NCBI GenBank assembly: GCA_003388555.1
Contig: QQVD01000034.1
Coordinates: 186,001-250,000 of the forward strand
Length of the DNA: 64,000 bases
Source of the DNA: Acidobacteriota bacterium
GTDB taxonomy: Bacteria > Acidobacteriota > Thermoanaerobaculia > Multivoradales > Multivoraceae
Reading direction: 5' to 3'
In this document: piece by piece, positions 1 through 64,000 of the stretch
Position numbering within the stretch: position 1 is the first letter of the stretch
How the letters are laid out: each line of letters begins with the position of its first letter
Program-made: the position numbers and the translations under genes
Notes under the pieces: generated by a model
Databases searched by the model: none
Seen by the model: only the letters and a program-made list of their open reading frames with translations
What the model was told of the DNA's origin: nothing

Positions 1-512
1 GGTGAGTTGGTCGTGGTGCGGGCCGGTGGCGCGTCGCCGAAGAACTCCAGCCAGACCGTGTTCATGGCCGCGAAGTCGTCCATGTCGGCGAGGAAGACGC
101 TGCACTTGGCGACATGCCCGAGGCTCGAGCCGGCCGCCTCGAGGATCCGCTGCACGTTGAGCAGCGTCTGCCGGGTCTGCGCCGCGACACCACCTGGCAC
201 CAGCTCGAGCGAGCCCGGTGCGGTGCCGAGGGTGCCGGAGACGAAGACGAGCTCGCCGGCGGGCGCGATCGTGACGTGGGAGAAGGCCGGCAGGCGTCCG
301 AGCTCCTCGACGTTGATGCGCTCCGGCTGCTGCGCGGCTCCCGCCCGGGACGGCGAGAGCGTGGTGAACGCGGCGAGGATGGCGAGGGCCGCGACGACGA
401 GCCTGCGCCGTCGAGCGGTCGATGCCGCGGCGCGCCGCTTGGAAGGAGTAGCGGCGAGGGTGGCCGAGGGAAGCACTCTCGGGTCGACCGGACGGCGGCG
501 AGGCAGTGGCAT
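1..512 (-). CDS. RidA/YjgF-family protein, exported, 3' end outside the window
   Basis: The reading frame starts at ATG 512 with GGAGAG upstream and runs off the left edge after 170 codons. Residues 1-60 are an Arg/Ala-rich leader with a hydrophobic stretch (VVAALAILAAF) that looks like a signal peptide. From about residue 65 the frame matches the RidA (reactive intermediate/enamine deaminase) fold: INVEELGRLPAFSHV, FVSGTLGTAPG, a QTRQTLLNVQRILEAAG helix and the VAKCSVFLADMDDFAAMN segment, ending in PARTT where RidA proteins carry the catalytic Arg. Cytosolic RidA hydrolyses 2-aminoacrylate; the exported relatives have no settled substrate. The family assignment is sound, while the function of an exported form is open. 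The last ~15 residues are missing because of the window edge. Confidence 0.8.
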   Translation of the reverse strand, partial: MPLPRRRPVDPRVLPSATLAATPSKRRAAASTARRRRLVVAALAILAAFTTLSPSRAGAAQQPERINVEELGRLPAFSHVTIAPAGELVFVSGTLGTAPGSLELVPGGVAAQTRQTLLNVQRILEAAGSSLGHVAKCSVFLADMDDFAAMNTVWLEFFGDAPPARTTTNS

Positions 513-639
513 GCAGGGATCCTACTCTCCGCCATGGCGCGGGTTCGCGGGAACGGGGAACCTCCTTGGCGGGTCCGATGTGCGAAGCTCGATCTCGCCG
601 CCGCTGCAACGACAACGACTTCCGACCAGCTGAATCGTC

Positions 640-2136
640 TTGACCGGTCTCAGGCCGCATCGCAGGGCTCGCCGCAGGACGTCGCTCTCGTGCTTCGCGC
701 GGGTGCTGCTGCCGCTCTCGTTCGCCGCGGCCTGCGCCGCGCAACCGCTCGAATTCCCCGAGCTCGCGGCTGACGTGCCGGTCGGTGAGGGACGCGTGCA
801 GCCGTGCCTGGAAGAGCTTCCCGGCGAGATCGTCTGCGGCCGCTTCCGGGTCTGGGAGGATCGTGCCGCCAGGCGGGGGCGCACTCTCGACCTGGCCTTC
901 GTGCGTGCCCGGGCGACCAGCACCGCCGGGCGCCAGCCCGACGCGGTGACCTTCCTGTTCGGGGGACCGGGATCGTCGGTGCTGGAACAGGCGGCCGGCG
1001 TGGTCCAGGGATTCGCCGGGCTGCGCGAACGCCGGGATCTGCTGCTGGTCGACCTGCGCGGAGTGGGCTTCTCGGCGCCGCTCGACTGCGACGTGCCCTA
1101 TCCGGGCGGCGTCGCGTCGCGCTTCGGCACCCTCTTCCCGGCCGACCACCTCGCGGCCTGCCGAGCCGAGTTGGCGCAGCGCGCCGACCTCTCGCTCTAT
1201 ACGTCGAACCACACCATGGACGACCTCGACCAGCTACGAGCCTGGCTCGGCATTCCGCAGCTGAACTTCTGGGCGGGTTCCTACGGCGTGCGCGAGGTGC
1301 AGGTGTTCGCGCGGCGTCACCCGGAGGCGATCCGCAGCGCCGTGCTCGACGGCGCCAGCCCGATCACCGAGGTCTCCTACGTCACCCACGCGCGCGGCCT
1401 GCAGGACGCGCTCGACCGCATCGAGGCGCTCTGTGCGAGCCAGTCCGGGTGCGCCCGCGACTACCCGGACCTGTCGGCCCGCATCGATCGCCTCTTCGCC
1501 CGGCTGCGCGAGAGCCCGATCGAGCTGGAGATCGGAGGAGCGGCGGTGCGCTTCGGCGCCGGGGATCTCGGCTACGCGCTACGGGGACTGCTCTATCGCC
1601 GCGGCGGCGAGGTGCCCTGGATGGTCTCGCGCGCCGAGGCGGGAGAGTGGCGCCCGCTGGTCGACTACTACCTGCAGCGCCAGGGGTGGGTCGGCGAGCC
1701 GGGCGGAGCGACCGGCATGCACCTCTCGGTGCTCTGTGCCGAGGACATCGCCCCGGTCACCGACGCCGAGGTCGCCGAGCAGACTGCCGGAACGTTCCTC
1801 GGCCCGCATCTGATCGACACCTACCGCCGCGCCTGCGACGCCTGGCCCCACGCCGAGCTGCCGGCCGACTTCTGGCAGCCGGTGCGCAGCCCGGTGCCGG
1901 CGCTGATCCTCTCCGGCGAGCACGATCCGGTGACGCCGCCGTCGCGGGGCGCGGCGCTGGCGGCGCTGATGCCGAACAGCCTGCACGTGGTGGTGCCGGG
2001 AGCGGGCCACGGTGTCGGCGGCCCCTGCATCGCGCGGCTCACCGGGGAGTTGATCGAGCGGGCCGACGTCTCCGGCCTCGATCCGTCGTGTGTCGAGGCG
2101 CCCTCGGAGCACACCGAGTTCCGGCTGCTGGAGTGA
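640..2136 (+). CDS. Secreted alpha/beta hydrolase, TAP (tripeptidyl aminopeptidase)-like
   Basis: 498 residues with an Arg-rich start, a short hydrophobic segment and an AAAC sequence that may be a lipobox. The GGPG oxyanion loop (FLFGGPGSS) is at about residue 105, the nucleophile elbow is GSYG, followed by the acid in LSGEHDPVTPP and the base in GAGHG near the C-terminus. These are the serine hydrolase elements of proline iminopeptidase/TAP family members, which release N-terminal amino acids or small peptides outside the cytoplasm. The elbow reads AGSYGVRE rather than the usual GGSYGG. The start is uncertain: the longest frame opens with TTG at 640 without a clear ribosome site, and GTG 703 is the next in-frame candidate. 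The gene is convergent with the Tat-exported gene to its right. Confidence 0.85.
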   Translation: MTGLRPHRRARRRTSLSCFARVLLPLSFAAACAAQPLEFPELAADVPVGEGRVQPCLEELPGEIVCGRFRVWEDRAARRGRTLDLAFVRARATSTAGRQPDAVTFLFGGPGSSVLEQAAGVVQGFAGLRERRDLLLVDLRGVGFSAPLDCDVPYPGGVASRFGTLFPADHLAACRAELAQRADLSLYTSNHTMDDLDQLRAWLGIPQLNFWAGSYGVREVQVFARRHPEAIRSAVLDGASPITEVSYVTHARGLQDALDRIEALCASQSGCARDYPDLSARIDRLFARLRESPIELEIGGAAVRFGAGDLGYALRGLLYRRGGEVPWMVSRAEAGEWRPLVDYYLQRQGWVGEPGGATGMHLSVLCAEDIAPVTDAEVAEQTAGTFLGPHLIDTYRRACDAWPHAELPADFWQPVRSPVPALILSGEHDPVTPPSRGAALAALMPNSLHVVVPGAGHGVGGPCIARLTGELIERADVSGLDPSCVEAPSEHTEFRLLE

Positions 2137-2156
2137 CCCGACTTCGGGGTGCACCG

Positions 2157-2173
2157 CCCGGGCGCTTCCCGGG
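2157..2173. terminator. Possible bidirectional hairpin between convergent genes
   Basis: A perfect inverted repeat CCCGGG-CGCTT-CCCGGG lies between the stops of two convergent genes (2136 and 2232). There is no T-tract, so factor-independent termination is only a suggestion. Confidence 0.35.
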
Positions 2174-2231
2174 ACCGCGCCCGCCTGCGCACCCCTTGGG
2201 CTCGATGCACCGGACGTGTGTGCGCCGCTGT

Positions 2232-3224
2232 TCAGACGAGGTAGGTGAGGCGCTCGGGCAGGAAGTCGTTGACGCAGCCCGAGACCGCCGCGTCGCCGGC
2301 CTCACCGGCCACCACGCTGCCGCGTCGGCGCAGGTCGTAGATCGGCACCGAGTAGACGTGGGTGTCGCGGTAGACGCCGCGCACCGGCTCGGCGGCGTCG
2401 AGCCGCATTTCGAAGTGCCGCTCGCCGGGTCCATCGGAAGGGGGCTCGATGGCGAAGCCGACGACACGGTCGATCTGGCCGCCGCGCTCGACGAAACCCA
2501 CGGCGCCCTGCTCGAGGAGGATGGCCACCGAGTGGTAGTCGGGGCCGCGCAGGGTCGCGTAGCAGAACGGCGCGGTCCAGCGCGGCCGCTCCTGCTGCTG
2601 CTCGTGGAAGTGGCCGCGGCAGGCGAGGGCCGTCGTGCGCTCGCCGATCTGGAGCTCGGCCGAGACCGTGCCCAGAACCTCCGTGCGCCCGGCGAGGGAG
2701 CTGACCGGATCGTGGGCGGGGGCGAAGATGGCTTCGATATGCATCGCCACAGGGCCGTCACCCGGTGGCGGCGCCTGCGCTCCGGCTGATCTCGGGAAGG
2801 GATGGGCGGCGAAGCGGGATCTGGCGGTGCATCGCACTGGCCGCGAGCTCGGGCCGACGCGCCGCAGAGCGATCGAGTAGCCCGGCCGTTCCGCGCGGTA
2901 GGCGACCTCTGCCGCATCGAGGTCGCTGACCGCCGGGTCGCACGGCACTGCATGGTCGGTGAACGCGAACAGCTCGCCGTCGCGGAAGGCGTGTCCCCAG
3001 CACCAGGCGACCCCGGCCTCCGGGTAGCGGCACAGGCGCACGATGAAACCGGTCGATCCATCTTCGGAGACGGCATCGGCATAGACCGACTCGCTGTAGG
3101 CGGCCACGCCGCGCGGCGGCAGATCCTCCGTCGCACGGCGGCCTCGGGCCCGTTCGGCCGCCAGGAGGCCGAGTCCCCAGGCCGCGGTGCGCGCGAACAG
3201 GGCCCGGCGGTCGATGGCGGTCAC
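2232..3224 (-). CDS. Tat-exported protein of unknown function, possibly AttH/CrtC-like
   Basis: 330 residues from a GTG start at 3224, chosen because GAGGAGG precedes it at the right distance; the frame stays open upstream but has no protein-like character there. The N-terminus has a twin-arginine type motif (DRRALF) before a hydrophobic stretch, implying folded export. The body is rich in aromatic beta-strand segments (AWCWGHAFRDGELFAF, ALACRGHFHEQQ, SVPIYDLRRRG). This recalls the lipocalin-like AttH/hydroxyneurosporene synthase fold, but I cannot identify it firmly. It is divergent from the AraC-type regulator, 187 bp apart, so that regulator may control it. Both links are inference. Confidence 0.6.
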   Translation of the reverse strand: MTAIDRRALFARTAAWGLGLLAAERARGRRATEDLPPRGVAAYSESVYADAVSEDGSTGFIVRLCRYPEAGVAWCWGHAFRDGELFAFTDHAVPCDPAVSDLDAAEVAYRAERPGYSIALRRVGPSSRPVRCTARSRFAAHPFPRSAGAQAPPPGDGPVAMHIEAIFAPAHDPVSSLAGRTEVLGTVSAELQIGERTTALACRGHFHEQQQERPRWTAPFCYATLRGPDYHSVAILLEQGAVGFVERGGQIDRVVGFAIEPPSDGPGERHFEMRLDAAEPVRGVYRDTHVYSVPIYDLRRRGSVVAGEAGDAAVSGCVNDFLPERLTYLV

Positions 3225-3411
3225 CGGGACCCCTCCTCGGTCTGCGCCGTGAGCGGAACGGGTCACAGCCTCAGAGTACCCGAACGTTGCCTGGGCAGCG
3301 AGGCGGTGTCCGCCGCTCAGCGTCCAGTGGGCTCGACCCACGGGGACGCCATCCGATCGGCACCGGGTCTCGACGGGAACCCGCCGTGTCCGCGGGCGTA
3401 GACTGAAGCCG

Positions 3412-4529
3412 ATGCAAGGCAGGCTCGATCCGTGGGTCCTGGTCGGCTTCCTCGGCGCGGCACAGGCGCTCGTCGTCGGCACCGCCCTGTCACCCTGCGC
3501 GCGGCGGTCGGCAGGCTCTACGGTGTGCTGCTGCTGCTCCTGGGCTCGGTGATGGGGCTGATCCTGTGGAGTCACTCCCGCCCCGATCCGGAGCCGCTGT
3601 GGCTGGCCGCGGTGGAGATCGCGATCTCGCTCACGGCGCCGATCGTGCTGCTCGCCTTCGTCGAGAGAGCCAGCGCGCGGCCGGTGCCGGTCGGTGCGGC
3701 AGCGGGTTGGAGGATGTCGCTCTGGTCGCTGCCGCTGGCGTGGGTGGCGTACGTGCTGGTGGTCGCTCTCGTCGCGTCCTGGCGCGGGCAGCCGCCGCGG
3801 CTGTGGGTTCCACCGATCGAGGTCGTGGTCGCCTATCAGGTGGCGTTCACCCTGCGCAGCGCCGCGGTCGCCTGGAGCGAGCGCGCCGTGATCGACGCGG
3901 AGGAGTTCGCTCTGCGCTGGGCACGGCGGGCGGTGGCGTTCATCGCGGTGGTCCACCTGGCCCAGGTGGTGCGCTTCTTCGTCGAAGCGGGACCGCTGCG
4001 CAACGTGGTGCCGGTCACCTCGGCGCTGGTCGTCGTCGCGCTCACCTTCATCGCGGTGCGCGAGACCGGGTTCTTCTCGGCGCAGCCGCCGGGCCGCGCA
4101 GCGGGTCGCGCCGAGTCGGCGAAGTACGCCAGCTCGGCGCTGTCCCCGGAACAGGCCGAGGAGGGCCTGCGGCGCTTCGAGCGTGTCGTCGGCGGGGAAC
4201 GCCTCTACCTCGACCCCGAGCTGACGCTCGACCGCGTCGCCGAGCGGATCGGGGTCGGCAGGACCTACCTGTCGCAGCTGATCAACGAGCGTCGTGGATC
4301 GACCTTCCCCGAGGTCCTCGCCGAGTACCGGGTCGCCGAGGCGCGCCGCCTGCTCGGCGACCAGCGGCTGGATCAGCTGACCGTCGAGGCGATCGGCGAG
4401 CGCGCCGGATTCCAGTCGAAGTCCGCCTTCTACTCCGCCTTCAAGCGCCTGGAGGGCTCGACGCCGGCGGCGTACCGGAGGCGCCTGAGTCCGGACGCTC
4501 CGGTGCATCCGGCGCCGCCGGCTCGGTGA
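3412..4529 (+). CDS. Membrane-bound AraC-family regulator with an apparent frameshift near 3485-3495
   Basis: The C-terminal ~105 residues form an AraC helix-turn-helix pair: LTLDRVAERIGVGRTYLSQL and LTVEAIGERAGFQSKSAFYS followed by FKRLEGSTPAAYRRR. Ahead of it lie about six hydrophobic helices, as in the multi-TM AraC regulators. ATG 3412 opens a frame giving a typical first helix (WVLVGFLGAAQALVVGTAL), but it hits TGA at 3550-3552. The rest of the protein is in the -1 frame, open from 3432 to 4529, and that frame encodes only an implausible Arg-rich stretch before about 3490. Joining the two at 3485-3495 restores a normal protein, so a 1-nt deletion, sequencing error or programmed slip is likely. 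The last 89 bp overlap the 3' end of the convergent serine hydrolase gene. Confidence 0.8.
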
Positions 4530-5859
4530 GCTCGGACGCGGGGGCGGCCACCGACGACGGCCGCAGCTCGCTCGGATAGGCGGCGAGCAGCAGCTCGAGC
4601 AGGCGCTGCCGCTGCTGGTAGTCGACCTCCGGGTGCCAGACGAAACGACGGAACATCTGCGCCAGCAGGCCGGTGCCGCCGTCGGGGATGCGGTGCACGA
4701 TGACGAGCTCGAGCGCCGGGACGACGGTCACCGAGTGACCGCGGCCGCCGGTGGCGGAGTAGCTGGGATACGGCAGCGCCTCGCTGGGGGCGTCGACCCA
4801 CCAGAGGTAGCCCCAGCTCGTGTCGCCCCACCCGGTGGGCAGGGCGCCGCCGAAGGTCGATTCGTGCACCCACTGCTCGGGCACGATCTGGGCGTCGTTC
4901 CAGCGGCCGCCGGCCAGGTAGAGGAGCCCGAAGCGGGCCAGGTCGCGGGCCGAGATCATGAACACGTAGGCCGGATGGTCGGACCGGTTGCCCATCAGCC
5001 GTTCGGTGGTGTGATCGCGCGTCAGGTAGACCACGTCGCGTGCACGATAGTCCTGCATCTCGAGCGGTCCGGCGATCTGCGCCGCGAAGGCCTCGTGTAA
5101 CGGCTCTCCGGCGCGCTGCTCGTAGATCGTCGCCAGCGCGTTGAAACCCCAGTTGTTGTAGTACCACTCCTCGCCGGGTGAAGCGCTGCCGCGCTCGGGT
5201 TTGGCCCGCTTCCAGCCACCGGTCTCGTAGAGAGCCGAGCGATAGATGCCGGAGCGCGAGAGCAGCAGGTGGCGCACGGTCGCCTGCCGTTCGCTGGCGG
5301 TCAGCGGCGGCTCGTCGTCGATCCCGAGCTCCAGCAGCGAAGCGTCGAGATCGAGCTGGCCGGCGGCCACCAGCCGGCCGATCAGGCTGCCGAGCAGGGC
5401 CTTGCGCATCGACTGGCTGCTCTCGCGGCGGTCGACATCGCCCCACACGGCCACCGGCACCCCACGGTGCAGCACCATCAACGAGGACGTGTCGAGCGAG
5501 CGGGCGTAGTCGTGGGCGCGCTCGAGGGCACCGGCATCCCAGCCGAGGTCGGCGGGCTCGGCGGGCTGCCAGCGCCGGCCCGGGAAGTGGAGCTGAGCGG
5601 CCTGGAAGGACCGCAGCTGCGCCGCGCTCACGGCGGGATCGGGCTCTCCGGTGGTGGCGGCGGGGAGTGGCGTCGAGGAGCGGAAGTGTGCGTACACGGC
5701 GAGCGTGCCGGCGCCGACGAGTAGCACGGTGAGCATCCCGAAGAGCCCTCTCAGGACGCGCTGCAGCGGAGTGCGGCGGGACTCCGGGGGGGTCGATCGA
5801 GGCGGGGGGGACTGAGAGGACTGAGAGGACTGAGTGGAGTCGACGGGGTGGTGAGGCAT
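4441..5859 (-). CDS. Serine hydrolase, class C beta-lactamase/penicillin-binding-protein type, membrane anchored
   Basis: 472 residues from ATG 5859, with AGGAG six bases upstream. After a Ser/Gln/Pro-rich cytoplasmic tail comes one transmembrane helix (LFGMLTVLLVGAGTLAVY), then an extracytoplasmic hydrolase domain. The SxxK motif is SMRK (in ESSQSMRKALLG), the YxN motif is YNN (EEWYYNNWGFN), and the third-motif region is probably GGRGHSV. Family members act as D-Ala-D-Ala carboxypeptidases, esterases or beta-lactamases; the substrate here cannot be told. The SSQSSQSSQS tail is encoded by a 9-bp tandem repeat. A low-complexity Pro/Ala/Ser C-terminus overlaps the end of the AraC-type gene on the other strand. 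Confidence 0.85.
   Translation of the reverse strand: MPHHPVDSTQSSQSSQSPPPRSTPPESRRTPLQRVLRGLFGMLTVLLVGAGTLAVYAHFRSSTPLPAATTGEPDPAVSAAQLRSFQAAQLHFPGRRWQPAEPADLGWDAGALERAHDYARSLDTSSLMVLHRGVPVAVWGDVDRRESSQSMRKALLGSLIGRLVAAGQLDLDASLLELGIDDEPPLTASERQATVRHLLLSRSGIYRSALYETGGWKRAKPERGSASPGEEWYYNNWGFNALATIYEQRAGEPLHEAFAAQIAGPLEMQDYRARDVVYLTRDHTTERLMGNRSDHPAYVFMISARDLARFGLLYLAGGRWNDAQIVPEQWVHESTFGGALPTGWGDTSWGYLWWVDAPSEALPYPSYSATGGRGHSVTVVPALELVIVHRIPDGGTGLLAQMFRRFVWHPEVDYQQRQRLLELLLAAYPSELRPSSVAAPASELTEPAAPDAPERPDSGASGTPPASSPPGA
5811..5837 (-). repeat. 9-bp tandem repeat inside the serine hydrolase N-terminus
   Basis: Three copies of ACTGAGAGG (the last ACTGAGTGG) encode the repeated Ser-Gln-Ser in the cytoplasmic tail of the serine hydrolase, about 8-16 codons after the start. 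Confidence 0.7.
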
Positions 5860-5993
5860 GCAGTCTCCTGACGGTGATCGTTTCGTGTCGTCCTCCGTCG
5901 GGTGGCGGCCGGCAGGCTGGCCGACTCCGGTCCCGCCGGTGCCGACTGAGGCACCGCATGGTCCCTGTTCCGGCACCGGGCGCGCGGCTGCGC

Positions 5994-6017
5994 GCATGCG
6001 TCCGGACGTGCGCATGC
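5994..6017. other. Interrupted inverted repeat downstream of the CoA-transferase gene
   Basis: GCATGCG and CGCATGC flank a TCCGGA centre with four extra bases (CGTG) on one side. It lies about 50 bp past the CoA-transferase stop in a 205-bp spacer. It could be a weak terminator hairpin or an operator; neither is demonstrated. Confidence 0.3.
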
Positions 6018-6064
6018 ATCCAGGCGCACCGACGCCGCGCGCCGGTGCGGACCCTGCGCCCGCT

Positions 6065-7228
6065 TCAGCCCGCCAGGCCGAGCTCGGCGAGCACCTCGTC
6101 GGTGTGCTGGCCGAGCAGCGGCGCCGTGAGTCGCAGCGACGAGGGGGTGTCGTGCAGCCGCTCGGGCGGCCGCGTCTGCCGCAGCCGGCCAGCCCGCGGA
6201 TGCAGGCTCTCGTGCACGATCTGGTTGGCGACGATCTGGGGATGCTCGTGCAGCTCCTCACGCCGCAGCACCGGGCCGCAGGGCACGTCCTCGGCGCGCA
6301 GCGCCGCGAGCCAGTCGGCGCTGGTGCGGGTCGCGATCACCGCCGCCATCCTCTCGAGGCGTTCGGCGGCGTGGGCCACGAGCCCCGCGGCGTCCTGGAA
6401 GCGCGGATCGGCGAGCCACTCTTCGACCCCGGCGGCGCGGCAGAAGCCCTCGAACTCGCGATGAGCCACCGTCGAGACGATGATGTGGCCGTCGCGGGTC
6501 TCGTAGACCAGGTCGCGGCGGTCGACCGGCTCGCGCGCCAGGTCGAGCAGCGTGTGGTACGCCATGCCCTCCGGCCAGAGGAAGGAGAGCACCGCGTCGA
6601 GCATCGACACCTCGACGTGTTGACCGCGCCCGGTGCGCTCGCGCGCCAGCAGCGCCGCGGTGATCGCCTGCGCCGCGGTCAGCGCGGTGACCTTGTCGGG
6701 CACGATGATGCGCACCAGCCGGGGCCGTCCGCGCAATCCCCCCTGGATCGAGGTCAGCCCCGAGAGCCCCTGGATGATCGGGTCGTAGACGCGCTGCCCG
6801 GCGTACGGCCCCTCGGTCCCGTAGCCCGAGATCGAGGCGTAGACCAGCCGCGGATGCCGTTCGAGCAGGCGCTCGGGGCCGAAGCCCAGCCGCTCGGCGG
6901 TGCCCGGCCTGAAGTTCTGCGCCACCACGTCGGCGGTGGCGATCAGGCGATCGAGCAGGTCGCGGTCGCGCTGCTGCTTGAGGTCGAGCACGACCGACCG
7001 CTTGTTGCGGTTGATCACCACGAAGGTCGGACTGAGGCCGTTCTCGCCGGCCATCCAGCGCACGATGTCGCCACCCGGCGGCTCGACCTTGATCACGTCG
7101 GCTCCCTGGTCGGCCAGGATCCTGGTGGCGAACGGTCCCGAGACCACCTGGGTCAGGTCGACGACGCGGAAGCCGGAGAGGGCGCCGACGCGGTCGGGAG
7201 GCGGTGTCTCGGACGGATCGGCGTTCAT
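6065..7228 (-). CDS. CoA-transferase family III (CaiB/BaiF type)
   Basis: 387 residues from ATG 7228. It starts with the family signature GFRVVDLTQVVSGPFATRILADQGADVIKVEPPGGD, then NRNKRSVVLDLK, VVAQNFRPG and YASISGYGTEGPYAG. PDKVTALTAAQAI holds the Asp that aligns with the catalytic aspartate of formyl-CoA transferase. Class III enzymes move CoA between carboxylic acids through an aspartyl-CoA intermediate in the cytoplasm; donor and acceptor are not deducible. The length is slightly shorter than the usual ~400. Its upstream region is the G-rich repeat tract 7251-7757, so its promoter must lie inside or next to that tract. Confidence 0.9.
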   Translation of the reverse strand: MNADPSETPPPDRVGALSGFRVVDLTQVVSGPFATRILADQGADVIKVEPPGGDIVRWMAGENGLSPTFVVINRNKRSVVLDLKQQRDRDLLDRLIATADVVAQNFRPGTAERLGFGPERLLERHPRLVYASISGYGTEGPYAGQRVYDPIIQGLSGLTSIQGGLRGRPRLVRIIVPDKVTALTAAQAITAALLARERTGRGQHVEVSMLDAVLSFLWPEGMAYHTLLDLAREPVDRRDLVYETRDGHIIVSTVAHREFEGFCRAAGVEEWLADPRFQDAAGLVAHAAERLERMAAVIATRTSADWLAALRAEDVPCGPVLRREELHEHPQIVANQIVHESLHPRAGRLRQTRPPERLHDTPSSLRLTAPLLGQHTDEVLAELGLAG

Positions 7229-7250
7229 GGGCGAACGGTACAGGAAGGGA

Positions 7251-7446
7251 CGAGGGACGAGGGCGAGGGAAAGACGAGGGACGAGGGCGAGGGAAAGGGG
7301 TTGGGGGTCAGGGGTTAGGGAAGAGGGAAAAGGGACAAGGGACAAGGGAAGAGGGACAAGGGACAGGGGACAAGGGAAAAGGGACAAGGGAAGAGGGAAG
7401 AGGGAAGAGGGAAGAGGGAAAGGGGGGCGGAAGGGGTTGGGGGTTG
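7251..7446. repeat. Purine-only G-rich tract (GGGA/GGGACAA repeats)
   Basis: Nearly 200 bp of the + strand are almost pure purine, built from short units such as AGGGACAAGGG and AGAGGG. A TTGGGGGTCAGGGG element occurs near 7299. The strand asymmetry and runs of 3-6 G would allow G-quadruplex or triplex structures. No protein-like reading frame is present. Confidence 0.85.
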
Positions 7447-7464
7447 GGGAGCGGATGCAGGCGT

Positions 7465-7528
7465 GCGGAGGGATCGGATTGCGGAGGGATCGGATTGCGG
7501 AGGGATCGGATTGCAGAGGGATCGGATT
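7465..7528 (+). repeat. 16-bp tandem repeat, four units
   Basis: Units at 7465, 7481, 7497 and 7513 read GCGGAGGGATCGGATT (the fourth has GCAGAGGG). A decayed fifth begins at 7529. The array sits in the centre of the repeat tract upstream of the CoA-transferase gene. Confidence 0.9.
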
Positions 7529-7661
7529 GCAGAGAGTCGGAGGGTTTGTGGGAGGAGGACGACGGCCTGCGAGTGCCGCAGCGTGCGCCCTGCGACGCGC
7601 TCCCAGGGCCTCCTTCTCCCTTTTCCCTTCTTCCCCCAAATCCCCAACCCCAAATCCCCAA

Positions 7662-7757
7662 CCCCTGACCCCCAACCCCTGACCCCCAACCCCTGACCCC
7701 CAACCCCTGACCCCCAACCCCTGACCCCCAACCCCTGACCCCCAACCCCTGACCCCT
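7662..7757 (-). repeat. 14-bp C/G-rich telomere-like tandem repeat, six units and a partial
   Basis: CCCCTGACCCCCAA repeats at 7662, 7676, 7690, 7704, 7718 and 7732, ending in a partial at 7746. The reverse complement is TTGGGGGTCAGGGG, also present once on the + strand near 7299, so the two ends of the tract are inverted relative to each other. It ends 35 bp past the stop of the APC permease gene. Confidence 0.9.
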
Positions 7758-7791
7758 CAGGGGGTCTCGCAGCCGGGAACCGCTCCTGGGA

Positions 7792-9195
7792 TCAGGCGCC
7801 GCCGCGTTGCAGCCGGCGCAGCAGCGCGAACAGAGCGCCACCGACCCCCACGGTGAGCAGCGCGAGCAGCGACTCCAGGGGGCGGCCCCGCAGTGCCCAC
7901 GCCATCGTCCACACCGACACGGAGAGGAAGAAGAGCGGCGTCCACGGATAGCCCCAGGCGCGGAAGGGACGCGGCAGCTCGGGTCGCCGATGGCGCAGCA
8001 CGATCACCGCCAGCACCGCCAGCGAGGTGAAGAGGGTGAGGGTGAAGCCGGCGTACTGCTGGATCTGGTCGACGGTGCCGCTGAGGATCAGCGCCGAGGT
8101 CACGCCGCCCTGCAGCAGCAGCGCGACGAACGGCGCACCGCCGCGGCGGGTGAGGCGGGTCAGGCCACGCGCGGGCGGGAAGTCGCGTCCGAAGGCGTAG
8201 TAGACGCGGGGCCCGGCGATGGTCATCGCCGACATCGAGGCGAAGATCGACACGGCCAGCACCGCGGTCATCGCGGCGACGCCGACCGGGCCGAACAGGT
8301 TGCGCGCCGCCACCAGCCCGACCTCGACCCGCCCGGCGAGCTGGTCGACGTCGGCGCCGTAGAGGTAGACGAGGTTGAGGCCGAGGTAGAGCACGATCAC
8401 CACGCCGGTGCCGAGCAGCAGGGCGCGCGGCAGGTCGCGCTGTGGCGCCTTCATCTCGGCGGCGATGTAGCCCGCCGCGTTCCATCCGGTGTAGCAGAAG
8501 CCGACGAAGATCAGTGAGGTGCCGAGTGCCGCGAACAGGCCCGGCAGTCCCAGCTCCTGGTGGCGGGGCGAGACCGTCACCAGGTTGCCGACCTGACCTC
8601 GCCCGAGAGCGAACGCCGCGACACAGATCGCGACGATGCCGAAGACCTTGAGCACGGTCAGCAGGTCGTTGGCGCGCACACCGCCGGCGCCGCGCAGGTG
8701 CACGGCGACGAGCAGCCAGACGAAGGCGATCGCGATCCACTGCTCGCGGGCGACGCCCATCGCGCTGGACGGCGCGGTGAGCTCGGGGGCGAAGTGGGCC
8801 AGGTAGCGCACCAGCGCCTTCGAAGCGGCGGCGATCGGCGCCGAGAAGCCGGCCACCAGGGAGACGAAGGCGCTCATGAAGGCGAGCATCGGGCCGAAGG
8901 TCTCGCGCAGGTAGACGTACTCTCCGCCCGCTTCGGGCATCGCCGCTCCGAGCTCGGCGTAGCAGAGCGCCCCGGCCAGCGCCAGCAGGCCGCCGAGCAC
9001 CCAAAGCGCCAGGATCCAGCCGGGGTGCCCGAGATCGGCGGCCTGGAAGCCGGTGGTGGTGAAGATGCCGGCGCCGATGATGTTGGCGACCACCAGCGCC
9101 GCCGCCGAGGGCAGTCCGAAGGAGCGCAGCAGCGAGGTCTCCGCCGGCCCGTCGGGTGGAGAGGAGGTCGCGGTCTCTGGCTCGGTATCGGACAA
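7792..9195 (-). CDS. APC-superfamily amino acid permease
   Basis: About 467 residues and 12 hydrophobic segments. The first helix has the family signature ANIIGAGIFTTTGF, the second GGLLALAGALCYAELGAAMPEAGGEYVYLRETFG. FCYTGWNAAGYIAAEMKAPQRDLPRA and the AGPRVYYAFGRD loop are also typical of the LAT/APC amino acid transporters, which bring amino acids across the inner membrane, by symport or exchange. Start choice: TTG 9195 has GAGG eight bases upstream and gives a natural MSDTEPE N-terminus. The frame also reaches TTG 9273 and GTG 9267, without good ribosome sites. Substrate unknown. It is divergent from the GST gene. Confidence 0.85.
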   Translation of the reverse strand: MSDTEPETATSSPPDGPAETSLLRSFGLPSAAALVVANIIGAGIFTTTGFQAADLGHPGWILALWVLGGLLALAGALCYAELGAAMPEAGGEYVYLRETFGPMLAFMSAFVSLVAGFSAPIAAASKALVRYLAHFAPELTAPSSAMGVAREQWIAIAFVWLLVAVHLRGAGGVRANDLLTVLKVFGIVAICVAAFALGRGQVGNLVTVSPRHQELGLPGLFAALGTSLIFVGFCYTGWNAAGYIAAEMKAPQRDLPRALLLGTGVVIVLYLGLNLVYLYGADVDQLAGRVEVGLVAARNLFGPVGVAAMTAVLAVSIFASMSAMTIAGPRVYYAFGRDFPPARGLTRLTRRGGAPFVALLLQGGVTSALILSGTVDQIQQYAGFTLTLFTSLAVLAVIVLRHRRPELPRPFRAWGYPWTPLFFLSVSVWTMAWALRGRPLESLLALLTVGVGGALFALLRRLQRGGA

Positions 9196-9411
9196 CGCAT
9201 CCTCGCTGCCGGCCCAGGGCCGACGTTCTGCCCGATGGGCATCGGACGGGCTCGCAGCTCCGTACACAGCCAAGGCGGGCTACATTCCCCGCCGACCCCC
9301 TTGCATCTCCTCGACGAGGCAGAAGGGGGTGACCGGCGGATCGGGCTCCGGATCTGTACGCCGGTTCCTGGGGCCCGGTGGGCCACGAAGCGCCGCGACT
9401 GGTGACACCGG

Positions 9412-9459
9412 CAATCCAGCAATCCAGTAATCCAGCAGTCCAGTAGTCCAGTAATCAAG
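9412..9459 (+). repeat. 8-bp tandem repeat in the leader of the GST gene
   Basis: Six units of the form YARTCCAG (CAATCCAG, TAATCCAG, CAGTCCAG, TAGTCCAG, ending TAATCAAG) run directly into the Shine-Dalgarno AAGGAGGAGA and the ATG at 9472. Confidence 0.85.
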
Positions 9460-9471
9460 GAGGAGATATCG

Positions 9472-10368
9472 ATGAGCGACGACAACGAGCAGACGAGTGA
9501 CAGCGGCGGCTACACGCCGCCTCGGGTCTGGACCTGGGATCGCGAGAGTGGCGGCCGGTTCGCCAAGATCAACCGGCCGATCGCCGGTCCGACCCACGAC
9601 AGGGAGCTGCCCGTCGGCGAGCACCCGCTGCAGCTCTACTCGCTGGCGACGCCGAACGGCGTCAAGGTGACGGTGATGCTCGAGGAGCTGCTCGCCGCCG
9701 GGCACTCCGGCGCCGAGTACGACGCCTGGCTGATCAACATCCAGGAGGGCGATCAGTTCGGCAGCGGCTTCGTGGCGATCAATCCGAACTCGAAGATCCC
9801 CGCCCTGCAGGACCGCAGCACCGATCCCGCGACCCGGGTCTTCGAATCCGGCGCCATCCTGCTCTACCTGGCAGAGAAGTTCGGCGCCTTCCTGCCCACA
9901 GACCACGCCTCACGCACCGCGGCCCTCTCCTGGCTCTTCTGGCAGATGGGCAGCGCGCCCTACCTCGGCGGCGGCTTCGGGCACTTCTACGCCTACGCGC
10001 CGACCAAGATCGAGTACGCCATCGACCGCTTCGCGATGGAGACCAAGCGCCAGCTCGACGTGCTCGACCGGCATCTCGCCGATCATCGCTTCATGGCCGG
10101 CGACGAGTACTCGATCGCCGACATGGCGATCTGGCCCTGGTACGGCGGCCTCGCCGCCGGGGTCCTCTACGAGGCCGGCGAGTTCCTCGACGTGCAGAGC
10201 TACGAGAACGTGCAGCGCTGGACCCGCGAGATCGCCGAGCGGCCCGCCGTCCAGCGCGGCCGCATGGTCAACCGCACCTGGGGCAAGCCCGAGTCGCAGC
10301 TGCACGAGCGCCACGACGCCAGCGACTTCGAGACCAAGACGCAGTACGAAGCAGGGGAGCGCGCGTAG
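9472..10368 (+). CDS. yghU: YghU-like glutathione S-transferase / disulfide-bond oxidoreductase
   Basis: 298 residues, close to the E. coli YghU length. The N-terminal extension PPRVWTWDRESGGRFAKINRPIAGPTHDRELPVG is diagnostic of the YghU/YfcG nu-class. The thioredoxin-like half follows (LQLYSLATPNGVKVTVMLEELL, NPNSKIPAL, VFESGAILLYLAEKFG), then the helical GST domain (FGHFYAYAP, MAGDEYSIADMAIWPWYGG). Nu-class proteins bind two glutathiones and reduce organic hydroperoxides and disulfides in the cytoplasm. Translation starts at a strong AAGGAGGAG site next to the 8-bp repeat array. No operon partner; the next gene is convergent. Confidence 0.92.
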   Translation: MSDDNEQTSDSGGYTPPRVWTWDRESGGRFAKINRPIAGPTHDRELPVGEHPLQLYSLATPNGVKVTVMLEELLAAGHSGAEYDAWLINIQEGDQFGSGFVAINPNSKIPALQDRSTDPATRVFESGAILLYLAEKFGAFLPTDHASRTAALSWLFWQMGSAPYLGGGFGHFYAYAPTKIEYAIDRFAMETKRQLDVLDRHLADHRFMAGDEYSIADMAIWPWYGGLAAGVLYEAGEFLDVQSYENVQRWTREIAERPAVQRGRMVNRTWGKPESQLHERHDASDFETKTQYEAGERA

Positions 10369-10494
10369 GTGGTGTGCTCGGCGCGGATGTAGCGGAGGGT
10401 CCGTCGCGGACTTGGCCCGCAGCTGATCCGCTGCCGGTAGGGACTGGTCCGCCGCTGATCCGTGGCCGGCAGCGAGGGCTGCGCGTTGCGGCGG

Positions 10495-11985
10495 CTATGG
10501 ACTGGTCGCGGACCACCCCGTGTCATCGCCCGACTCGAAACCGTCGGCGAACAGACAGCCGAAGGTGCCACGCATCTGGATGCTGCTGCCACTGCAGTCG
10601 CCGTTCTGGCAACCGGAGCCCTGCCAGGCGACGACGTAGTCGTCGCCATGGCTGGCGATATCGACCGCCTCCGGTACGTCGGAGGGGTAGAAGTCGCTGG
10701 TGACCTCGAAGGTCTGTCCGAGCCCCCCTCCGTTGCCGGCGATACGCCGCGCCACCACGTCGCCGCGGTTGAAGGTCGGCTCGAGGCGCACCCAGGAAAC
10801 GACCCAGTCGCCGTCGCCGTCGCCGTCGTCGAGGACTGTGATCGCCGGACCGGTGTGGAACAGTCCATCCGGGGCGCTGACCGACAACTCGTCGCCCTGC
10901 GGCGTGCCGTCGACGTCGTAGTAGCGCGCCACGATCTCGCCAGGATCTCCGCCGCCAAGGGCCCAGTTCTCCCACGTCACCAGGAATCCGCTGCAGTCGG
11001 CCTGCGGCGCGACGCTCGGCTTCCACTGGAATCCTTCGCTGGCCTGGTTGATCTGGAACTGCGTCCCGGTCGGCGTGCCGTCGGCGCCCAAGACGCGTCC
11101 CTGCACGCTGAAGCCGTCGTCGTCGTCGCCCGCCGAGCAGCCGCTGCTCTCCCAGACCGCCATTCCCACCGGTGAACCGCCGTCCGGGGTGCACAGCGCG
11201 ATGTCCGGATTAGCCGTGGGGGCGTCGCACTGGTCGCTGCACAGGCCGGCGGGGCCGAGCTCGAGGTCGCCCTGGGCGTCGCGTGCGAAGGGCTGACAGA
11301 GGAGCGCTCCCTGGATCACGGTTGCCGAGGGAGCCTCACTGCTGGCATAGGCGCAGACGCCGACGTCGAGGCCGCGGTAGGCGGCGCAGGTCGGATCCTG
11401 CTGCTGGCCCGCGGTGAACATGCCAGTGAACTCGTTGCCGCCCTCCCAGAGCAGCGCGTCGGCATTGGTGCTGCCGGTCTCGTAGACCTCGAGCGCCGCG
11501 ATGAGGGTCGGCGCCGCCGGGCCGAGGAGCAGAGTTGCGAGAACGGCGGCATTCTGGTTCTGGTACTGGTCGATCGTGGTTGGGACCACCAGCAGGGGGC
11601 GGAGCTCTCCGCCCGTGTCGACGCCTCGGTGGCGGAAATAGGAGGGGTCGAAGCCGCCGGTGGAGGTGTAGTTCGAATAGCCGACGGTGCACGGCGGAGT
11701 GTCAGGAGGCAGAGCGGCGAGCTCGCTCGTTGAGTGACAGGAGATCGTGGGGTTGACCTGCTGCCCTTCGACGTCGCCCTCGTTGACCAGCTCCTGCCCG
11801 GTGCAGAAGTTCTGGGCTTGGCCGCGAGGGGCTGCAAGCGAGACGATCAGCAGACAGATGGCGAGCTTCGAGCCGACGAAGCCGCTCCTCCGACCGGTGC
11901 CGGTCGAAGAGCGGTCGCGCGAGGCCTCGGTTGGCCTGCGCTGGTGGTTGGGCTGCGCTTCAGGGTCCAGGGCGTGGTGGCTCAT
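10495..11985 (-). CDS. Secreted cysteine-rich protein with a DGFESGD-type C-terminal tail, unknown function
   Basis: 496 residues from ATG 11985 with GGAGGAAG upstream. A long basic n-region precedes a hydrophobic core (LAICLLIVSLAAPRGQAQ), indicating Sec export. About a dozen cysteines occur in the first two thirds (FCTGQ, ISCHS, PPCTVGY, DPTCAAY, GVCAYA, GLCSDQCDAP), probably disulfide bonded. Residues ~315-475 carry repeated beta-strand units of the form VVWxxxGxxxGEIVARYYDxDGTPQG, as in surface proteins with Kelch- or sialidase-like blades. It ends with CLFADGFESGDDTGW, a tail shared with the neighbouring fragment and likely a sorting or anchoring signal (inference). Function unknown. Confidence 0.75.
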   Translation of the reverse strand: MSHHALDPEAQPNHQRRPTEASRDRSSTGTGRRSGFVGSKLAICLLIVSLAAPRGQAQNFCTGQELVNEGDVEGQQVNPTISCHSTSELAALPPDTPPCTVGYSNYTSTGGFDPSYFRHRGVDTGGELRPLLVVPTTIDQYQNQNAAVLATLLLGPAAPTLIAALEVYETGSTNADALLWEGGNEFTGMFTAGQQQDPTCAAYRGLDVGVCAYASSEAPSATVIQGALLCQPFARDAQGDLELGPAGLCSDQCDAPTANPDIALCTPDGGSPVGMAVWESSGCSAGDDDDGFSVQGRVLGADGTPTGTQFQINQASEGFQWKPSVAPQADCSGFLVTWENWALGGGDPGEIVARYYDVDGTPQGDELSVSAPDGLFHTGPAITVLDDGDGDGDWVVSWVRLEPTFNRGDVVARRIAGNGGGLGQTFEVTSDFYPSDVPEAVDIASHGDDYVVAWQGSGCQNGDCSGSSIQMRGTFGCLFADGFESGDDTGWSATSP

Positions 11986-12204
11986 GCTGCTTCCTCCGGA
12001 TCGGTCGCCGTCGGCCGGTGCGGCCCGCATCCGGACAGGCGACGAACTCGCGCAGGATCTGCCAAGGGGCGCCGGAGATCTGACGACGTCGACGTGCGGA
12101 CGTTGGTCCCTCGCGGTGGCTCTCCTCCCGCGCTCCGCACTCGTGGAGCACCCTTCGGAGGCCCCGCTGAGTGAGCGGGAGACGGCTCAGGGCGTCGACG
12201 ACGT

Positions 12205-12562
12205 CTACGCGGAGAGGTCGCCCGACTCCACATCGTCGCCGAAGAGGAAGCTGAACGAGCCGCGCTCCAGGACGCCTCCGCTTCCCGTCCACACCACTGT
12301 GAAGTCTTTGCCGCAGGCGGCGACCTCGGGCCGCGGCTCGTCGCTGGCGTCGCCGGTGCTGACCTCGAAGTCGTCGCCCGATGGCACACCGTCGGCACCG
12401 ACGAAGCGGCCCACCACCTTCGACTCGGTGGCGGTCGCGTTCAGGACGGCCCAAACCACCACGTATTCGCCGCTGCTCAGCGGCGCGATCGACGGTGCGT
12501 ACTGGAAGCCGTCGCCCTCCTGGTTGACCTGGAACTGGCCGCCCCGCGCTCTGCTCAGCGGG
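12205..12562 (-). pseudogene. 5'-truncated paralogue of the adjacent secreted protein
   Basis: The minus-strand frame reads GGQFQVNQEGDGFQYAPSIAP, then VVGRFVGADGVPSGDDFEV, KDFTVVWTGSGG and ends FLFGDDVESGDLSA. This parallels the last ~165 residues of the 10495-11985 protein (GTQFQINQASEGFQWKPSVAP, ARYYDVDGTPQGDEL, DDYVVAWQGSGC, FADGFESGD). No start codon with a ribosome site or signal peptide exists. Upstream the frame runs without homology into the 3' end of the SDR gene, so the first two thirds of the gene have been lost at about 12560. An internal GTG near 12462 could in principle start an 85-residue product. Confidence 0.7.
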
Positions 12563-12589
12563 TGTGCGGGCGGCCTGGATCGTCCCGCC

Positions 12590-13483
12590 TCAGCCAGCCG
12601 GTCTGCCCCACTTCCGGATGCCCGGCAATGCCGCGTAGAGCACCCGGTGGTAGACCCCGCGCGGCAGCAGCCGACGCAGCAGCGAGAAGAAGTGTGCGTC
12701 GGCGGTGACCTGGTAGCGCAGCGGCGGGCGGCGCATCGTCATGCAGCGGTGCATGCGGCGGGCGACGCTCTCGGGGGTCGCCCACGAGCGCGCCATCAGG
12801 CGCTCGATGAAACCGCGCATGGCGACGTAGTGGTGGTGGTAGCCGCTGTCGGGACGCTGCTCGGCGCGCTGGGAGTCGCGGGTGTAGCGGGTGTGCAGCA
12901 CGCCTTCGCTGCGGATGAAGCCGGGCTCGATCAGGGTCACCCGGACGTTCCACGGGCGCACCTCGTACCAGAGCGCCTCGGTGGCGCCCTCGAGCGCGAA
13001 CTTGGAGGCGCTGTAGATCGCCATCGTCGGCATCGCCATCATGCCGCCGACCGAGGACACCTGGAGGATGCGCCCGGCGCGCCGCGTCCGCATGCGCGGC
13101 AGCACCAGACGCACCAGCTCGATCGGGGCGAGGAAGTTGATCGCCATCTGCTCGAGCCGCTCGTCCTCGCGCACGTGCTCGAGCACCGAGCGGTAGGCGA
13201 CGCCGGCGTTGTTGACCAGCACGTCGACGCCGCCCCAGCGCTGCGACACCGCGGCGATGGCGGCGCGGCGCTGGGCGTCGACGGTGACGTCGAGCGGCCA
13301 GACCATCACCCGCCGGTCCGCCTCGATGCCGGCCGCGGCGAAGCGCGGTAGGCTCTCCTCCCGGGCGGTGAGCACCAGGCGCAGCCGCTTCTCGCGCTGC
13401 AGCAGACGCCTCGCCAGCGCCAGCCCGATGCCGGTGCTGGCGCCGGTGATCAGCACCACCTGGTCGCCGAGATCTCTGCTCAT
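12590..13483 (-). CDS. Short-chain dehydrogenase/reductase (SDR)
   Basis: 297 residues. Classical SDR elements in order: cofactor loop TGASTGIG at ~14-21, NNAG at ~92, the catalytic Ser in VSSVGGM (~145), and YSASK (Tyr/Lys) at ~157-161, followed by EPGFIRS. The C-terminal ~80 residues ([25 protein letters not shown]) are of the type seen in Rossmann reductases acting on lipids or retinol-like substrates. Cytoplasmic NAD(P)-dependent reduction of a carbonyl is likely, with the substrate unknown. Divergent from rocD with 157 bp between them. Confidence 0.9.
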
Positions 13484-13640
13484 CGCCTGCGCTTCGCGGA
13501 ACGAAGCCGATCATAGACAGACGGGCGAAGCGTCAGCCGTCTGTCGGCGCGACGACTGGAGGCGTGCGACTGCCCTTGGGCGGCGCGGGACCGACGTCGA
13601 CCTCACAGCGCCAGCCAGGACCGAGAGGGAGGAGAACCAG

Positions 13641-14929
<1,289 letters not shown>

Positions 14930-14933
<4 letters not shown>

Positions 14934-15865
14934 AGCAGCGTCCCTCGGTGCAGGCGCCGTCGGCGGTGGTGATGGTGCGCCCGCACCGCTTCCACCCCAA
15001 TCCCGAGACCGCGGCCGACAACGCCTACCAGCGCAGCGGCACACCCGGCGAGGACCACTCGGCTCGCGCCAGGGCGGAGTTCGACGCCGCGGTGCGCCTG
15101 CTCGAAGGGGCCGGGGTGCGGGTGCACGTCTTCGACGACCACTCCAACGCCGAGACCCCCGATTCGGTCTTCCCCAACAACTGGTTCTCGACCCATCCCG
15201 GTGGCCACGTCGCGATCTACCCGATGTACGCCACCTCGCGCCGCCGCGAGCGCCGCAGCGACGTCATCGAGATGCTCAAGTCGGAGTACCGGGTGCAGGG
15301 AGTCATCGACTACTCGGGCATGGAGTGGGACGGGCTCTACCTCGAGGGCACCGGCGCCATGGTGCTCGACCACGTCGACCGCGTGGCCTACGTGGCGCGC
15401 TCGAACCGCGCCGATCCGATCGTGCTCGAGCGCTTCTGCACCCACTTCGGCTTCGAGCCGCTGGCCTTCGACACCGCCGATCACGACGGGCGGCCGATCT
15501 ACCACACCAACGTCATGCTGAGCATCGGCACCGCCTACGCGCTGATCGGTCTCGACCTGATCAGCGATCCCGGCCGCCGGGCCGAGATCCGGGATCGTCT
15601 GGCGGCCACCGGGCGCGAGGTGATCGAGCTGAGCGGCGGCCAGATCGGCGAGTTCGCGGGCAACGCGATCGAGCTCTCCGGCAACGGCGAACGGGTGCTC
15701 GCCCTGTCGACGCGTGCCGCCGCCTCGCTGCGGCCCGAGCAGGTCGAGGCGATCGAGCGCTCGGCCCGCCTGCTGCCGATCCCGGTGCCGACGATCGAGC
15801 TCGCCGGCGGCTCGGTGCGCTGCATGGTCGCCGGCGTGCACCTGACACCGCGCGCCGCGCGCTGA
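14930..15865 (+). CDS. ctlX: CtlX-type citrulline hydrolase (arginine deiminase-related)
   Basis: 311 residues starting at GTG 14930, sharing 4 nt with the rocD stop. [20 protein letters not shown] is the hallmark N-terminus of the CtlX group of guanidino-group-modifying enzymes. The fold's motifs follow: [22 protein letters not shown], a catalytic His in YHTNVMLS, and the nucleophilic Cys in [12 protein letters not shown]. Family members hydrolyse citrulline to ornithine, CO2 and ammonia (citrulline ureidase), feeding RocD. Dimethylarginine or arginine hydrolysis are alternatives. The operon context makes citrulline use the most economical reading. Confidence 0.88.
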
Positions 15866-15881
15866 GCCGAGGGCCCGAGGG

Positions 15882-16094
15882 TCAGAGGCCGCCTGGCCTG
15901 CCGGGCGGCTTCGACTCCGGGCCGCAGGCCGTGCGGCGCGCCATCGCCAGGGAGCCGAGGGCCGGCAGGGCGACCAGCGCCCAGACGACGGCCGACAGCA
16001 CTCCGAGACCGGCGACGCGCCCCATCGACTGCAGGCCGGGGAAGTGCGACAGCACCAGAGACCCGAAGCCGAGCACCGACGGCCCCGAGCCGGG
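15882..16094 (-). pseudogene. C-terminal relic of an MMPL/RND-family transporter
   Basis: The minus-strand frame encodes VLGFGSLVLSHFPGLQSMG followed by a second helix (LGVLSAVVWALVALPALGSLAM). This is the last helix pair of MMPL/HpnN-type exporters, where a GFGSL...HPGL...G motif is conserved. The frame is stopped by TGA at 16095-16097 and shows no homology further upstream, so only the final ~70 codons survive. It lies just past the ctlX stop on the opposite strand. Confidence 0.65.
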
Positions 16095-16389
16095 TCACAA
16101 GAGCCCGGTGAAGTCCCCCGGAACGCCGCCAGCCGGTTTCTTGGCCGGCTCCTCAAAGTCGTCTCACCGCCGGGATCGATTCGGCTCTCTACGCTCTCCC
16201 GGTCCGCGCCGCCTCGGCGCAGTCATCGTCCTCACCCTGTGCACCGGAGATCGCTCCGGCGACAGTTGCAGCCGACTTTGCCGGCACCGCTGCCCACGAC
16301 GCTCCGTCGGCTTGCCTGGTCCCTGCACGTAGCGACGGCGGCCACGCCATCGCGCGTATCTCCGGCGGGCCAGTGCGGGCCGTGATCGT
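16095..16389. other. Non-coding stretch beside the transporter relic
   Basis: Together with the relic this leaves 524 bp without an intact gene. The only structure I see is a hairpin at 16131-16150 (AGCCGG, 8-nt loop, CCGGCT). The remaining sequence has no protein-like frame on either strand. Confidence 0.5.
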
Positions 16390-16991
16390 TCAGACCCGGT
16401 CTGCAGTCACCGGTTCTTCGCCCAGTCGCCTCGCGGGCGATGCCGCGAGACGGGCGAGATCGTGCCGGCACTCTTCGCACACCGCGTAGATCACCCGCAG
16501 CGGGCGCTCTCGATCGAACAACGCCTCGTGCTCGAGCAGCTCGTCGAGACCGGCCCATCGGCCGCGCCAGCCGAAGGTGAGGCAGATGCTGCAGCGGCGA
16601 AGCAGCTCGGCGCCGCTCGACGCCGCCACGACCATCAGTGGCGGCGCGATCGACGCGACCTCCTCGAGCGCGCTGGTGATCCGCACCGCACCGGCGCCGA
16701 GGTCGCGCACCGTCATCCGCATCGTGCGGCGCTGGTGAGGGGAGTCGCAGCGGAAGGGGAAGGACTTCTCGCCACCGCTGCCCCGGATCGAAGCGAACAG
16801 GGCCTCGTAGATCGCCCGCAGCGCGGGGTCGCGCACGAACTCCCAGAGCGAGCGGCCGATCACCTGGGTGGCGAGGCACGAGCGGGCGGCGTTCTGCGCC
16901 GCGAAGGCGTCCCACTCGCCGTCGATCCGGGTGACGACGTCCTCGGCGTCGACCTCGTAGACCAGATGACCCATCGGGATCGTGCTCGCGG

Positions 16992-16995
<4 letters not shown>
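16390..16995 (-). CDS. Small PAS-like protein with a C-x2-C ... C-x2-C zinc-site pattern
   Basis: 201 residues; the GTG start at 16995 overlaps the stop of the CheB/CheR hybrid by 4 nt (GTGA). The N-terminal half reads as a PAS-like sensor (DGEWDAFAAQN, GRSLWEFVRDPALRAIYEALF, FPFRCDSPHQRRTMRM). The C-terminal half has CSIC and CEEC pairs about 45 residues apart, the usual spacing of a structural zinc knot. The coupled translation suggests it serves the hybrid kinase as a sensory or adaptor subunit. That role is inference; I know no characterised homologue. Confidence 0.75.
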
Positions 16996-21413
<4,418 letters not shown>

Positions 21414-21623
21414 TCTGGGATCGTCCTCGTCGTCAAGGAGACCGTCGGCAGCCCCGGCGGCTGCGGACAGGAGAGACTACTCCGCGCCCGCCGATCGGGG
21501 CACCTCCGGTCGGCTCGGTGCAACGGGGCGTCCGACTTTGCCGCCGTCTTCCCCGCGGTGCTGTTCGGGCCAGCGAATAGGATTCCGATACCTCCTGTCC
21601 ATTCGCCGCCAGAGGAGACTCCG

Positions 21624-22715
21624 ATGCGCCGACCGTTGTTGCGACCTGCTCTCACCGCGCTGTCGGCCGCTCTGCTGGGGCCGGCGCTGGCCCTGCCGCT
21701 GGCGGCGCTGCCACCGGCCGGCGAGGATGGAGCAGACCCGATCCCGCGCACCGCGTCGGGCCGGCCCGATCTCTCCGGCACCTACGACATCGCCAGCCTG
21801 ACCCCGTTCGAGCGCGACCCGAAGTACGGCGAGCAGCTCGAGCTGACCGCCGAGGAGGCCGAGGCGATCGAGCGTCAGGCGGCGATGGCGATGGCCTTCG
21901 CCGACGCGCCCAGCGATCCCGACCGCAAGGCGCCGCCGAAGGGCGGCGACGGCTCGGCCGGCGCGGCGGGCAAGGTCGGCGGCTACAACGCCTTCTGGGT
22001 CGACTCGGGAACCGAGACCCTGGCGGTCGGCGGATCGTTCCGCACCTCGATCCTGGTCGATCCGGCGAACGGCCGGCTGCCGCCGCTGACCGAGGCCGGC
22101 AAGGCCCGGCGCGCCAAGCTGCGCCCCTACGTGCACGAGAACACCGGCGACGCCTGGTGGCTGAAGCACGAAGAGGGGCCGTACGACGATCCGGAGTCGC
22201 TGGCGGTCATCGAGCGCTGCCTCTACGTGGCGCCGGCGACGGCGCCGATGCTGCCGGTGCTCTACAACAACGTGAAGCGCATCGTGCAGACCGACCACCA
22301 CCTGCTGATCCTGGTCGAGTGGATGCACGAGGCGCGGCGCGTGCGCCTGGGAACCAAGCACGATCCGCCCGCGCACCTGCCCGAGCACCTGCGCTCGCTC
22401 GCCGGCGACTCGATCGGCTGGTGGGAGGACGACACCCTGGTGGTCGAGACCACCAACTTCCTCGAGCGCCCCGGCGTGGCGCGCCAGGGCCTGCGCATCG
22501 TCGAGCGCTTCTCGCGCATGGGCCCGCAGACCCTGCTCTACGAGTTCACCGTGCACGACCCCGACTACACCGCCCCCTACTCCGGCGAGCTGCCCTTTCC
22601 CCAGACCGACGGCAAGCTGTACGAGTACGCCTGCCACGAAGGCAACTACGCCATGGGTAACATCCTGCGTGGGGCGCGGCTGCTGGAGCGGGAGGCGATG
22701 GAGGGAGCGGAGTGA
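21624..22715 (+). CDS. Secreted protein of unknown function (GRPDLSGTY ... YEYACHEGNY family)
   Basis: 363 residues from ATG 21624 behind AGAGGAGA. The signal peptide is clear (LTALSAALLGPALALPLAALP). The mature part contains RTASGRPDLSGTYD, PPLTEAGKARRAKL, SIGWWEDDTLVVETTNF, VERFSRMGPQTLLYEFTV and YEYACHEGNYAMGNILRGAR. I recognise this set as a family common in Acidobacteriota and some Alphaproteobacteria whose activity is unknown. It has a single cysteine pair candidate (CLYV, YACHE). A monocistronic unit with a palindromic, terminator-like element at 22767 behind it. Confidence 0.75.
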   Translation: MRRPLLRPALTALSAALLGPALALPLAALPPAGEDGADPIPRTASGRPDLSGTYDIASLTPFERDPKYGEQLELTAEEAEAIERQAAMAMAFADAPSDPDRKAPPKGGDGSAGAAGKVGGYNAFWVDSGTETLAVGGSFRTSILVDPANGRLPPLTEAGKARRAKLRPYVHENTGDAWWLKHEEGPYDDPESLAVIERCLYVAPATAPMLPVLYNNVKRIVQTDHHLLILVEWMHEARRVRLGTKHDPPAHLPEHLRSLAGDSIGWWEDDTLVVETTNFLERPGVARQGLRIVERFSRMGPQTLLYEFTVHDPDYTAPYSGELPFPQTDGKLYEYACHEGNYAMGNILRGARLLEREAMEGAE

Positions 22716-22766
22716 GTGGGTGGCATTCCGCGTCGAGCCCAGCCGGGTGACGGGGACGCCCCCACC

Positions 22767-22799
22767 CTGCCCTCCCTCTGCAGGGGGAGGGTTTGGCAG
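22767..22799. terminator. Palindromic element between convergent genes
   Basis: Nested inverted repeats: outer CTGCC/GGCAG and inner CCCTCCC/GGGAGGG around a CTGCAG centre, followed by TTT on the + strand. It can work as a bidirectional terminator and also resembles a REP/MITE-type intergenic palindrome. Confidence 0.5.
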
Positions 22800-22843
22800 A
22801 GGCTCGCGGGTCGGATGCGAGCACGCGGCGGCTCCACCTTCTT

Positions 22844-22873
22844 GTCGTCCCGGACTTGATCCCCGGATCCACG
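22844..22873. repeat. Intergenic palindrome resembling a dispersed CCCGGACTTGATCC-type repeat
   Basis: GTCGTCCCGGACTTGATCC is followed by CCGGATCCACG, with CCCGG and CCGGG-like arms around ACTTGAT. I recall near-identical motifs as dispersed intergenic repeats in alphaproteobacterial genomes; copy number here is unknown. Confidence 0.4.
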
Positions 22874-22961
22874 CGTTGCCTTCAGCGGTGACGCTCCGCT
22901 TCGCGACGAGCTCGCGGGTGCGATCGGTGAGCGCAGCGAGTGTTCTCTTGCGCTCGCTCCC

Positions 22962-25900
22962 TCACCAGGTGTCGACACACGGCCGCTTCTTGCCTTCGCG
23001 GCGTGGCGGAGCGGGCACCGAGGCGAGGCCGCGGGAGATCCAGTGGCGGGTGTCGGCGGGGTCGATGACGTCGTCGACCTCGAGGTGGGAGGCGGTGTTG
23101 ATCGCCTTGCCGCGCTCGTAGGACTCGGCGACCATGCGCTCGAAGGTGGCCTTGCGCTCCGCCGGGTCGTCGATCGCCGCCAGCTCCTTGCGGTAGCCGA
23201 GCTTGACCGCGCCTTCGAGACCCATGCCGCCGAACTCGCCGGTCGGCCAGGCGACGGTGAACAGGGGCGCCTTGAACGAGCCGGCGGCCATTGCCTGGGC
23301 GCCTAGGCCGTAGCCCTTGCGCAGCACGACGGTCATCACCGGCACGGTCATCGAGGCGCCGATGACGAAGAGGCGGCTGCAGTGGCGCACGATGGCGGTC
23401 TTCTCGGTCTCGGGGCCGACCATGATCCCCGGCGTGTCGCAGAGCATCAGCACCGGCAGGTCGAAGGCGTCGCAGAGCTGCAGGAAGCGCGCCGCCTTGT
23501 CGGCGCCGGGCGAGTCGATGGCGCCGGCGAGGTGCTGCGGGTTGTTGGCGACGATGCCGAGCGGCCGGCCGCCGACGCGGGCCAGGGCGGTGACCATGCC
23601 GACGCCGAAGCGCGGCCGCAGCTCGAGCACCGAGCCGCGGTCGGCGATCTGCTCGACGACCCGGCGCACGTCGTAGACGCGCAGGCGGTTCTCCGGCACC
23701 AGGTGGCGCAGGGTGCGCGGGTCGCCGCCCTCGAAGCGCTCGAGCGGGCCCTGGAAGTACCCCAGATACCGCTTGGCGACGGCGACCGCCTCGGCCTCGT
23801 CGCGCACCGCGACGTCGACGACGCCGTTGGGGACCTGCACCGACATCGGGCCGACCTCCTCGGGGCGGAAGACCCCGAGGCCGCCGCCTTCGATCATCGC
23901 CGGGCCGCCCATGCCGATGTTCGAGTTCGCGGTGGCGATGACGACGTCGCAGCAGCCGAGCAGCGCCGCGTTGCCGGCGAAGCAGCGGCCCGAGTTGATG
24001 CCGACCAGCGGCACCAGGCCGGAGAGCTCGCCGAAGCGGCGGAAGGCCCAGCAGTCGAGACCCGCGACGCCCATCACGTCGGTGTCGCCGGGACGCCCAC
24101 CTCCGCCCTCGGTGAAGAAGACCACCGGCAGTCGCCAGTCGCGCGCCAGGTCGAACAGCCGGTCCTTCTTCTCGTGGTTCTGCTTGCCCTGGGTGCCGGC
24201 GAGCACGGTGTAGTCGTAGGAGAGCACCGCGCAGCGCGCCGCCTCGGCGGGGAAGGTGTCTGCGTTGACGGTACCGATGCCGGCGATCAGGCCGTCGGCC
24301 GGAGTGCGGTCGATCAGGTCCTGCAGCTCGCGGCGCCGGCGCTGGGCGGCGACCGCCAGGCCGCCATACTCGATCCACGAACCGGGATCGACCAGGTCCT
24401 CGACGTTCTCGCGCGCCGTGCGCTGCCCTGTCTTGCGTCGCCTGGCCACCGCCTCGGGCCGGTTCTCGTCGAGCAGCTTGCCCTTGCGATCGATCAGCTC
24501 CTGCAGGTCGTCGCGCACCCGCTCGAGATCGGCCTCCCCGAGCTCGAGGTCGGCGGCACGCGCCGCGACGCTCGCGTCGACGCTGTCGCTGGGCTCGATG
24601 CGCAGCAGCGGGGTTCCGGCCCACACCGGCGCACCCGGCTCGACCAGCTGCTCCCGCACGATCCCAGGGCAGGGCGCGGTGATCTCGTGCTCCATCTTCA
24701 TCGCCTCGAGGATCGCCACCGGCTGCCCCTCGACCACGTCCTCGCCGACCGCGACCTCGAAGCCGATCACGGTGCCCTGCATCGGCGCTGCGACGACGCC
24801 GGGTGCGTGCTCGGTGAGGTCCTCGGCCGCGGTCCGCTCGGCGCCGCTGCGTCCCAGCTCGAGCACCGCCAGCGGATCGTCCGAGCCGAGGGTGGCGCCG
24901 GCGCGGCGCCGGCGGGCGGCATCCTGCGTGCACACCGCCTCGGCGCTCTCCTCGGCCTCCGGCTGCGGCCGGTTCGCCTCGATCGCTCCCTGCCGTGAAC
25001 CCCACTGCGCGGCGAGCTCGCGGTCGATCCAGGTGGTGGTCGCCTGGCGCGCGAAGCGCTCGGGATCGCCACCGAGCAGGTCGGCCAGATGGCGCAGGAA
25101 GCCGAGGTTGGTCACCACGCCGTCGACCTCCGTCTCGGCGAGAGCGGCGCCCCACTTGCGCAGCGCGGCGGTGAAGTCTCCGTCGGCGCCGCGCGCGTGC
25201 ACCACCAGCTTGGCGACCAGCGGGTCGAAGGACGGCGACACCTCGGCGCCGGCGGCGAGGTGGGTGTCGAGCCGCACGCCGGGACCGAGCGGCGTCGTCA
25301 GCCGCCGTACCGTGCCGCCGCCGGGCTGTAGCCGGCCGTCGGCATCGAAGGTCTCGGCGCAGATGCGGCTCTGGATGGCGAAGCCGTGGATGCGCGGCGG
25401 CGACTGGAGGCCGACTTCGTCGAGCGAGCGGCCTTCGCCGATCGCGAGCTGCAGCTGCACCAGGTCCAGGCCGCAGACCTCCTCGGTGATCGTGTGCTCG
25501 ACCTGCAGCCGGGGGTTGGCTTCGATGAAGGCGTAGCCGCGGCTGGCGCCGGAGTCCGGATCGCGGCTGGCGCAGTCGACCAGGAACTCGAAGGTGCCCA
25601 GGCCCGCGTAGCCGACGCTGGCCGCCAGGCGCACCGCATCGTCGGTCAGGCGCTCGCGCAGGGCCGGCGAGAGATCCGGGCTGGGAGCGATCTCGACGAT
25701 CTTCTGGTGACGGCGCTGCAGGGTGCAGTCGCGTTCGCCGAGGGCGACGACCCGCTCGCCGTCGCCGACGATCTGGATCTCGATGTGGCGGGCCCGCTCG
25801 ATCGACCGCTCGACGTAGAGGGCGTCGTCGCCGAAGGCGCCGGCAGCCTCCGAGGCGCAGCGTCGCCACAGGGCCGCGAAGCGCTCGGGATCGCGCCGGT

Positions 25901-26477
25901 CCTCGTCCGAGACCAGGCGCATGCCGCGTCCGCCACCGCCGTGCACCGCCTTGATCACCACCGGGCCGTCGCTGCGGTCGGCGAAGGCGCTCGCCTCCTG
26001 GAGCGTGCAGCCGTCACCGGTGGCGGCCAGCACGGGCACGCCGAGGTCGCGCGCCTGACGGCGTGCCGCCAGCTTGTCGGCGAAGACACGGAGCACCCGC
26101 GGCGACGGGCCGAGGAATCGCACCCCTTGCTCGGCGCAGAGCTCGGCGAGCTCGGCGCGTTCGCTGAGGAAGCCGTAGCCGGGGTGCAGGGCGTCGCATC
26201 GCTGCGCCGTGGCCGCGGCGACGATCTCGCCCGGGTCCAGGAAGGCGCCGGGCCCGGTGCCTCTCAACTCGACCACCGCGTCGGCGGTCGGCACCCCCCA
26301 CGGATCGTCGGGCGCCCGCAGCGCCACGACCCTGATGCCCCGTTCACGGGCGCTGCGTGCGATACGCAGTGCGATCTCGCCGCGGTTCGCGATCAGCAGG
26401 CTGCGGATGCGGCGATCGGCGGCAGGCGAGCCGGCGTCACTGGGAGTGTCGTCGGGAGATCGGAGGGTGTCGTTCAT
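22962..26477 (-). CDS. Single-chain biotin-dependent acyl-CoA carboxylase (BC-BCCP-CT)
   Basis: 1171 residues from ATG 26477. Biotin carboxylase at ~25-480: SLLIANRGEIALRIARSAR, ATP-grasp loop KAVHGGGGRGMRLV, EANPRLQVEHTITEEV. Biotinyl domain at ~590-660 has EAMKMEHE, whose Lys is biotinylated. Carboxyltransferase at ~700-1160: ENVEDLVDPGSWIEYGGLAV, GTQGKQNHEKKDRLFDLA, FFTEGGGGRPGDTD, then DTPGIMVGPETEK and a GMGLEGAVKLGYRKEL end. All three activities on one chain match the long-chain acyl-CoA carboxylase type known from mycobacteria. It carboxylates an acyl-CoA using ATP and bicarbonate. The acyl substrate is not certain. The ribosome site is weak. Divergent from the Edd-like gene. Confidence 0.93.
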   Translation of the reverse strand: MNDTLRSPDDTPSDAGSPAADRRIRSLLIANRGEIALRIARSARERGIRVVALRAPDDPWGVPTADAVVELRGTGPGAFLDPGEIVAAATAQRCDALHPGYGFLSERAELAELCAEQGVRFLGPSPRVLRVFADKLAARRQARDLGVPVLAATGDGCTLQEASAFADRSDGPVVIKAVHGGGGRGMRLVSDEDRRDPERFAALWRRCASEAAGAFGDDALYVERSIERARHIEIQIVGDGERVVALGERDCTLQRRHQKIVEIAPSPDLSPALRERLTDDAVRLAASVGYAGLGTFEFLVDCASRDPDSGASRGYAFIEANPRLQVEHTITEEVCGLDLVQLQLAIGEGRSLDEVGLQSPPRIHGFAIQSRICAETFDADGRLQPGGGTVRRLTTPLGPGVRLDTHLAAGAEVSPSFDPLVAKLVVHARGADGDFTAALRKWGAALAETEVDGVVTNLGFLRHLADLLGGDPERFARQATTTWIDRELAAQWGSRQGAIEANRPQPEAEESAEAVCTQDAARRRRAGATLGSDDPLAVLELGRSGAERTAAEDLTEHAPGVVAAPMQGTVIGFEVAVGEDVVEGQPVAILEAMKMEHEITAPCPGIVREQLVEPGAPVWAGTPLLRIEPSDSVDASVAARAADLELGEADLERVRDDLQELIDRKGKLLDENRPEAVARRRKTGQRTARENVEDLVDPGSWIEYGGLAVAAQRRRRELQDLIDRTPADGLIAGIGTVNADTFPAEAARCAVLSYDYTVLAGTQGKQNHEKKDRLFDLARDWRLPVVFFTEGGGGRPGDTDVMGVAGLDCWAFRRFGELSGLVPLVGINSGRCFAGNAALLGCCDVVIATANSNIGMGGPAMIEGGGLGVFRPEEVGPMSVQVPNGVVDVAVRDEAEAVAVAKRYLGYFQGPLERFEGGDPRTLRHLVPENRLRVYDVRRVVEQIADRGSVLELRPRFGVGMVTALARVGGRPLGIVANNPQHLAGAIDSPGADKAARFLQLCDAFDLPVLMLCDTPGIMVGPETEKTAIVRHCSRLFVIGASMTVPVMTVVLRKGYGLGAQAMAAGSFKAPLFTVAWPTGEFGGMGLEGAVKLGYRKELAAIDDPAERKATFERMVAESYERGKAINTASHLEVDDVIDPADTRHWISRGLASVPAPPRREGKKRPCVDTW

Positions 26478-26650
26478 GACGGGTGCCGGCGAACAACCAG
26501 CCGGGCGGCGATCTTCGCACGTCGCCTGCCGCGGCTCGTCGCCACCCGGTCCCAGTCGGCGCGGCGAAGCCGCCGACTCCGCCGCTGCGTCGATCTTTCT
26601 CGACTCATGCCGATGCCGCGCAAGCATATTCGGGGTAAGCTCGCCACAAC

Positions 26651-27691
26651 ATGACACTTATCAGCACTCTCTCCGCGCTCGGCGCGCGGGTCGTGGAGCG
26701 CGTACAGAGAGGAGCCCTCGGCAAGACCACGCTGCAACGTGGTGAGGGTGGCGACGACGCTCCGGCGTCGGAGCGAAGGCCTCCGGTGCGCCCGATCGCC
26801 TTCCCCAGCACCTCCGGTGCATCGACCGGCAGGGAGACGACGCCACCTGGCCGACAGAACGGCGTGCACAAGAGCGGCGCGCCCCACGGCAACGCTTCGA
26901 ACGGCAGCAAGTCGAACGGCAGCAAGTCGAACGGCAGCAAGTCGAACGGCGGTCAACTCAACGGGAGCTCGCTGAACGGCATGTCGAGACCGGGCGGCGA
27001 GAGCGCCGGCACGTCGCGTCGTCGCGAGGGTCGCGTGCCGATCGGACGACGGTCGGACAGCGCCGTGGTCTGGTCCGAGCCGATCGAGCCCTTCCCGGTG
27101 TTCGCGCACTGCAGCGGCAAGTGGGTGCAGGGCAACCTCGGCCGCGCCTGCCTGCAGTCCGGCCCTCAGTCCGAGGAGCCCCAGCGCCAGAGCACTGCCG
27201 ACGCGAGGTCGGAGATGCCGGCGGCGGTCGTCGCGGCGGACGCCTTCCGCTTCCAAGGCCCGGCCTTCGTCTTCGACAGCGAGGAGCATCTGATCGAGGC
27301 GTGCCACAACCGTGAGCTGGAGCGCGACTGCGTCGCCATCGTCCGCTTCCAGGGACGGCGGGCACAGGGTGCGGAGTACCGGCCGCTGAGCGACGCCATC
27401 GAGGCGCTGGCGAGGGTGCGGGCGCGCGGACACGAGGTCGCCCTGGTCACCGACGGTAGGGCGAGCAGCGGCAACTCGGGAGTCCCGGTGGCCGATCAAC
27501 TGGTGCCTGAGGCGCTGTGCAACGGCACCCTGCGCCGGCTGCTGCCGGGAGACCTGGTGCGCATCGATCGCGAAGCGGGCCAGCTGGTGCTGATGGTCGA
27601 CGAGCAGCGCATCCTGTCGCGGGATCCCGCGGCGCCGGAGCTGGCTCGGGCACGGATCAACGGCGCCAAGGTGGCGAAGCGATTCGGCTGA
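26651..27691 (+). CDS. Free-standing Edd/IlvD-type C-terminal domain behind a low-complexity N-terminus
   Basis: 346 residues. Residues ~30-140 are disordered in character, with Arg/Ser/Gly/Asn and an SNGSK pentapeptide repeat at 83-102. From ~155 the sequence follows the C-terminal swivel domain of 6-phosphogluconate dehydratase: GNLGRA (161-166), FRFQGPAFVFDSEE, ELERDCVAIVRFQG, HEVALVTDGRASSG, GDLVRIDREAGQLVLMVDE. The Ser in the TDGRxS segment, the proposed general base of IlvD/Edd enzymes, is kept. The N-terminal domain with the iron-sulfur cysteines is absent, so dehydratase activity on its own is unlikely. It may bind sugar acids, act as a scaffold or be a remodelled relic with a new head. 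No good ribosome site is seen before ATG 26651. Confidence 0.75.
   Translation: MTLISTLSALGARVVERVQRGALGKTTLQRGEGGDDAPASERRPPVRPIAFPSTSGASTGRETTPPGRQNGVHKSGAPHGNASNGSKSNGSKSNGSKSNGGQLNGSSLNGMSRPGGESAGTSRRREGRVPIGRRSDSAVVWSEPIEPFPVFAHCSGKWVQGNLGRACLQSGPQSEEPQRQSTADARSEMPAAVVAADAFRFQGPAFVFDSEEHLIEACHNRELERDCVAIVRFQGRRAQGAEYRPLSDAIEALARVRARGHEVALVTDGRASSGNSGVPVADQLVPEALCNGTLRRLLPGDLVRIDREAGQLVLMVDEQRILSRDPAAPELARARINGAKVAKRFG
26897..26952 (+). repeat. 15-bp coding tandem repeat (SNGSK)
   Basis: Three perfect copies of TCGAACGGCAGCAAG plus a partial fourth, in frame, add Ser-Asn-Gly-Ser-Lys units to the low-complexity head of the Edd-like protein. Confidence 0.9.
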
Positions 27692-27762
27692 GCAGCTTCC
27701 GTTCCTGGCGAGCAGGCCCGCCCGGTCGCTCGAGGCCGACGATCGATCCAAGGTCGTCGCAC

Positions 27763-27807
27763 ACTGCCCGGACTGCCCGGACTGCCCGGACTGCCCGGAC
27801 TGCCCGG
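27763..27807 (+). repeat. 9-bp tandem repeat at the 5' end of the CusF-like gene
   Basis: Five perfect copies of ACTGCCCGG. In the frame of the lipoprotein they would encode Thr-Ala-Arg repeats ahead of the hydrophobic signal core. Confidence 0.9.
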
Positions 27808-27822
27808 TCGGCTCGGTGGTTC

Positions 27823-28245
27823 TTGCTGTCGCTCTGCCTCATCGGTCCGATCGGCACCTCTTGCGGTGGTCGCGCTCCGGGAGCCGAGTCGGCCGAGCCG
27901 TCCGGCGCCGTCCAGCGCTACCGGCTGCGCGGCGAGGTCGAGGACTTCGACGGCCGCCGTCTGCGTATCCGTCACCAGGCGATCGATCCGTTCACCCTGG
28001 CCGACGGCAGCGTCGGCCGGATGGAGGCGATGTCGATGTGGTTCGGTGTCGATCAGGCGCTGCGAGGCGGCGGAGAGGTGCCGCCGCTCGGCTCGACGAT
28101 CGACTTCGAGCTGATCGTCGAGTGGGGCGCCAGCACGGCGGAGCGCCGCGCCCGCATCGCCTGGTGGTCTCCGGCCGAGCCGGCATCGCCATCCAGCGGG
28201 TCGTCGTCGGACGCAGCCGCGTCACCGGGCGAGGAAGAGCGGTGA
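27823..28245 (+). CDS. CusF-like copper-binding lipoprotein, start unresolved
   Basis: From TTG 27823 the frame gives 140 residues: a hydrophobic core (LLSLCLIGPIGTSC) with a lipobox GTSC, then LRGEVEDFDGRRLRIRHQAID and MEAMSMWFGVDQAL. The H...MxxMSMWF pattern resembles the His-Met-Met-Trp copper site of the CusF beta-barrel, and the spacing of strands fits a single OB-like domain of about 85 residues. A Ser/Ala/Glu-rich tail follows. No Shine-Dalgarno site precedes TTG 27823. The frame is open much further upstream through the Thr-Ala-Arg repeat array, which would provide a basic n-region if a non-canonical start is used. The stop overlaps the acylphosphatase GTG (GTGA). Function by family: periplasmic or outer-membrane copper binding; moderate certainty. 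Confidence 0.6.
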   Translation: MLSLCLIGPIGTSCGGRAPGAESAEPSGAVQRYRLRGEVEDFDGRRLRIRHQAIDPFTLADGSVGRMEAMSMWFGVDQALRGGGEVPPLGSTIDFELIVEWGASTAERRARIAWWSPAEPASPSSGSSSDAAASPGEEER

Positions 28246-28604
28246 GCGCCGGGACCGATCGGATCGTTCACGGCCTGGTCTCGGGCAGGGTCCAGGGGGT
28301 CTACTACCGGGCCTCCTTCCAGCGCGAGTGTGAGGCTCGAGGCCTCGTCGGCTGGGTGCGCAACCTCCACGACGGGCGGGTCGAGTTCCGCATCCGCGGC
28401 AGCGAGGACGCGGTCGATGCAGCTCTGCAGTGGGCGCGATCCGGCCCGCCGGCGGCGCGGGTCGAGGGACTCGAGACCTGGCTCGTCGAGGCGGCTGACG
28501 ACGAGCTGTCGGGCGACGCCATGCGGGTGCTGGCGACCGCCTCGCGGCCAGTCGGCGACGGCGTGCGAGAAGGTGGGGGAAGAGAGCGCCGCTCGGAGCC
28601 GTAG
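28242..28604 (+). CDS. acyP: Acylphosphatase
   Basis: 120 residues from GTG 28242, sharing 4 nt with the stop of the CusF-like gene. The complete acylphosphatase core is present: GLVSGRVQGVYYRASF with the phosphate-binding Arg23, and GWVRNLHDGRVEFRIRG with the catalytic Asn41. The usual length is about 90-95 residues; the extra ~28 at the C-terminus are Gly/Arg-rich. It hydrolyses carboxyl-phosphate bonds such as acetyl- or carbamoyl-phosphate in the cytoplasm. Confidence 0.92.
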   Translation: MSAGTDRIVHGLVSGRVQGVYYRASFQRECEARGLVGWVRNLHDGRVEFRIRGSEDAVDAALQWARSGPPAARVEGLETWLVEAADDELSGDAMRVLATASRPVGDGVREGGGRERRSEP

Positions 28605-28706
28605 GGAGAGCACCACGGCGGTCGTCGAGCCAGGACGGCAGGGCGGGCAGTCGTGGATCGCGGCGCCGGCACGGAATCACGACTCGCCGGCTCGCCGACA
28701 GATCCG

Positions 28707-28768
28707 CAGAAGATCCGCACCGCAGAAGATCCGCACCGCAGAAGATCCGCACCGCAGAAGATCCGCAC
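28707..28768 (+). repeat. 16-bp tandem repeat in the leader of the AIM24-family gene
   Basis: Units CAGAAGATCCGCACCG at 28707, 28723 and 28739, with a truncated fourth at 28755 that runs straight into the Shine-Dalgarno AGGAGGAAAG. A partial copy precedes the array. Confidence 0.92.
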
Positions 28769-28782
28769 AGGAGGAAAGAGAG

Positions 28783-29481
28783 ATGAGCCGCTACTCACTC
28801 GACGAGTTCGTCCAGCGCACCGCTCAGAAGGACCGGGGACAGGGGCTCTTCGAGCTCGAGGGCGACAGGGCACTGGAGATCAACCTGGCGGATTCGCAGG
28901 TCTGGGCGAAGCTCGGCGCGATGATCGCCTACCACGGCGCGATCCGCTTCGAGCGCGAGAAGATGCTCGAGCACGGGGTCGGCAAGATGCTCAAGCGCTC
29001 GTTCACCGGCGAGGGCACCCGGCTGATGAAGGCGACCGGGAAGGGCAAGCTCTACCTGGCCGACTCGGGGAAGAAGATCACCATCCTCGAGATGGCCGGC
29101 GAGACCCTGTTCGTCAACGGCAACGACCTGCTCGCGTTCGAGCCGAGCATCGCCTGGGACATCAAGATGATGCGCAAGGTCGCCGCGATGCTCTCCGGCG
29201 GCCTGTTCAACGTGCGCCTGGAGGGCAGCGGCCTGGTGGCGATCACCAGCCACTACGATCCGCTGACCCTGGCGGTCACGCCGCAGCGTCCGGTGATGAC
29301 CGATCCCAACGCGACGGTGGCCTGGTCCGGGAACCTGAGCCCCGAGTTCCGTACCGACGTGACCTTGAGGACGTTCCTCGGCCGCGGCAGCGGCGAGTCG
29401 ATCCAGATGGAGTTCCGCGGCGAGGGTTTCGTCGTCGTGCAGCCGTTCGAGGAGGTCGTGCTGCAGCAGCCGAGCCGCTGA
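28783..29481 (+). CDS. AIM24-family protein
   Basis: 232 residues from ATG 28783, placed by AGGAGGAAAGAG directly upstream. The sequence has the AIM24/TraB-like repeated beta motifs: IRFEREKMLEHG, GKLYLADSGKKITILEM, LFVNGNDLLAFE, FNVRLEGSGLVAITSHYDPL and a Gly-rich C-terminal QMEFRGEGFVVVQPFEE. Bacterial members are cytoplasmic, form oligomeric beta-helical trimers and have no established reaction; the yeast homologue is a mitochondrial inner-membrane organiser. It is preceded by the 16-bp repeat leader and is convergent with the kinase operon 13 bp away. Confidence 0.88.
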   Translation: MSRYSLDEFVQRTAQKDRGQGLFELEGDRALEINLADSQVWAKLGAMIAYHGAIRFEREKMLEHGVGKMLKRSFTGEGTRLMKATGKGKLYLADSGKKITILEMAGETLFVNGNDLLAFEPSIAWDIKMMRKVAAMLSGGLFNVRLEGSGLVAITSHYDPLTLAVTPQRPVMTDPNATVAWSGNLSPEFRTDVTLRTFLGRGSGESIQMEFRGEGFVVVQPFEEVVLQQPSR

Positions 29482-29494
29482 AGGCACGAGGCCG

Positions 29495-30922
29495 TCAGTC
29501 GGTCGGCTCGTTCGGTGGGAGGGTGAAGGAGAAGGTGCTGCCTTCGCCGGGCCGCGACTCGACCCCGATCGTGCCGCCCATCTGCTCGACCAGGCTGCGG
29601 CAGATCTCGAGGCCCAGGCCGGTGCCCGCGATCTCGTCGCCGCGGTGCAGACGCACGAACGGATCGAAGATCCGCTCGTGTTGCTCGGAAGCGATGCCGA
29701 TGCCGCGATCGGCGACGGTGAAGGTGGCCGTGCCGTCGCCACCGCGGCCGCCGTCGATCCGCACGCGAGGTGTCCCTGCGTCCGCGTACTTGAGGGCGTT
29801 GCCGATCAGGTTCTGGAAGATGCGCGCCAGCGCGCTGCGGTCCGCCACCACGGTCGGCAGCTCGCCGACCTCGACCACGGCACCACGGTCTTCGATCAGG
29901 GCGTCGAGCTCCAGCAGGACGTCCTCGACGACCGCTCCCGCGTCGACCTCGGTCAACTGCAGCTGCTCGGCGCCCGAGCGCGCGAACTCGAGCACCGCTG
30001 CGATCAGTGAAGCCATCCGCTCGCCGCCGTCGAGCACGAAGCCGAACATCTCGCGCCCTTCGTGGTCCTCCTCCGTGAGGTAGCGCTGGGCGAGGATCCT
30101 GCTGAAGCTGTTGATCGCCCGCAGCGGCTCGCGCAGGTCGTGCGAGAGGGTGCTGGCGAACTGCTCCAGCCGCGAGTTCGAACGCTCCAGACGACGCACT
30201 GCGTCGCGCAGCTTCTCGTTGGCCTGGTGCAGTGCGGTGCGGTCGCGCAGGGACAGCAGGCGGCAGGTCTCGCCCTCCCACTCCACCGACTGCTCGTGCA
30301 CCTCGGCGCGTCGGGTCGGCCCGTTCGCCGGGCTCCATACCAGCAGCTCGCCGGGAGGCGGCAGCTCGAGTCGCGTAGGCGGCAAGGGCTGGCCCTGCGG
30401 CCAGCCGAAGAAGACGTGAGCCGCGGGATTGGCGAAGCGCACGCCACCGTCGTCGCGCAGAACGACGATCGGCGTGTGGTGGCGGATCACCAGCAGCCGG
30501 AACTTCGCCTCGGCGCGACGCCGCACCTCGGCGAAGTCGAGGGTGCGCGCCAGCAGGGTCTCGTCGAGGTTCCCCTTCTCGAGGAAGTCGACGGCGCCCG
30601 CCTCGATCATCCGCACCGCGAGGTCGCGATCGTCCTGCCCGGTGATCGCGACCACCGTGGCCTGAGGATCTTCGGCGATCATGGTGCGAAGGACCGCCGA
30701 GCCGTCGAGATCCGGCAGATTGACGTCGAGGAAGACGACGTCGTAGCCGCCACCCCGCCAGGCCTGCAGGCCGCTGTGACCGTCGCACGCCTCGTCGAGC
30801 TCCGCCGAGGGCTCTGCCCGGGCGAGGGTCCGGCGCAGCGCCCTGCGATCGAAGGCGTCGTCCTCGACGATCAACATCCGCCTGCTCCTCGCGCCGCGAG
30901 CCAGGCGCGCCGATCTCGTCAC
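29495..30922 (-). CDS. REC-PAS-histidine kinase, third gene of the ethylene-receptor-type operon
   Basis: 475 residues from GTG 30922, overlapping the previous stop by 4 nt. The receiver (~15-130) has phospho-acceptor Asp66 in FLDVNLPDLDG and the Lys of FLEKGN. A short PAS-like segment (~140-230) is followed by HisKA with His261 (FASTLSHDLREPLRAI). HATPase shows NLIGNALKYAD, DRGIGIA and GTGLGLEI. There is no transmembrane segment. An input receiver on a kinase suggests it is a relay partner that receives phosphate or docking from the kinase and regulator encoded just upstream. No DNA-binding output is in the operon. Confidence 0.92.
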   Translation of the reverse strand: MTRSARLARGARSRRMLIVEDDAFDRRALRRTLARAEPSAELDEACDGHSGLQAWRGGGYDVVFLDVNLPDLDGSAVLRTMIAEDPQATVVAITGQDDRDLAVRMIEAGAVDFLEKGNLDETLLARTLDFAEVRRRAEAKFRLLVIRHHTPIVVLRDDGGVRFANPAAHVFFGWPQGQPLPPTRLELPPPGELLVWSPANGPTRRAEVHEQSVEWEGETCRLLSLRDRTALHQANEKLRDAVRRLERSNSRLEQFASTLSHDLREPLRAINSFSRILAQRYLTEEDHEGREMFGFVLDGGERMASLIAAVLEFARSGAEQLQLTEVDAGAVVEDVLLELDALIEDRGAVVEVGELPTVVADRSALARIFQNLIGNALKYADAGTPRVRIDGGRGGDGTATFTVADRGIGIASEQHERIFDPFVRLHRGDEIAGTGLGLEICRSLVEQMGGTIGVESRPGEGSTFSFTLPPNEPTD

Positions 30923-31434
30923 GGCGGGCCGCCCGATTCGGTGGACGCTCCCGTGCTACCACCCGGGGCGGTCGCCTCCGCGGTCCCGTCGGCCGACGAT
31001 TCCCCGGTGGGCGACAGCTCGGTCGCCTGGCGGGCGATCATCTGCGCGACGCGACCGAACTCGTCACGCAGATTGGACTTGACGAGGTATCCGGCGACGC
31101 CGAGCTTCAGCGCCGCGCGCACGTCGGACTGATCGGCCGAGGTGGTCAGCACGAACACCACGGTGTCGGCGATCGCCCGGTCGCGGCGGAGCTCGGCGAG
31201 CATCTCGAGGCCGTTCATGCGCGGCATGTTGAGGTCGAGCAGGACGAGTCGGGGAAGGCGGGGATCGAGGCCGGGGCGCTCGCCACGTAGCAGCTCGAGC
31301 GCCTCGATCCCATCGCGAGCCTCGACGATGCACTCCTCCATGCCCAGCTGGCGGAAGCCACGTCGCAGGCCCTTGCGATCGACCTCGTCGTCGTCGACGA
31401 TCAGCAGCCTGAGCCTGATGCCGCCGGGCGTCAT
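30919..31434 (-). CDS. Single-domain response regulator, Rcp1-like
   Basis: 171 residues from ATG 31434 (ATGA overlap with the upstream kinase stop). Receiver with LLIVDDDEVDRKGLRR, phospho-acceptor Asp67 in LLDLNMPRMNG, the Thr in VLTTSADQSDV and the Lys in GYLVKSN. The long insertion before the Asp (LRGERPGLDPRLPRL) and the S-A-D/V-K-S-N pattern are typical of regulators paired with phytochrome- and ethylene-receptor-type kinases. After the receiver only a Ser/Gly/Thr-rich tail of ~35 residues remains, so output must be by protein interaction. Confidence 0.92.
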   Translation of the reverse strand: MTPGGIRLRLLIVDDDEVDRKGLRRGFRQLGMEECIVEARDGIEALELLRGERPGLDPRLPRLVLLDLNMPRMNGLEMLAELRRDRAIADTVVFVLTTSADQSDVRAALKLGVAGYLVKSNLRDEFGRVAQMIARQATELSPTGESSADGTAEATAPGGSTGASTESGGPP

Positions 31435-33002
31435 CGGATCCGACTCCCGGTCGACCACGGCAGCAGCGGCCAGTCGAAGGTGAATACGGCGCCACGGTCG
31501 CCGTTGGAGCCCACCGCGACCGTGCCGCCGAAACGCTCCACCAGCTTCTTGACCAACGCCAACCCGACGCCCGACCCCTCGACCTCGTCGCGCGGGCGCA
31601 GGGTCTGGAAGAGGTTGAAGATGCGCTCCCGGAACGCCTCGTCGACGCCCGGACCGTCGTCGACGACGGAGATCACCAGCCGCGATCCCTCGACACGGGC
31701 TGCCACCTCGATCGTCCCGGTGTCGCGATCGTGGTGCTTCACCGAGTTGGCGATCAGGTTGGTCAGCACCTGCTGGAGCGCGATGCTGTGGCCCTCGAAG
31801 GGAGGAACCGAGTCGAGCTCGGTGTGCACCGTGAACCGGTCGGGCACGGCGGCCAGGTTGACGCTCTCGGCGACGAGCCGATCCAGATCGATGACTCGCA
31901 CCTCGAGGTCGGCGTGGCCGGCGCGTGAGTATTCGAGCAGGCTGTCGAGCAGCGCGTTCATGCGCCCGGTCCGGCTCTGCAACAGCTGCAGGTGCTCCCG
32001 GCTCTCTGCGCTGACCTGCTGTCCGAGGTCCTCCTCCAGCCACGATGCGAGTTGGCCGATGGCCCGCAGCGGCGCCTTGAGGTCGTGCGAGGCGACGTAG
32101 GCGAACTGGTCGAGATCCTGGTTGCTGCGCTCGAGCTCGGTGGTGCGCTCCAGCAGCTGGCGCTCGGCGCTCTTGCGTTGGGTGATGTCGTGGGCGATGA
32201 GCGAGTGGCCGATCAGGGCACCGTGCTCGTCGACGATCGGCGACGCCTGCGCCAGCAGATGCACGAGCTCCCCCGACTTGCGGCGGCTCTCGATCTCGAA
32301 TCCGCCGGCCCGGTCGCCCGCGGCGAGATCGCCCGGGTCGACGCCGATGAGCTGGCGCAGGTCGCCGCCGAGGACCTCGGAGGGAGCGAAACCGAAGATC
32401 CGCTCCGCGGCGCGGTTCCAGCTGGTGACCCGGCCGCGGTTGTCGACCGCCACGATCGCTTCGTAGGCGGAGTCGACCAGCGCCGCCAACCTCGCCTCGT
32501 GCGGGTTGCGCAGCGCCAGGACCTTGGGCACCGCGGGCACCAGGGCGACAACAGTCAACCAGGAGACTCCCGCGGTGACACCCTTGGCGACTCCCATCGC
32601 CCTGTAGGCCGGCCACCAGAACATCGCCGCCTCGAAGAGATGGGTCAGCCCGCAGGCGAGGATGAAGGTGACGAAGAGCCATCCCAGCCCAGGGAAAGGG
32701 ATGTCGCGGCGTCGGCGTAGCAGCAGGGTCATGACGATCGGGATCGCCATGTAGGCGCCGAAGATCAGCAGGTCCGAGACGATGTGCAGGTTGCCGTGCG
32801 CCGGGGTCCACTCGCCGCAGCGCCAACGGGCCGGGAAGCCGCTGGTGTCGAACAGGCGGCCCCAGAAGCCCGGCGCAGCCGGCTGCGAGGCCGCCAGCGG
32901 CGCCGCACCGCAGAGAGCACCGAGAGCTCCCGCCGCGAGCGGCAGCCTTCCGGTCGGCGCGACCGGGCGTCGTCGGGAGCGGCTGGCGTGCGGCCGGATC
33001 AT
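31431..33002 (-). CDS. Histidine kinase with ETR1-type ethylene-binding N-terminal domain
   Basis: 523 residues. Three helices at ~72-165 form a sensor with the ethylene-receptor residues in exact ETR1 spacing: Asp77, Tyr84, Ile87, Pro88, Ile114, Cys117 and His121 correspond to Asp25, Tyr32, Ile35, Pro36, Ile62, Cys65 and His69. In ETR1 the Cys/His pair holds the copper ion needed for ethylene binding. A PAS domain (~170-275), HisKA with His306 (AYVASHDLKAPLRA) and HATPase (NLIANSVKHHD, DDGPGVD, GSGVGLAL) follow. Relative to plant receptors it has a ~70-residue N-terminal extension containing an extra hydrophobic stretch. Genes for a single-domain regulator and a REC-PAS-kinase follow with 4-nt overlaps. 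The ligand is inferred from residues only. Confidence 0.88.
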   Translation of the reverse strand: MIRPHASRSRRRPVAPTGRLPLAAGALGALCGAAPLAASQPAAPGFWGRLFDTSGFPARWRCGEWTPAHGNLHIVSDLLIFGAYMAIPIVMTLLLRRRRDIPFPGLGWLFVTFILACGLTHLFEAAMFWWPAYRAMGVAKGVTAGVSWLTVVALVPAVPKVLALRNPHEARLAALVDSAYEAIVAVDNRGRVTSWNRAAERIFGFAPSEVLGGDLRQLIGVDPGDLAAGDRAGGFEIESRRKSGELVHLLAQASPIVDEHGALIGHSLIAHDITQRKSAERQLLERTTELERSNQDLDQFAYVASHDLKAPLRAIGQLASWLEEDLGQQVSAESREHLQLLQSRTGRMNALLDSLLEYSRAGHADLEVRVIDLDRLVAESVNLAAVPDRFTVHTELDSVPPFEGHSIALQQVLTNLIANSVKHHDRDTGTIEVAARVEGSRLVISVVDDGPGVDEAFRERIFNLFQTLRPRDEVEGSGVGLALVKKLVERFGGTVAVGSNGDRGAVFTFDWPLLPWSTGSRIR

Positions 33003-33130
33003 CGTCGTCGGCGAGGTTTGCGGAGGTGGGAATCCGCGCGGCGGACTCCGCGCGTTGGGCGCGAGGCGCGGGCTCCGCGGGCAGGATCGGCTGGCCGCGA
33101 CGCCTGTTCGTCGACGAAGGCTACAGGCCG

Positions 33131-33155
33131 GCTAGTTATTCTTCAATTCAGCGGA
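33131..33155 (-). promoter_or_regulatory. AT-rich island upstream of the ethylene-receptor-type operon
   Basis: GGCTAGTTATTCTTCAATTC is the only AT-rich patch in the 184-bp spacer between the MFS gene stop and the operon start. On the minus strand it reads GAATTGAAGAATAACTAGCC, which could hold a promoter core. No clean -35/-10 pair with 17-bp spacing is visible. Confidence 0.3.
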
Positions 33156-33186
33156 TCTCTCGCCGCGAGGCCCCGGAGAGAGTCGC

Positions 33187-34611
33187 TCAGGCCTCGTCGC
33201 TGACCCCGCGCAGGCGCTCGAGGCTCTTGCGGTACTCGCCCATGCAGTAGAAGAGCAGCACCGCCGAAGCCAGGTGCGCCACTCCCGTGGTGGTGAGCAG
33301 CGAGTAGCGGATGCCCTCGATGCCGAAGTTGGCCTGGGTGAAGACGTAGTCGGTCATCAGCGCCAGCACCATCGGCCCGATTGCCAGGCCGAGCAGGTTG
33401 ACGATGAACAGGTAGATCGCCGAGGTCTGCCCACGCAGGTTGTTGGGCATCATCTGCTGGATCGCCGCCGGCGCCACTCCGAAAGGCATCGAGGCGAGGA
33501 AGACGGTGGGGATCACCAGGATCATCGCGGCGACGTCGTTGTCGAGCAGCGGGAAGACCAGTCCGGTCGGGAACCAGATCCAGGCCGCCAGGAAGCCCAC
33601 CCGCACCTTGGCGTCGGTGTAGCCCCTGCGGCTGAGCCGATCGGAGATCACGCCTCCCACCAGCACGCCGCCAGCGCCGCAGACGAAGACCACGATGCCG
33701 TAGATCAGCCCGAACTTCGCCGCGTCCCAGCCGTGCACCCGCTTGAAGACCTCGGGCAGCCAGGCGCCGTTGCCGTAGCTCGAGAAGGAGAGCAGGGCGA
33801 AGCCGATGTTGTGGCTGAGGATGGTGCGGCGGTTCTCGGAGATGTAGCGCATCACCTCGCGGAACGGCACCGAGCGCGACTTCGCGGCGGCACCCTGCGC
33901 GGCGCCGCGCGTCACCAGCAGACCCCGGCGCGCCGGCTCGCGCACGGTGAGCAGCAGCAGCGGCACCACCAGCAGACCCGGCAGGCCGACGAGGAAGAAG
34001 ACCTTCTGCCAGGGAGTCACCGTGCCGAGCAGCGGCAGGTCCCACGGCGCCGTCTGGCGCACGTAGGTGATCGCCTTGCCGCCGACCAGGTAGGCCATGC
34101 CGGAGCCGAAGTAGATCCCCATGCCGTAGAAGGCGATGGCGCGTGCCAGCTTCTCCTTGCGGAAGTAGTCGGTGATGATCGAGTAGGCGGACGGTGAGAG
34201 CGACGCCTCGCCGATGCCGACACCGATGCGCAGCAGCGACATGTGCCAGAAGTTGCGCGCGACGCCGCAGGCGGCGGTCATCAGGCTCCACATCGCCAAC
34301 CCGAAGGCGATGATGCGGGTGCGGTTGTGCGAATCGGCGAGGCGGCCGAACGGGATGCCGAAGATGGTGTAGAAGACGGCGAAGGCCGGCCCCATCAGGA
34401 ACCCGACCTGCCAGTCGCGATCGAGATCGAGCCCCGTCTTGATGTCGCCGACCATCATGCTGAGGATCTGGCGGTCGACGAAAGAGAACAGGTAGACGAT
34501 CGTCAGCACGACGACCACGTACCACGCGTAGGACTCCGAGGGGTACGGGTCGGCCGTCGCGCCGGCCGCGGCGGGGCGGTCGGAGCGGCTGGGCGAATCG
34601 TCGGACTGCAT
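33187..34611 (-). CDS. MFS transporter (spinster/sugar-phosphate-like)
   Basis: 474 residues from ATG 34611, with AGGAG ten bases upstream. Twelve hydrophobic segments. Helix 1 and the following loop (TIVYLFSFVDRQILSMMVGDIK) and the signature GIPFGRLADSHNRTRIIAFGLAMWS place it in the major facilitator superfamily; GIGEASLSPSAYSIITDYF is the conserved helix-5 motif of Spns-like members. The second half repeats the pattern (GGVISDRLSRRGYTDAKVR). It probably exports or imports a small organic acid or lipid precursor by proton coupling; the substrate is unknown. Confidence 0.9.
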   Translation of the reverse strand: MQSDDSPSRSDRPAAAGATADPYPSESYAWYVVVVLTIVYLFSFVDRQILSMMVGDIKTGLDLDRDWQVGFLMGPAFAVFYTIFGIPFGRLADSHNRTRIIAFGLAMWSLMTAACGVARNFWHMSLLRIGVGIGEASLSPSAYSIITDYFRKEKLARAIAFYGMGIYFGSGMAYLVGGKAITYVRQTAPWDLPLLGTVTPWQKVFFLVGLPGLLVVPLLLLTVREPARRGLLVTRGAAQGAAAKSRSVPFREVMRYISENRRTILSHNIGFALLSFSSYGNGAWLPEVFKRVHGWDAAKFGLIYGIVVFVCGAGGVLVGGVISDRLSRRGYTDAKVRVGFLAAWIWFPTGLVFPLLDNDVAAMILVIPTVFLASMPFGVAPAAIQQMMPNNLRGQTSAIYLFIVNLLGLAIGPMVLALMTDYVFTQANFGIEGIRYSLLTTTGVAHLASAVLLFYCMGEYRKSLERLRGVSDEA

Positions 34612-35217
34612 GGGTCGTGTCTCCTGGCGAGGCGGAAGGTCGATCAGGCCCGCGTCGAAGGCTGCGCCCCGCGCTCGAGCGGTTCCGGGCTTCAGAGGGG
34701 CGGGCCGTGTAGCGGTCGCGGGACCACCGGCGGCCGAGTTCCTCGTCGGTGGTGGAGGGAGCCGGCGCAGTGTATCGGCCCGGTTCGGGCCAGAGGAGCC
34801 GCCGCAGTCCGGCGCCGGCCGCGGCGGCCGAGGAGATCGCGCGACCCGAGCGGCGACCGGCTGCAGCGAACCGTCAGGGTCGGGATGCCGAGATGCAGAT
34901 ACACTGCCGGCGTCCCGTCGCGCTCCGCGATCGCCCCGGTCGGTACCGTGGGCTCCGCGGATCTCGGTGCCGTGCGGTCCCCTTGCCGGCGGCAGGACGT
35001 CGATCTGACGGACAGCTCGCCCGGTGAGGCCGGCGACGGTCGGTCCGGGTCGGGCTTCGAACGCTCGCTGCATTGCGCGCCGGGAATGCCGGTCCGCCGG
35101 CTACCGGTTGCCCGCCTGTCGCATCCTCGACCCGATGGCCCTCCGTCAGATCTCCGCCAGAAGGGCCGCGCCGGCCCTGAAGCGCCCCGCAAGACGCAGC
35201 CCGGAATGTGCCCCACG
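34612..35217. other. 600-bp spacer without a recognisable gene
   Basis: The stretch between the divergent MFS and lipoprotein genes carries long GC-rich open frames on both strands, but none has a plausible start, ribosome site or protein-like composition. I see no repeats or RNA gene in it. It presumably holds the promoters of both flanking genes. Confidence 0.5.
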
Positions 35218-35664
35218 ATGAGACCTCCCCAGCCCCGCCGCCGCAGCCTGGCGGCGATCCTCCGACCCCTCGCGCTGTGCCTTCCGCTCCTGGTCGTCGC
35301 CTGCGACAGCAGCACCACCGACCCGGACGAGATCCTCGTCTTCGACGGCATCGTCCGCTTCGAGGGGGAGAGTTTCCACTCCTTCACCACCACCGATGAG
35401 GGCCCGCTCGAGGTCACCCTGACGCGGCTCGACGCGCTGCTGGTGGACATCACGGTGCTGCGGCCCGAGAACCTCGCGATCTCGGTCGGCATCGGTCAGG
35501 AGGTCGAGGGCGAGTGTCTCGAGAACGTGCAGTTCACGCTGCAGGAGCGCGGCCTGCTCTTCTTCAACCTCGTTCCGCGCACCTACTGCCTGTCGGTGTT
35601 CGACGGCGGCCAGCTGCCCGAGGACGCCTCGGTCTCCTACACCGTCACGCTCGAGCTGCCCTGA
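35218..35664 (+). CDS. Small lipoprotein with a PPC-like beta domain, copy 1
   Basis: 148 residues from ATG 35218 (ATG 35206 is an in-frame alternative). A basic start and hydrophobic core end in the lipobox VVAC. The mature part (~125 residues) is an all-beta domain, FDGIVRFEGESFHSFTT, VTLTRLDALLVDITVL, YCLSVFDGG and SYTVTLELP. Its pattern resembles bacterial pre-peptidase C-terminal (PPC) domains, here as a free lipoprotein. One conserved cysteine pair candidate (GECLEN, TYCLSV) is shared with the next gene. The function is unknown, and the likely site is the outer membrane or periplasm. Confidence 0.7.
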   Translation: MRPPQPRRRSLAAILRPLALCLPLLVVACDSSTTDPDEILVFDGIVRFEGESFHSFTTTDEGPLEVTLTRLDALLVDITVLRPENLAISVGIGQEVEGECLENVQFTLQERGLLFFNLVPRTYCLSVFDGGQLPEDASVSYTVTLELP

Positions 35665-35836
35665 GGGTCGCCGACCGCCGACCGGGCAGCGCGTTCCGCG
35701 GCGCGTTCCGGTGTTCTCCTCGCAAGGCCCGCTTCAACCCACCTCGACATCCGGCTGATACGCCGACGAGTTCGAACACGGGAGCCCGCTCGTCCGGGTC
35801 CCGACCTCCCCGCTGCAAGTCCCATCGGAGCCGCTC

Positions 35837-36286
35837 ATGATCCCGAAACCGCTCGCCGCGAGAACCGCATCCGCCGCCGCGGCCTCCCTCCTGGCCCTGC
35901 TGATGCTCGTCGCCTGCGATGACGATCCCGTCGAGGTCGTCGAGCCGCCGGACCCGGATCCGCAGGTCACCGAGAGCTTCTCTGGCACCGTCGAGCAGCT
36001 CGGCCTCTCGATCCACCTCTTCACCATCGGCGGCCTCAACAACACCGAGGTGGAGATCACCGAGCTGGCTCCGCTCGAGACCCTCACCCTCGGGCTCGGC
36101 GTCGGCACCTCGACCGACGGCGGCGAGACCTGCGCGCTGTTGGCCCAGGACCGCAGCGTGCGGCTCGGCGAGACGCTGCTGATCCAGAATCTCGCCGAGG
36201 GCGAGTACTGCGTCACCGTCTTCGACGTCGGCAACATCTTCCCCGACCAGGTGGTGGAGTACACCATCGAGGTGCTGCACCCCTGA
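35837..36286 (+). CDS. Small lipoprotein with a PPC-like beta domain, copy 2
   Basis: 149 residues from ATG 35837 with GGAG upstream. Lipobox MLVAC, then an acidic Asp/Pro linker and a domain parallel to copy 1: FSGTVEQLGLSIHLFTI, VEITELAPLETLTLGLGVG, GETCALL, EYCVTVFDVGN, VEYTIEVLHP. The two genes lie 172 bp apart in the same orientation and most likely arose by tandem duplication. The cysteine pair is in the same place. No enzymatic motif is visible. Confidence 0.72.
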   Translation: MIPKPLAARTASAAAASLLALLMLVACDDDPVEVVEPPDPDPQVTESFSGTVEQLGLSIHLFTIGGLNNTEVEITELAPLETLTLGLGVGTSTDGGETCALLAQDRSVRLGETLLIQNLAEGEYCVTVFDVGNIFPDQVVEYTIEVLHP

Positions 36287-36362
36287 GCCGCCGCGGCGTG
36301 GAGCGAGGAGGCGCGGTGATCTCCCTCCTCGCGCGCCCGGGGTCCGCGACGGGTCGCCCGGG

Positions 36363-37553
36363 ATGAGCGGCGAAGCGCTCGACGTGCGCAGGGCGCGACG
36401 GCTCGCCCTGGCGCGGGCGGGCCTGCTCGGCCGGCGGTGGAGCGGGCTGCCGGAGCGGGCGCGGGGTCGCGGCTCCACGGCCAGGGAGGCGGTGCACCAG
36501 ATCGTCGACCGCTTCGGTTACCTGCAGCTCGACACCGTGTCGGTGGCCGGCGCGCGCTCTCACGCCCTGGTGCTGCTGTCGCGCCTCCGAGGACTCGACG
36601 CCGATCTCCCGGAGAAGCTGCTGCAACCGGGCTGCCCCTACTTCGAGTACTGGGGGCACGAGGCCTCCTGGATGCCGCTCGAGCTCTACCCGGCCTTCGG
36701 CTTCCGGCGCCGCGCCTACCGTCACCACCGCTGGTTCGGCCGCGCACTGGACGAACAGCCGGCGCTGGCCGACGAGATCCTGCGCCGTACCCGCGACGAG
36801 GGTCCCTTCCGCTCTGCCGATCTCGAGGGCTCCGGCAGCGGTTCGTGGTGGGGGTGGAAGGACAGCAAGCGGGTCGCCGCCGCTCTCTGGTCGTGTGGCG
36901 AGCTGGCGATCCGTGCGCGCGATCGCTTCCAGCGCACCTTCGACCTCACCGAGCGGGTGATCCCGGAGCAGCAGCGGGGCGACCTGCCGCTGGAGGAAGC
37001 TCTGTGCGAGCTTCTCCTGCGCGCCGCATCGGGACACGGCTGGGCGACGACCGGCACGCTCGCCGCGACCTGGCGCCTGGTCAACCTGCGGCCCGAGATC
37101 GCGCGCGCACTGCAAAGGCTGGTCGAAGAAGGTCGCCTGATCGCCTGCCGGCTCGACGCCGGAGAGCGCCGGATCGATGGCTGGATCCGGCCCGAAGACC
37201 TCGAGCTCGCCGACGCCCTGCGTCGCATCCGGCCCGCCGGGCGCGAGCCGGTGCTGCTGTCGCCCTTCGACCCGGTGCTGTGGGATCGCGAGCGGGTGCG
37301 GCTGCTGTTCGGCTTCGACCAGGTGCTGGAGATCTTCAAGCCGGCGGAGCAGCGGGTGCACGGCTACTTCTGTCTCCCGGTGCTGGCCGGCGAACGACTG
37401 GTCGCGCGGGTCGACCTCAAGGCCCACCGCCCGGAGGGCCGACTCGAGGTGCTCGCCGCCCACTACGAGGAGCGCGGCGCCGCGGCACGCGACGCCGTGG
37501 CCTCGGCCCTGAGGCGCCACGCCGAATCGCTGGACCTGCGTCTCGACGGCTGA
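36363..37553 (+). CDS. YcaQ/AlkX-like winged-helix DNA glycosylase
   Basis: 396 residues. It matches the HTH_42/YcaQ family: ARRLALARAGLLG, VDRFGYLQLDTVSVAGARSHALVLLSR, YWGHEASWMPLELYPAF, LLSPFDPVLWDRERVRLLFGF and the C-terminal GYFCLPVLAGERLVARVDLKA. Residues Q55-L56-D57 form the QxD catalytic motif of the AlkX/YcaQ branch, which removes alkylated bases and unhooks interstrand crosslinks. AlkZ has QxQ instead. It acts on chromosomal DNA in the cytoplasm. It begins 77 bp behind the second lipoprotein gene, with no evident functional link. Confidence 0.88.
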   Translation: MSGEALDVRRARRLALARAGLLGRRWSGLPERARGRGSTAREAVHQIVDRFGYLQLDTVSVAGARSHALVLLSRLRGLDADLPEKLLQPGCPYFEYWGHEASWMPLELYPAFGFRRRAYRHHRWFGRALDEQPALADEILRRTRDEGPFRSADLEGSGSGSWWGWKDSKRVAAALWSCGELAIRARDRFQRTFDLTERVIPEQQRGDLPLEEALCELLLRAASGHGWATTGTLAATWRLVNLRPEIARALQRLVEEGRLIACRLDAGERRIDGWIRPEDLELADALRRIRPAGREPVLLSPFDPVLWDRERVRLLFGFDQVLEIFKPAEQRVHGYFCLPVLAGERLVARVDLKAHRPEGRLEVLAAHYEERGAAARDAVASALRRHAESLDLRLDG

Positions 37554-37608
37554 CGTCGCCCCGTCGCGATCGACCGTTCAGCGTCGGAGCACGGAGCCCC
37601 TCGCGTCC

Positions 37609-38280
37609 TCAGCCGCGCCGATTGAGCACGTCGAGGACCTCGCGCCGCAGCGCCGGGTCGTCGGCGAAGGCGCCGCGGTGGGCGACGGTAGTCATCACCG
37701 GCTCGTGCTTGGCGACGCCGCGAGCCTTCATGCACAGGTGCTCGGAGTGCACCATGACGGTGACGCCGGCGGGCTCGAGGTGCTGCATCAGGGCGTCGGC
37801 GACCTGCTGGGTGATGCGCTCCTGCATCTGCGGCCGGCGCGCGAAGACCTCCACCAGGCGCGCCAGCTTCGACAGGCCGACGACGCGGCCGTCGGCCGGC
37901 AGGTACGCGATCGACGCCTTGCCGAAGAAGGGCAGGAGATGGTGCTCGCAGAAGCTGAAGAACTCGATGTCGCGCAGCGTCACCAGGTCGGAGGACGGCT
38001 GCTCGAAGGTGCGCGCCAGAACCTCCTCCGGCCGCTGCTGCAGGCCGCCGAAGAGCTCGGCGTAGGCCTTGGCGACCCGGCGCGGCGTGTCGACCAGGCC
38101 TTCTCGCTCGGGATCCTCGCCGAGTGCGAGGAGGATCTCGCGCACCGCCGCCTCGATGCGTGGACGGTCGATCGCCGGCGGCGTCGCCTGGGTGTCGGCC
38201 GGATCGAGCCGGCGGAGCACGGACGCTTCGAGGTTGCGGCGCGGGAAGGTCGCGAGGGAGGTGGTCTGCAGATCGGTCAT
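37609..38280 (-). CDS. folE: GTP cyclohydrolase I
   Basis: 223 residues from ATG 38280; the frame is open further upstream but without family homology. Core motifs: EDPEREGLVDTPRRVAKAY, EFFSFCEHHLLPFFGKASIAYLP with zinc Cys and His, VGLSKLARLVEVFARRPQMQERIT and SEHLCMKARGV with the second zinc Cys. It converts GTP to 7,8-dihydroneopterin triphosphate and formate, the first step toward tetrahydrofolate and other pterins. The N-terminal ~35 residues before the domain are extra and poorly structured. The SpoIIE phosphatase gene lies 151 bp upstream on the same strand. Confidence 0.96.
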   Translation of the reverse strand: MTDLQTTSLATFPRRNLEASVLRRLDPADTQATPPAIDRPRIEAAVREILLALGEDPEREGLVDTPRRVAKAYAELFGGLQQRPEEVLARTFEQPSSDLVTLRDIEFFSFCEHHLLPFFGKASIAYLPADGRVVGLSKLARLVEVFARRPQMQERITQQVADALMQHLEPAGVTVMVHSEHLCMKARGVAKHEPVMTTVAHRGAFADDPALRREVLDVLNRRG

Positions 38281-38431
38281 CTCGGCTCCAGCTCGAGCGC
38301 TGAGTCCGTGAGCTCGGCTCCTCGGGCGCTCGGCGTTCGGTCGTCGTTGCGGGGACTGCACGCGGCGCGTGCACAGCGTCGGGTTCGTGTCCCCCCCGGC
38401 CTTGGATGTATGGCTGGGCGCGCCGATCCGA

Positions 38432-40552
38432 TCAGCTCGTGGAGAGTCGCTCCGCGGTCCGATCGGCCGCCGACTCGGCGCGATTGCGGATCGCCACGAA
38501 GGTGACGTCGTCGCGCAGGTGGTCGGCGTTGCAGCAGCGCTCGGTGAAGCGTCCCAGTCGGCCGACCACCTGGTGCGCCGACCCCGCCTCGCGGGCGCTG
38601 CGCTCGAGCTCGCGGCGCACACCTTCGTAGCCGACCACCTCACCGCCCCGGTCGAGCATCTCGGGGAGCCCGTCGGAGAGCATCAGCAGCAGGTCGCCCG
38701 GCCGCCACGAGACGCGGCACTCGCCGTAGCGCGCGTCGCGCATGCCGCCGAGCGGCAGTCCCTCGAGCAGCAGCTCCTCGGCACGGTCCTCGTCGCTGCG
38801 GTAGACGAGCGCCGGCGGCATGCCGGCCGAGGCGATGCGGATCTCGTCGCGATCGATCTTGGCCAGGGCGAGCGCCATGTTGAGGCGGCGGATGCGCAGC
38901 GCGCCGATGCGATCGTTGGCGCTGGCGAGCAGGCTCGGCAGCTCCTCGCTGCCGAAACCGGAGAACAGGCCCTTGACCAGACTGACCACCGATCCGGCCC
39001 GCGCGCCGTGTCCGGCGGCATCGCCGATCGCCACCAGCAGGGATCCGTCGGGCTCGGCGCGGAAGTCGTAGTAGTCGCCGCCGACCTCGGTCGCGGTGTG
39101 CATGGCCACCGCGATGCCGAGGTCGGGGTGACGGGGCAGGGTGGCCGGCAGCAGCGAGAGCTGCAGCTGGCGCGCCTGTTCCAGCTCCTCGGTCTTGCGT
39201 TGGTTGTCGGCCGCGAGCAGGCGCCGCTGCGTCTCGAGCTCGGCGGCGGCGAGCTCCTGCTCGAGATTCAGTCGCGACAGGACCTCGACCTGCTCGAGCT
39301 GATCGCGCAGCCGGTTCGCCATGCGCGAGAAGTGGTAGGCGAGGTAGACGCTGGCCGAGAGCAGCAGGCCGGCGACCCCGTAGTAGGCGACCGGCAGCAC
39401 CTCGGCCGGTGGGTGCGCCACTCCGACGATGAGCAGCCACTGCCAGATCAGGCCGAGAGTGAGCAGGCCGAGCCCGGCGGCCAGGATCCAGCTGCCGGAC
39501 CACGAGGCGCGGATGGCTCGCGCATTGACCCGCAGGGACTCGGCGAGCACCAGCACGTGGAACCACCAGAACGACACGAAGCCGTCGAGCTCGGGGCGGA
39601 CCACCGTCGCGACGGCGGCCGTCGCCGCGATGCCGAGCAGGAGCCAGAAGCGCCAGGCGAGCGGCTCGTCGAACAGCTCGTAGACGAAGCGCAGCAGCGC
39701 CGCCATGGTGGCGAAGAGGAGCACGCTCCACAGCGTCTCGTAGAGCGAGAGCAGCCCGGCCTGCTCGGAGAGCACGCGCTCGAACTGCAGCGCCACGAGG
39801 GAGGCGGAGCAGATCGAGGTCAGCGAGAACCAGAGGTTGGAGCGGATCCTGCGGGGGAAGAGGAAGAGCAGCAGGTGCAGCACCGCCTGGCCGCCGAAGA
39901 GGCCGACGAAGAAGGTCTGGTGGGCGGCGAGCTGGCGCCGACGTTCGCCCCACGCCGCGGCGACCTCGCTGAACGGGCCGTGCACGAAGCGGAAGCCGAA
40001 GATCGGCGAGAGCCAGTTCAGACCTCCCCGGTGCGCCGGCTCGTAGCGCACTGTCACCGTCGCCGGGGGAGCTCCGTCGCGGCCGGCCGGGAGGGGGAAC
40101 ATGCGCGTCGTGGCGACGCCGGCGGGCGCCCCCTCGGCGCCGCGCCCGAGCACCGCGACGAGCTGGCCGTCGACGTACACCGATGCCGAGCCCTGCAGCG
40201 AGATGGCGGCCGCCTGAGGCAGGGTCACGGGCGCGTCCGAGGGTGGCTGCAGGCGGGCGCGGAACCAGTAGGTCTCGGCGGCTCCGGCGCGACCGATCCA
40301 CGAGTCGGCCAGGTCGTCCGGCGCCGCCGGCCGCCACGAGGCGTCGTCGAGCCCCGGCACCGCCCAGCCGGGGTCGTCGCCGGCACGGGCGCGCCAGTCG
40401 CGCGGGCTGTCGAGCGTCTCGAGCGAGCCCGCGACGCAGCCGAGGAGGAGCGCGCAGGCCGCCACCGTCGCGGCAGTCGCCGTCGCGCGCAGCGGCCGGC
40501 GCCGGACGGCGGTCGCCGACGAACGGCCCGTCTCGGTGGCTTGTGCGAACAT
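38432..40552 (-). CDS. 7TM-DISM-type membrane SpoIIE/PP2C phosphatase
   Basis: 706 residues from ATG 40552 (AGGA upstream). An N-terminal signal or lipoprotein-like segment (ACALLLGC) precedes an extracytoplasmic beta domain (~45-225; ETYWFRARLQPP, ISLQGSASVYVDGQLVAVLG). Seven hydrophobic helices follow (~235-455), then a coiled coil (EQVEVLSRLNLEQELAAAE) and a SpoIIE-type phosphatase domain with AMHTATEVGGDYYDF, AIGDAAGHGARAG, SAGMPPALVY, LSDGLPEMLD and DDVTFVAIR metal-binding Asp residues. Such proteins dephosphorylate anti-anti-sigma factors in response to an outside signal. No STAS or anti-sigma gene is in the window. Divergent from doxX by 157 bp. Confidence 0.92.
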   Translation of the reverse strand: MFAQATETGRSSATAVRRRPLRATATAATVAACALLLGCVAGSLETLDSPRDWRARAGDDPGWAVPGLDDASWRPAAPDDLADSWIGRAGAAETYWFRARLQPPSDAPVTLPQAAAISLQGSASVYVDGQLVAVLGRGAEGAPAGVATTRMFPLPAGRDGAPPATVTVRYEPAHRGGLNWLSPIFGFRFVHGPFSEVAAAWGERRRQLAAHQTFFVGLFGGQAVLHLLLFLFPRRIRSNLWFSLTSICSASLVALQFERVLSEQAGLLSLYETLWSVLLFATMAALLRFVYELFDEPLAWRFWLLLGIAATAAVATVVRPELDGFVSFWWFHVLVLAESLRVNARAIRASWSGSWILAAGLGLLTLGLIWQWLLIVGVAHPPAEVLPVAYYGVAGLLLSASVYLAYHFSRMANRLRDQLEQVEVLSRLNLEQELAAAELETQRRLLAADNQRKTEELEQARQLQLSLLPATLPRHPDLGIAVAMHTATEVGGDYYDFRAEPDGSLLVAIGDAAGHGARAGSVVSLVKGLFSGFGSEELPSLLASANDRIGALRIRRLNMALALAKIDRDEIRIASAGMPPALVYRSDEDRAEELLLEGLPLGGMRDARYGECRVSWRPGDLLLMLSDGLPEMLDRGGEVVGYEGVRRELERSAREAGSAHQVVGRLGRFTERCCNADHLRDDVTFVAIRNRAESAADRTAERLSTS

Positions 40553-40709
40553 CCCGTCGGTTTCCTCGTACGCTGCAGGCGGTGGTGGGTCGGCCACGGA
40601 CGCGCTCCATCCTCGCACCGCCATCCTCGCACCGTCGCCGTCCGGCGGCGAGGACGCGCCCGAGCGTGGGAGCAGTCGGAGCACGGACGAGCACCAACGG
40701 GAGGCAGGG

Positions 40710-41141
40710 ATGCACGGATCGGGATCTCGCGACTGGACGATCGAGCACCCCGCGATCCTGGTCGCGGCGCGGGTGCTCTTCACCCTCATCTTCTTCCTCT
40801 CGGGCATCACCCACTTCACCGACATCGAGGGTTACGTCGCGCTGATGCCCGAGGCGATCCCGGGGCGTGTCTTCTGGGTGCTGGTGTCGGGGATCGTCGA
40901 GCTGGTCGGAGCGACCCTGGTGCTGCTCGGTCGCTGGCCGCGCCTCGGTGCCTGGCTGCTGGTGCTCTTCCTGGTGCCGGTCACCTTCACGGTGCACGGC
41001 TACGAGATGATGACCACCCAGGACGCGCGCATGCAGGCGATCCAGACGTCGTTCTTCCTCAAGGGACTGACGATGACCGGTGCCGCTCTGCTGATCACCC
41101 AGCTGGGGGTGCGCCCGAGCAGCCGGCGAGAGACCGCTTGA
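40710..41141 (+). CDS. DoxX-family membrane protein
   Basis: 143 residues from ATG 40710 behind GGGAGGCAGG. Four hydrophobic helices: VAARVLFTLIFFLSGITHFTD, VFWVLVSGIVELVGATLVLLGR, LGAWLLVLFLVPVTFTVHGYEM and a final TSFFLKGLTMTGAALLIT. The RxxxxxxFxxSGxxHF start and EL-GA-x-LLLGRWPRLGA loop are the DoxX signature. The family is found in inner-membrane oxidoreductase contexts, but its reaction is not settled. The stop overlaps the TTG start of the MBL-fold gene (TTGA), so the two are co-translated. Confidence 0.9.
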   Translation: MHGSGSRDWTIEHPAILVAARVLFTLIFFLSGITHFTDIEGYVALMPEAIPGRVFWVLVSGIVELVGATLVLLGRWPRLGAWLLVLFLVPVTFTVHGYEMMTTQDARMQAIQTSFFLKGLTMTGAALLITQLGVRPSSRRETA

Positions 41142-41998
41142 ACGGCGGCCCGCAGCGCGAGCCCCAGGGGCGCCGCGGGCGCTGGCCTCGGCTCTTGCTG
41201 CTCGCCTCGCTCGTCGGCTTCGGGGTGTGGCTGACCACCGGGGCAACGCAGGCGGAGTCGGAGCACGGCGAGATCCTCTATCTCGGCAACGAGGGGGTGC
41301 TGGTCCGCGACGGGGAGCACGCGGTGCTGATCGACGCGCTGTTCGGCGACGGGCTCGACGGCTACGCGGCGGTGCCGGAGGAGGTGCGTCGGCAGGTCGA
41401 GAGCGCCACCGGGGAGTTCGACGACGTCGACCTGGTGCTGGCGACCCACTTCCACGACGACCACTTCGATCCGGCGGCGGTGGCCCGGCAGCTGCGCGCC
41501 AACCCCGAGGCGCTGTTCGTGTCGACCCCGGACGCGGTCGGGAGGCTTCCGGCGGGCGTCGCCGCGAGGGCCGTGCTGCCCGAGGAGGGGGAACCGGTCG
41601 TGCTCGAGCACCGCGGCATCCGGCTGACGGTGATCCGCATGCACCACGGTCGCAATCGGCCCGGGATCCAGAACCTCGGCTTCGTCGTCGAGCTGCCGAC
41701 GGCGAAGATCCTGCACGTCGGCGACACCGAGCTGTCGGAGGAGGAGTGGCTGGCCCTCGAGCTGCCGCGACGCGGGATCGACTGGGCGCTGCTGCCCACC
41801 TGGCAGGTGAAGGCCGGTACGATCGAGGCGATCGCGCCGCGCCGTGGCGTGCTCGCGCTGCATCTGCCCGAGCCCGACGCTCCGGCGGGCTGGTTTCCTA
41901 GCAGCGGTCGCGACGGCCAGATCGCGGCGCTCGAGCGGCTGCCCGGAGTCGTCGTGGCGCAGCGCAGCGGCGCCCGCATCGCGCTGGCGGCGGATTGA
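41138..41998 (+). CDS. Metallo-beta-lactamase-fold hydrolase, membrane anchored
   Basis: 286 residues from TTG 41138, sharing 4 nt with the doxX stop. An N-terminal anchor (LLLLASLVGFGVWLTTG) precedes the domain. Metal ligands: H104-x-H106-x-D108-H109 (THFHDDHFDP), a second His in MHHGRN, Asp in HVGDTELS and a late His in LALHLPEPD. The order and the lack of the class B lactamase loop fit UlaG-like or YtnP-like hydrolases acting on lactones or phosphodiesters. The protein would sit on the outer face of the inner membrane. Substrate unknown. Confidence 0.85.
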   Translation: MNGGPQREPQGRRGRWPRLLLLASLVGFGVWLTTGATQAESEHGEILYLGNEGVLVRDGEHAVLIDALFGDGLDGYAAVPEEVRRQVESATGEFDDVDLVLATHFHDDHFDPAAVARQLRANPEALFVSTPDAVGRLPAGVAARAVLPEEGEPVVLEHRGIRLTVIRMHHGRNRPGIQNLGFVVELPTAKILHVGDTELSEEEWLALELPRRGIDWALLPTWQVKAGTIEAIAPRRGVLALHLPEPDAPAGWFPSSGRDGQIAALERLPGVVVAQRSGARIALAAD

Positions 41999-42047
41999 TG
42001 ACCGTGGCGGGGCGCCGCCGACAGACGGCCACCTGAGGAGCTTCGAG

Positions 42048-43271
42048 ATGCTGCGCACGCTGCGTTCGGTCTGGCGGTTCCGCCGCTTCGAGCTCGATGC
42101 CGACCTCCGACGCCTGCAGGGCGTCGCCGACGTCGAGGACCTGCGCGAGCTGGCCAGGCGACGTCTGCCCAGCGGGGTCTTCGACTACATCGACGGCGCC
42201 GCCGAGGACGAGATCACCGCGGCGCGCAACGAAGAGGGCTTCGTGGCGCTGGAGCTCCGTCCGCGCATCCTGCGCGACGTCTCGGCGGTCGAGGTCGGCG
42301 CCGAGATCCTCGGCCGGCCGGCGGCGATGCCTCTGGTGCTCGCCCCGACAGGCTTCTCACGCATGGCCCACTCGCAGGGCGAGCTGGCGGTGGCCCGCGC
42401 GGCGCAGCGCGCCGGCGTGCCCTACACCCTGTCGACGCTCAGCACCCGCTCGATCGAAGAGGCCGCCGCGGCGGCTCCGGAGGCGCGCCTGTGGTTCCAG
42501 GTCTACGTCTGGCGCGACCGGGGCCTGGTCGAGGAGATGCTGCAGCGCGCCAGGGAAAGCGGCTACGAGGCGATCGTGATCACCGTCGACACGGCGGTGC
42601 TCGGCCGCCGCGAGCGCGACGTGCGCAGCGGCTTCTCGCTGCCGCCCAGGCTCGGCCTCGGCACCCTGGTCGAGGGCGCGCTGCATCCCGGCTGGACGCT
42701 AGACTTCCTGCGCGGCGGGCCGATCGAGTTCGCCAACGTCGCCGGTCGCGGCACGGGCCCCGGCGGCGGTGCGGTGGCGCTGGCCGAGTACGTGAACGCG
42801 CAGTTCGACGCCGCGCTGTCGTGGCGCGATCTCGACTGGTTCCGCGAGCGCTGGGACGGGCCCATCGTGCTCAAGGGGGTGCAGACCGTCGACGACGCAG
42901 TGCTCGCCGCCGAGGCCGGCGTCGACGCAGTGGCGCTGTCGAACCACGGTGGCCGCCAGCTCGACGGCGCGCCGCCGCCGGTGGAGCTGATCGAGCCCGT
43001 GCGCGAAGCGATCGAGGACCGGCTCGAGATCTACTGTGACGGCGGTGTGCGGCGCGGCAGCGACGTGGTCAAGGCGCTGGCGCTCGGCGCCGACGCGGTG
43101 ATGGTCGGCCGCGCCTACCTCTACGCCCTCGCCGCGGCCGGCGAGAGCGGCGTCGACTGGGTGCTCGACTTCCTGCGCTCGGGCACCGCGCGCACCCTGG
43201 CGCTGTGCGGTCTGCGTGGAGTCGACGAGATCGAGCCGTCGCTGGTGCGCTGGCGCACGCCGCGCGGTTGA
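42048..43271 (+). CDS. lldD: FMN-dependent alpha-hydroxy-acid oxidase/dehydrogenase (lactate dehydrogenase-like)
   Basis: 407 residues from ATG 42048 behind TGAGGAG. The family barrel is complete: LPSGVFDYIDGAAEDEITAARNE, MPLVLAPTGFSRMAHSQGELAVARAA, FQVYVWRDRG, VITVDTAVLGRRERDVRSGF, VLKGVQTVDDA, the catalytic His/Arg in ALSNHGGRQLDGAPPP, and the FMN phosphate loop YCDGGVRRGSDVVKALALGADAVMVGRAYLYAL. It oxidises an L-2-hydroxy acid, L-lactate or mandelate being the commonest substrates, and passes electrons to quinone or oxygen. The symbol is tentative because the substrate pocket cannot be read from sequence alone. Confidence 0.9.
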   Translation: MLRTLRSVWRFRRFELDADLRRLQGVADVEDLRELARRRLPSGVFDYIDGAAEDEITAARNEEGFVALELRPRILRDVSAVEVGAEILGRPAAMPLVLAPTGFSRMAHSQGELAVARAAQRAGVPYTLSTLSTRSIEEAAAAAPEARLWFQVYVWRDRGLVEEMLQRARESGYEAIVITVDTAVLGRRERDVRSGFSLPPRLGLGTLVEGALHPGWTLDFLRGGPIEFANVAGRGTGPGGGAVALAEYVNAQFDAALSWRDLDWFRERWDGPIVLKGVQTVDDAVLAAEAGVDAVALSNHGGRQLDGAPPPVELIEPVREAIEDRLEIYCDGGVRRGSDVVKALALGADAVMVGRAYLYALAAAGESGVDWVLDFLRSGTARTLALCGLRGVDEIEPSLVRWRTPRG

Positions 43272-43376
43272 CGACGGGGCGCGGCGGCTCCGAGGACGCT
43301 CCGCCGCGGCCGGCAGGTGGAGGCGGAGCTCAGCTCGCGTCGAGGAATCGGCGCCGCAGGCCTTGCGTAGAGGGAA

Positions 43377-44720
43377 GTGGAGGAGCCTTGCGCGCGCGAG
43401 GTCGACGAGAAGGGGCCAACGGTGAGTGGGGAAGAGGCTGCAGAGGAAGTCACGCCAGCGAACGGCCGTTCCCTGGGCCGGCGCCTGGCGCGCGCCTTCG
43501 TCGCGCTCGCCCTGCTGTTGGTGCTCGGCGGGCTCGGCTACGCGGTCTTCCTCCGTCTGAGCTGGGACCGCCAGCTGGCGCTCAGCGTGGAGCGCTTCGA
43601 GCAGCGGGTCGGCAGCCTCGACCCGGCGAGCTACGCGCCGGCGCCGGTGCCGGCGGAGGAGAACTTCGCCCTGGTGGCGCGCGACGTCGCGGCGCGCCTC
43701 GACACGGATTCGGTCCGCCCGGTGCTCGACGCGCTCGGCGGCCGATCGCCGGGCGAGTGGAGCGCCGTCGAGCTCGCGCGGCTCGAAGAGCTGCTCGCGG
43801 CGCACCAGGACTCCCTCGCCGCGCTCGACGCGGCGGTCGATCTCGAGCGATCGAACCTCGGACTGCGCTACGCGGCGGACTTCCAGGACCAGGAGCTCGA
43901 CCTGCTGCTGTGGATCCGCCTGGCGCGCCTGCAGCGGCTCCGCGCCGGTGTGGCCCGGCGCGCCGGCGACTGTGGCGGCGAGCTGCTGGCGCTGCGGGTC
44001 GCAGGGCGCATCGCTTCGGTGCCCGCGCGCGAGCCGACGGTGGTGCACGGGATGTTGGCCGAGGCTGCGGCCCGGCTCTTCCTCGAGGGAGCGCGAGATC
44101 TGGTCGGGGAGGCGACGTGCTTCGACGAGTCCGGGCAGCGGACCCTGCTCGAGGTCACCGAGCATCTCGCCCGAGCCCAGGTCGCCCATCGATGGAGGAT
44201 GGGCTTCGAGGCGGCGCTCCTGGTGGCGTCGACCCGCGACGTCGAGCGCAGCTGGAAGGAGAGCTGGGCCGGTCCCAACGGCTGGGGCATGGTCTCGCAG
44301 GCGATCGACGTCTTCGCCCAGCTGGCGCAGGCCGCGAGCGGGCCCAGGCCTGCCGGAGGTCACGCCCGTGCGATCTTCGAAGGTCGTGAGCTCGCGCCTC
44401 GCGAGACCCTGGCGTGGATCGTCGGGCCCAACTTCGCTCACGGGATCGATCGCTGGCGTCGCCTCGAGGCGCAGCTCGCGCTCGCCCGGGTCGCCCTGGA
44501 CTCTCCGACCATCCCGCCGCCCGGCGAGACCGTCGAGCTGCCGGTGCGCAGCGCCTATGCGGGCGATCCGGCGACCGTCGAACGCGCCGGCAGCGACCTG
44601 CTGCGTGTCACCTTCGACGGCTCGCTGGAGCAGTGGCGGCAGGAGCAGGAGGAGGCGTGCCCGGGTTGCGAGCGGCCCGAGCCGGTCCTCGAGTGGTGGG
44701 TGCCGTTCGCCGAAAAATGA
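43377..44720 (+). CDS. Membrane-anchored helical protein of unknown function
   Basis: 447 residues from GTG 43377; GTG 43422, preceded by AAGGGG, is a plausible shorter start. One transmembrane helix at ~37-58 (FVALALLLVLGGLGYAVFL) leaves a ~385-residue extracytoplasmic region that is strongly helical and rich in Ala, Leu, Arg and Glu. No catalytic motif, repeat or metal site was recognised. A late pair of cysteines (CPGC) and a Trp-rich C-terminus (LEWWVPFAEK) may be characteristic. It starts 105 bp after the hydroxy-acid oxidase gene in the same direction and could be read from the same transcript. Confidence 0.6.
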   Translation: MEEPCAREVDEKGPTVSGEEAAEEVTPANGRSLGRRLARAFVALALLLVLGGLGYAVFLRLSWDRQLALSVERFEQRVGSLDPASYAPAPVPAEENFALVARDVAARLDTDSVRPVLDALGGRSPGEWSAVELARLEELLAAHQDSLAALDAAVDLERSNLGLRYAADFQDQELDLLLWIRLARLQRLRAGVARRAGDCGGELLALRVAGRIASVPAREPTVVHGMLAEAAARLFLEGARDLVGEATCFDESGQRTLLEVTEHLARAQVAHRWRMGFEAALLVASTRDVERSWKESWAGPNGWGMVSQAIDVFAQLAQAASGPRPAGGHARAIFEGRELAPRETLAWIVGPNFAHGIDRWRRLEAQLALARVALDSPTIPPPGETVELPVRSAYAGDPATVERAGSDLLRVTFDGSLEQWRQEQEEACPGCERPEPVLEWWVPFAEK

Positions 44721-45075
44721 CCACATCGCGGCCTGGCGCAGCGGGCATTTCCGCAGAACGCCGCCTTCGCTGGCCTCACCGCGGCAGGTGCGCTCTCGGG
44801 CCGTCGAGCCGAGGCCTCGCCACATCCGGTGAGCCGGTACGCGGCGTAGCTCATCGGCGCGGGCGAGGTGAGGCCACACACTGGGCGACGCCCGAAGCCG
44901 CGAGCCCGCTCGCGCAGGGTGATCCTCTCGAGAGCACCGGCCGCGCCCGGGATCGAGTGCGCGGTCGCTGCTGGGAGACATCCTGCTCGGCGCCGCGATC
45001 GATCGCCTGCATCCGCGGTCGCCCGCGCGCCAGCCTCGGCAACGCGCCGTCCTGACGCCTGTTGAACCTCAGACC
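44721..45075. other. Spacer before the Dps leader, no gene seen
   Basis: About 355 bp with no convincing frame or RNA gene on either strand. It ends where the 15-bp repeat array of the Dps leader begins and presumably carries the dps promoter, which I cannot locate. Confidence 0.45.
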
Positions 45076-45188
45076 CGACAGAACCTATACCTACAGAACC
45101 GATACCGACAGAACCGATACCGACAGAACCGATACCGACAGAACCGATACCGACAGAACCGATACCGACAGAACCGATACCGACAGAG
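45076..45188 (+). repeat. 15-bp tandem repeat in the leader of dps
   Basis: CGACAGAACCGATAC units begin at 45076 and 45091 (each with one change) and at 45106, 45121, 45136, 45151 and 45166 (perfect). An eighth, CGACAGAGGAGATCC at 45181, is altered so that it supplies the Shine-Dalgarno GAGGAG for the ATG at 45202. There are no spacers, so it is not a CRISPR array. Confidence 0.95.
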
Positions 45189-45201
45189 GAGATCCAACAC
45201 C

Positions 45202-45678
45202 ATGAGCCTGCAACTCAAGCGTTCCATCGTTCCCGACGCGACCCGCGAGAAGACCGTCGCCATCCTCCAGGGCTGCCTGGTCGACCTGCTCGATCTCGCG
45301 CTGCAGGGGAAGCAGGCGCACTGGAACCTGCTCGGCACGCGCTTCCGCAGCGTGCACCTGCAACTCGACGAGATCATCGACGCCGCGCGCATGGCCAGCG
45401 ACGAGGTCGCCGAGCGCATCGTCACCCTGGGCCGGGCGGCCGACGGCCGTGCGGCGGAGATCGCCGGCTCGACCCGGTTGGAGAAGTTCCCCGGCGGCCT
45501 GCTCTCGGTGGACGACGCGATCTCGCACTACTCGGACCGGCTGGCGAAGACCATCGAAGGCCTGCGCAGCGGCATCTCGCAGCTCGGCGAGCTCGATCCG
45601 ATCAGTGAGGACCTGCTGATCGGGATCAGCGCCGGCCTCGAGAAGCACCTGTGGATGATGCAGGCGCAGGAGGTCTGA
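45202..45678 (+). CDS. dps: Dps-family ferritin-like protein
   Basis: 158 residues. The inter-subunit ferroxidase ligands are all in place with E. coli Dps spacing: His40, His52, Asp56, Asp67 and Glu71, within GKQAHWNLLGTRFRSVHLQLDEIID and ASDEVAERI. Dodecameric Dps oxidises and stores iron with hydrogen peroxide and often coats DNA under starvation. The N-terminus (SLQLKRSIVPD) has only two Lys/Arg before the fold, so DNA binding is not obvious. Expression may be tuned through the repeat-built leader, which directly generates the ribosome site. Confidence 0.95.
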   Translation: MSLQLKRSIVPDATREKTVAILQGCLVDLLDLALQGKQAHWNLLGTRFRSVHLQLDEIIDAARMASDEVAERIVTLGRAADGRAAEIAGSTRLEKFPGGLLSVDDAISHYSDRLAKTIEGLRSGISQLGELDPISEDLLIGISAGLEKHLWMMQAQEV

Positions 45679-45755
45679 GCCCGAGGACGGCGGCGGTGTG
45701 GCCCGCGGCGCGGCGGCGCCGCTGACGAGGCGCGGCCGGTTCCGATCGAGTCGAC

Positions 45756-45785
45756 GGCCCCGGCCCCGGCCCCGGCCCCGGCCCC
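45756..45785 (+). repeat. 6-bp GGCCCC tandem repeat upstream of the DUF3089 gene
   Basis: Five uninterrupted GGCCCC units, about 80 bp before the start codon. TTTGGGACTCTGCTAGCTT just downstream is the likeliest place for a promoter. Confidence 0.85.
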
Positions 45786-45863
45786 GGTTTGGGACTCTGC
45801 TAGCTTGTCTGCCTTCGGAAACAGCTGGTCACGAGGGGCGGCGTCGGCCGCCGAGGAGGGGAG

Positions 45864-47072
45864 ATGCCGCCACAGACCCGCCCTGGTTTCTCTGCACCCG
45901 TGAGCCGCGTGGCGGTGCTCCTCGCCACCGCCGCCCTGGCGCTCTTCGGTCTCGCCGCGGCGCCGCTCGCCGCGCAGCCGGCCGACTACTCCGATCCGGA
46001 CCACTGGCTCTGCCTGCCCGGGCGCGAGAGCGACGCCTGCACGGTCGACCTCGAGGCGACGGCGGTGGCGGCCGACGGCACGCTGACTCGCGAGGCCCAC
46101 ACGCCCGATCCGGACGCTGCGATCGACTGTTTCTACGTCTACCCGACCGTCTCGCTCGATCCGGGTGGCAACAGCGACCTCGAAATCGGTGCCGAGGAGC
46201 GGCGGGTGATCCTGCAGCAGTTCGCCCGCTTCACCGAGGTGTGCAGGCCGTTCGCGCCGCTCTACCGGCAGGTGACGCTGACCGCGCTGCGCGCCGGGAT
46301 CGCCGGCCAGCCGGTCGAGGTCGACCGCGCGCTCGGCTACTCCGACGTCGTCGCTGCCTGGAAGCACTACCTCGAGCACCACGGCGGCGACCGGGGCTTC
46401 GTGCTGGTCGGGCACTCGCAGGGCGCCGGCGTGCTGACCCGCCTGGTCCAGGAGGAGATCGACGGCCAGCCGATCCAGCAGCGACTGGTCTCGGCGCTGA
46501 TCCTCGGCTCGCGGCTGCAGGTCGCCGAGGGCTCCGACCGCGGCGGCGACTTCGAGAACATCCCGCTCTGTCGCGCCGAGGACCAGACCGGGTGCGCGAT
46601 CGCCTACGCCTCGTTCCGCGACACCGTTCCGCCGCCGGCCAACTCGCGCTTCGGTCGCGCCGGCGACGGCACCGTGGCGGCCTGCACCAATCCTGCGGCG
46701 CTCGCCGGCGGCCGCGGCACCCTGCATCCCTACTTCGCCACCGCGCCGAGCGCCATGGTGCAGACCCCCGGTGGGGGAGCACCGCTCTGGGTGGGGTCGG
46801 CCGATCAGGCGCCGACGATCGAGACGCCGTTCGTGACCCTGCCCGGTCTGCTCGAGGCCGAGTGCCGGCGCCAGGGCGACTTCCACTACCTCGAGGTCGA
46901 GGTAATCGCCGATCCGGCCGATCCGCGCGCCGACGACATCCCCGGCGACGTGCGCGTCGGCGACACCGTGGTGGAGGACTGGGGGCTGCACCTGATCGAT
47001 GTCGACCTGGCGATCGGCGACCTGGTGCGCATCGTCGGCGAGCAAGCCAGGGCCTTCGCCGCTTCTCGCTGA
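45864..47072 (+). CDS. Secreted DUF3089-type alpha/beta hydrolase
   Basis: 402 residues from ATG 45864 after GAGGAGGGGAG. Signal peptide VAVLLATAALALFGLAAAPLAAQ. The mature protein opens with YSDPDHWLCLPGRESDACTVDL and AIDCFYVYPTVSLDPGGNSDL, the signature of DUF3089. GHSQG in FVLVGHSQGAGVLTRLV is the nucleophile elbow. VCRPFAPLYRQVT, CAIAYASFRDT and DFHYLEVEVIADPADPRADDIPGD are further family segments. Several cysteines probably pair outside the cytoplasm. A lipase or esterase activity is inferred; no substrate is known for the family. Confidence 0.87.
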   Translation: MPPQTRPGFSAPVSRVAVLLATAALALFGLAAAPLAAQPADYSDPDHWLCLPGRESDACTVDLEATAVAADGTLTREAHTPDPDAAIDCFYVYPTVSLDPGGNSDLEIGAEERRVILQQFARFTEVCRPFAPLYRQVTLTALRAGIAGQPVEVDRALGYSDVVAAWKHYLEHHGGDRGFVLVGHSQGAGVLTRLVQEEIDGQPIQQRLVSALILGSRLQVAEGSDRGGDFENIPLCRAEDQTGCAIAYASFRDTVPPPANSRFGRAGDGTVAACTNPAALAGGRGTLHPYFATAPSAMVQTPGGGAPLWVGSADQAPTIETPFVTLPGLLEAECRRQGDFHYLEVEVIADPADPRADDIPGDVRVGDTVVEDWGLHLIDVDLAIGDLVRIVGEQARAFAASR

Positions 47073-47128
47073 CGTCGGGCGGCGAGCAGCCCCTGCAGCC
47101 AGGTCGCGCGGCGCCGGTGAGGGAGGTG

Positions 47129-47449
47129 ATGGTTGTGACCACTGGCATCGAGATCGAGCTGACGTTCCTCCTTCTGCTGACCTTCATCGGCCAGACGCTC
47201 TTCGCCCGCTTCGAGATCGAGACCCCGCGCTGGCGGCTCATCGTCAAGTGGCTGGTGCTCTACGCGGTGACCCTGGGGTTGCACCCAGTCATCGGTCACT
47301 GGGCGCTGGCTGCTCCGGCCCTCGCGGGAACGGTGGGCCTCGCCGTGCACTTCTCGTGGTGCCGGCGCCACGGGATCCATCCGTTCACCGCCGAGCCGCT
47401 GCCGCGGTACTACGCGCTGCGCGGCTGGAGGTGGCCGCCGAGCGGGTGA
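47129..47449 (+). CDS. Small three-helix membrane protein
   Basis: 106 residues from ATG 47129; GTG 47135 has the better distance to GGGAGG and may be the true start. Three hydrophobic segments (IELTFLLLLTFIGQTLF, IVKWLVLYAVTLGLHPVIG, ALAAPALAGTVGLAVHF) are followed by a short basic CRRHGIHPFTAEPLPRYYALRGW tail. The arrangement resembles small integral proteins found in many genomes without assigned function. It lies 56 bp after the DUF3089 gene in the same direction, so the two may be co-transcribed. Confidence 0.7.
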   Translation: MVVTTGIEIELTFLLLLTFIGQTLFARFEIETPRWRLIVKWLVLYAVTLGLHPVIGHWALAAPALAGTVGLAVHFSWCRRHGIHPFTAEPLPRYYALRGWRWPPSG

Positions 47450-47697
47450 AGGCCACCGATGCAGCCGAGGGTCCGGTCGCTCCCGCCCCGAGGGCGGAGC
47501 ACGAGGAGGCTCGCGGCGTTCCATGGAGGGGCAGTCCGACCCTAGAAATCGTGGAATCGGTCTTGCATGGGCCGTTCCCACCCCGCCGTCCGACACTGGA
47601 CGTCCGACGGTGGTTGCCCCCACTCACGACCCAAGGTCCGCTGACGTGAAGTCCCGCCTGCAAGAACCCTGAGCCGAGGACTACGGAGCCACGCATC

Positions 47698-48687
47698 ATG
47701 ACCGTATCGATCGACTCCGCCCCCGCCATGGCCTCCTCCCTGGGCGCGCCCACCCGCTCCCCAACGCCGTCCTTGCAGCCCGTCGAGGCGCACCCCGCGC
47801 AGCCGCCGGAAGACGCCGGGCATCGTCAGCCGTCGGTCCGGGAGGAGTCGAGCGACGACCTGCGCCTGCTGGCGCGCTCGCGCACGAGCCTGCTGCAGTT
47901 CCTCACCCTGGTGCTCATCGGGGTGCTCGGCACGATCCTCTTCCTCGCCGCCGACCGCGGTTCGGGGATCGAGATCCCGGTGCTCGCCATCGTGGCGCTC
48001 GCCGCCTGCCTCTACGTGCTGGCGCGCGAGCGCTCGCTGCGCCACGAGCAGCACGAGCTGACCGTGCGCCTGATCGCCCGCGAACGCCAGATGACCCGGA
48101 TGAACCGGCGCATCGTCGAAGAGCGCGAGCGCTCGGAGCAGCTCGGCGACCGGCTCGGCAAGATCACCAGCCTCTACCGCGCCATCGCCTCGATCCATGC
48201 GGTGGAGGAGCCGCAGAAGGTCCTCGGCACGATGGTCCAGGCCGCCTGCGAGCTGGTCGGCGCCGACTGCGGCTCGCTGCAGCTGCTCGACGACACCGGC
48301 AGCGTGCTGACCGTCGAGGCCACCGACGGCCGGCGTGTCGACCTCGGCGGCGAGGTCCAGACCGCCGATCAGGGCGTCGCCGGATGGGTCCTGCGTCACG
48401 GCGAGGTGCTGCTGCTCGAGGGCCGCGCCTCGGAGGACCCACGCTTCGACGAGACGCCGACCATCGATCAGGGCGAGCAGGGAGTGTGCTGCTCGATGGT
48501 GGTGCCGCTGAGCTGGCACGGGCAGCCCTTCGGCGTGCTGAACATCGGCCTGCTGGACGGACGCGACAAGGACCGCTTCAGTGCCGAGGACCAGAGCCTG
48601 GTGCGCATCTTCGGCCAGCACGCTGCGCTCGTCGTGGTCGGCACGCGCGAGCTGGCGCGACGCCGCCGCACCGGCCCGGGCGCCTGA
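47698..48687 (+). CDS. Membrane-anchored GAF-domain protein
   Basis: 329 residues. A Pro-rich cytoplasmic start (~1-60), two hydrophobic helices (LLQFLTLVLIGVLGTILFLA, IPVLAIVALAACLYVLA), a coiled coil (~108-150; REQMTRMNRRIVEERERSEQL-like heptads) and a C-terminal GAF domain (~155-320) with LVGADCGSLQLLDD, QGVAGWVLRHGEVLLLEG and MVVPLSWHGQPFGVLNIG. GAF domains bind small ligands such as cyclic nucleotides, or haem. There is no kinase, phosphatase or GGDEF output, so it probably acts by interacting with another signalling protein. Confidence 0.85.
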   Translation: MTVSIDSAPAMASSLGAPTRSPTPSLQPVEAHPAQPPEDAGHRQPSVREESSDDLRLLARSRTSLLQFLTLVLIGVLGTILFLAADRGSGIEIPVLAIVALAACLYVLARERSLRHEQHELTVRLIARERQMTRMNRRIVEERERSEQLGDRLGKITSLYRAIASIHAVEEPQKVLGTMVQAACELVGADCGSLQLLDDTGSVLTVEATDGRRVDLGGEVQTADQGVAGWVLRHGEVLLLEGRASEDPRFDETPTIDQGEQGVCCSMVVPLSWHGQPFGVLNIGLLDGRDKDRFSAEDQSLVRIFGQHAALVVVGTRELARRRRTGPGA

Positions 48688-49083
48688 GTCCGCGCACCTG
48701 GCGGCTGACCGGCTCACCGGCTCGCACGTTCCGCGATCGGGGTGCCCGGCGGCTGAAACAGGCGCGCACAGGGCACCGTCTTCGGAGCGTCGTCGGCCGC
48801 CGTACGACGGTCCGGGAATCGATCCTCGACACAGCGACTTCGCACAGGGTGCGGCGCCCGAGCTTCGAGGCGGCGCACATCCGTGCCGGTCGGCGCCAGC
48901 GAAGAGCCTTCACTGAAGCACTTGCCCGGAGTGGCGACTTCTGGCGGCGGGCACCTCGAGGCGACACCAACCAGCCTCGTCTGCGCTCGCTGACGAGCCG
49001 GCTTCGACGCCCCGACCCGATGCCGACAGCTCCGCGGAAGCAGAGTCGCCTCCGACACCCACACCCGCTGCAGGGAGACGCAG
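48688..49083. other. 396-bp spacer before the RND operon, no gene seen
   Basis: No protein-like frame, RNA gene or repeat of note on either strand. The RND adaptor's Shine-Dalgarno (GGGAGACG) ends it, and the operon promoter must lie within. Confidence 0.45.
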
Positions 49084-50514
49084 ATGTCCGATCGAAACAC
49101 AGCTCTGGTCGCCTGCTCGGTCCTGGCGATGTCGGCGACCCTGGCTGGGTGTGGCGGCGGCGCCGGGCCCGACGAAGGCTTCCGGGGCGCCCCGATTCCG
49201 TCGGTCGAGGCGGTCGAGGCGCGCAGCGGCTCGCTGCCCCTCGAGGAGCGCCTGAGCGGCGTGGTCCGGGCCGAGAACCAGGTGACGATCTATCCCGAGG
49301 TCAGCGCCCCGATCGAGCAGGTGCTGGTGCGCAGCGGGCAGGCGGTCCAGCGCGGCCAGGTGCTGGTCCGTCTCGACGACGAGCAGCTCCGCGGGCAGCT
49401 ACGGCAGGCGGAGGCCAACGTCGAGCTCGCCGAGGCGGCGGCGCTCGAGGCCGATGCGCGCGTTCAGGAGAGCGAGGCGATGGTCAGCCGCACCCGCCTG
49501 CTCGCCGCACAGCAACTGATCAGTGACATCGAGCTCGAGACCCAGGAGGCGCGCTACCAGGCTGCCAAGGCGAGTGCCGCCCAGGCCCGCGCCCGCGTCA
49601 GCCAGGCCGTGGCCACCGCCGACGAGCGGCGCTCGCGGCTCGAGGACGCCGTGGTGCGGGCGCCCATCTCCGGGCGCATCGGCCAGATCAACGCCGAGAT
49701 CGGCATGCTGGTCGACCAGTCGACCCAGCTCTTCGTGATGGGCAATCTCGACCGTCTGGTCGTCGAGGTGCCGCTCACCGAGGCGATGCTCGCCTACGTC
49801 GGCGAGGGCATGCCGGTGCGGATCCGCTCCTCGGCCCTGGGCGACGAGCCCCTGCGTGCCGAGGTCACTCGGATCTCGCCCTTCCTCAGCCAGGACTCCT
49901 TCTCCACCGTCGGCGAGATCGACGTGCGCAACGACGACCGTCGCCTGCAGCCCGGCATGTTCGTCACCGTCGACGTGCTCTACGGTGCCTCGGAGACCGC
50001 GACGCTGGTGCCGACCAGCGCGCTGTGGGAGGACCCGTCTACCGGACTTCTCGGCGTCTACACCGTCGACGGCTACGGTCAGGGCGTCGCCCTGCCGACG
50101 TCCGGCGAGGCGGCGCAGCTCTCCTCCGACAGTTGGCCAGTCACCTTCCATCCGGTCGAGGTACGCGCCCGCGGTCGCGAGAGCGTCGGCATCGACGGCG
50201 TCGACGAGGGGACCTGGGTGGTCACCTTCGGCCAGAATCTCTTCGCCGCAGGTCAGCAGGAACAGCAGGCACGGGTGCGGCCGACCGTGTGGGAGTCGGT
50301 GATCGAGCTGCAGAGCCTGCAGCGTGAGAACCTGCTGCACGGCTTCCTCGAGAAGCAGCAGCTCATGGCGCGCCGCCACGGTGCCGAGCCGCCGAGCCGC
50401 GACACCTACCTCACTCCGGGCCTGACCCCGGGCGAGACGCCGGCCACTCCGGAGGGCGCGACCGGCAGAGACCGCGAGAGCGGTGTGCCGTTGGCGGCCA
50501 ACGTGGCTCCGTGA
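49084..50514 (+). CDS. RND efflux periplasmic adaptor (membrane fusion protein), lipoprotein
   Basis: 476 residues; signal with lipobox TLAGC at ~20. Lipoyl half-motifs (VTIYPEVSAPIEQVLVRSGQAVQRGQVLVRLDD and DAVVRAPISGRIGQINAEIGMLVDQ) flank a long helical hairpin (~100-185). A beta-barrel (VEVPLTEAMLAYVGEGMPVRI) and a membrane-proximal domain follow. The C-terminus is ~60 residues longer than usual and Pro/Thr-rich. The adaptor connects the inner-membrane pump encoded next to an outer-membrane channel; no TolC-type gene occurs in the window. The pump gene starts 151 bp downstream. Confidence 0.93.
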   Translation: MSDRNTALVACSVLAMSATLAGCGGGAGPDEGFRGAPIPSVEAVEARSGSLPLEERLSGVVRAENQVTIYPEVSAPIEQVLVRSGQAVQRGQVLVRLDDEQLRGQLRQAEANVELAEAAALEADARVQESEAMVSRTRLLAAQQLISDIELETQEARYQAAKASAAQARARVSQAVATADERRSRLEDAVVRAPISGRIGQINAEIGMLVDQSTQLFVMGNLDRLVVEVPLTEAMLAYVGEGMPVRIRSSALGDEPLRAEVTRISPFLSQDSFSTVGEIDVRNDDRRLQPGMFVTVDVLYGASETATLVPTSALWEDPSTGLLGVYTVDGYGQGVALPTSGEAAQLSSDSWPVTFHPVEVRARGRESVGIDGVDEGTWVVTFGQNLFAAGQQEQQARVRPTVWESVIELQSLQRENLLHGFLEKQQLMARRHGAEPPSRDTYLTPGLTPGETPATPEGATGRDRESGVPLAANVAP

Positions 50515-50665
50515 GGCGCCGGGTGCGGGGCACGCGGCCGAGGCCGTCGGGCACGGACTGAGAGGAGAGCGAAGCGGGCCCGCAGCCCGAGAAAGCGACT
50601 GCCGCTCCGGGTGCTGAGCTCGCTTCCGCACGGCGGCCCGGCCAACTGTTCGAGCGAGGACCGAC

Positions 50666-53600
50666 ATGGCATCGATCACCAGAATCTCCATCGGCCGTCC
50701 GGTCGCGACCGCCATGCTCTACCTCATCCTGGTGGTGCTGGGCCTGGTGTCGCTGCGCAGCCTGCCGGTGGATCTGCTGCCGCGCATCGAGTTCACCCAG
50801 CTGACGGTGTGGACGAGCTACCCGAACGTCGGCCCGGAGGAGATCGAGCAGATCCTCACCGACCCGATCGAGAACGCGGTCTCGGGCCTGCCCAACCTCG
50901 AGCGGGTCACCTCGCGATCGGAGGAGGGGTTCAGCCGCATCTCGCTCGAGTTCGGCCGCGGCACCAACATCGACGAAGCCGCCAACGACCTGAGAGCGTC
51001 GCTCGATCGGTTGCGCGACGAGCTGCCGATCGAGGCCGAGCCGCCGCAGATCTGGAAGCTCGACCTCGATCGCGCCGAGGTGGTGTCGCTCGCGGTCACC
51101 TCGACCCGGCCGATGCACGAGCTGACCCGGGTCATCGAGGACGACCTGTCACGGCGCTTCGAGCAGATCCCGGGCGTCGGCACGATCGAGCTGCGCGGCG
51201 AGATCCAGCGCGAGATCCGCGTCGAGCTGCTGCGCGACCGCCTGCTCGCCGCCGGCCTCACTGCGCTCGACGTGCAGGAGGCGCTGCAGCGCGAGAACCT
51301 CACCGCCCCTGGCGGCAACGTCAAGGACGGCACCGCCGACCTCTACGTGCGCGCCACCGGTGAGTACCAGAACCTCGACGAGATCGCCCGCACGGTGATC
51401 GCGCAGCGTGCCGGACTGCCGGTGCGGGTGCAGGACGTCGCCAGGGTCAGCGACGACTTCGAGGACGTGCGCTGGATGGTCGAGGTGAACGGCATGCCTT
51501 CGGTGAGCCTCGGGGTGCAGAAGCAGAGCGGCGCCAACACCGTCGCCGTCGCCGACCGCGTCACCGAGGAGGTGCGACGGATCAACGAAGAGCGTGACGA
51601 CGTGCATCTCTCGGTGATCGCCGACCAGTCGGAGTTCATCCGCCAGTCGATCGACAGCGTGCGCAGCTCGGCACTCTGGGGGTCGCTCTTCGCGGTGGTG
51701 GTGCTCTACGTCTTCCTGCGCCGACGCTCGAGCACCGCGATCGTCGCCCTGGCGATCCCGATCTCGGTGATCTCCTCGTTCGCCCTGCTCTACTTCGGCG
51801 GCCTGACGCTGAACCAGATGACCTTCGGCGGGCTGGCGCTCGGCGTCGGTCTGATCGTCGACAACGCGATCGTGGTGCTCGAGAGCATCACCCGCAAACG
51901 CGAGGAGGAAGGGCTCGACCCGACCGAGGCGGCGCGGCTCGGCACCGCCGAGGTCACCGGTGCGATCGTCGCCTCGACGCTGACCACCTGCGTCATCTTC
52001 CTGCCGGTGGTCTTCGTGCGCACCACCAGCGGCGCGCTCTTCCAGTCGCTCGCCCTCGTCGTCGTCTTCGCCCTCGGCTGCTCCCTGTTCGTCGCGCTCA
52101 CTCTGGTGCCGATGCTGGCGGCCCGGCTGACCAGCTCGGTGACCCGCCGCCGAGGAGCTCACGGACCGGCCGACCAGCCGCGTCGCTCCTGGCTCGGCCG
52201 GCTCGAGCAGCGTTACGACTCGGTCCTCGAGACCGCGCTGCAGCGCCGTGCCCTGGTGTTCTCGGTGACCGCCGCACTGGTCGTCGGTGCGATCCTGCTC
52301 TGGTCGCGCATCCCGGTCGAGCTGGCGCCGCAGACCGATGCCGACGAGATCGACATCGGCATCGAGCTGGCGCAGGGCACCAACATCGCTGTCGGCCGCG
52401 CCTATCTCGCCGAGCTCGAGGACCTGGTGCGTCGCGAGCTGCCGCCTCAGGACGTCAAGTTCGTCACCACCGAGATTCGCGGCGGCAGCGCCGATCTCGA
52501 GATCAAGCTGGTGTCGCAGCAGGAGCGCACAGTCTCCAGCGCCCGTCTCGCCGACTTGCTGCGCGAGCGCCTCGAGGGGCAGGTGCCGGGCGCCGAGGTC
52601 CGGGTGCGCGCCCAGGCCGGCATGTGGATGCTGCGGCGGATCTTCCGCTCCGGCGGCGGCGAGGACGCGCTCGAGCTCGAGCTGCGCGGATGGGACCTCG
52701 ACCAGGCCCTGGTCGTCGCACAGCAGGTCGAGGAGCGCATGGCGCAGGTCCCCGGCGTGCGCGACGTGCGGATCGATCGCCGCGAAGGTCAGCCGCAGGA
52801 GGACCTGCTCTTCGACCGCGAGCGCATCGCCGAGCTCGGCCTCTCGGTCTCCCAGGTGGCGCGCACCATCCAGGCCAACCTCGGCGGCGTGCGCGCCGGT
52901 CAGCTGCGCGACGGCGGCGACGAGATCCCGATCATGGTGAGACTGCGCCCCGAGGACCGGCTCACCGGGCAGGATCTGCGCGCGGTGTCGTTGCGCACCC
53001 CGGCTGGCGAGACGATCCCGCTCTCGGCGGTGGTGCGTGCCGAACGCTCGCGCGCCCCGACCGAGATCCAGCGCATCGACGGCCAGCGCGTCACCCGCAT
53101 CTCGGCCAACCTGGAGGAGGGTATGGCGCTCGGCGACGCGGTCGAGGCGATCCGTGGACAGCTCGCCGACCTGCCGCTGCCGGCCGGGTTCTCGATCGGC
53201 TTCGGCGGCGAGTACGAGGAGCAGCTCAAGGCGCGCCAGGACTTCATCGTCGCGATCCTGATGGCGTTGGCCCTGGTCTACATGCTGATGGCGGCCCAGT
53301 TCGAGCGCTACCTGGATCCGTTGATCGTGATGCTGGCGGTTCCGGCCGCCCTGGTCGGCGTGGTGCCGACGCTGCTGCTCACAGGCACCACCCTGAACCT
53401 GCAGAGCGTCATGGGCCTGGTGATGCTGATCGGCATCGTGGTCAACAACGCCATCGTGCTGGTCGACACCATCAACCTGCTGCGCCGCGAGCGCGGCATG
53501 GAGATCGCTCCGGCGGTGCGCGAGGCCGGCCGGCTGCGTCTGCGGCCGATCCTGATGACCACCGCGACGACGGCGCTGGGGCTGCTGCCCCTGGCCATCG

Positions 53601-53794
53601 GCATCGGTCCCGGAGCCGAGATCCAGGCCGCCCTGGCCCGGGTGGTGATCGGCGGCCTGCTCGCCTCGACCCTGGTGACGCTGTTCCTGATCCCCACCGC
53701 CTACACCTCGATCTTCGGTCTCTTCGAGCGCCTCAGCGTGCCGTCGTGGCTGCGGCGCGAGGGCCGTGGCGAGGAGCGGCCGGCGACGGCGTGA
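50666..53794 (+). CDS. RND efflux pump, inner-membrane permease (AcrB/MdtB-like)
   Basis: 1042 residues with the duplicated 6+6 helix plan and two large periplasmic loops. N-terminus SITRISIGRPVATAMLYLILVVLGLVS, porter region PNVGPEEIEQILTDPIENAVSGLPNLERVTSRS, helix 4 GLALGVGLIVDNAIVVLES and helix 10 MGLVMLIGIVVNNAIVLVDTINLLRRERG. The AcrB Asp-Asp pair is Asp-Asn here, and the helix-10 Lys is replaced by Asn, as in several non-multidrug HAE1 members. So the drug-efflux assignment is only by family. It uses the proton gradient and works with the adaptor in front. Confidence 0.93.
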   Translation: MASITRISIGRPVATAMLYLILVVLGLVSLRSLPVDLLPRIEFTQLTVWTSYPNVGPEEIEQILTDPIENAVSGLPNLERVTSRSEEGFSRISLEFGRGTNIDEAANDLRASLDRLRDELPIEAEPPQIWKLDLDRAEVVSLAVTSTRPMHELTRVIEDDLSRRFEQIPGVGTIELRGEIQREIRVELLRDRLLAAGLTALDVQEALQRENLTAPGGNVKDGTADLYVRATGEYQNLDEIARTVIAQRAGLPVRVQDVARVSDDFEDVRWMVEVNGMPSVSLGVQKQSGANTVAVADRVTEEVRRINEERDDVHLSVIADQSEFIRQSIDSVRSSALWGSLFAVVVLYVFLRRRSSTAIVALAIPISVISSFALLYFGGLTLNQMTFGGLALGVGLIVDNAIVVLESITRKREEEGLDPTEAARLGTAEVTGAIVASTLTTCVIFLPVVFVRTTSGALFQSLALVVVFALGCSLFVALTLVPMLAARLTSSVTRRRGAHGPADQPRRSWLGRLEQRYDSVLETALQRRALVFSVTAALVVGAILLWSRIPVELAPQTDADEIDIGIELAQGTNIAVGRAYLAELEDLVRRELPPQDVKFVTTEIRGGSADLEIKLVSQQERTVSSARLADLLRERLEGQVPGAEVRVRAQAGMWMLRRIFRSGGGEDALELELRGWDLDQALVVAQQVEERMAQVPGVRDVRIDRREGQPQEDLLFDRERIAELGLSVSQVARTIQANLGGVRAGQLRDGGDEIPIMVRLRPEDRLTGQDLRAVSLRTPAGETIPLSAVVRAERSRAPTEIQRIDGQRVTRISANLEEGMALGDAVEAIRGQLADLPLPAGFSIGFGGEYEEQLKARQDFIVAILMALALVYMLMAAQFERYLDPLIVMLAVPAALVGVVPTLLLTGTTLNLQSVMGLVMLIGIVVNNAIVLVDTINLLRRERGMEIAPAVREAGRLRLRPILMTTATTALGLLPLAIGIGPGAEIQAALARVVIGGLLASTLVTLFLIPTAYTSIFGLFERLSVPSWLRREGRGEERPATA

Positions 53795-53992
53795 GATGGC
53801 GCTCGCCGGGCTCCGGTTCGGCTCGCTCGGCGCCGGCGAGCCCGGCGGTCACGGCCCGCCGTGGCGAGAATGCCGGCGCCTCCGGACGCGTTGTGCTCGG
53901 TCCGGCCCGACGGTCCCCGCCGCAGTGAGGGGGGTCGGGGCCCCGAGGCGGCGCGCCGCGCACGTTCGCGGAGTGTCCAATAGGATGAGTCG

Positions 53993-54949
53993 ATGGCCAG
54001 CACCGAGAACCTGATCCGAATCGGCGGCGCCCAGGCTTCGCCGCGACCGCCCGCGGCTGGCTGTGCCGGTGCCGCAGGCGCGGCTGCCCGGCAGCGCCGG
54101 CCGGAGTGGCTGCGCATCCGTCTCGCCACCCCCGACCAGTACCGCAAGGTCAAACAGCTGGTCGACGGGCTCAATCTGCACACCGTCTGCCAGGAGGCGC
54201 GCTGCCCCAACATCTACGAGTGCTGGGGCGAGCACGGCACCGCGACCTTCATGATCCTGGGCGACATCTGCACCCGCCGCTGCGGCTTCTGCGCGGTGAC
54301 CAGCGGTCGCCCGAACCCCGGTGTCGACGCCGACGAGCCGGAGAACGTGGCCCGCGCCGTCGAGACCATGGGACTGCGCCACGCCGTGATCACCTCGGTC
54401 GATCGCGACGACCTCGAGGACGGTGGCAGCGGCCACTTCGCGGCCACGATCCGCGCCATCAAGCGGCGCAATACCGACACCGCGGTGGAGGTGCTGACGC
54501 CCGACTTCCGCCGCGTCGACGGCGCTCTCGACATCGTGCTGGGAGAGGGTCCCGAGGTCTTCTCACACAACATGGAGACGGTGCCGAGGCTCTATCGGGC
54601 GGCACGTCCCGGTTCGCGCTTCGAGCGCTCGCTCGACCTGCTGCGCGAGGCGGCGAGGCGGCGCGACGCGGGCGAGTACGCGGGAAGGGTGAAGACCGGC
54701 CTGATGGTGGGTCTCGGCGAGAGCGACGAGGAGCTCGAGCAGACCATCCGCGACATCCGCGACGCCGGCGTCGAGGTGCTCACCGTCGGTCAGTACCTGC
54801 AGCCCACCCGCCAGCACCTGCCGGTCGACCGCTACGTCACCCCGGAGCGTTTCGCCGAGATCCGACGGTTCGCTCTCGACCTCGGCTATCGCCACTGCGA
54901 GTCGGGTCCGCTGGTGCGCAGCAGCTACCACGCCCACGAGCACGTCTGA
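53993..54949 (+). CDS. lipA: Lipoyl synthase
   Basis: 318 residues from ATG 53993. Two iron-sulfur sites are complete: the auxiliary cluster C66-x4-C71-x5-C77 (CQEARCPNIYEC) and the radical-SAM cluster C93-x3-C97-x2-C100 (CTRRCGFC), plus the closing RSSYHA that ligates the auxiliary cluster. VDGLNLHTVCQEAR and TVGQYLQPTRQHLPV are also typical. It inserts two sulfur atoms into protein-bound octanoate to make lipoyl groups on 2-oxoacid dehydrogenases and GcvH. No lipB or lplA gene is nearby. The N-terminal ~30 residues (Ala/Gly/Pro-rich) are extra. Confidence 0.97.
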   Translation: MASTENLIRIGGAQASPRPPAAGCAGAAGAAARQRRPEWLRIRLATPDQYRKVKQLVDGLNLHTVCQEARCPNIYECWGEHGTATFMILGDICTRRCGFCAVTSGRPNPGVDADEPENVARAVETMGLRHAVITSVDRDDLEDGGSGHFAATIRAIKRRNTDTAVEVLTPDFRRVDGALDIVLGEGPEVFSHNMETVPRLYRAARPGSRFERSLDLLREAARRRDAGEYAGRVKTGLMVGLGESDEELEQTIRDIRDAGVEVLTVGQYLQPTRQHLPVDRYVTPERFAEIRRFALDLGYRHCESGPLVRSSYHAHEHV

Positions 54950-55086
54950 GTGGTCCCGCAACCGGCACCGCCCTTTCCGACCGGGTCGTCGGCGTCCGCA
55001 GGCGCCGTGGCCGCTCTGCGCCAGAGCGCGCGTGGGCTCGAGGGCGGAGAGGCCTGCGCCGACTCCCGTGGAGGTCCTGAGCCGAG

Positions 55087-55971
55087 ATGATCCGTCGAAT
55101 GATCGCGGCGTCGCTGCCGCTGGTTCCCAGGCCGATCGTGCGGCGCATCGCGATGCGCTACGTCGCCGGTGAGACGATCGACGACGCGGTGCGCTGCGTC
55201 GAGGGTCTCAACAGCCGCGGGATGACCGCCACTCTGGCCCTCCTCGGCGAGGAGGTGACCGACCGTGAGCGCGTCGAGGCCGCCACCACCGCCTATCTCG
55301 AGCTGCTGTCGCGCATCGGGCATCTCGACAGCGGCATCTCGATCAAGCTGACCCTGCTCGGGCTCAAGATCGACAAGGAGTACTGCTACGCCAACCTGGT
55401 GCGCGTGCTCGAAGCGGCGAAGCCGCAGGACACTTTCGTGCGCCTGGACATGGAGGACCACACCTGCACCGACGACACCCTCGAGCTGTTCGCCAGGGCG
55501 CGCCGCGAGCACCCGCACGTCGGCGTCGTGCTGCAGGCCTACCTGCGCCGCACCCTGGACGACATCCGGGCGTTGCCGGAGGGCTCCAACGTGCGGCTGT
55601 GCAAGGGCATCTACATCGAGCCGCGGCGGGTCGCCTTCCAGGACTACGAGAAGATCCGCACCAACTTCCAGGCCTGTCTCGAGGAGCTCTTCGAGGTCGG
55701 AGCGACGGTCGGCATCGCCACCCACGACGACCTGCTGCTGCGCCAGGCCCAGGAGACGATCTCCCGTCGCCAGCTGCCGCGCGAGCGCTACGAGTTCCAG
55801 ATGCTGCTCGGGGTGATCGAGAAGGAGCGCGACGCCCTGGTCGCAGCGGGCCACCCGATGCGCGTCTACGTGCCCTACGGAGACGACTGGTACCTGTACT
55901 CGGTCCGCCGGCTGCGCGAGAATCCCCAGATCGCGATCTACGTGCTCCGGGCGCTGCTCGGCGGTCGCTGA
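55087..55971 (+). CDS. Proline dehydrogenase (monofunctional)
   Basis: 294 residues, the size of the stand-alone PRODH enzymes that lack the P5C dehydrogenase half of PutA. Barrel signatures: SGISIKLTLLGLKIDKEYC, FVRLDMEDHTCTDDTLEL, VVLQAYLRRTLDDIRAL, VRLCKGIYIEP, GIATHDD, YEFQMLLGVIE and the FAD/proline site YVPYGDDWYLYSVRRLRENP. It oxidises proline to pyrroline-5-carboxylate on the cytoplasmic face of the membrane. proC, running the opposite reaction, starts 71 bp downstream, and rocD/ctlX at 13.6-15.9 kb feed the same intermediate. Confidence 0.93.
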   Translation: MIRRMIAASLPLVPRPIVRRIAMRYVAGETIDDAVRCVEGLNSRGMTATLALLGEEVTDRERVEAATTAYLELLSRIGHLDSGISIKLTLLGLKIDKEYCYANLVRVLEAAKPQDTFVRLDMEDHTCTDDTLELFARARREHPHVGVVLQAYLRRTLDDIRALPEGSNVRLCKGIYIEPRRVAFQDYEKIRTNFQACLEELFEVGATVGIATHDDLLLRQAQETISRRQLPRERYEFQMLLGVIEKERDALVAAGHPMRVYVPYGDDWYLYSVRRLRENPQIAIYVLRALLGGR

Positions 55972-56041
55972 GCGCGCGCTCCGCCTCAGGATCCGCCCCG
56001 TGCGGTGAGGCGGGACCGGGAAGGCGAAGGGAGTGCGAGCC

Positions 56042-56887
56042 ATGGAGCGAGACCCGAAGCGAGACGGTGGCGCCGGCGCCGCGCCGACCCTGGCCATCCT
56101 CGGCGCCGGCAAGATGGGCGAGAACCTGATCCGCGGCTGGCTCGCTGCCGAGACCGTCGATCCGGCCCGGGTGCTGGTCACCGCCGGCCATCAGCGCCGC
56201 TCGCGCCACCTGGCCGAGTCGCTCGAGGTCGAGGCGGTGGTGGGGAACCGCGAGGCGGCGGCCCGTGCCGACATCGTCCTGCTGTGCGTGAAGCCGCAGA
56301 TGGCCGAGGTGGTGCTGGCGCAGATCTCCGACCAGCTGCACGAGGACCAGCTGCTGATCTCGGTCCTGGCCTCGGTGACCACCGGCTACATCGAGCGCCG
56401 GCTCCAGCGCCGTGTGCCGGTGGTGCGGGTGATGCCGAACACCCCGAGCCGGGTGCGCGAGGGGATGAGCGCGGTGTGCGGCGGTCAGTGGGCTCAGGAG
56501 GAGCACCTGGAGCGGGCCGAGCAGCTCTTCGCGCCGCTGGGCCGGGTCCTGCGCATCGAGGAGAAGCACTTCGACGCGGTCACCGGTCTCAGCGCCAGCG
56601 GCCCGGCGTTCCTCTACGTGGTCATCGAGGCGCTCGCCGAGGGCGGCGTCAAGGTGGGCCTGCCGCGCGCCGTGGCCACCGAGCTGGCGGCGCAGAGCTG
56701 TCTCGGCGCCGCCCGCATGGTGCTCGAGACCGGCAGCCACCCGGCCCTGCTCAAGGACGAGGTGACGACTCCCGCCGGCTGCACGGTCGACGGTATCCTC
56801 CGCCTCGAGGAGGGCGGCCTGCGGGTCACCTTGATCAAGGCGATCGTCGAGGCGCAGGCGCGGGCTTCGCAGCTGGTCCAGGAGTAG
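56042..56887 (+). CDS. proC: Pyrroline-5-carboxylate reductase
   Basis: 281 residues from ATG 56042, chosen over GTG 56033 because GAAGGGAG is nine bases upstream. Rossmann loop LAILGAGKMGENLIRGW (GAGKMG at 21-26), LLCVKPQ, VRVMPNTPSRVREGMSA, and the C-terminal proline-binding helix motif DAVTGLSASGPAFLYVVIEALAEGGVKVGLPR with LKDEVTTPAGCTVDGILRLEEGG. It reduces pyrroline-5-carboxylate to proline with NAD(P)H. Together with the proline dehydrogenase gene in front this forms a proline interconversion pair. Confidence 0.96.
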   Translation: MERDPKRDGGAGAAPTLAILGAGKMGENLIRGWLAAETVDPARVLVTAGHQRRSRHLAESLEVEAVVGNREAAARADIVLLCVKPQMAEVVLAQISDQLHEDQLLISVLASVTTGYIERRLQRRVPVVRVMPNTPSRVREGMSAVCGGQWAQEEHLERAEQLFAPLGRVLRIEEKHFDAVTGLSASGPAFLYVVIEALAEGGVKVGLPRAVATELAAQSCLGAARMVLETGSHPALLKDEVTTPAGCTVDGILRLEEGGLRVTLIKAIVEAQARASQLVQE

Positions 56888-56988
56888 GCTCGGGGCAGCG
56901 GTCATACGGGCGCGTCGCTGCAGCCGCGAGGTCGCGCGATCCCTTCGGGGCCGTGAGATCCGCGGTCCAGGCGACGTCCTCGAAGCAC

Positions 56989-57011
56989 CGCAGCGCCGCA
57001 GCGCCGCAGCG
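56989..57011 (+). repeat. 8-bp CGCAGCGC repeat before recN
   Basis: Nearly three CGCAGCGC units, followed by decayed CCGCAGCGCCGGGACG, ending 34 bp before the recN start. Confidence 0.6.
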
Positions 57012-57044
57012 TCGGGACGCCGCAGCGCCGGGACGAGAGGATTC

Positions 57045-58856
57045 ATGCTCAGGCATCTGCACGTTCGCAATCTGGCGGTGATCGAGGAGGCCAGCGTCGA
57101 GTTCGGCGCCGGCCTCAACGTGGTCACGGGCTCCACCGGAGCCGGCAAGAGCCTGGTGGTGGACTCGCTGGCGCTGCTCGCCGGCGCCCGGGCCTCGGTC
57201 GACCAGCTGCGCACCGGCGCCGACCGGCTGACGGTGACCGGGGTGTTCGCGCCGGCCGGCGAGGAGTGGCGGCGCCTGCTGGGCGAAGCCGGCATCGATT
57301 GCGAGCAGGAGGAGGAGCTGGTGGTGCGGCGGGAGGTCGCCAGCAACGGGCGCGGCAGCGTCTTCCTCAACGATCAGCCGACGACGCTGCGCCTGCTGTC
57401 GTCGATCTCCGACTCGCTGCTGCGCATCCACGGCCAGCGCGAGGAGCTCGGCCTGACCACGCCCGATCTGCAGCGGCAGTGGCTCGATCTCGAGGGAGGC
57501 GCCGAGGCCGACGAGCTCCTGGCCCGCTGCGGCGAGGCGTTCGAGACCCTTCGGCGTGCCCAGGAGCGGCTCGATCGCCTCACCGGGGACGACCGGGCGC
57601 GCCACGAGCGCATCGACCTGCTGCGCTACCAGACCCAGGAGATCGACGCGGCCCACCTGGTGGCGGGCGAGGAGGACGAGCTGCGTACGCGGCGCGACCG
57701 TCTGCGCCATGCCGAGCTGATCCGCGAGTCGCTGCTGGCGGCGTCGCAGGCGCTGAGCGAGGGAGATCCGGGCGCAGGGGAGCTCGTCGGTCAGGCCCGC
57801 GCCGCGCTCAAGCGGCTGGAGCAGGTCGAGCCCGAGGCGCGCGCCTGGCTCGACGAGCTGCGCGAGATCCGCATCCGCATCGACGAGCTCGGCGGCACGC
57901 TGAGCGTGCGGCTGAGCGAGGCGGAGGACGACCCCGGGGCGCTCGACTCGATCGAGGAGCGCCTCGCGCTGCTCGAGCGGCTGATGCGCAAGTACGGCCC
58001 GAGCAGTGCTGAGATCCTGCGCCTGCAGGGAGAGCTACAGAGCGAGCTCGACGAGCTCGAGGGCGACGACGAGCGACTCGAGAAGCTGCAGCAGGAGGTC
58101 GAGCGGGCGCGTCGCGACTTCGCTCTCCGGGCGGGCCAGCTCTCCAAGCAGCGGCGCCGCTGGGCCAAGGCGCTGGCGCCGAAGATCGAGCGCGAGCTCG
58201 CCGACCTGGCGCTGGCCAAGGCGCGGTTCGAGATCGTCGTCGAGCCGGACGTCGCGGGTGACGACGCCACGTTCGCAGTCGACAGCGACGGCGTGCAGGT
58301 GGCCGCCCATGCCTGGGGGATCGACCGCGTCGAGTACCGCTTCTCGCCGAATCCCGGCGAGGAGCTGCGTGCCCTCAGCAAGGTGGCGTCCGGCGGTGAG
58401 CTGGCGCGCATCTACCTCGCCCTCCAGGTGGCCGCCACCGCGGGTGGCTCTCGCGAGGCGATCGGTCTGGTGTTCGACGAGGTCGACACCGGCATCGGCG
58501 GCAGCGAGGCAGCCGTGGTCGGGCGCAAGCTGCGCCAGCTCGCCGACGGAGGCCAGATCCTGGCCGTCACCCACCTGCCCCAGGTCGCCGCCTGCGGCCA
58601 CCGCCACCTGCAGGTGGTCAAGCGCGAGGAGCGTGGCCGCACCGGCACCAAGGTGCGCCGGCTCGAAGGCGACGAACGCGTCGAGGAGGTGGCGCGCATG
58701 CTCGGAGGCGAGGCGATCACCGAGGTCACCCGCAGCCACGCCCGCGAGCTGCTGCAGCAGGCGGCCGCCCTACCGGGAGCCGGCACGGCGTCCGGCGTGG
58801 CGGGCTCCGGCGGTTCCTCGAAGCGGCGGCGCGGCGCGCCGGCCGCTCGCTCCTGA
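57045..58856 (+). CDS. recN: DNA repair ATPase RecN
   Basis: 603 residues from ATG 57045 with GAGAGGA upstream. SMC-like ATPase split by a coiled coil: N-terminal LRHLHVRNLAVIEEASVEF with Walker A GSTGAGKS (29-36; usually GETGAGKS), IHGQREE (Q-loop), long heptad regions (~150-370), then LSKVASGGELARIYLALQ (signature), LVFDEVDTGIGG (Walker B) and VTHLPQVAACGHRH. RecN acts early in double-strand break repair with RecA. The C-terminus carries ~30 extra Gly/Ser/Arg residues. The TsaC/Sua5-family gene follows after 22 bp. Confidence 0.96.
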   Translation: MLRHLHVRNLAVIEEASVEFGAGLNVVTGSTGAGKSLVVDSLALLAGARASVDQLRTGADRLTVTGVFAPAGEEWRRLLGEAGIDCEQEEELVVRREVASNGRGSVFLNDQPTTLRLLSSISDSLLRIHGQREELGLTTPDLQRQWLDLEGGAEADELLARCGEAFETLRRAQERLDRLTGDDRARHERIDLLRYQTQEIDAAHLVAGEEDELRTRRDRLRHAELIRESLLAASQALSEGDPGAGELVGQARAALKRLEQVEPEARAWLDELREIRIRIDELGGTLSVRLSEAEDDPGALDSIEERLALLERLMRKYGPSSAEILRLQGELQSELDELEGDDERLEKLQQEVERARRDFALRAGQLSKQRRRWAKALAPKIERELADLALAKARFEIVVEPDVAGDDATFAVDSDGVQVAAHAWGIDRVEYRFSPNPGEELRALSKVASGGELARIYLALQVAATAGGSREAIGLVFDEVDTGIGGSEAAVVGRKLRQLADGGQILAVTHLPQVAACGHRHLQVVKREERGRTGTKVRRLEGDERVEEVARMLGGEAITEVTRSHARELLQQAAALPGAGTASGVAGSGGSSKRRRGAPAARS

Positions 58857-58878
58857 GGCGTCGAGGCGATCCGGACCG

Positions 58879-59502
58879 ATGTCGGGCGCCCTGCACAGGA
58901 CGACGCTGACGCGTCTGCTGGAGGATGACGGCGACGAGATCGACAGGTTGAGCGAAGCGCTGCGTAGCGGCGCCGTGGCGGCGATCCCCACCGAGTCCAC
59001 CTACGGCCTGGCCGTGGATCCACGTTGCGCCGCGGGCGTCGACGCCGTCTACGAGATCAAGGGTCGCAGCGACAGCCTGCCGCTGCCGGTGGTGGTGGCC
59101 GACGCCTCGCAGGCCGCCGCGCTCGGGGTCGACACCGGGCATCCGCTCTGGCGCGCCGCGACCCGGCTGTGGCCCGGCGCCCTCACCGTGGTGCTGGAGA
59201 CGGCTCGGGCGCTGCCGGCGCAGCGTGGCGCCGACAGCCTGGCGCTGCGGATCCCGGGACATCGACCTCTGCGCCAGCTGCTCGGGCGCATCGGCTTCGG
59301 GCTCACCGCGACGAGCGCCAACCGCAGTGGCGAGCCGTCCCTCGTCGATCCCGACGCGGTCGCCGAGCTGCTCGCTCCCCACGGCGGCTGGCTGCTCGAT
59401 GGCGGCGAGCTGCCGGGAGGCCCGCCTTCGACCGTGGTAGCTTGGAATGCGTCGCAGGGCGCCGCCGTTGTCCTGCGGCACGGCGCCGTCCGGTTTCCCT
59501 GA
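58879..59502 (+). CDS. tsaC: L-threonylcarbamoyladenylate synthase (TsaC/YrdC/Sua5 family)
   Basis: 207 residues from ATG 58879. YrdC fold: EIDRLSEALRSGAVAAIPTESTYGLAVDP, YEIKGRSDSLPLPVVVAD (the Lys-x-Arg nucleotide site), LWPGALTVVLE, LALRIPGHRPLRQLL, TATSANRSGEPSL and the closing PPSTVVAWNA. It forms threonylcarbamoyl-AMP from threonine, bicarbonate and ATP for the t6A tRNA modification. There is no C-terminal Sua5 domain, so it is the short TsaC type. It sits 22 bp behind recN and is probably co-transcribed. Confidence 0.93.
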   Translation: MSGALHRTTLTRLLEDDGDEIDRLSEALRSGAVAAIPTESTYGLAVDPRCAAGVDAVYEIKGRSDSLPLPVVVADASQAAALGVDTGHPLWRAATRLWPGALTVVLETARALPAQRGADSLALRIPGHRPLRQLLGRIGFGLTATSANRSGEPSLVDPDAVAELLAPHGGWLLDGGELPGGPPSTVVAWNASQGAAVVLRHGAVRFP

Positions 59503-59787
59503 GTTCCGATCTCCGCCGGTCGAGGCGGCTGTCGCCGAAGCGGCGCCCGAGCGCGGCTCGCGGCTCCGAGGGTCGGAGGAAGCCACCCAGGCCGACCGTC
59601 TCGCGCGCTGCCGTCGGGGCAGGCGCTCTGGCGGAGCAGCCCGGGAACCCGCCGCCGTCGGCAACGGTCTCTCGAAGGGAACGTCCGGCGACGACCGGCG
59701 GGCGAACTCCGGCGCGTAGCCTTCGACGGCACACCCCGAGCCGAGTTCGAGCCGACCGAAGATCCCCGCTCCAGTCTCCCGGCCCCG

Positions 59788-61968
59788 GTGTCCACAGTGT
59801 CCAGACGCGACAATCCAGTCCACTCGCCCGGCTCCGCGTCGAGGTGCGGTCTGCTGATCGCCCTGCTCGCCGTCGCCGCGGCACCGCTCACGGCGCAGAC
59901 TGCCAGCGAGGAGTCGGAGCGCGAAGGGGCGTCGGTTCGGGAGGGTGCTGCACAGCCGCCGGCAGAGGGCGGCGCCAACCCCGTCGCCGCGTCGGGATCC
60001 ACCGACGACGGGAGCAGTGCGGCGCGCTTCGCGGTCGCCGAGACGATCGGCATCGACGAGATCGAGCGCGGCCAGCGGGGCTACGGTCTGTCGGTCTTCG
60101 CCGGCACCGAGCCCGAGCGCTTCGAGCTCGAGGTGGTCGGGGTGCTGCGCAACCTCAATCCCGGCACCAGCTTCATCCTGGCCAGGCTGTCGGGCCACGG
60201 GCTCGAGGAGAGTGGCGTCGCCGGAGGCATGAGCGGCAGCCCGGTCTACATCGGCGAGCGTCTCGCCGGGGCGGTGGCGTTCTCGTGGAGCTTCTCCAAC
60301 GGCGCCCTCGCGGGCATCACCCCGATCGACCTGATGCGGGAGCTGCACCGGAGCAGCCCGTTGCTGGCGGATCCGGCGGGTCCAGGGGGCTCGATGGATT
60401 CGCTGGACGGCGGCGAGGAGGCGTCACGGGTCGGCCCGCGGTCGGTGCTGCCCCAGGGCCTGGGCGCTCCCCGGCCGGAGGACCTGCTGCGCCGCGGCGA
60501 CGGCGCCGAGCGCTTCGCGGCTGCACTCGACGAGCTCGCCGCTCTGCTGCCGTCGCTGCCGCACGAAGGCGCGCGCTACGGCTACCAGCTCGTCACCTCG
60601 GGTTTCAGCGGTCGGGCGGCCGAGCTGGCGGAGCGCCAGTTCGCCGCCACCGGGGTCGCCGCCGCCAGTGGCGGCAGGATCGACGAGGACCGCGAGCTGC
60701 CGCCCCTCGGGGCGGGCTCGACGGTGATCGGGGTGCTGGTGGGAGGCGATCTGCAGATGGCGGTCAGCGGCACGGTCACCGAACGCCAGGGAGACGACGT
60801 CCTGGCCTTCGGTCATCCGTTCCTGGGCATCGGCGAGCTCGACATCCCGATGGCCGGCGGCGAGGTGGTCACCGTGGTCAGCTCGGTGGCGAGCTCGTTC
60901 AAGCTCACCAACACCGGTCCGATCGTCGGCTCGCTGCGCCAGGACCGGCTCGCCGGCATCACCGGGCGGGTCGGCGCGACGCCCGAGACGACACCGATGC
61001 GCATCGAGGTGCGTCGCGCCGAGGCGGCCGGCGACAGCGCCTTGCGAAGGCAGCGCTTCGATCTCGAGCTGGCCGACCTGCCCGCGATGCGTCCCGGCCT
61101 GATCGGCGTCAGCCTGCTGCAGTCACTCGAGTCGGCGGAGAGGATCGCCGGCGAGCAGAGCGTCGACCTGCGGGCCCGCATCGAGATCGAGGGCCAGCCG
61201 ACGCTCGAGATCGAGCAGAACTTCGACGGCACCGGGGCAGCCTTCGACGCTGCGGTCTACCTGCTCCAGGTGTCGGGCTTCCTCGAGCTCAACCCGTGGC
61301 GCGACGTCACGATCGAGGCGATCGACGTCGAGCTCGAGGTCGCCGAGCAGGGGCTCGCGCACCGGTTGCTCGACGCCTTCCCGTCGCGGCGTGTCGTGAG
61401 GCCGGGCGAGACGCTCACCGTGCACCTCGAGCTCGAGGCGGTGCGCGGGGCGCGTTCGCGCCACCGCGTCGAGGTGCCGATCCCCTCGGGTCTCGACAGC
61501 GGCCGTTACTACCTCTTCGTCGGCGACGGCCCCTCCACCGACGCGGTCAAGCTGCAGGTGGCGCCGCGCGACCCCAAGAGCTTCGAGGCGACGCTGCACC
61601 AGCTCGACGACTTCCGCTCCAGCCGCGACCTGGTGGTGCTGGGAGTGCGCGGCGCCGGCGGCATCACCTACGACGGCCGGGTGCTGAGCGACCTGCCGCC
61701 ATCGGTGCGGGCGCTCTGGGAGAGCGCCCGTCGCAGCGAGATCCGCCGCACCGCGCTGGTGCTCGAGCAGGAGACCGTGCGCCGCTGGCACACGCCGCTC
61801 GACGGCGTTGTGCGGATCGACCTCGAGGTGCGGCGCGGCGACGAGGACGACGAAGAGCTCGATGCGGGCGATGCCGGCGCAGCAGACGCAGTGGCGGCGG
61901 AGCCGGCGTCGGGCGGGGCGGCCCCAGGAGGCGGCGCGCCCGAGCCGCAGGGAGGAACCGCACGGTGA
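59788..61968 (+). CDS. SpoIVB-type peptidase S55 domain protein, exported
   Basis: 726 residues from GTG 59788, signal peptide LLIALLAVAAAPLTAQ. The S55 domain (~85-450) starts with AETIGIDEIERGQRGYGLSVFAGTEPERFELEVVGVL and has GMSGSPVY at 147-154, whose serine is the predicted nucleophile. LAFGHPFLGIGELDIPMAGGEVVTVVSS and GSLRQDRLAGITGRVG also match acidobacterial S55 proteins. The C-terminal ~250 residues are beta-rich (RPGETLTVHLELEAVRGAR). An Ala/Gly/Pro/Glu-rich tail closes it. In Bacillus SpoIVB triggers a sporulation sigma factor; here, without sporulation genes, the role is unknown. The propeller protein gene overlaps its stop by 4 nt. Confidence 0.88.
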   Translation: MSTVSRRDNPVHSPGSASRCGLLIALLAVAAAPLTAQTASEESEREGASVREGAAQPPAEGGANPVAASGSTDDGSSAARFAVAETIGIDEIERGQRGYGLSVFAGTEPERFELEVVGVLRNLNPGTSFILARLSGHGLEESGVAGGMSGSPVYIGERLAGAVAFSWSFSNGALAGITPIDLMRELHRSSPLLADPAGPGGSMDSLDGGEEASRVGPRSVLPQGLGAPRPEDLLRRGDGAERFAAALDELAALLPSLPHEGARYGYQLVTSGFSGRAAELAERQFAATGVAAASGGRIDEDRELPPLGAGSTVIGVLVGGDLQMAVSGTVTERQGDDVLAFGHPFLGIGELDIPMAGGEVVTVVSSVASSFKLTNTGPIVGSLRQDRLAGITGRVGATPETTPMRIEVRRAEAAGDSALRRQRFDLELADLPAMRPGLIGVSLLQSLESAERIAGEQSVDLRARIEIEGQPTLEIEQNFDGTGAAFDAAVYLLQVSGFLELNPWRDVTIEAIDVELEVAEQGLAHRLLDAFPSRRVVRPGETLTVHLELEAVRGARSRHRVEVPIPSGLDSGRYYLFVGDGPSTDAVKLQVAPRDPKSFEATLHQLDDFRSSRDLVVLGVRGAGGITYDGRVLSDLPPSVRALWESARRSEIRRTALVLEQETVRRWHTPLDGVVRIDLEVRRGDEDDEELDAGDAGAADAVAAEPASGGAAPGGGAPEPQGGTAR

Positions 61969-64000
61969 GCCCCCGACGCCTGGAGAGACCGTTGCGGTCG
62001 CGGCTGGCTCGTGCCGCGCGCCTCCTGGCTGTCTCGGGTCTGCTGCTGGTTCCGGCGCTCGCGGCCACTGAGGTCAAGATCGCGCGCACCACCGGCGCTC
62101 CGGCGTTCCTCGAGGGCAAGGCCGACGGGGTCAGCATCGACGCGCTCGGCGTGCTGCGCCTCGCCGACCGCCTGGAGCTGGTGACCGCCGTCGACGAGCC
62201 CTTCCTGCTCGCCGCTGCACCCCATCCCGAAGGCTGGGTGGTCGGCACCGGCAACTCGGGGCGGGTGTTCCTCGTCCGACGCCAGCCCGCCGCCGGGGAG
62301 GCGCGGGTCGAGCAGCTGCTCGAGGCGGAGGAGGAGGAGATCTTCGCCGTGCTGGCCACCGACGACGGGACCGTCTACGCCGGCAGCTCTCCCGACGGCA
62401 AGCTCTACCGGATCGCTCCGGACGGCGAGGTCTTCGTGGTCTTCTCGCCGGGCGAGACCTACATCTGGGCGCTGGCCCGCGACGAGCAGGGCCGCCTGCT
62501 GGTCGGCACCGGCAACAACGGCAAGCTGTTCCGTGTCACCGAGCAGGACCCGTCCGCCGACGCGCCGGCCGCTGGCGACACCTCGTCCTCGGTGGTCGAG
62601 GAGTTCTACGACGCCGCCGACCCCCACATCCGGGCCCTGCTCTACGCGCCGCCCGGCGCCGGCCGCGGCACCGGGGTGCTCTACGTCGGCACCGCCGGCG
62701 AGGGACGTGTGCTGCGGCTCGACCCGAGTGGCCGCGCGGTGTCGCTCTACGACGCCGACCAGCCCGAGATCACCGCCTTCGCGCTCGGCCCCGACGGCGA
62801 CCTCTTCGCTGCCGCGGTGGCTTCCGAGGCCAGCCTGGTCTCGCTGGCGCCAGCGACTCCGCTCGCCGCCGCCGGCTCGCCAGGATCCGGGGCGGCCTCC
62901 AGCGACGACTCCGACGGAGGCGATCAGCCCACCGTCCAGGTCAGCGAAGGCGCCGGCGCCGCCGGCTCGCGACCCGCGGGCTACAGCGGCCCGCGCAGTC
63001 TGGTGCTGCGTATCCGCCCCAACGGTTCCGCCGAGAGCGTCGGTCAGCTGCGGCGCGAGACGGTCTATGCCCTGCAGCATCGCGACCGGCTGTGGGTGGC
63101 GACCGGTCAGTCGGGCAAGCTCTATTCGCTGCGCGGCTCCGATCTGGTGCTCGAGCAGGATCTCGACTCGCGCCAGCTGATGGCGCTTCTGCCGGGTGCC
63201 GGCTCGGCGCCGACCGTCGCTGCCACCGACGCCGCGGCGCTCTACGCTCCCAGCGCCCAGCCCGCCGAGAGCGGCGCCTACACCAGCGACGTGCTCGACG
63301 CGCGACACGGTGCGCGCTTCGGAACCCTGCACTGGGAGGGGGCGGTGCCCGCGGGCGGTTCGATCTCCTTCGATGCGCGTAGCGGCTACTCGGCCACTCC
63401 CGACGAGACCTGGGCCGAGTGGACGGCGGTCGGTTCGGCGCCTGGCGGCGAGCTCTCCGGCAGCCTGTCGCTCGACGCGGTGCCGATGGGACGCTACGTG
63501 CAGTGGCGCGCCCGCCTGACGGCCGGTGCGGCCGAGCGATCGTCGCCCGAGCTGCGCGCCGTCGAGCTCTCGTTCCTGCAGCAGAACCGCCGACCCGAGA
63601 TCACCGACCTCGAGGTGCTCGACCCCGGCGAGGTGCTGGTGGCGGCGAACTTCAACCCCTCCAACCAGGCCTTCGAGGCCTTGCGTCCCAACCGCGACGG
63701 CGTCTTCACCCGCATCGGAGATCCGACCTCGGACGGCCGCACCAAGAAGCTGTGGAAGCTCGGCTACCGCACCCTGCGCTGGAAGGCCGAGGACCCCAAC
63801 GGCGACGAGCTGCACTACCGCGTCTCGGTGCGCCCCGAGGACGGGGAGCGGTGGTTCGTGATCGAGGAGGATCTCGAGGAGGACCAGATCGGCTTCGACG
63901 CCACGGTGCTGCCGGACGGCCGTTACCGCTTCCGCCTCGAGGCCAGCGACCTGCCCTCGAACCGCGACGGCGAGGAGCTCGTGGCCGAGCGCGTCACCGG
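61965..64000 (+). CDS. Exported beta-propeller-like protein with Fn3-like end, 3' end outside the window
   Basis: The frame starts at GTG 61965, overlapping the S55 stop (GTGA), and is still open at the right edge after 678 codons. A signal peptide (LLAVSGLLLVPALAA) precedes repeated blades of about 45-50 residues: LLAAAPHPEGWVVGTGNSGRVFLV, IFAVLATDDGTVYAGSSPDGKLYRIAPDG, IWALARDEQGRLLVGTGNNGKLFRV, RALLYAPPGAG...LYVGTAGEGRVLRLDPSG, YALQHRDRLWVATGQSGKLYSL. After ~ residue 440 a beta-sandwich region follows, and PEITDLEVLDPGEVLV...LRWKAEDPNGDELHYRV resembles Fn3-type domains. Coupled translation suggests it is a partner or substrate of the S55 protein. Function unknown. Confidence 0.85.
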   Translation, partial: MSPRRLERPLRSRLARAARLLAVSGLLLVPALAATEVKIARTTGAPAFLEGKADGVSIDALGVLRLADRLELVTAVDEPFLLAAAPHPEGWVVGTGNSGRVFLVRRQPAAGEARVEQLLEAEEEEIFAVLATDDGTVYAGSSPDGKLYRIAPDGEVFVVFSPGETYIWALARDEQGRLLVGTGNNGKLFRVTEQDPSADAPAAGDTSSSVVEEFYDAADPHIRALLYAPPGAGRGTGVLYVGTAGEGRVLRLDPSGRAVSLYDADQPEITAFALGPDGDLFAAAVASEASLVSLAPATPLAAAGSPGSGAASSDDSDGGDQPTVQVSEGAGAAGSRPAGYSGPRSLVLRIRPNGSAESVGQLRRETVYALQHRDRLWVATGQSGKLYSLRGSDLVLEQDLDSRQLMALLPGAGSAPTVAATDAAALYAPSAQPAESGAYTSDVLDARHGARFGTLHWEGAVPAGGSISFDARSGYSATPDETWAEWTAVGSAPGGELSGSLSLDAVPMGRYVQWRARLTAGAAERSSPELRAVELSFLQQNRRPEITDLEVLDPGEVLVAANFNPSNQAFEALRPNRDGVFTRIGDPTSDGRTKKLWKLGYRTLRWKAEDPNGDELHYRVSVRPEDGERWFVIEEDLEEDQIGFDATVLPDGRYRFRLEASDLPSNRDGEELVAERVT

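Follow-up and report, generated by a model that had tools for sequence, protein, structure and literature searches.

Operon and domain organisation

The window, that is, the whole analysed stretch of 64,000 nucleotides, contains an overlapping three-gene operon on the minus strand (Table 1). The first gene, which has an ATG start and no internal stops, encodes a sensor histidine kinase. Its N-terminal membrane domain matches the Pfam family ETR1_N (PF25487) with 114 bits against a cut-off of 27 (E 3e-33), and the PAS, HisKA and HATPase_c domains, all above the Pfam cut-offs, lie C-terminal to it. The initial annotation claimed a complete kinase core, and this agrees with the scores of both kinase domains and with the presence of the H-box (ASHDLKAPLR), the N-box (NLIANSVKHH) and the G boxes. 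The second gene encodes a lone receiver domain similar to Rcp1, and the third, another histidine kinase preceded by a receiver (REC) domain.

Table 1. Genes and features of the operon; the ethylene-binding domain is abbreviated EBD.
Feature	Coordinates	Strand	Evidence and remarks
EBD-PAS-HisKA-HATPase_c sensor histidine kinase (P0001), 523 aa	31431..33002	-	Pfam: ETR1_N 70-164, PAS 171-273, HisKA 297-362, HATPase_c 405-513
Ethylene-binding domain ETR1_N, residues 70-164, three predicted membrane helices	32511..32795	-	Profile, alignment, hydropathy
Residues marked in the ETR1_N domain			Asp77, Tyr84, Ile87, Pro88, Ile114, Cys117, His121, Lys140, Ser147, Pro159
Single-domain Rcp1-like response regulator, 171 aa	30919..31434	-	Pfam Response_reg, E 9e-21; ATGA overlap with the kinase stop, junction CCGATGACGC
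REC-PAS-HisKA-HATPase_c second histidine kinase, 475 aa	29495..30922	-	Pfam; GTGA overlap with the regulator stop, junction GCCGTGACGA

Among the Pfam matches with E up to 0.1, the membrane domain has none to a MASE-type family. The protein does match the MASE3 kinase model of NCBIfam, but below the model's cut-off and with the best stretch in the ATPase part (residues 410–512). The profile check thus supports the assignment of the membrane domain to the ethylene-binding family.

The host genome contains one ETR1_N domain, that of this kinase, and dozens of other histidine kinases. When the full kinase protein was used as a query in the contig scan, mostly relatives of its kinase half were returned; the EBD alignment, in turn, was too diverse to be used as a pattern scan. 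Elsewhere in the window, at 16992–21413 on the minus strand, there is a gene for a 1473-aa protein joining CheB, CheR, PAS, HisKA, HATPase_c and receiver domains.

The ethylene-binding domain

The initial annotation listed seven residues of the ETR1 ethylene pocket, and all of them are indeed present (the first seven in Table 1, Asp77 to His121) with the claimed spacing of 7, 3, 1, 26, 3 and 4. When the window is translated in all six frames, this spaced pattern occurs in one place, while 3.4e-7 occurrences are expected from the residue frequencies. In the alignment with ETR1, the residues of the kinase at the seven binding sites read DYIPICH, and Lys140, Ser147 and Pro159 are the equivalents of ETR1 Lys91, Ser98 and Pro110. 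The ETR1 segment used in the alignment spans residues 1–129 and agrees with the published sequence positions 25, 32, 35, 36, 62, 65, 69 and 91. Lys91 is presumably a key residue alongside Ser98 and Pro110, the residues of signal transmission. The latter two are important for the signal output of ETR1 (PMC6586836).

Hydropathy peaks at about 71–97, 100–129 and 136–165 coincide with the expected membrane helices. AlphaFold predictions for the full protein and for the EBD alone place helices at 67–96, 104–127 and 131–154 at low confidence. The structure predictions were built from the window's own protein and chosen loci, and the pLDDT of the membrane domain, about 30–70, is too low for reading the pocket geometry, including whether Cys117, His121 and Asp77 face a common site.

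All seven residues are retained in 29 of 60 ETR1_N-like sequences, a set that includes plant ETR1 and the window kinase; the remaining sequences have at least one varied site or are incomplete. As judged from these alignments, the conservation of the pocket in the window kinase is real, yet common to many relatives. The N-terminal PHGxC motif, typical of most bacterial EBDs, is replaced by ARWRC in the window kinase, and ETR1 lacks this motif as well.

Comparison with known systems

AzoEtr1 of the soil bacterium Azospirillum brasilense is a 525-aa EBD-PAS-HK protein whose gene is followed by an overlapping gene for a 135-aa response regulator. Yeast-expressed AzoEtr1 binds ethylene, and loss of the protein alters biofilm formation and root colonisation (PMC11819568). 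We recovered this locus from the Sp7 plasmid record, with reading frames of 525 and 135 aa. Residues 50–513 of the window kinase align to residues 8–512 of AzoEtr1, nearly end to end (E 1.6e-42). The two kinases have the same domain order, similar lengths (523 and 525 aa) and all seven pocket residues, and in both cases a single-domain regulator gene lies directly downstream with a short overlap. However, the kinase core of AzoEtr1 belongs to another HisKA subtype, the EBDs are 42% identical, the regulators are 35% identical over 81 residues only, and no counterpart of the third gene, encoding REC-HK, has been reported at AzoEtr1.

SynEtr1 (slr1212) of Synechocystis is likewise a histidine kinase with ETR1_N, and a response regulator receives its signal by phosphorelay (PMC11819568). 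Unlike the window kinase, which has no photosensory GAF domain, it is also a photoreceptor.

Plant ETR1 shares with the window kinase the pocket residues and the Lys91, Ser98 and Pro110 positions, but the identity of the domains is 25–27%, PAS stands in the window kinase in place of GAF, the gene belongs to a bacterial-type operon, and just before helix 1 there is one cysteine instead of the two in ETR1.

Finally, the kinase core matches bacteriophytochrome kinases from PDB (E 1e-26), and the adjoining regulator is Rcp1-like, which resembles modules of the phytochrome/Rcp1 type; the difference is in the sensory head, an ethylene-binding domain rather than a phytochrome.

We assign the window kinase, with a probability of about 0.8, to the ethylene-receptor-type sensor histidine kinases of the bacterial AzoEtr1 kind. 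Rather than a new type of sensor, it is a sound and well-preserved example from a known receptor family, and its operon context is useful. The view that a functional ethylene sensor is remarkable in itself when it comes from neither plants nor cyanobacteria is outdated: ethylene binding has been shown for AzoEtr1, and PMC11819568 cites saturable binding in Synechocystis and in the fungus Rhizophagus irregularis, as well as earlier surveys with putative receptors in other bacterial phyla. Given these publications, the grounds for novelty in the initial annotation had already been met, and ethylene sensing by bacteria beyond cyanobacteria is established.

Distribution of the ETR1_N domain

ETR1_N matches were observed in two of 60 near relatives, in seven of 149 genomes of the class and in 14 of 297 genomes of the phylum, all sampled. 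Locus L029 led to an alphaproteobacterial genome, and of 398 genomes sampled from its phylum, 28 have such matches. The EBD tree joins the window sequence to that of locus L010 from the same order (support 100/98). These two are placed, with weak support, among the Pseudomonadota sample and away from the rest of the sequences from their own class. The patchy occurrence and the position in the tree suggest, although they do not prove, horizontal spread of the EBD. A scan of viral contigs with three EBD sequences yielded no matches.

L010 (L057:3994-5499, genome G048) is the closest EBD relative by sequence. Helix 2 is missing from its domain, as is most of helix 3, and the Cys and His ligands are gone with them. 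The gap reads as an in-frame deletion, which may be either a real event or an assembly fault of the draft genome.

Several other loci are atypical. One family of the same phylum (f25, L042–L051) has several ETR1_N-like domains with many pocket residues lost; some belong to GGDEF proteins, and a single genome can have as many as four. Perhaps this family has moved to another ligand. In a family of the same class (f18, L032–L034), long proteins carry ETR1_N domains in their middle part, and these domains have Asn instead of Asp25 and Asp instead of Lys91. In the Bdellovibrionales locus L012:721-7041, an ETR1_N frame is followed downstream by a kinase frame, an Rcp1-like regulator, a probable heme oxygenase (judged by its sequence; no Pfam family matched at the applied threshold) and a phytochrome that has an HWE kinase. 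This locus links ethylene-type and light-type sensing.

Gene cassettes and ACC deaminase

The regulator from the window operon is 36–44% identical to regulators beside related kinases. Three loci (L011, L016, L026) encode kinases that share the subtype of the window kinase and carry PAS or GAF heads; next to them, in order, come a lone regulator and a gene for REC-HK or REC-GGDEF-EAL. Cassettes headed by ETR1_N vary in composition: EBD-PAS-HK, regulator and REC-HK-REC in L097; EBD-HK, regulator and REC-GGDEF in L100; two genes only in L098. In L062, from the same phylum, the order is different, EBD-HK, REC-HK, regulator. These arrangements are most simply explained by a shared signalling module in which the ethylene-binding domain is one interchangeable sensor head. 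More tentatively, the three genes might represent a recurring ethylene-signalling cassette, spread across bacterial phyla by the swapping of sensor heads and found here alongside ACC deaminase. In the open-access literature, searched with incomplete coverage by titles, abstracts and term counts, we found no paper on a cassette of an EBD-HK, a regulator and a REC-output gene.

1-Aminocyclopropane-1-carboxylate (ACC) deaminase destroys the plant precursor of ethylene. Its gene is present in the host genome (G000, contig C8, 108781–109785; L104:1492-2511), and the product scores 566 bits with TIGR01274 against a cut-off of 392. The motif DPVYEGKSMQG fits true ACC deaminase and not D-cysteine desulfhydrase, if the residue assignment that we assume is correct. 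Of the 149 genomes from the class, ten have an ACC deaminase above the cut-off; among the seven carriers of ETR1_N, this genome alone does. As about 0.5 co-occurrences are expected by chance, the co-occurrence of the two genes is suggestive only.

Proposed ligand and mechanism

Homology to the characterised receptors leads us to expect that the window kinase binds copper and ethylene and takes part in phosphotransfer. The three-helix domain would dimerise and hold Cu(I) between Asp77, Cys117 and His121, with ethylene bound at the copper. The binding would shift helix 3 and, via the PAS domain, alter autophosphorylation at the H-box histidine. The phosphate would then be passed to the single-domain regulator, to the REC domain of the second kinase, or to both, the second kinase feeding other pathways. 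Three copper-transport ATPases, all over the family cut-off in the host genome, could handle the copper.

An alternative is an intact Cu(I) site with another natural signal, be it copper itself, CO, acetylene or some other small alkene. The conserved residues define a copper pocket in the first place, the copper site of ETR1 being formed by Asp25, Cys65 and His69 (PMC12643061), and the organism has no known plant contact. However, the window kinase retains every one of the Tyr, Ile, Pro and Ile residues that ETR1 needs for ethylene beyond the copper ligands; AzoEtr1, which has this set too, binds ethylene; and the ACC deaminase of the genome fits contact with plant ethylene chemistry. A signal other than ethylene seems improbable.

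Even less probable is that the membrane domain is merely an anchor or a dimerisation unit, with PAS providing the real input and ethylene playing no role. Kinases of the same subtype that have PAS or GAF inputs and no EBD do head the same module (L011, L016, L026), and the pocket has been lost in some EBD-like domains of the phylum, helix 2 being absent from L010 of the same order. On the other hand, the window kinase has kept the seven residues and the three other key ones although the EBD identity has fallen to about 25–42%, which suggests selection on the pocket. A two-input receptor of light and ethylene similar to SynEtr1, to which an ethylene domain on a bacterial histidine kinase might point, was rejected as extremely unlikely, since Pfam finds no GAF or phytochrome-type chromophore domain in the protein, only PAS.

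A well-preserved kinase of the ethylene-receptor type is added to a class where such genes are rare. The small set of gene cassettes makes the downstream partners of bacterial ethylene receptors nameable and testable. If the three genes indeed form an ethylene-signalling cassette alongside ACC deaminase, this cell would both sense ethylene and be able to remove its plant precursor.
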